A DNA stretch of 8,946 nt from an uncultured Acidimicrobiales bacterium (GTDB lineage Bacteria; Actinomycetota; Acidimicrobiia; Acidimicrobiales; Aldehydirespiratoraceae): assembly GCA_938091985.1 (NCBI GenBank), contig CALKOE010000161.1:1-8946 (forward strand), given 5' to 3'. The position numbers were made by a program, and so were the translations under genes. Every line of letters begins with the position of its first letter. The stretch's first letter is position 1. Below the pieces are notes generated by a model, which worked only from the letters and a program-made list of their open reading frames with translations, did not search any database and had not been told where the DNA came from. This document shows, piece by piece, positions 1-8,946 of the stretch.

Positions 1-1
1 G

Positions 2-445
2 GAGCGAGGCATCGAGATCGCCACCGTTGAGCTCGCGGTCGGTCTCGACACTTTTCGCCCGGTCCAGGTCGATCGTCTCGACGACCATGTGATGCACAGC
101 GAGTGGTACTCGGTGCCGCCGGCCACGATCGAGAAGATCGGTGCCGCCAAACGCGTGGTTGCCGTCGGCACCACCAGCGTGCGAGCCCTCGAGACGTGGG
201 GCACCACAGGTGAGCCCGAGGGCCGGAGCCGGATCTTCATTCGTCGCCCTTATGAGTGGTCGGTCGTCGACGTGTTGATGACCAACTTCCATCTGCCCCG
301 ATCGACGCTGCTGTGCCTGGTCGACGCCTTCATCGGCCCTAGGTGGCGAGAGCTCTACGCAGCAGCGCTGACCGAGGACTACCGCTTCCTCAGCTTTGGT
401 GACGCCATGCTCCTCGGGGACGACCGCCGCTCAGGCCTCGGCTGA
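2..445 (+). CDS. queA: S-adenosylmethionine:tRNA ribosyltransferase-isomerase, 3' part
   Basis: QueA transfers and isomerises the ribosyl moiety of S-adenosylmethionine onto 7-aminomethyl-7-deazaguanine in tRNA, giving epoxyqueuosine, a late cytoplasmic step of queuosine synthesis. The frame is open from base 2, so the 5' part lies outside the window; about 147 C-terminal residues of a protein usually near 340 residues are present. Family signatures are plain: GLDTFRPVQ, then HVMHSEWYSVP, then RVVAVGTTSVRALET, then VLMTNFHLPRSTLL, and the terminal YRFLSFGDAMLL. TGA stop at 443-445. A tgt-like gene begins at 8856 on the same strand, so the two queuosine genes bracket the window. Identification is from recognised motifs. 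Confidence 0.96.
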   Translation, partial: ERGIEIATVELAVGLDTFRPVQVDRLDDHVMHSEWYSVPPATIEKIGAAKRVVAVGTTSVRALETWGTTGEPEGRSRIFIRRPYEWSVVDVLMTNFHLPRSTLLCLVDAFIGPRWRELYAAALTEDYRFLSFGDAMLLGDDRRSGLG

Positions 446-458
446 TGTACGAGGAAGA

Positions 459-1085
459 TTGTCACCCGGAGGGCCGGGTGATACGTCTGTAGAGGTAGTG
501 GGACGTAGAGCGGATGGTCCAGTGGTCGGGAATCTCGTCGGAACGCCGAGGACACTGCGGTTGTTGATGTGGCTTCTCGGGATCGTCATCGTCGTGAGCG
601 TCGTGGGTGGGATTGCCGCTGCGCTGCTCGGTCGAGGCCTCACTGATCTCGGCGACGGAGCGGGCGGACTGTTCGGTGTGCCCTCGCTGCTCCTGACGCT
701 CGTCGCGCTGGTCCTCGGCCTTCCCGCTGCTGTGATCGTTGCTCGACTCGTGAGACCGAAGGACGGTTGGGTGGGAGTCGCCGTTCTCGTGGGTGCCGGG
801 GCGTGGGTCGTCGCGATCGGCTACTTCGTCGTCGCACACGCGCTCGATCCATGTGTCAACGGATGGTGGGACGGGCGCAGTCGTATCGGATCGCAGCCGC
901 TCTGCGAGCGGTTCGGTTCAGAGCTCAACTGGCACACGAGGTTCCATCTTCTGGCCCACGCTGCGCCGGCCGCGGCGCTGTTCGCGATCTACGCCTGGGC
1001 GGTGCGAAGATCACTTGCCGGTCGACGAGCGCTGCTCTCGACAGATGCGGAGCAGCAGCCAGCCCGGGCCCATGTGGCCGGTTGA
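459..1085 (+). CDS. Hypothetical four-helix membrane protein
   Basis: I do not recognise a named family. The protein has a short polar N-terminus, then four hydrophobic stretches: one starting LLMWLLGIVIVV (base 567 on), one starting VPSLLLTLVALVLG, one starting VGVAVLVGAGAWVV, and a last one around APAAALFAIYAWAV. Between the third and fourth is a loop with two cysteines (DPCVNGWWDG and QPLCERFG) that could form an extracytoplasmic disulfide. The C-terminus is polar. The start is uncertain. I chose TTG at 459 because GAGGA precedes it by 4 bases and it begins 13 bases after the queA stop. GTG 498, GTG 522, ATG 567 or ATG 396 (overlapping queA) are also in frame. The close spacing to queA allows co-transcription. 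Confidence 0.7.
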   Translation: MSPGGPGDTSVEVVGRRADGPVVGNLVGTPRTLRLLMWLLGIVIVVSVVGGIAAALLGRGLTDLGDGAGGLFGVPSLLLTLVALVLGLPAAVIVARLVRPKDGWVGVAVLVGAGAWVVAIGYFVVAHALDPCVNGWWDGRSRIGSQPLCERFGSELNWHTRFHLLAHAAPAAALFAIYAWAVRRSLAGRRALLSTDAEQQPARAHVAG

Positions 1086-1099
1086 CCGCTACCAAGACT

Positions 1100-1121
1100 C
1101 AACATTGGCGACGCAATGTTG
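1100..1121. terminator. Inverted repeat between convergent genes, possible bidirectional terminator
   Basis: CAACATTG (1100-1107) and CAATGTTG (1114-1121) are perfect 8-base complementary arms around a 6-base GCGACG loop. The repeat lies 15 bases after the stop of the plus-strand membrane protein and about 70 bases past the end of the minus-strand HAAS gene, where a shared terminator would be expected. No T-tract follows on either strand and the stem is only half G/C, so intrinsic termination is uncertain. Confidence 0.35.
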
Positions 1122-1191
1122 CTCAGTCGCTAATACCGCGAGCTACGCAGGAATCAGGAACTCGACTGCGTCGGCGACGTTGATCCTCGTA

Positions 1192-2028
1192 TCACGCGAC
1201 CCGGACGTGGCCGGAGTCTTCGACTTCGACGGCTTGCTCTGACCACATCCATCGTCCGATCACGGCGATGCCGGCGGCGAGCACGGCCAGGCCGATGCCG
1301 CTGCCGAGCGCGAACGCCTGGTTGCGATCGCCGTACGAGTCGACCGGCCCGAAGTCAATGATGTGGAGTGCAGCAATCGACACTCCCGCGATGGGGAATG
1401 CGGCCAGCAATGCGGCGAGCGGGGCGCGGGGCGCAAGTCGGCGTCGCCACAGGGTCGGCGCCAACACGGCGACGGTTGCGGCGAGCAGTAGGAGCCACAA
1501 TGTCTCGAACCACGCGGCGCCGAACATGACGACCAGGGCAAGCCCGCAGGGGGCGACGGCGATCGGACCGAGACGGCCGAGGCCACCGTGGCGCTGCGCC
1601 AGACCGACGGCGCCGATCAGGGTGATCAACCCGGCCACCAAGAGGAGACTGGAGCCGATGATGAAGAGAGTGCGGGGTGTGCCCTCCCAGTCCTGGGTCT
1701 GGTCCGCCCGATCCGCGAGGAGACCAAACAGGGGGTAGGCCAGCCAGAGTGGCGCGCCAAGCGCGGCGATGGCCCCTGCCCGGCGCGTCCGCGCAGTCGG
1801 GACGGCGACACCGCTGCCACCGTCGGCCAGGGAGCGGCCGAGCACGGCCGGGTCGCCGAGGCGCCGCACTGCGTGCTCTTCGGCCGCATCCGGCGCCATG
1901 CCGTCGGCGATGAAGCGCTCAGCCGCGGTTCGGAGATGGTCCTCGGTCTCGGCCAGAAGGTCCTCGCGGTCGCGGTGGCCGCCGAGCGAGGCAGCGAGGG
2001 CGGCGAGGTAGTCGTCGATCACGCCCAT
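1192..2028 (-). CDS. HAAS-domain (permease-prefix type) multi-helix membrane protein
   Basis: The 278-residue product starts with a soluble, helical module of about 70 residues (MGVIDDYLAALAASL, then EDLLAETEDHLR, then AAEEHAVRRLGDPAVL). This is the pattern of HAAS/DUF1700-like domains usually encoded next to PadR regulators. About six hydrophobic stretches follow between residues 85 and 260, and a short acidic tail ends in VRVA. ATG 2028-2026 is chosen because the domain begins there and GGAG sits upstream at normal spacing; the frame stays open further upstream but without family-like sequence. The start overlaps the end of the padR-like gene by 10 bases, so translational coupling is likely. 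In this family pairing the membrane protein is commonly the co-regulated partner of the repressor. Its biochemical role is unknown. Confidence 0.85.
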   Translation of the reverse strand: MGVIDDYLAALAASLGGHRDREDLLAETEDHLRTAAERFIADGMAPDAAEEHAVRRLGDPAVLGRSLADGGSGVAVPTARTRRAGAIAALGAPLWLAYPLFGLLADRADQTQDWEGTPRTLFIIGSSLLLVAGLITLIGAVGLAQRHGGLGRLGPIAVAPCGLALVVMFGAAWFETLWLLLLAATVAVLAPTLWRRRLAPRAPLAALLAAFPIAGVSIAALHIIDFGPVDSYGDRNQAFALGSGIGLAVLAAGIAVIGRWMWSEQAVEVEDSGHVRVA

Positions 2029-2366
2029 GACGGTTCTCCGTTCGCCGAGTGATCTCCGATGACCCGGGCGACGGCCGACGAGAACCGGTCCCACGCCGAC
2101 GCCTGTTCGGTGAGTGCCGCCCGGCCCTGTGTCGAGATCGCATAGGTCCGGCGGCGCCGGCCGCCCACGACCGACCATTCGGACCCCAACAGTCCGGCTT
2201 TTTCGAGCCGGTGTAGGGCTGGGTACACGGTGCCTTCGGGCAGGTCGAACTCGCCGTCGCTCCGCACGCCCAGCGCCTCGATGACGGCATACCCGTGAGC
2301 CGGGCCCTCAGCGAGGATGGCGAGCAGCAGGAGATCGAGATGCCCCTTCAATGCTTGACTCTTCAT
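2019..2366 (-). CDS. PadR-family transcriptional regulator
   Basis: A 115-residue winged-helix repressor with the classic PadR N-terminus: KGHLDLLLLAILAEGPAHGYAVIEAL, of which the key parts are LLLLAIL and GPAHGYAV. It continues with LPEGTVYPALHRLEKAGLL (recognition helix) and GRRRRTYAISTQGRAAL (wing). The C-terminal dimerisation helix is short, as in the PadR-s2 subgroup. ATG 2366-2364 is the only sensible start. The bases just upstream (ACGAGGT) leave no room for a usual ribosome site, and the predicted -10 lies 8 bases away, so the mRNA may be leaderless or nearly so. It is the first gene of a two-gene unit with the HAAS protein and probably represses that unit through the operator at 2380-2400. 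The effector is not predictable. Confidence 0.93.
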   Translation of the reverse strand: MKSQALKGHLDLLLLAILAEGPAHGYAVIEALGVRSDGEFDLPEGTVYPALHRLEKAGLLGSEWSVVGGRRRRTYAISTQGRAALTEQASAWDRFSSAVARVIGDHSANGEPSWA

Positions 2367-2374
2367 ACCTCGTA

Positions 2375-2403
2375 TATCTACACCTAGAAATACTAGGTGT
2401 CAA
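2375..2403 (-). promoter_or_regulatory. padR promoter with palindromic operator in the spacer
   Basis: Read on the minus strand, a perfect TTGACA (-35, 2403-2398) is followed after exactly 17 bases by TAGATA (-10, 2380-2375), and then after 8 bases by the padR ATG. A perfect palindrome, arms ACACCTAG and CTAGGTGT around a 5-base spacer, occupies 2380-2400 and so fills the whole space between the hexamers. A dimer bound there would exclude RNA polymerase, which fits PadR autorepression. Binding of this specific PadR is inferred from position. The -10 matches TAnnnT only in its first two bases. Confidence 0.75.
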
Positions 2404-2488
2404 CCAAACGCGCGGACAGCGTCAACGCTTGCGCCATCGTCGTGGGCTACACGCTGAACCTGCGGACCGAGGACCGCGAGGTGGCGGA

Positions 2489-3847
2489 TCAGCAGGTGCA
2501 GGCCGTGCCGGCGTCGAAGGTCGTCCCGGGTTTGGGGACCTGTCCGTGCTCGGTCGTCGTGTCGAACGTCTCCTGCGCCTTCTCGGCTGCGTCGAGCGCC
2601 GCGAAGAAGACGTCGTCGGCCTTGTTCTCCGTCTTGCCGATCATCTTCTGGTGGATGCCGGTGAAGAACCGCTTGTAGATGTTGACGTGCTCCTGCTCGT
2701 GGGCGGAGATCGCGGCTTCGTACCGCTTCCACTCCTTCACCCAGCACGGGCATTTCGAGTCCTTCTCCTTCGTCCAGATCGGGAGGACCCGTTCCAGGTC
2801 GAGCTTCACCGTGGCCTTCGTGACCTTGCCCTTTTTGTTTGTCTCGTAGACCGGATTCGGGATGACTTCTTCGATGTCGCCCTCGCTGTTCTCCTTCTCG
2901 ACGGGGATGATCACGACGTGGCCGGCCTCGCCGTGGATGTTCATTCTCGTCTCGAGTTGTTCGCCGATTCCCGCGATCGTCTCGGCGTCGATGACGTAGT
3001 TGAGGTCCTCGCTGACCGCTACCGAGGTGGATCCGGTCCCGGCCGCAGCACCGCCGGCGTTCGCAGCCGCTTCCCCGACATCCACCGTGATGGTGTCGAG
3101 CGCCGTCAGCGTCTCCGCGAGCGGCACACCGCCGTTGCCGCCGCCGAGCACGTCCTGCACGGCCGCCGCGAGGTCGCCGTGAGTCCCACCCAGCTCGGAC
3201 TGCAACGTCGGGTCGAGTCCCCCGAGCATGCCGAAGACCTCGGATGCGGACTGCTGCATCTCGATGGTTGCCGGATCGGCACCCTCGGCCCCGCCCGATC
3301 GAGCGGACTGGAGCGGCGAACCGTCGCGGCTCGCGAACGGCCCGAGTTTCGCCGCGATCGAATCGAGACGAGCCGCGATCCTCGTCGCGAGAGCGGCGGA
3401 TCCGGGCTCGTCGGCCGGGCCGATCGAGTATCCACCGGCCTTGAGATGCGACCACGTCTGCGGCCCGACGATGCCGTCGTCGGCGATGCTCGCCGTGCGT
3501 TGGAACGCACGAACTGCGCCCTTCGTGATGGGTCCGAAGATGCCGTCCACAGCGAGGTCGCGGCCGGCCTGCACGAGATAGTCCTGCAGATGAATGACGT
3601 CGTCGCCGCGAGCGCCGAGCGCGAGCATCGACTCGGTCCCGTGGGCGTCGCCACCGAAACGGTCGACCCTCGGCTGGGGGCTCCCTGTGCGGGGAGTCGC
3701 GGTCTGCCTGAGCCGATACAGCTCGGTCACGGCCCGGTTCCCGGCCCTCCGATGAAGTTCGGAGGTCGCATCGCTTCGCACCGGTTGCGGGCGCGGCGCC
3801 CCCTGCGGCCTGCGGGCCGGTGTCGCACGCCGCGTGGTGTGCCGCAT
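2489..3847 (-). CDS. Peptidoglycan-binding, DUF922-like zinc metallopeptidase with N-terminal GNRAV motif
   Basis: A 452-residue protein (from ATG 3847). Residues 1-60 are basic and proline-rich and contain ELHRRAGNRAVTEL (about 30-43). Residues 74-135 are a PG_binding_1 domain (LGARGDDVIHLQDYL, DGIFGPITKGAVRAFQ, DGIVGPQTW). A low-complexity Ala/Gly-rich stretch follows to about 280. The C-terminal 160 residues resemble DUF922 predicted zinc proteases: AAISAHEQEHVNIY holds a HExxH motif (HEQEH, about 383-387), and TFDTTTEHG matches the family's late YD.ET.HG pattern. There is a CPC pair and the protein ends in CTC. No signal peptide or membrane helix is visible. GTG 3865 is an alternative start, but GGGAG lies 4 bases before ATG 3847 and a TACGCT hexamer at 3875-3870 would place transcription start near 3863. 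The GNRAV motif is reminiscent of DUF4157-type proteins linked to extracellular contractile injection systems. Peptidase activity and cargo status are inferred. Confidence 0.85.
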   Translation of the reverse strand: MRHTTRRATPARRPQGAPRPQPVRSDATSELHRRAGNRAVTELYRLRQTATPRTGSPQPRVDRFGGDAHGTESMLALGARGDDVIHLQDYLVQAGRDLAVDGIFGPITKGAVRAFQRTASIADDGIVGPQTWSHLKAGGYSIGPADEPGSAALATRIAARLDSIAAKLGPFASRDGSPLQSARSGGAEGADPATIEMQQSASEVFGMLGGLDPTLQSELGGTHGDLAAAVQDVLGGGNGGVPLAETLTALDTITVDVGEAAANAGGAAAGTGSTSVAVSEDLNYVIDAETIAGIGEQLETRMNIHGEAGHVVIIPVEKENSEGDIEEVIPNPVYETNKKGKVTKATVKLDLERVLPIWTKEKDSKCPCWVKEWKRYEAAISAHEQEHVNIYKRFFTGIHQKMIGKTENKADDVFFAALDAAEKAQETFDTTTEHGQVPKPGTTFDAGTACTC

Positions 3848-3869
3848 GTCGCTCCCGTCTCTCACGCGG

Positions 3870-3875
3870 AGCGTA
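3870..3875 (-). promoter_or_regulatory. Possible -10 hexamer of the metallopeptidase gene
   Basis: TACGCT on the minus strand fits TAnnnT and would start transcription about 7 bases on, near 3863. That leaves a short leader carrying the GGGAG ribosome site used by ATG 3847. No good -35 is visible at 16-19 bases. Confidence 0.3.
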
Positions 3876-3932
3876 GGTGCCGTGCGTCGGCCGAGACCGT
3901 GCTGCGATGACAGCCGTAGGGGTCGACGCGAC

Positions 3933-3979
3933 TGCCCGAAAGGGCAAGGCTCGAACGCGACCGGGTATCGAAGCCTTGC
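3933..3979. other. Two overlapping inverted repeats in the gap upstream of the metallopeptidase gene
   Basis: The 248-base gap 3848-4095 holds no convincing gene. Within it TGCCC-GAAA-GGGCA (3933-3946) can form a 5-pair stem with a GAAA loop on the plus strand. A longer repeat pairs GCAAGGCTCGA (3944-3954) with TCGAAGCCTTGC (3968-3979), with one bulged base and a 13-base loop. The two share bases 3944-3946, so they exclude each other in one molecule. They lie upstream of the metallopeptidase gene and downstream of the SRPBCC gene. A role as SRPBCC terminator or as an upstream regulator is possible, but neither has a T-tract. Confidence 0.35.
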
Positions 3980-4095
3980 GAATCGCGACAGCGGATGTGA
4001 CGAGGAGTACGCCGCAATGTGCGCGACTCTTTCGGAGGCGAGCGATCCCCGGATTCGGTCTGCTTGCGACGAGTAGGGGTCAGGACAAAGCTTCG

Positions 4096-4551
4096 CTAGG
4101 CGCTGGATTCGGCTTCGGTCTTGAGGGCCAGCGCCCGTTCTTCGATGAGCCGACGCATGTAGCGACCCAAGAAGGCTCGATCGACAAGTGCACCGATGAG
4201 TCCGACCGGAGCGTCAAAACGTACGCGGTCGACCATCATCGTTCCGTTCGCGATCGGCTCAAAGAGGTGCTCATGGCGGAAGCGCTTGAACGGGCCGCTT
4301 GTCTGCTCGTCGACGAAAGATTTGGGCCGGTCGAATTCGGTGATCTTGCTCGTCATTCTGAACGGCACTCGGAAGTGAGTCGCCCGCCAGGTGACGGACT
4401 CGCCAAGCCCGATCAAGCCACACGTCGTCCCGGCTACGGCACGCTCCTTCGCCCCCTCTTGTGAGCGCAGGTGGGCGTCGATGTCCCGAGCGAGATCGAA
4501 GACGACGACGGGCGGTGCGTCGATCTGCATACGACACTCGAAGGACGCCAC
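4096..4551 (-). CDS. SRPBCC-superfamily (START-like) protein
   Basis: A 151-residue single-domain protein with the helix-grip pattern: strand FECRMQIDAP, helix PVVVFDLARDIDAHLRSQ, central strands including TWRATHFRVPFRMTSKITEF and FRHEHLFEP, then TMMVDRVRFDAP, and the long C-terminal helix DRAFLGRYMRRLIEERALAL. Length is typical of standalone SRPBCC proteins, which bind hydrophobic ligands in a deep cavity; the ligand cannot be read from sequence. GTG 4551 is preferred over the internal ATG 4530 because it keeps the first strand, and TAGCGT lies 7 bases upstream, suggesting a leaderless start. The gene diverges from the MerB-like gene across about 94 bases. Confidence 0.85.
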   Translation of the reverse strand: MASFECRMQIDAPPVVVFDLARDIDAHLRSQEGAKERAVAGTTCGLIGLGESVTWRATHFRVPFRMTSKITEFDRPKSFVDEQTSGPFKRFRHEHLFEPIANGTMMVDRVRFDAPVGLIGALVDRAFLGRYMRRLIEERALALKTEAESSA

Positions 4552-4558
4552 GGCTCTG

Positions 4559-4564
4559 ACGCTA
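4559..4564 (-). promoter_or_regulatory. Probable -10 of the SRPBCC gene (leaderless)
   Basis: On the minus strand TAGCGT fits TAnnnT and ends 7 bases before GTG 4551, placing transcription start on the start codon. A weak TTGCGG (4589-4584) lies 19 bases upstream as a candidate -35. Confidence 0.45.
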
Positions 4565-4645
4565 CCCGCGCGTGTCGGAGCGCCCGCAACCTCGGTCCCC
4601 CGTGTCAGCGCCAGCTCGGTTCGACGCTCGTGGCACTATTTGCTG

Positions 4646-5269
4646 GTGGATGATGTGCAATTCCGGTACGAGATCTACATGGCCTTTGCGGCAACTGGTG
4701 AGGCGCCGTCCGTCGCGCTGCTCACCGAGTGGGCGGGCGGGTTGGCCAACGCGGAGTCGGCGCTTCGGCGGCTCCACGAAGCGCACGCTCTCGTGTTGGA
4801 CGAAACCGGGGCCATTCGCATGGCGCTTCCGTTCTCCGCCGTGGAGACCGAGCATCAGGTTGTCGCCGGTGACCGGACCTGGTGGGCGAACTGCGCGTGG
4901 GACGCGCTTGCGATACCCGCTGCCCTCGGCCTCGACGGCCGCATCAACGCCCGGTGGCTCGACTCCGGCGAGGCGATTGATCTCGAGATCGTCGGGGGTG
5001 AGCCGACCTCATCTGACGGACTGGTCCACTTCGCCGTCCCGGCCCGTCGCTGGTGGGACGACATGGTCGAGACTTGACGAACAATCAGGTTTCTCCGGTC
5101 GGAGGACAATGCGCCGCCGGGTGCCGCCGTCCCGATCGGTGCGATGTGGTCGTTGAGTAAGGCGTGGTACGGGGACCGTCTCTCGCCTGGCTACCGACCG
5201 AGGAGCGTCGAGCAAGTGCGGCAAATGCTCACCGACGCCGACTTGGTATCGGATTTCTGGCGGCTGTGA
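4646..5269 (+). CDS. MerB-like alkylmercury lyase with in-frame TGA at the catalytic Cys159 position (probable selenoprotein)
   Basis: MerB cleaves the carbon-mercury bond of organomercurials by protonolysis using Cys96, Asp99 and Cys159. The frame encodes a winged-helix N-terminus (VQFRYEIYMAFAATGEAPS, then ALRRLHEAHALVL), then RTWWANCAWDALAIPAALG, where Cys83 and Asp86 match Cys96/Asp99, then HFAVPARRWWDDMVET. Next comes TGA (5075-5077, residue 144), then 63 more codons in the same frame: RTIRFLRSED, then AWYGDRLSPGYRPRS, ending DFWRL before TGA 5267-5269. The family normally has Cys here (pattern FTC..I.FFRSE). Full length is 207 residues against about 212 for MerB. Cys83 is the only cysteine. 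A SECIS-like hairpin follows the TGA. Without recoding the product ends at residue 143 and loses an active-site residue. GTG 4646 is chosen because it gives a family-like N-terminus; GTG 4655, with GGTGG upstream, is possible. Family assignment is firm; selenocysteine is inferred. Substrate may not be mercury. Confidence 0.85.
5075..5106 (+). promoter_or_regulatory. Candidate bacterial SECIS element with its UGA codon
   Basis: After the in-frame TGA (5075-5077), bases 5091-5096 (TTCTCC) pair with 5101-5106 (GGAGGA): six pairs including one G-U. The apical loop is GGTC (5097-5100). Nineteen bases separate the TGA from the loop. Bacterial SECIS elements lie just downstream of the UGA inside the coding region, with the loop roughly 16-37 bases away and a G among its first two bases; E. 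coli fdhF has a GGUC in its apical loop at nearly the same distance. All these conditions are met. The stem is short, so the fit is suggestive and not conclusive. Confidence 0.6.
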
Positions 5270-5333
5270 GCGGCCCCAGAGCGCTCAGCGTCTCGGGTGT
5301 AGTCGGGACCTGATGCCGCCACACTGATCGGCA

Positions 5334-7223
5334 ATGTCTGAGCAACTCCAAGTGACCCACACCAGCCACGTCACCGAGGACCAGATCGATCATCTCGGTC
5401 ATATGAACGTGCGCTTCTATGGGGCCAACGCCGCGGCGGGGACGCGAGCGATGCTGGAAGAGATGGGCGTCTCCGCGGGGACGCCGGTCGTCGATCTTCA
5501 CACCCGCCATCATCACGAGCAGATGCTCGGTACTGCACTCGAGGTGCGCAGCGGACTCGTCGACGTTGGTCGCGGTCTCGCTATCTACCACGAGCTCCGC
5601 AACGCAGCCGACGACGATCTCGCCGCATCCTTTGTCCATGTGGTGGATCATCCTCGGCTCGAGGCGCCGGCGGCGGTCATCCCCGAGCACGGGCGCCCCC
5701 GCTCACTCGACCTTGCCACCGATCCGATCAGTTCGGCGCCGTCGCTCGAGGTCCTTCAGCCGCTTGGACTCGAGAGTCGGGCGCCTGGCGTCGTCGACGA
5801 AGAGGTCACAGCGGCAACAGCCCCAGGGCTGATCTGGGGAGGGCCCCCGTCGGAAGAAGAGGAGCGCGACTGGATACAGCGGGGACCGAACGGCGAGCGG
5901 ATGGGCTGGGCCACGATGGAGTCTCGCCTTCGCATCAACCGCCTGCCGCCGCTGGGCACCCGGATCCAGAGCTTTGGCGCCACCACTGCGATCGAACGAA
6001 AGACCACCCGATCGACGATGTGGACCTACGACCTGGCCGAGGGTGATGTGTACATATGGCGCGACGGGGATCTCACGACGCCGCCCAACAACTGGCAGGC
6101 CGAGTTTCCCGAGGGTCCGGCCTGGCGATGGGACGACGTGTCGAGCGCCTGGTACCTCCACATGTTCACCCCCGAGCAGCCCGACCTGAACTGGGCGAAC
6201 CCGGAGGTGCGAGCGGCCATGCACGACACGCTGCGCTTCTGGCTCGATCGAGGCGTCGACGGCTTCCGGATGGATGTGGTCCATGCCATCGGGAAGCCCG
6301 ATGGTCTTCCCGATCGCGAGAAGGGCCCCGGTCGGGTGTTGACCCATTTCGACGGTGTCACGTTCGACACCGGGATCGTCCACGAGTACCTCCGGGGCAT
6401 TCGTGCGGTGCTCGACGAGTACGACGGCGACCGGATGTCGATCGGCGAGGTCTACATTCTCGACCCGCACAAGGTCGCCACGTTCTACGGCACCGGCGAC
6501 GAACTGCACCTCTCGTTCAACTTCCTGCCGTTGTGGTGCCCGTGGGATGCCGAGGTGTGGCGCGGCCAGGTCAAGGATGCGGCCGAGGCATTCGACCCCG
6601 TGGGGGCATGGACCACCTGGGTGCTGTCGAACCACGATGTGCCCCGCCACCGGACTCGCTACGGCGGCGACGAGCGCACCGCTCGGGCAGCGGCGGTACT
6701 CCTGCTGACGCTTCGTGGGGTTCCCTACATCTACGCAGGGGAGGAACTCGGCCTTCTCGATGCCGAGGTCCCGAAGGAGCAACAGCAGGACCCGGCCGGG
6801 CAGCGTGACGGTTGTCGTGCCCCGATCCCGTGGGATGCATCGCCGACGCATGGATGGCCGCAAGCGGACAACTGGCTGCCGTTTCCGCCCGAGGCCGACG
6901 TTCGCAACGTCGCCTCACAGGTCGCCGACCCGGGATCGATCGCCAACCTCTACCGAGCAATCATCGCGAGTCGGTCCGCGTCAGCAGCGCTGCAGGTTGG
7001 CAGTGTCGAGCTCATCGATGCGCCGCCTGGCGTTCTCGCATTCGAACGGTCGCACGAGGGTGATCGCCGAGTCGTGGTGGTCAACATGGGTGACGACGAG
7101 GCCGCGGCGATCTCGATCGTGGGGGAGTGGAGCATCGAGCTGCGCTCCGATGGGTCGGGCGACGACCTGTGGTCGGGCGCGCTGCCTGCCCATACTGCCG
7201 TCATCCTCCGGCCGAGGAGCTGA
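5334..7223 (+). CDS. Chimera: double-hotdog thioesterase fused to an N-terminally truncated GH13 glycosidase
   Basis: One open frame of 629 residues joins two unrelated enzymes. Residues 1-240 are a 4HBT-type acyl-CoA thioesterase: a first hotdog (VTEDQIDHLGHMNVRFYG, where DHLGHMN is the active-site helix region) and a second one (about 160-238, ending STMWTYDLAEG) that lacks its last strands. From about residue 240 (YIWRDG, TPPNNW) the protein is an alpha-glucosidase-type GH13 enzyme: EQPDLNWANPEV, the nucleophile in GFRMDVVH (Asp314), acid/base in SIGEVYI (Glu372), stabiliser in LSNHDVPRH (Asp435), PYIYAGEELG, and a C-terminal beta domain. The first roughly 130 residues of the GH13 barrel, including the DFVPNH region, are absent. 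The join is near base 6054, at a rare ATA codon. All three catalytic acids remain but the barrel is incomplete, so glycosidase activity is doubtful. Likely an in-frame deletion between formerly adjacent genes, or an assembly error. ATG 5334 opens the hotdog as expected. Confidence 0.88.
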   Translation: MSEQLQVTHTSHVTEDQIDHLGHMNVRFYGANAAAGTRAMLEEMGVSAGTPVVDLHTRHHHEQMLGTALEVRSGLVDVGRGLAIYHELRNAADDDLAASFVHVVDHPRLEAPAAVIPEHGRPRSLDLATDPISSAPSLEVLQPLGLESRAPGVVDEEVTAATAPGLIWGGPPSEEEERDWIQRGPNGERMGWATMESRLRINRLPPLGTRIQSFGATTAIERKTTRSTMWTYDLAEGDVYIWRDGDLTTPPNNWQAEFPEGPAWRWDDVSSAWYLHMFTPEQPDLNWANPEVRAAMHDTLRFWLDRGVDGFRMDVVHAIGKPDGLPDREKGPGRVLTHFDGVTFDTGIVHEYLRGIRAVLDEYDGDRMSIGEVYILDPHKVATFYGTGDELHLSFNFLPLWCPWDAEVWRGQVKDAAEAFDPVGAWTTWVLSNHDVPRHRTRYGGDERTARAAAVLLLTLRGVPYIYAGEELGLLDAEVPKEQQQDPAGQRDGCRAPIPWDASPTHGWPQADNWLPFPPEADVRNVASQVADPGSIANLYRAIIASRSASAALQVGSVELIDAPPGVLAFERSHEGDRRVVVVNMGDDEAAAISIVGEWSIELRSDGSGDDLWSGALPAHTAVILRPRS

Positions 7224-7239
7224 CGCAACCTACGATCTC

Positions 7240-7914
7240 GTGATCGAGGTTGAACCCCATATCGGCACGCTCAACGAGGGCTCGCTCCACGCCGCGTTGA
7301 AAGCGGACTATGCGCAACCCGGCGACGAGTTCGAGGTCCCGCTCGACCGCTTCGTGATCGACATACGGCGAGACGATCTCTTGATCGAGATCCAGACGTC
7401 GTCGTTTGCGTCGATGGGCAACAAGCTCGACCACCTGTTGCCCGACCACCGCGTGCTGCTGGTGCATCCGATCGCGGTCGAGACCTATCTTCAAAAGCCC
7501 GGGGCGAAGCCGAGGAAGTCACCCAAACGCGGATCCGTTTACGACCTCTTCGAGGAGCTGGTCAGCATCCCCACGCTACTCGACCACCCGAACCTGTCGC
7601 TCGAAATCGCGCTCGTCTCGGTGATCAAGGTCCAGGAGCCGGACCCGAAGCTGCGTCGGGGTCGCGGTGGCTTCCGCACGAGTGACCGGATTCTCCGTGA
7701 GGTGGTCGAGCGTCATCGATTCGACCAGGTCACCGACCTGCTCGACCTCGTGCCTGATGGGCTTCCCGCCGAGTTCACGACGGCTGACCTCGCCGCCCTC
7801 GCCGGCATCAAGCGAGACATTGCGCAGCGCATGGCCTACTGCTTTCGTCCGCTGGGCCTCTTCCACGAGCGCCACCGAACAAAGGCTGGCATCCACTACT
7901 CGCTGGCCCGGTGA
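7240..7914 (+). CDS. Conserved hypothetical protein, nuclease-like domain plus winged helix
   Basis: A 224-residue protein. The N-terminal half begins HIGTLNEGSLHAALK and continues FVIDIRRDDLLIEIQTSSF. Glu13, Asp41 and the Glu50-x-Gln52 pair have the order and spacing of a PD-(D/E)xK restriction-endonuclease-like core with Gln in the Lys position. I recall this TLNE.SLHAALK pattern from uncharacterised bacterial proteins but cannot name the family. A basic stretch (KPRKSPKR, later KLRRGRGGFR) suggests nucleic-acid contact. The C-terminal part (FTTADLAALAGIKRDIAQRMAYCFRPLGLF, about 175-210) looks like a winged helix. GTG 7240 is chosen because it starts just before the conserved part. It lies 16 bases after the stop of the chimeric gene, so translational coupling is plausible. 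Nuclease activity is inference only. Confidence 0.75.
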   Translation: MIEVEPHIGTLNEGSLHAALKADYAQPGDEFEVPLDRFVIDIRRDDLLIEIQTSSFASMGNKLDHLLPDHRVLLVHPIAVETYLQKPGAKPRKSPKRGSVYDLFEELVSIPTLLDHPNLSLEIALVSVIKVQEPDPKLRRGRGGFRTSDRILREVVERHRFDQVTDLLDLVPDGLPAEFTTADLAALAGIKRDIAQRMAYCFRPLGLFHERHRTKAGIHYSLAR

Positions 7915-7918
7915 CCCT

Positions 7919-8104
7919 TCATTGGTGGGGGAGGAAGACGTAGATCCACTCTTCTCGAGGGCCTGTGTCGTCCAGCACGTAGAGCCCGCCGCGCTCCTCG
8001 ATCTCGATCGGCGGCGGATGCCGGACGAGGCGGCTGGTCGACGGGCCGCCCCGACAGGGAAGCAAAAGCCGGTCTCCGTCGACAGGACCCTGATCGTCGG
8101 ACAT
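7919..8104 (-). CDS. Small conserved hypothetical protein, 61 residues
   Basis: A compact acidic protein: MSDDQGPVDGDRLLLPC, then GGPSTSRLVRHPPPIEIE, then GGLYVLDDTGPREEWIYVFLPHQ. It reads like a folded, strand-rich domain and not like a shadow frame, and resembles small actinobacterial hypothetical proteins with an LLPC.GGPS start; no function is known to me. ATG 8104-8102 has TACGGT 7 bases upstream (8117-8112), consistent with leaderless transcription. It converges with the nuclease-like gene, with 4 bases between the stops, and diverges from the 8184 gene. The frame is open further upstream but that part is serine-rich shadow sequence. Confidence 0.7.
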   Translation of the reverse strand: MSDDQGPVDGDRLLLPCRGGPSTSRLVRHPPPIEIEERGGLYVLDDTGPREEWIYVFLPHQ

Positions 8105-8111
8105 GGCGACG

Positions 8112-8117
8112 ACCGTA
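8112..8117 (-). promoter_or_regulatory. Probable -10 of the 61-residue gene (leaderless)
   Basis: On the minus strand TACGGT fits TAnnnT and ends 7 bases before ATG 8104, so transcription would begin at the start codon. No clear -35 is seen. Confidence 0.4.
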
Positions 8118-8147
8118 CCGCCCGACCCTGGTGGCCGAGAGGTCTGG

Positions 8148-8177
8148 CTGACGTCGAGGTCGTGCGGGGCGTACTCT
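8148..8177 (+). promoter_or_regulatory. Promoter of the 8184 gene (leaderless)
   Basis: CTGACG (8148-8153, four of six to TTGACA) is followed after 18 bases by TACTCT (8172-8177). Six bases later comes ATG 8184, so the predicted transcription start falls on the start codon. This supports 8184 over the upstream in-frame ATG 8103. Confidence 0.5.
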
Positions 8178-8183
8178 GCGGGT

Positions 8184-8816
8184 ATGGCGGCCCGCACGTC
8201 TCCACACCCCGGCTCCGGTGAGGAGCTCGAGATCGAGATCATCGATCCGGCTGTCGGCGCGGGTACCGAGGAGTCTGGATGGAGCGAAAGCGTCTCGATC
8301 GAGGCGACGGCCGTCGACGCACCGCTCACCGTGTGGATCGACGATCTGCGCGAGACCGTCGACGATGTGCTGGCGCCGGCCCGCCGAGCCAGCGAGTCCA
8401 CCGGCATGGTGGCTGGTTCGTGGCTGCACCGAGTGGGAGTACGCCGCAAGCAGCGGGTGGCCGATCGCGACCCTCGCCGTCAGTCGAGGATCCGTCTCCA
8501 TGTCTTCATCCCCTTCGCTGCGGCGCGCTCGCGGATCCCGGGCATCGGTGTAGTCGCCCAGACGAGGGGCGGGCGGTTGGAGCTCGACGGGCCATTCGTC
8601 GAACACCGCGCCGGACAGCGAGCTCCCGGCACCCTGACCCTGCGGGGGTCGTGGCCGGGTCTGCCGGTGTGGATCGACATCGAGCCGTGGTGGCGTCAGC
8701 AGACGATCGTCACCCTGTCGCTGCGCTCCACCCATCGGGTGCGGTACCCGCGTCGCTACTTCTCCGGGTCGCACCGCGTGCTTCGTCAGTTCGTCGCAAC
8801 CCTGGCCCGTACCTAG
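8184..8816 (+). CDS. Hypothetical protein, arginine-rich, unrecognised
   Basis: I do not recognise this 210-residue protein. It has an acidic N-terminal third (EELEIEIIDPAVGAG, then IEATAVDAPLTVWIDDLRETVDDVL) and a basic C-terminal two thirds with alternating hydrophobic strands (RIRLHVFIPF, LTLRGSWPGLPVWIDIEPWW, TIVTLSLRSTHRVRYPRRYF). No signal peptide, membrane helix or cysteine is evident. ATG 8184 is preferred because a promoter with correct spacing lies directly upstream; ATG 8103 would add 27 residues without clear structure and overlap the start of the divergent small gene. TAG stop at 8814-8816, 39 bases before the tgt-like start. Coding status rests on the long frame, start context and third-position G/C. 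Confidence 0.7.
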   Translation: MAARTSPHPGSGEELEIEIIDPAVGAGTEESGWSESVSIEATAVDAPLTVWIDDLRETVDDVLAPARRASESTGMVAGSWLHRVGVRRKQRVADRDPRRQSRIRLHVFIPFAAARSRIPGIGVVAQTRGGRLELDGPFVEHRAGQRAPGTLTLRGSWPGLPVWIDIEPWWRQQTIVTLSLRSTHRVRYPRRYFSGSHRVLRQFVATLART

Positions 8817-8842
8817 CCGTCGGACCCTCGGCGGCCTGGGTC

Positions 8843-8848
8843 TAGCCT
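8843..8848 (+). promoter_or_regulatory. Probable -10 of the tgt-like gene (leaderless)
   Basis: TAGCCT fits TAnnnT and ends 7 bases before GTG 8856, so the gene may be transcribed separately from its upstream neighbours with no leader. The -35 region is weak. Confidence 0.4.
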
Positions 8849-8855
8849 CGGACCC

Positions 8856-8946
8856 GTGCGTGCGACCTTCACCGAGACTGGCCGTGACGGCGACGCCCGC
8901 ACGGGCTTCGTCACGACAGCCAGAGGAGAGTTCACCACGCCGCGCT
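8856..8946 (+). CDS. tgt: tRNA-guanine transglycosylase, 5' end only
   Basis: Tgt exchanges guanine at the wobble position of GUN-anticodon tRNAs for a queuosine precursor, the step before QueA. Only 30 codons are visible from GTG 8856: RATFTETGRDGDARTGFV, then TTARGEFTTPR, running off the window. This matches the usual Tgt N-terminus, an initial strand F.....DG.AR.G, then a loop G...TP before FMPVGT. The partner gene queA at the other end supports the call, though only a short piece is seen. Confidence 0.82.
   Translation, partial: MRATFTETGRDGDARTGFVTTARGEFTTPR

What the first reader, a model, noticed from the sequence alone, without database searches (positions are those of the whole stretch)
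4646..5269. Probable selenocysteine-containing MerB-like lyase: TGA exactly at catalytic Cys159
A TGA at 5075-5077 splits an otherwise intact MerB-family frame. The 63 codons after it read as the expected family C-terminus (RTIRFLRSED, AWYGDRLSPGYRPRS, DFWRL) and end at a natural stop, giving 207 residues, close to MerB. By alignment from memory with MerB (FCCHVHFF against TURTIRFL) the TGA takes the place of Cys159, a catalytic mercury ligand; 61 residues separate it from the Cys96 equivalent, against 63 in MerB. Selenium binds mercury more tightly than sulfur, so Sec here would make chemical sense. A Cys codon (TGC/TGT) also differs from TGA by one base, so nonsense mutation is the rival reading.
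Basis: partly seen in the sequence, partly recalled or inferred. Interest (0 to 1): 0.93.

Follow-up and report, generated by a model that had tools for sequence, protein, structure and literature searches.

The report
MerB-like enzyme built with selenocysteine
A gene from an uncultured bacterium encodes a relative of the mercury-detoxifying enzyme MerB with a stop codon exactly where a catalytic cysteine should stand; a stop codon recurs at that place, mostly followed by the same predicted RNA hairpin, in relatives from several bacterial phyla, so it is most likely read as selenocysteine, and the protein would be a selenium-containing enzyme, predicted to break metal-carbon bonds, that databases cut short.

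Summary
Frame 4646-5269 reads as a 207-residue MerB-like protein (PF03243) interrupted only by UGA at 5075-5077, aligned with MerB Cys159; Cys96 and Asp99 are kept as C83 and D86.

It is not a mutation. The 27 strongest matches in 296 genomes of the class each carry one TGA, in that column. In the 80 kept of 213 scan relatives the column is 75 TGA, 5 TAG. The TAG cases are Geodermatophilaceae whose tRNA-Sec has anticodon CUA; a Nocardioides with TGA has UCA. A covarying hairpin with a GGUC loop follows. SelB and the SelA C-terminus lie in the host genome; selD and tRNA-Sec were not found in this 66% complete bin.

Sec is near certain by sequence; metal-carbon cleavage is inferred. MerA passes its cut-off in 2 of 27 carriers, so an ordinary mer-operon role is not supported. 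The known Sec-containing MerB relative SaoL is a different family by score (37.6 against 140 bits). A sister group has TGA at both catalytic cysteine columns.

The parts
4646..5269 (+). MerB-like gene read through UGA: GTG start to TGA stop, 207 residues
   Evidence: PF03243 73.4 bits, cut-off 27
5075..5077 (+). UGA codon of residue 144, predicted Sec, in the column of MerB Cys159
4892..4894 (+). Cys83 codon, column of MerB Cys96
   Evidence: numbering of MerB recalled
4901..4903 (+). Asp86 codon, column of MerB Asp99
   Evidence: numbering of MerB recalled
5091..5106 (+). SECIS-like hairpin, stem 5091-5096 with 5101-5106, loop GGUC 5097-5100, 19 bases after the UGA
   Evidence: covariation in 27 relatives; -8.3 kcal/mol for 5078-5116

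Best explanation
The gene encodes a MerB-family protein whose in-frame UGA is most likely read as selenocysteine in the column of MerB's catalytic Cys159, and which would use this Sec together with Cys83 and Asp86 to cleave a metal-carbon bond, most likely in organomercurials. Shown by sequence: the frame continues across the UGA, the column is a fixed stop codon in relatives, a covarying hairpin follows it, the codon is UAG where tRNA-Sec carries CUA, and the Cys and Asp columns of the MerB active site are kept. Inferred: SelB, bound to the hairpin, brings Sec-tRNA to the codon; the selenolate and the Cys83 thiolate capture the metal; Asp86 delivers the proton that frees the hydrocarbon. Sec would bind a soft metal more tightly than Cys. 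The usual partner MerA is missing from most carriers, so the metal would go to another acceptor. My odds: Sec decoding 0.97; metal-carbon lyase given Sec about 0.6.
Against: No protein data. selD and tRNA-Sec not found in the own genome, 66% complete. SelB below cut-off in carriers G196 and G294. One of five covariation measures, further pair types, is no better than shuffles (229 of 500). The window's hairpin alone folds no better than shuffles (z 0.02). 7 of 80 relatives lack the GGUC loop. The lyase step: MerA over cut-off in 2 of 27 carriers against 9 of 50 hand-picked non-carriers; no mer neighbour seen; MerB equivalog cut-offs are missed by far (33 against 193 bits).
Confidence: 0.75

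Rival explanations
1. It is a selenoprotein but not a metal-carbon lyase: the MerB fold with Cys83 and Sec144 would bind, carry or sense another soft metal or metalloid, or do redox chemistry.
Against: Cys, Asp and Cys/Sec of the MerB active site are all kept in alignment, and the fold matches MerB over about 176 of 207 residues.
Confidence: 0.36
2. It is an ordinary nonsense mutation, sequencing error or decaying gene.
For: A Cys codon differs from TGA by one base; L101 carries a second stop.
Against: One fixed column in 27 of 27 and 80 of 80 relatives, and a frame intact after it.
Confidence: 0.01
3. UGA is a real stop; the working product is the 143-residue piece, and the downstream conservation has another cause.
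For: Database ORFs are called that way (118 of the 120 listed).
Against: The frame after the codon keeps a conserved end, FW, with third codon positions varying most (0.60 against 0.45 and 0.43). Stop codon and tRNA-Sec anticodon change together.
Confidence: 0.02
4. It is a divergent SaoL, the known Sec-containing MerB relative.
For: Best NCBIfam match is SaoL NF040728, E 2e-9.
Against: 37.6 bits against a cut-off of 140; the listed SaoL motif is CU, here TU in 27 of 27. No SaoL sequence was at hand for a tree.
Confidence: 0.05

Closest known systems
MerB, alkylmercury (organomercurial) lyase (PF03243; solved MerB and MerB2 5c17)
   Same: Pfam domain, predicted fold, and the columns of Cys96, Asp99 and Cys159
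   Different: Sec codon at Cys159, far below the MerB equivalog cut-offs (33 and 32.3 against 193 and 200 bits), own C-terminal part, MerA over cut-off in only 2 of 27 carriers
SaoL, MerB-like organometallic lyase (NF040728), a listed selenoprotein
   Same: MerB-like protein with Sec (table passage in PMC13188914)
   Different: Score 37.6 against 140; listed motif CU, here TU; SaoL host groups were not read in any paper here
UAG-Sec selenoproteins of Geodermatophilaceae
   Same: tRNA-Sec with CUA and UAG at the Sec site (PMC5330540, passages)
   Different: The passage names formate dehydrogenases, UGSC-motif proteins and one AhpC; the MerB-like gene is not among them

Membership tests
Bacterial selenoprotein gene | In-frame UGA (or UAG with CUA tRNA-Sec) in a column that holds Cys in homologues | tested here: met
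   27 of 27 and 80 of 80 stops; Cys in P0098, L213, L214, L036 and three canonical MerB
Bacterial selenoprotein gene | bSECIS limits of PMC13188914: loop 3-9 nt with G in its first two places, stem 4-16 bp, 16-37 nt from UGA to loop, MFE at most -7.5 | tested here: met
   Loop GGUC, 6 pairs, 19 nt, -8.3 kcal/mol for the window
Bacterial selenoprotein gene | SelA and SelB in the host genome | tested here: met
   SelB 291.7 bits (cut-off 242.25); SelA C-terminus cut by the contig end
Bacterial selenoprotein gene | tRNA-Sec and SelD in the host genome | tested here: inconclusive
   Not found in a 66% complete genome; the tRNA-Sec-like hits are Ser, Leu and Thr tRNAs
Bacterial selenoprotein gene | Selenium in the protein | not testable with these tools
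   Needs mass spectrometry
MerB (PF03243) | Pfam score over gathering cut-off | tested here: met
   73.4 against 27
MerB (PF03243) | Active-site columns Cys96, Asp99, Cys159 | tested here: met
   C83, D86, and U144 in place of the second Cys; roles recalled
Organomercurial lyase MerB, NCBIfam equivalog | Curated score cut-off | tested here: not met
   33 against 193 and 32.3 against 200
Organomercurial lyase MerB, NCBIfam equivalog | Works with MerA in a mer operon | tested here: not met
   MerA over cut-off in 2 of 27 carriers and not in G000; no mer neighbour recognised
SaoL (NF040728) | Curated score cut-off | tested here: not met
   37.6 against 140
SaoL (NF040728) | CU motif listed in PMC13188914 | tested here: not met
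   TU in 27 of 27 rows

The most novel reading that the evidence does not exclude
A large unrecognised selenoenzyme family, in six phyla by the record titles of the 80 kept loci, does MerB-type metal-carbon cleavage with Sec at the Cys159 site. In a sister group both catalytic cysteine sites are Sec (two TGA codons), which would make it an organometallic lyase with a paired Sec-Sec active site. Within this one family the Sec codon has moved from UGA to UAG together with the tRNA-Sec anticodon.
Probability: 0.45. Interest if true: 0.88.

Novelty: new variant of a known kind. Interest (0 to 1): 0.8.

Why it matters
Annotation cuts these genes at the Sec codon: 118 of the 120 listed homologues are such pieces, some named organomercurial lyase, so the second catalytic residue and the C-terminus are missing from databases. 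If the reading is right, many bacteria spend selenium on a metal-handling enzyme outside the mer operon. Carriers with species names (Blastococcus, Geodermatophilus, Modestobacter) make it testable whether selenium supply controls organometal breakdown, and what Sec adds to the MerB cysteine chemistry.

Tried and rejected
Nonsense mutation, sequencing error and random decay: rejected by the fixed column. A changed code with TGA as sense: rejected, since this gene and others of the window end in TGA. A second hairpin gene in the same genome: the next hit of the hairpin model, G000:C386 (L192), scored 21.5 bits against 47.4 and has no TGA before it in its open frame, so I took it as chance; the ten weaker hits were not read. 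A mer operon near the gene: ORFs of the 80 scan loci were compared with each other and clusters of six or more loci were looked at by eye, so mer genes beside a few loci would be missed. Hits to LexA, MntR and NosL cover parts of the model only. A SaoL sequence was not obtained.

Literature: searches are searches of CC-licensed PMC papers; in their listings I saw no report of this family. Seen as passages: PMC13188914 (and its section 5), PMC9312934, PMC2398784, PMC5029168, PMC5330540, PMC8124441, PMC3639795; in PMC12013277 the terms did not occur. Haft and Gwadz 2023, Haft and Tolstoy 2025 and Mukai 2016 are not held, so only their entries in reference lists were seen, and the family may be described there. 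NCBIfam 20.0 has no model whose cut-off P0001 passes.

Full report
Observation. Frame 4646-5269 gives 207 residues with one TGA at 5075-5077 before its own stop. Pfam places it in MerB, PF03243, 73.4 bits against a cut-off of 27. The scan relatives nearest by identity are metagenome bins titled Acidimicrobiia and Acidimicrobiales (57 and 55%).

The stop is conserved. In 296 genomes of the class, 41 genomes had 43 matched places. The 27 strongest (E 8.1e-23 or better) each hold exactly one TGA; of the 16 weaker ones, 13 hold no stop, two hold one TGA and one fragment holds several stops. Alignment of the 27 puts every TGA in one column, and the frame goes on to a conserved end, FW. Of the 120 listed of 1258 database homologues, 118 end just before this column, one is a fusion (P0055) and one, P0098, has Cys. 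A scan of named genomes with a pattern around C83 found 213 relatives and kept 80; the column is TGA in 75 and TAG in 5. C83 and D86 are kept in 80 of 80, but the scan pattern itself demanded them. One of the 80, L101, has one more stop, a TAG. By title the 80 span Actinomycetota, Chloroflexota, Gemmatimonadota, Acidobacteriota, Planctomycetota and Calditrichota.

Codon and anticodon go together. The five TAG cases are Geodermatophilus saharensis and G. pulveris, Blastococcus capsensis and B. saxobsidens, and Modestobacter excelsi (family Geodermatophilaceae looked up for three of the five species). Their best tRNA-Sec genes (64.2 to 66.9 bits, cut-off 47) have anticodon CUA; Nocardioides sp. 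zg-1230, with TGA, has UCA (77.6 bits). ARAGORN labels the CUA genes Pyl by anticodon, but the Rfam model gives tRNA-Sec. CUA tRNA-Sec in this family is on record (PMC5330540, passages). In the tree the five TAG genes share a 7-tip clade with two TGA genes, L116 and L167 (support 0.84).

Hairpin. The 57 bases from one codon before the TGA align without gaps in the 27. Over seven pairs 93.7% of cells pair, five pairs change on both sides, and the covariation score 0.442 is reached by 0 of 500 shuffles, against 0.067 to 0.192 when slid; the count of further pair types is ordinary (229 of 500). RNAalifold finds six of these pairs unaided. The loop is GGUC in 27 of 27 and in 73 of 80; the exceptions are five Chloroflexota and two Gemmatimonadota. 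The Arg and Ser codons of the loop are CGG and TCG in 27 of 27, against 31% and 36% elsewhere in these genes. In the Cys genes L213, L214 and L036 the hairpin sequence is absent; P0098, also Cys, keeps FRSE in its protein, and its DNA was not seen. By tree the Cys forms lie among the Sec forms, with moderate support (0.64 and 0.78). The window hairpin alone gives -8.3 kcal/mol, no better than shuffles, yet within the bSECIS limits.

Machinery. In G000, SelB follows the SelA C-terminus on contig C8. Its tRNA-Sec-like hits are tRNAs for Ser, Leu, Thr and Ser, and no selD passes the cut-off. SelB passes in 25 of 27 carriers against 136 of 269 other genomes, p 1e-5 without correction for kinship; G196 and G294 miss it but have selD and tRNA-Sec matches. 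SelD passes in 26 of 27 carriers, with no test of non-carriers. tRNA-Sec matches at E 1e-10 or better in 24 of 27; G000, G232 and G247 are weaker. The tRNA-Sec search is not very specific: 215 of 296 genomes and 5 of 14 controls pass.

Function. The chemistry is inferred from MerB. Context does not point to mercury: MerA passes in 2 of 27 carriers (G001, G125) and in 9 of 50 hand-picked non-carriers, and no mer gene was recognised among shared neighbours. The metal may be another one.

Novelty. A Sec-containing MerB relative, SaoL, is listed in two reviews. This family differs by score and motif. No paper found in the CC-licensed library reports it, but the SaoL paper itself was not held.

Sister group with two TGA. 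In L232, L233 and L234 (G022, G494, G503; 3 of 396 genomes of the phylum, 71% identity or more to P0122) one TGA lies in the Cys96 column, with Glu in the Asp99 column, and one in the Cys159 column, followed by CTTCCGGTCGGAAG. G022 is a single contig. P0122 passes PF03243 (52.7 against 27). The bases after the first TGA fold, but this was not tested against chance.

Noticed in passing
L232, L233, L234 (G022:C1:1408040-1408834, G494:C75:833-1618, G503:C160:14744-15526): MerB-like genes with two in-frame TGA, at the Cys96 and Cys159 columns; Glu stands in the Asp99 column.
   Followed up: partly
L126, L142 and other Chloroflexota scan loci: In 16 to 17 loci the gene lies within 300 bp of an EF-Ts gene on one side and an amino-acid-kinase gene (looks like pyrH) on the other, in the rpsB-tsf-pyrH cluster.
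   Followed up: partly
L131, L132, L142, L159, L160, L176, L178: Seven of 80 relatives keep TGA but lack the GGUC loop; how they recruit SelB is open.
   Followed up: no
window 5334-7223 (+): One 629-residue frame joins a thioesterase-like start (4HBT_2) to an alpha-amylase domain that lacks its first 107 profile positions; fusion, deletion or assembly join.
   Followed up: no
G216:C151:7601-8917 (-): A MerA-like flavoprotein gene, 309 bits and below the MerA cut-off, lies about 200 bases from the Sec-MerB gene of that genome.
   Followed up: no
G001:C16:200235-201584 (+): Beside a true MerA gene, a related frame (375 bits, below cut-off) holds one in-frame TGA.
   Followed up: no
window 2489-3865 (-): 458-residue frame with a peptidoglycan-binding domain and DUF922.
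   Followed up: no
L036 (G241:C13): Cys relative with CAWC in place of CAWD, so Cys in the Asp99 column.
   Followed up: no
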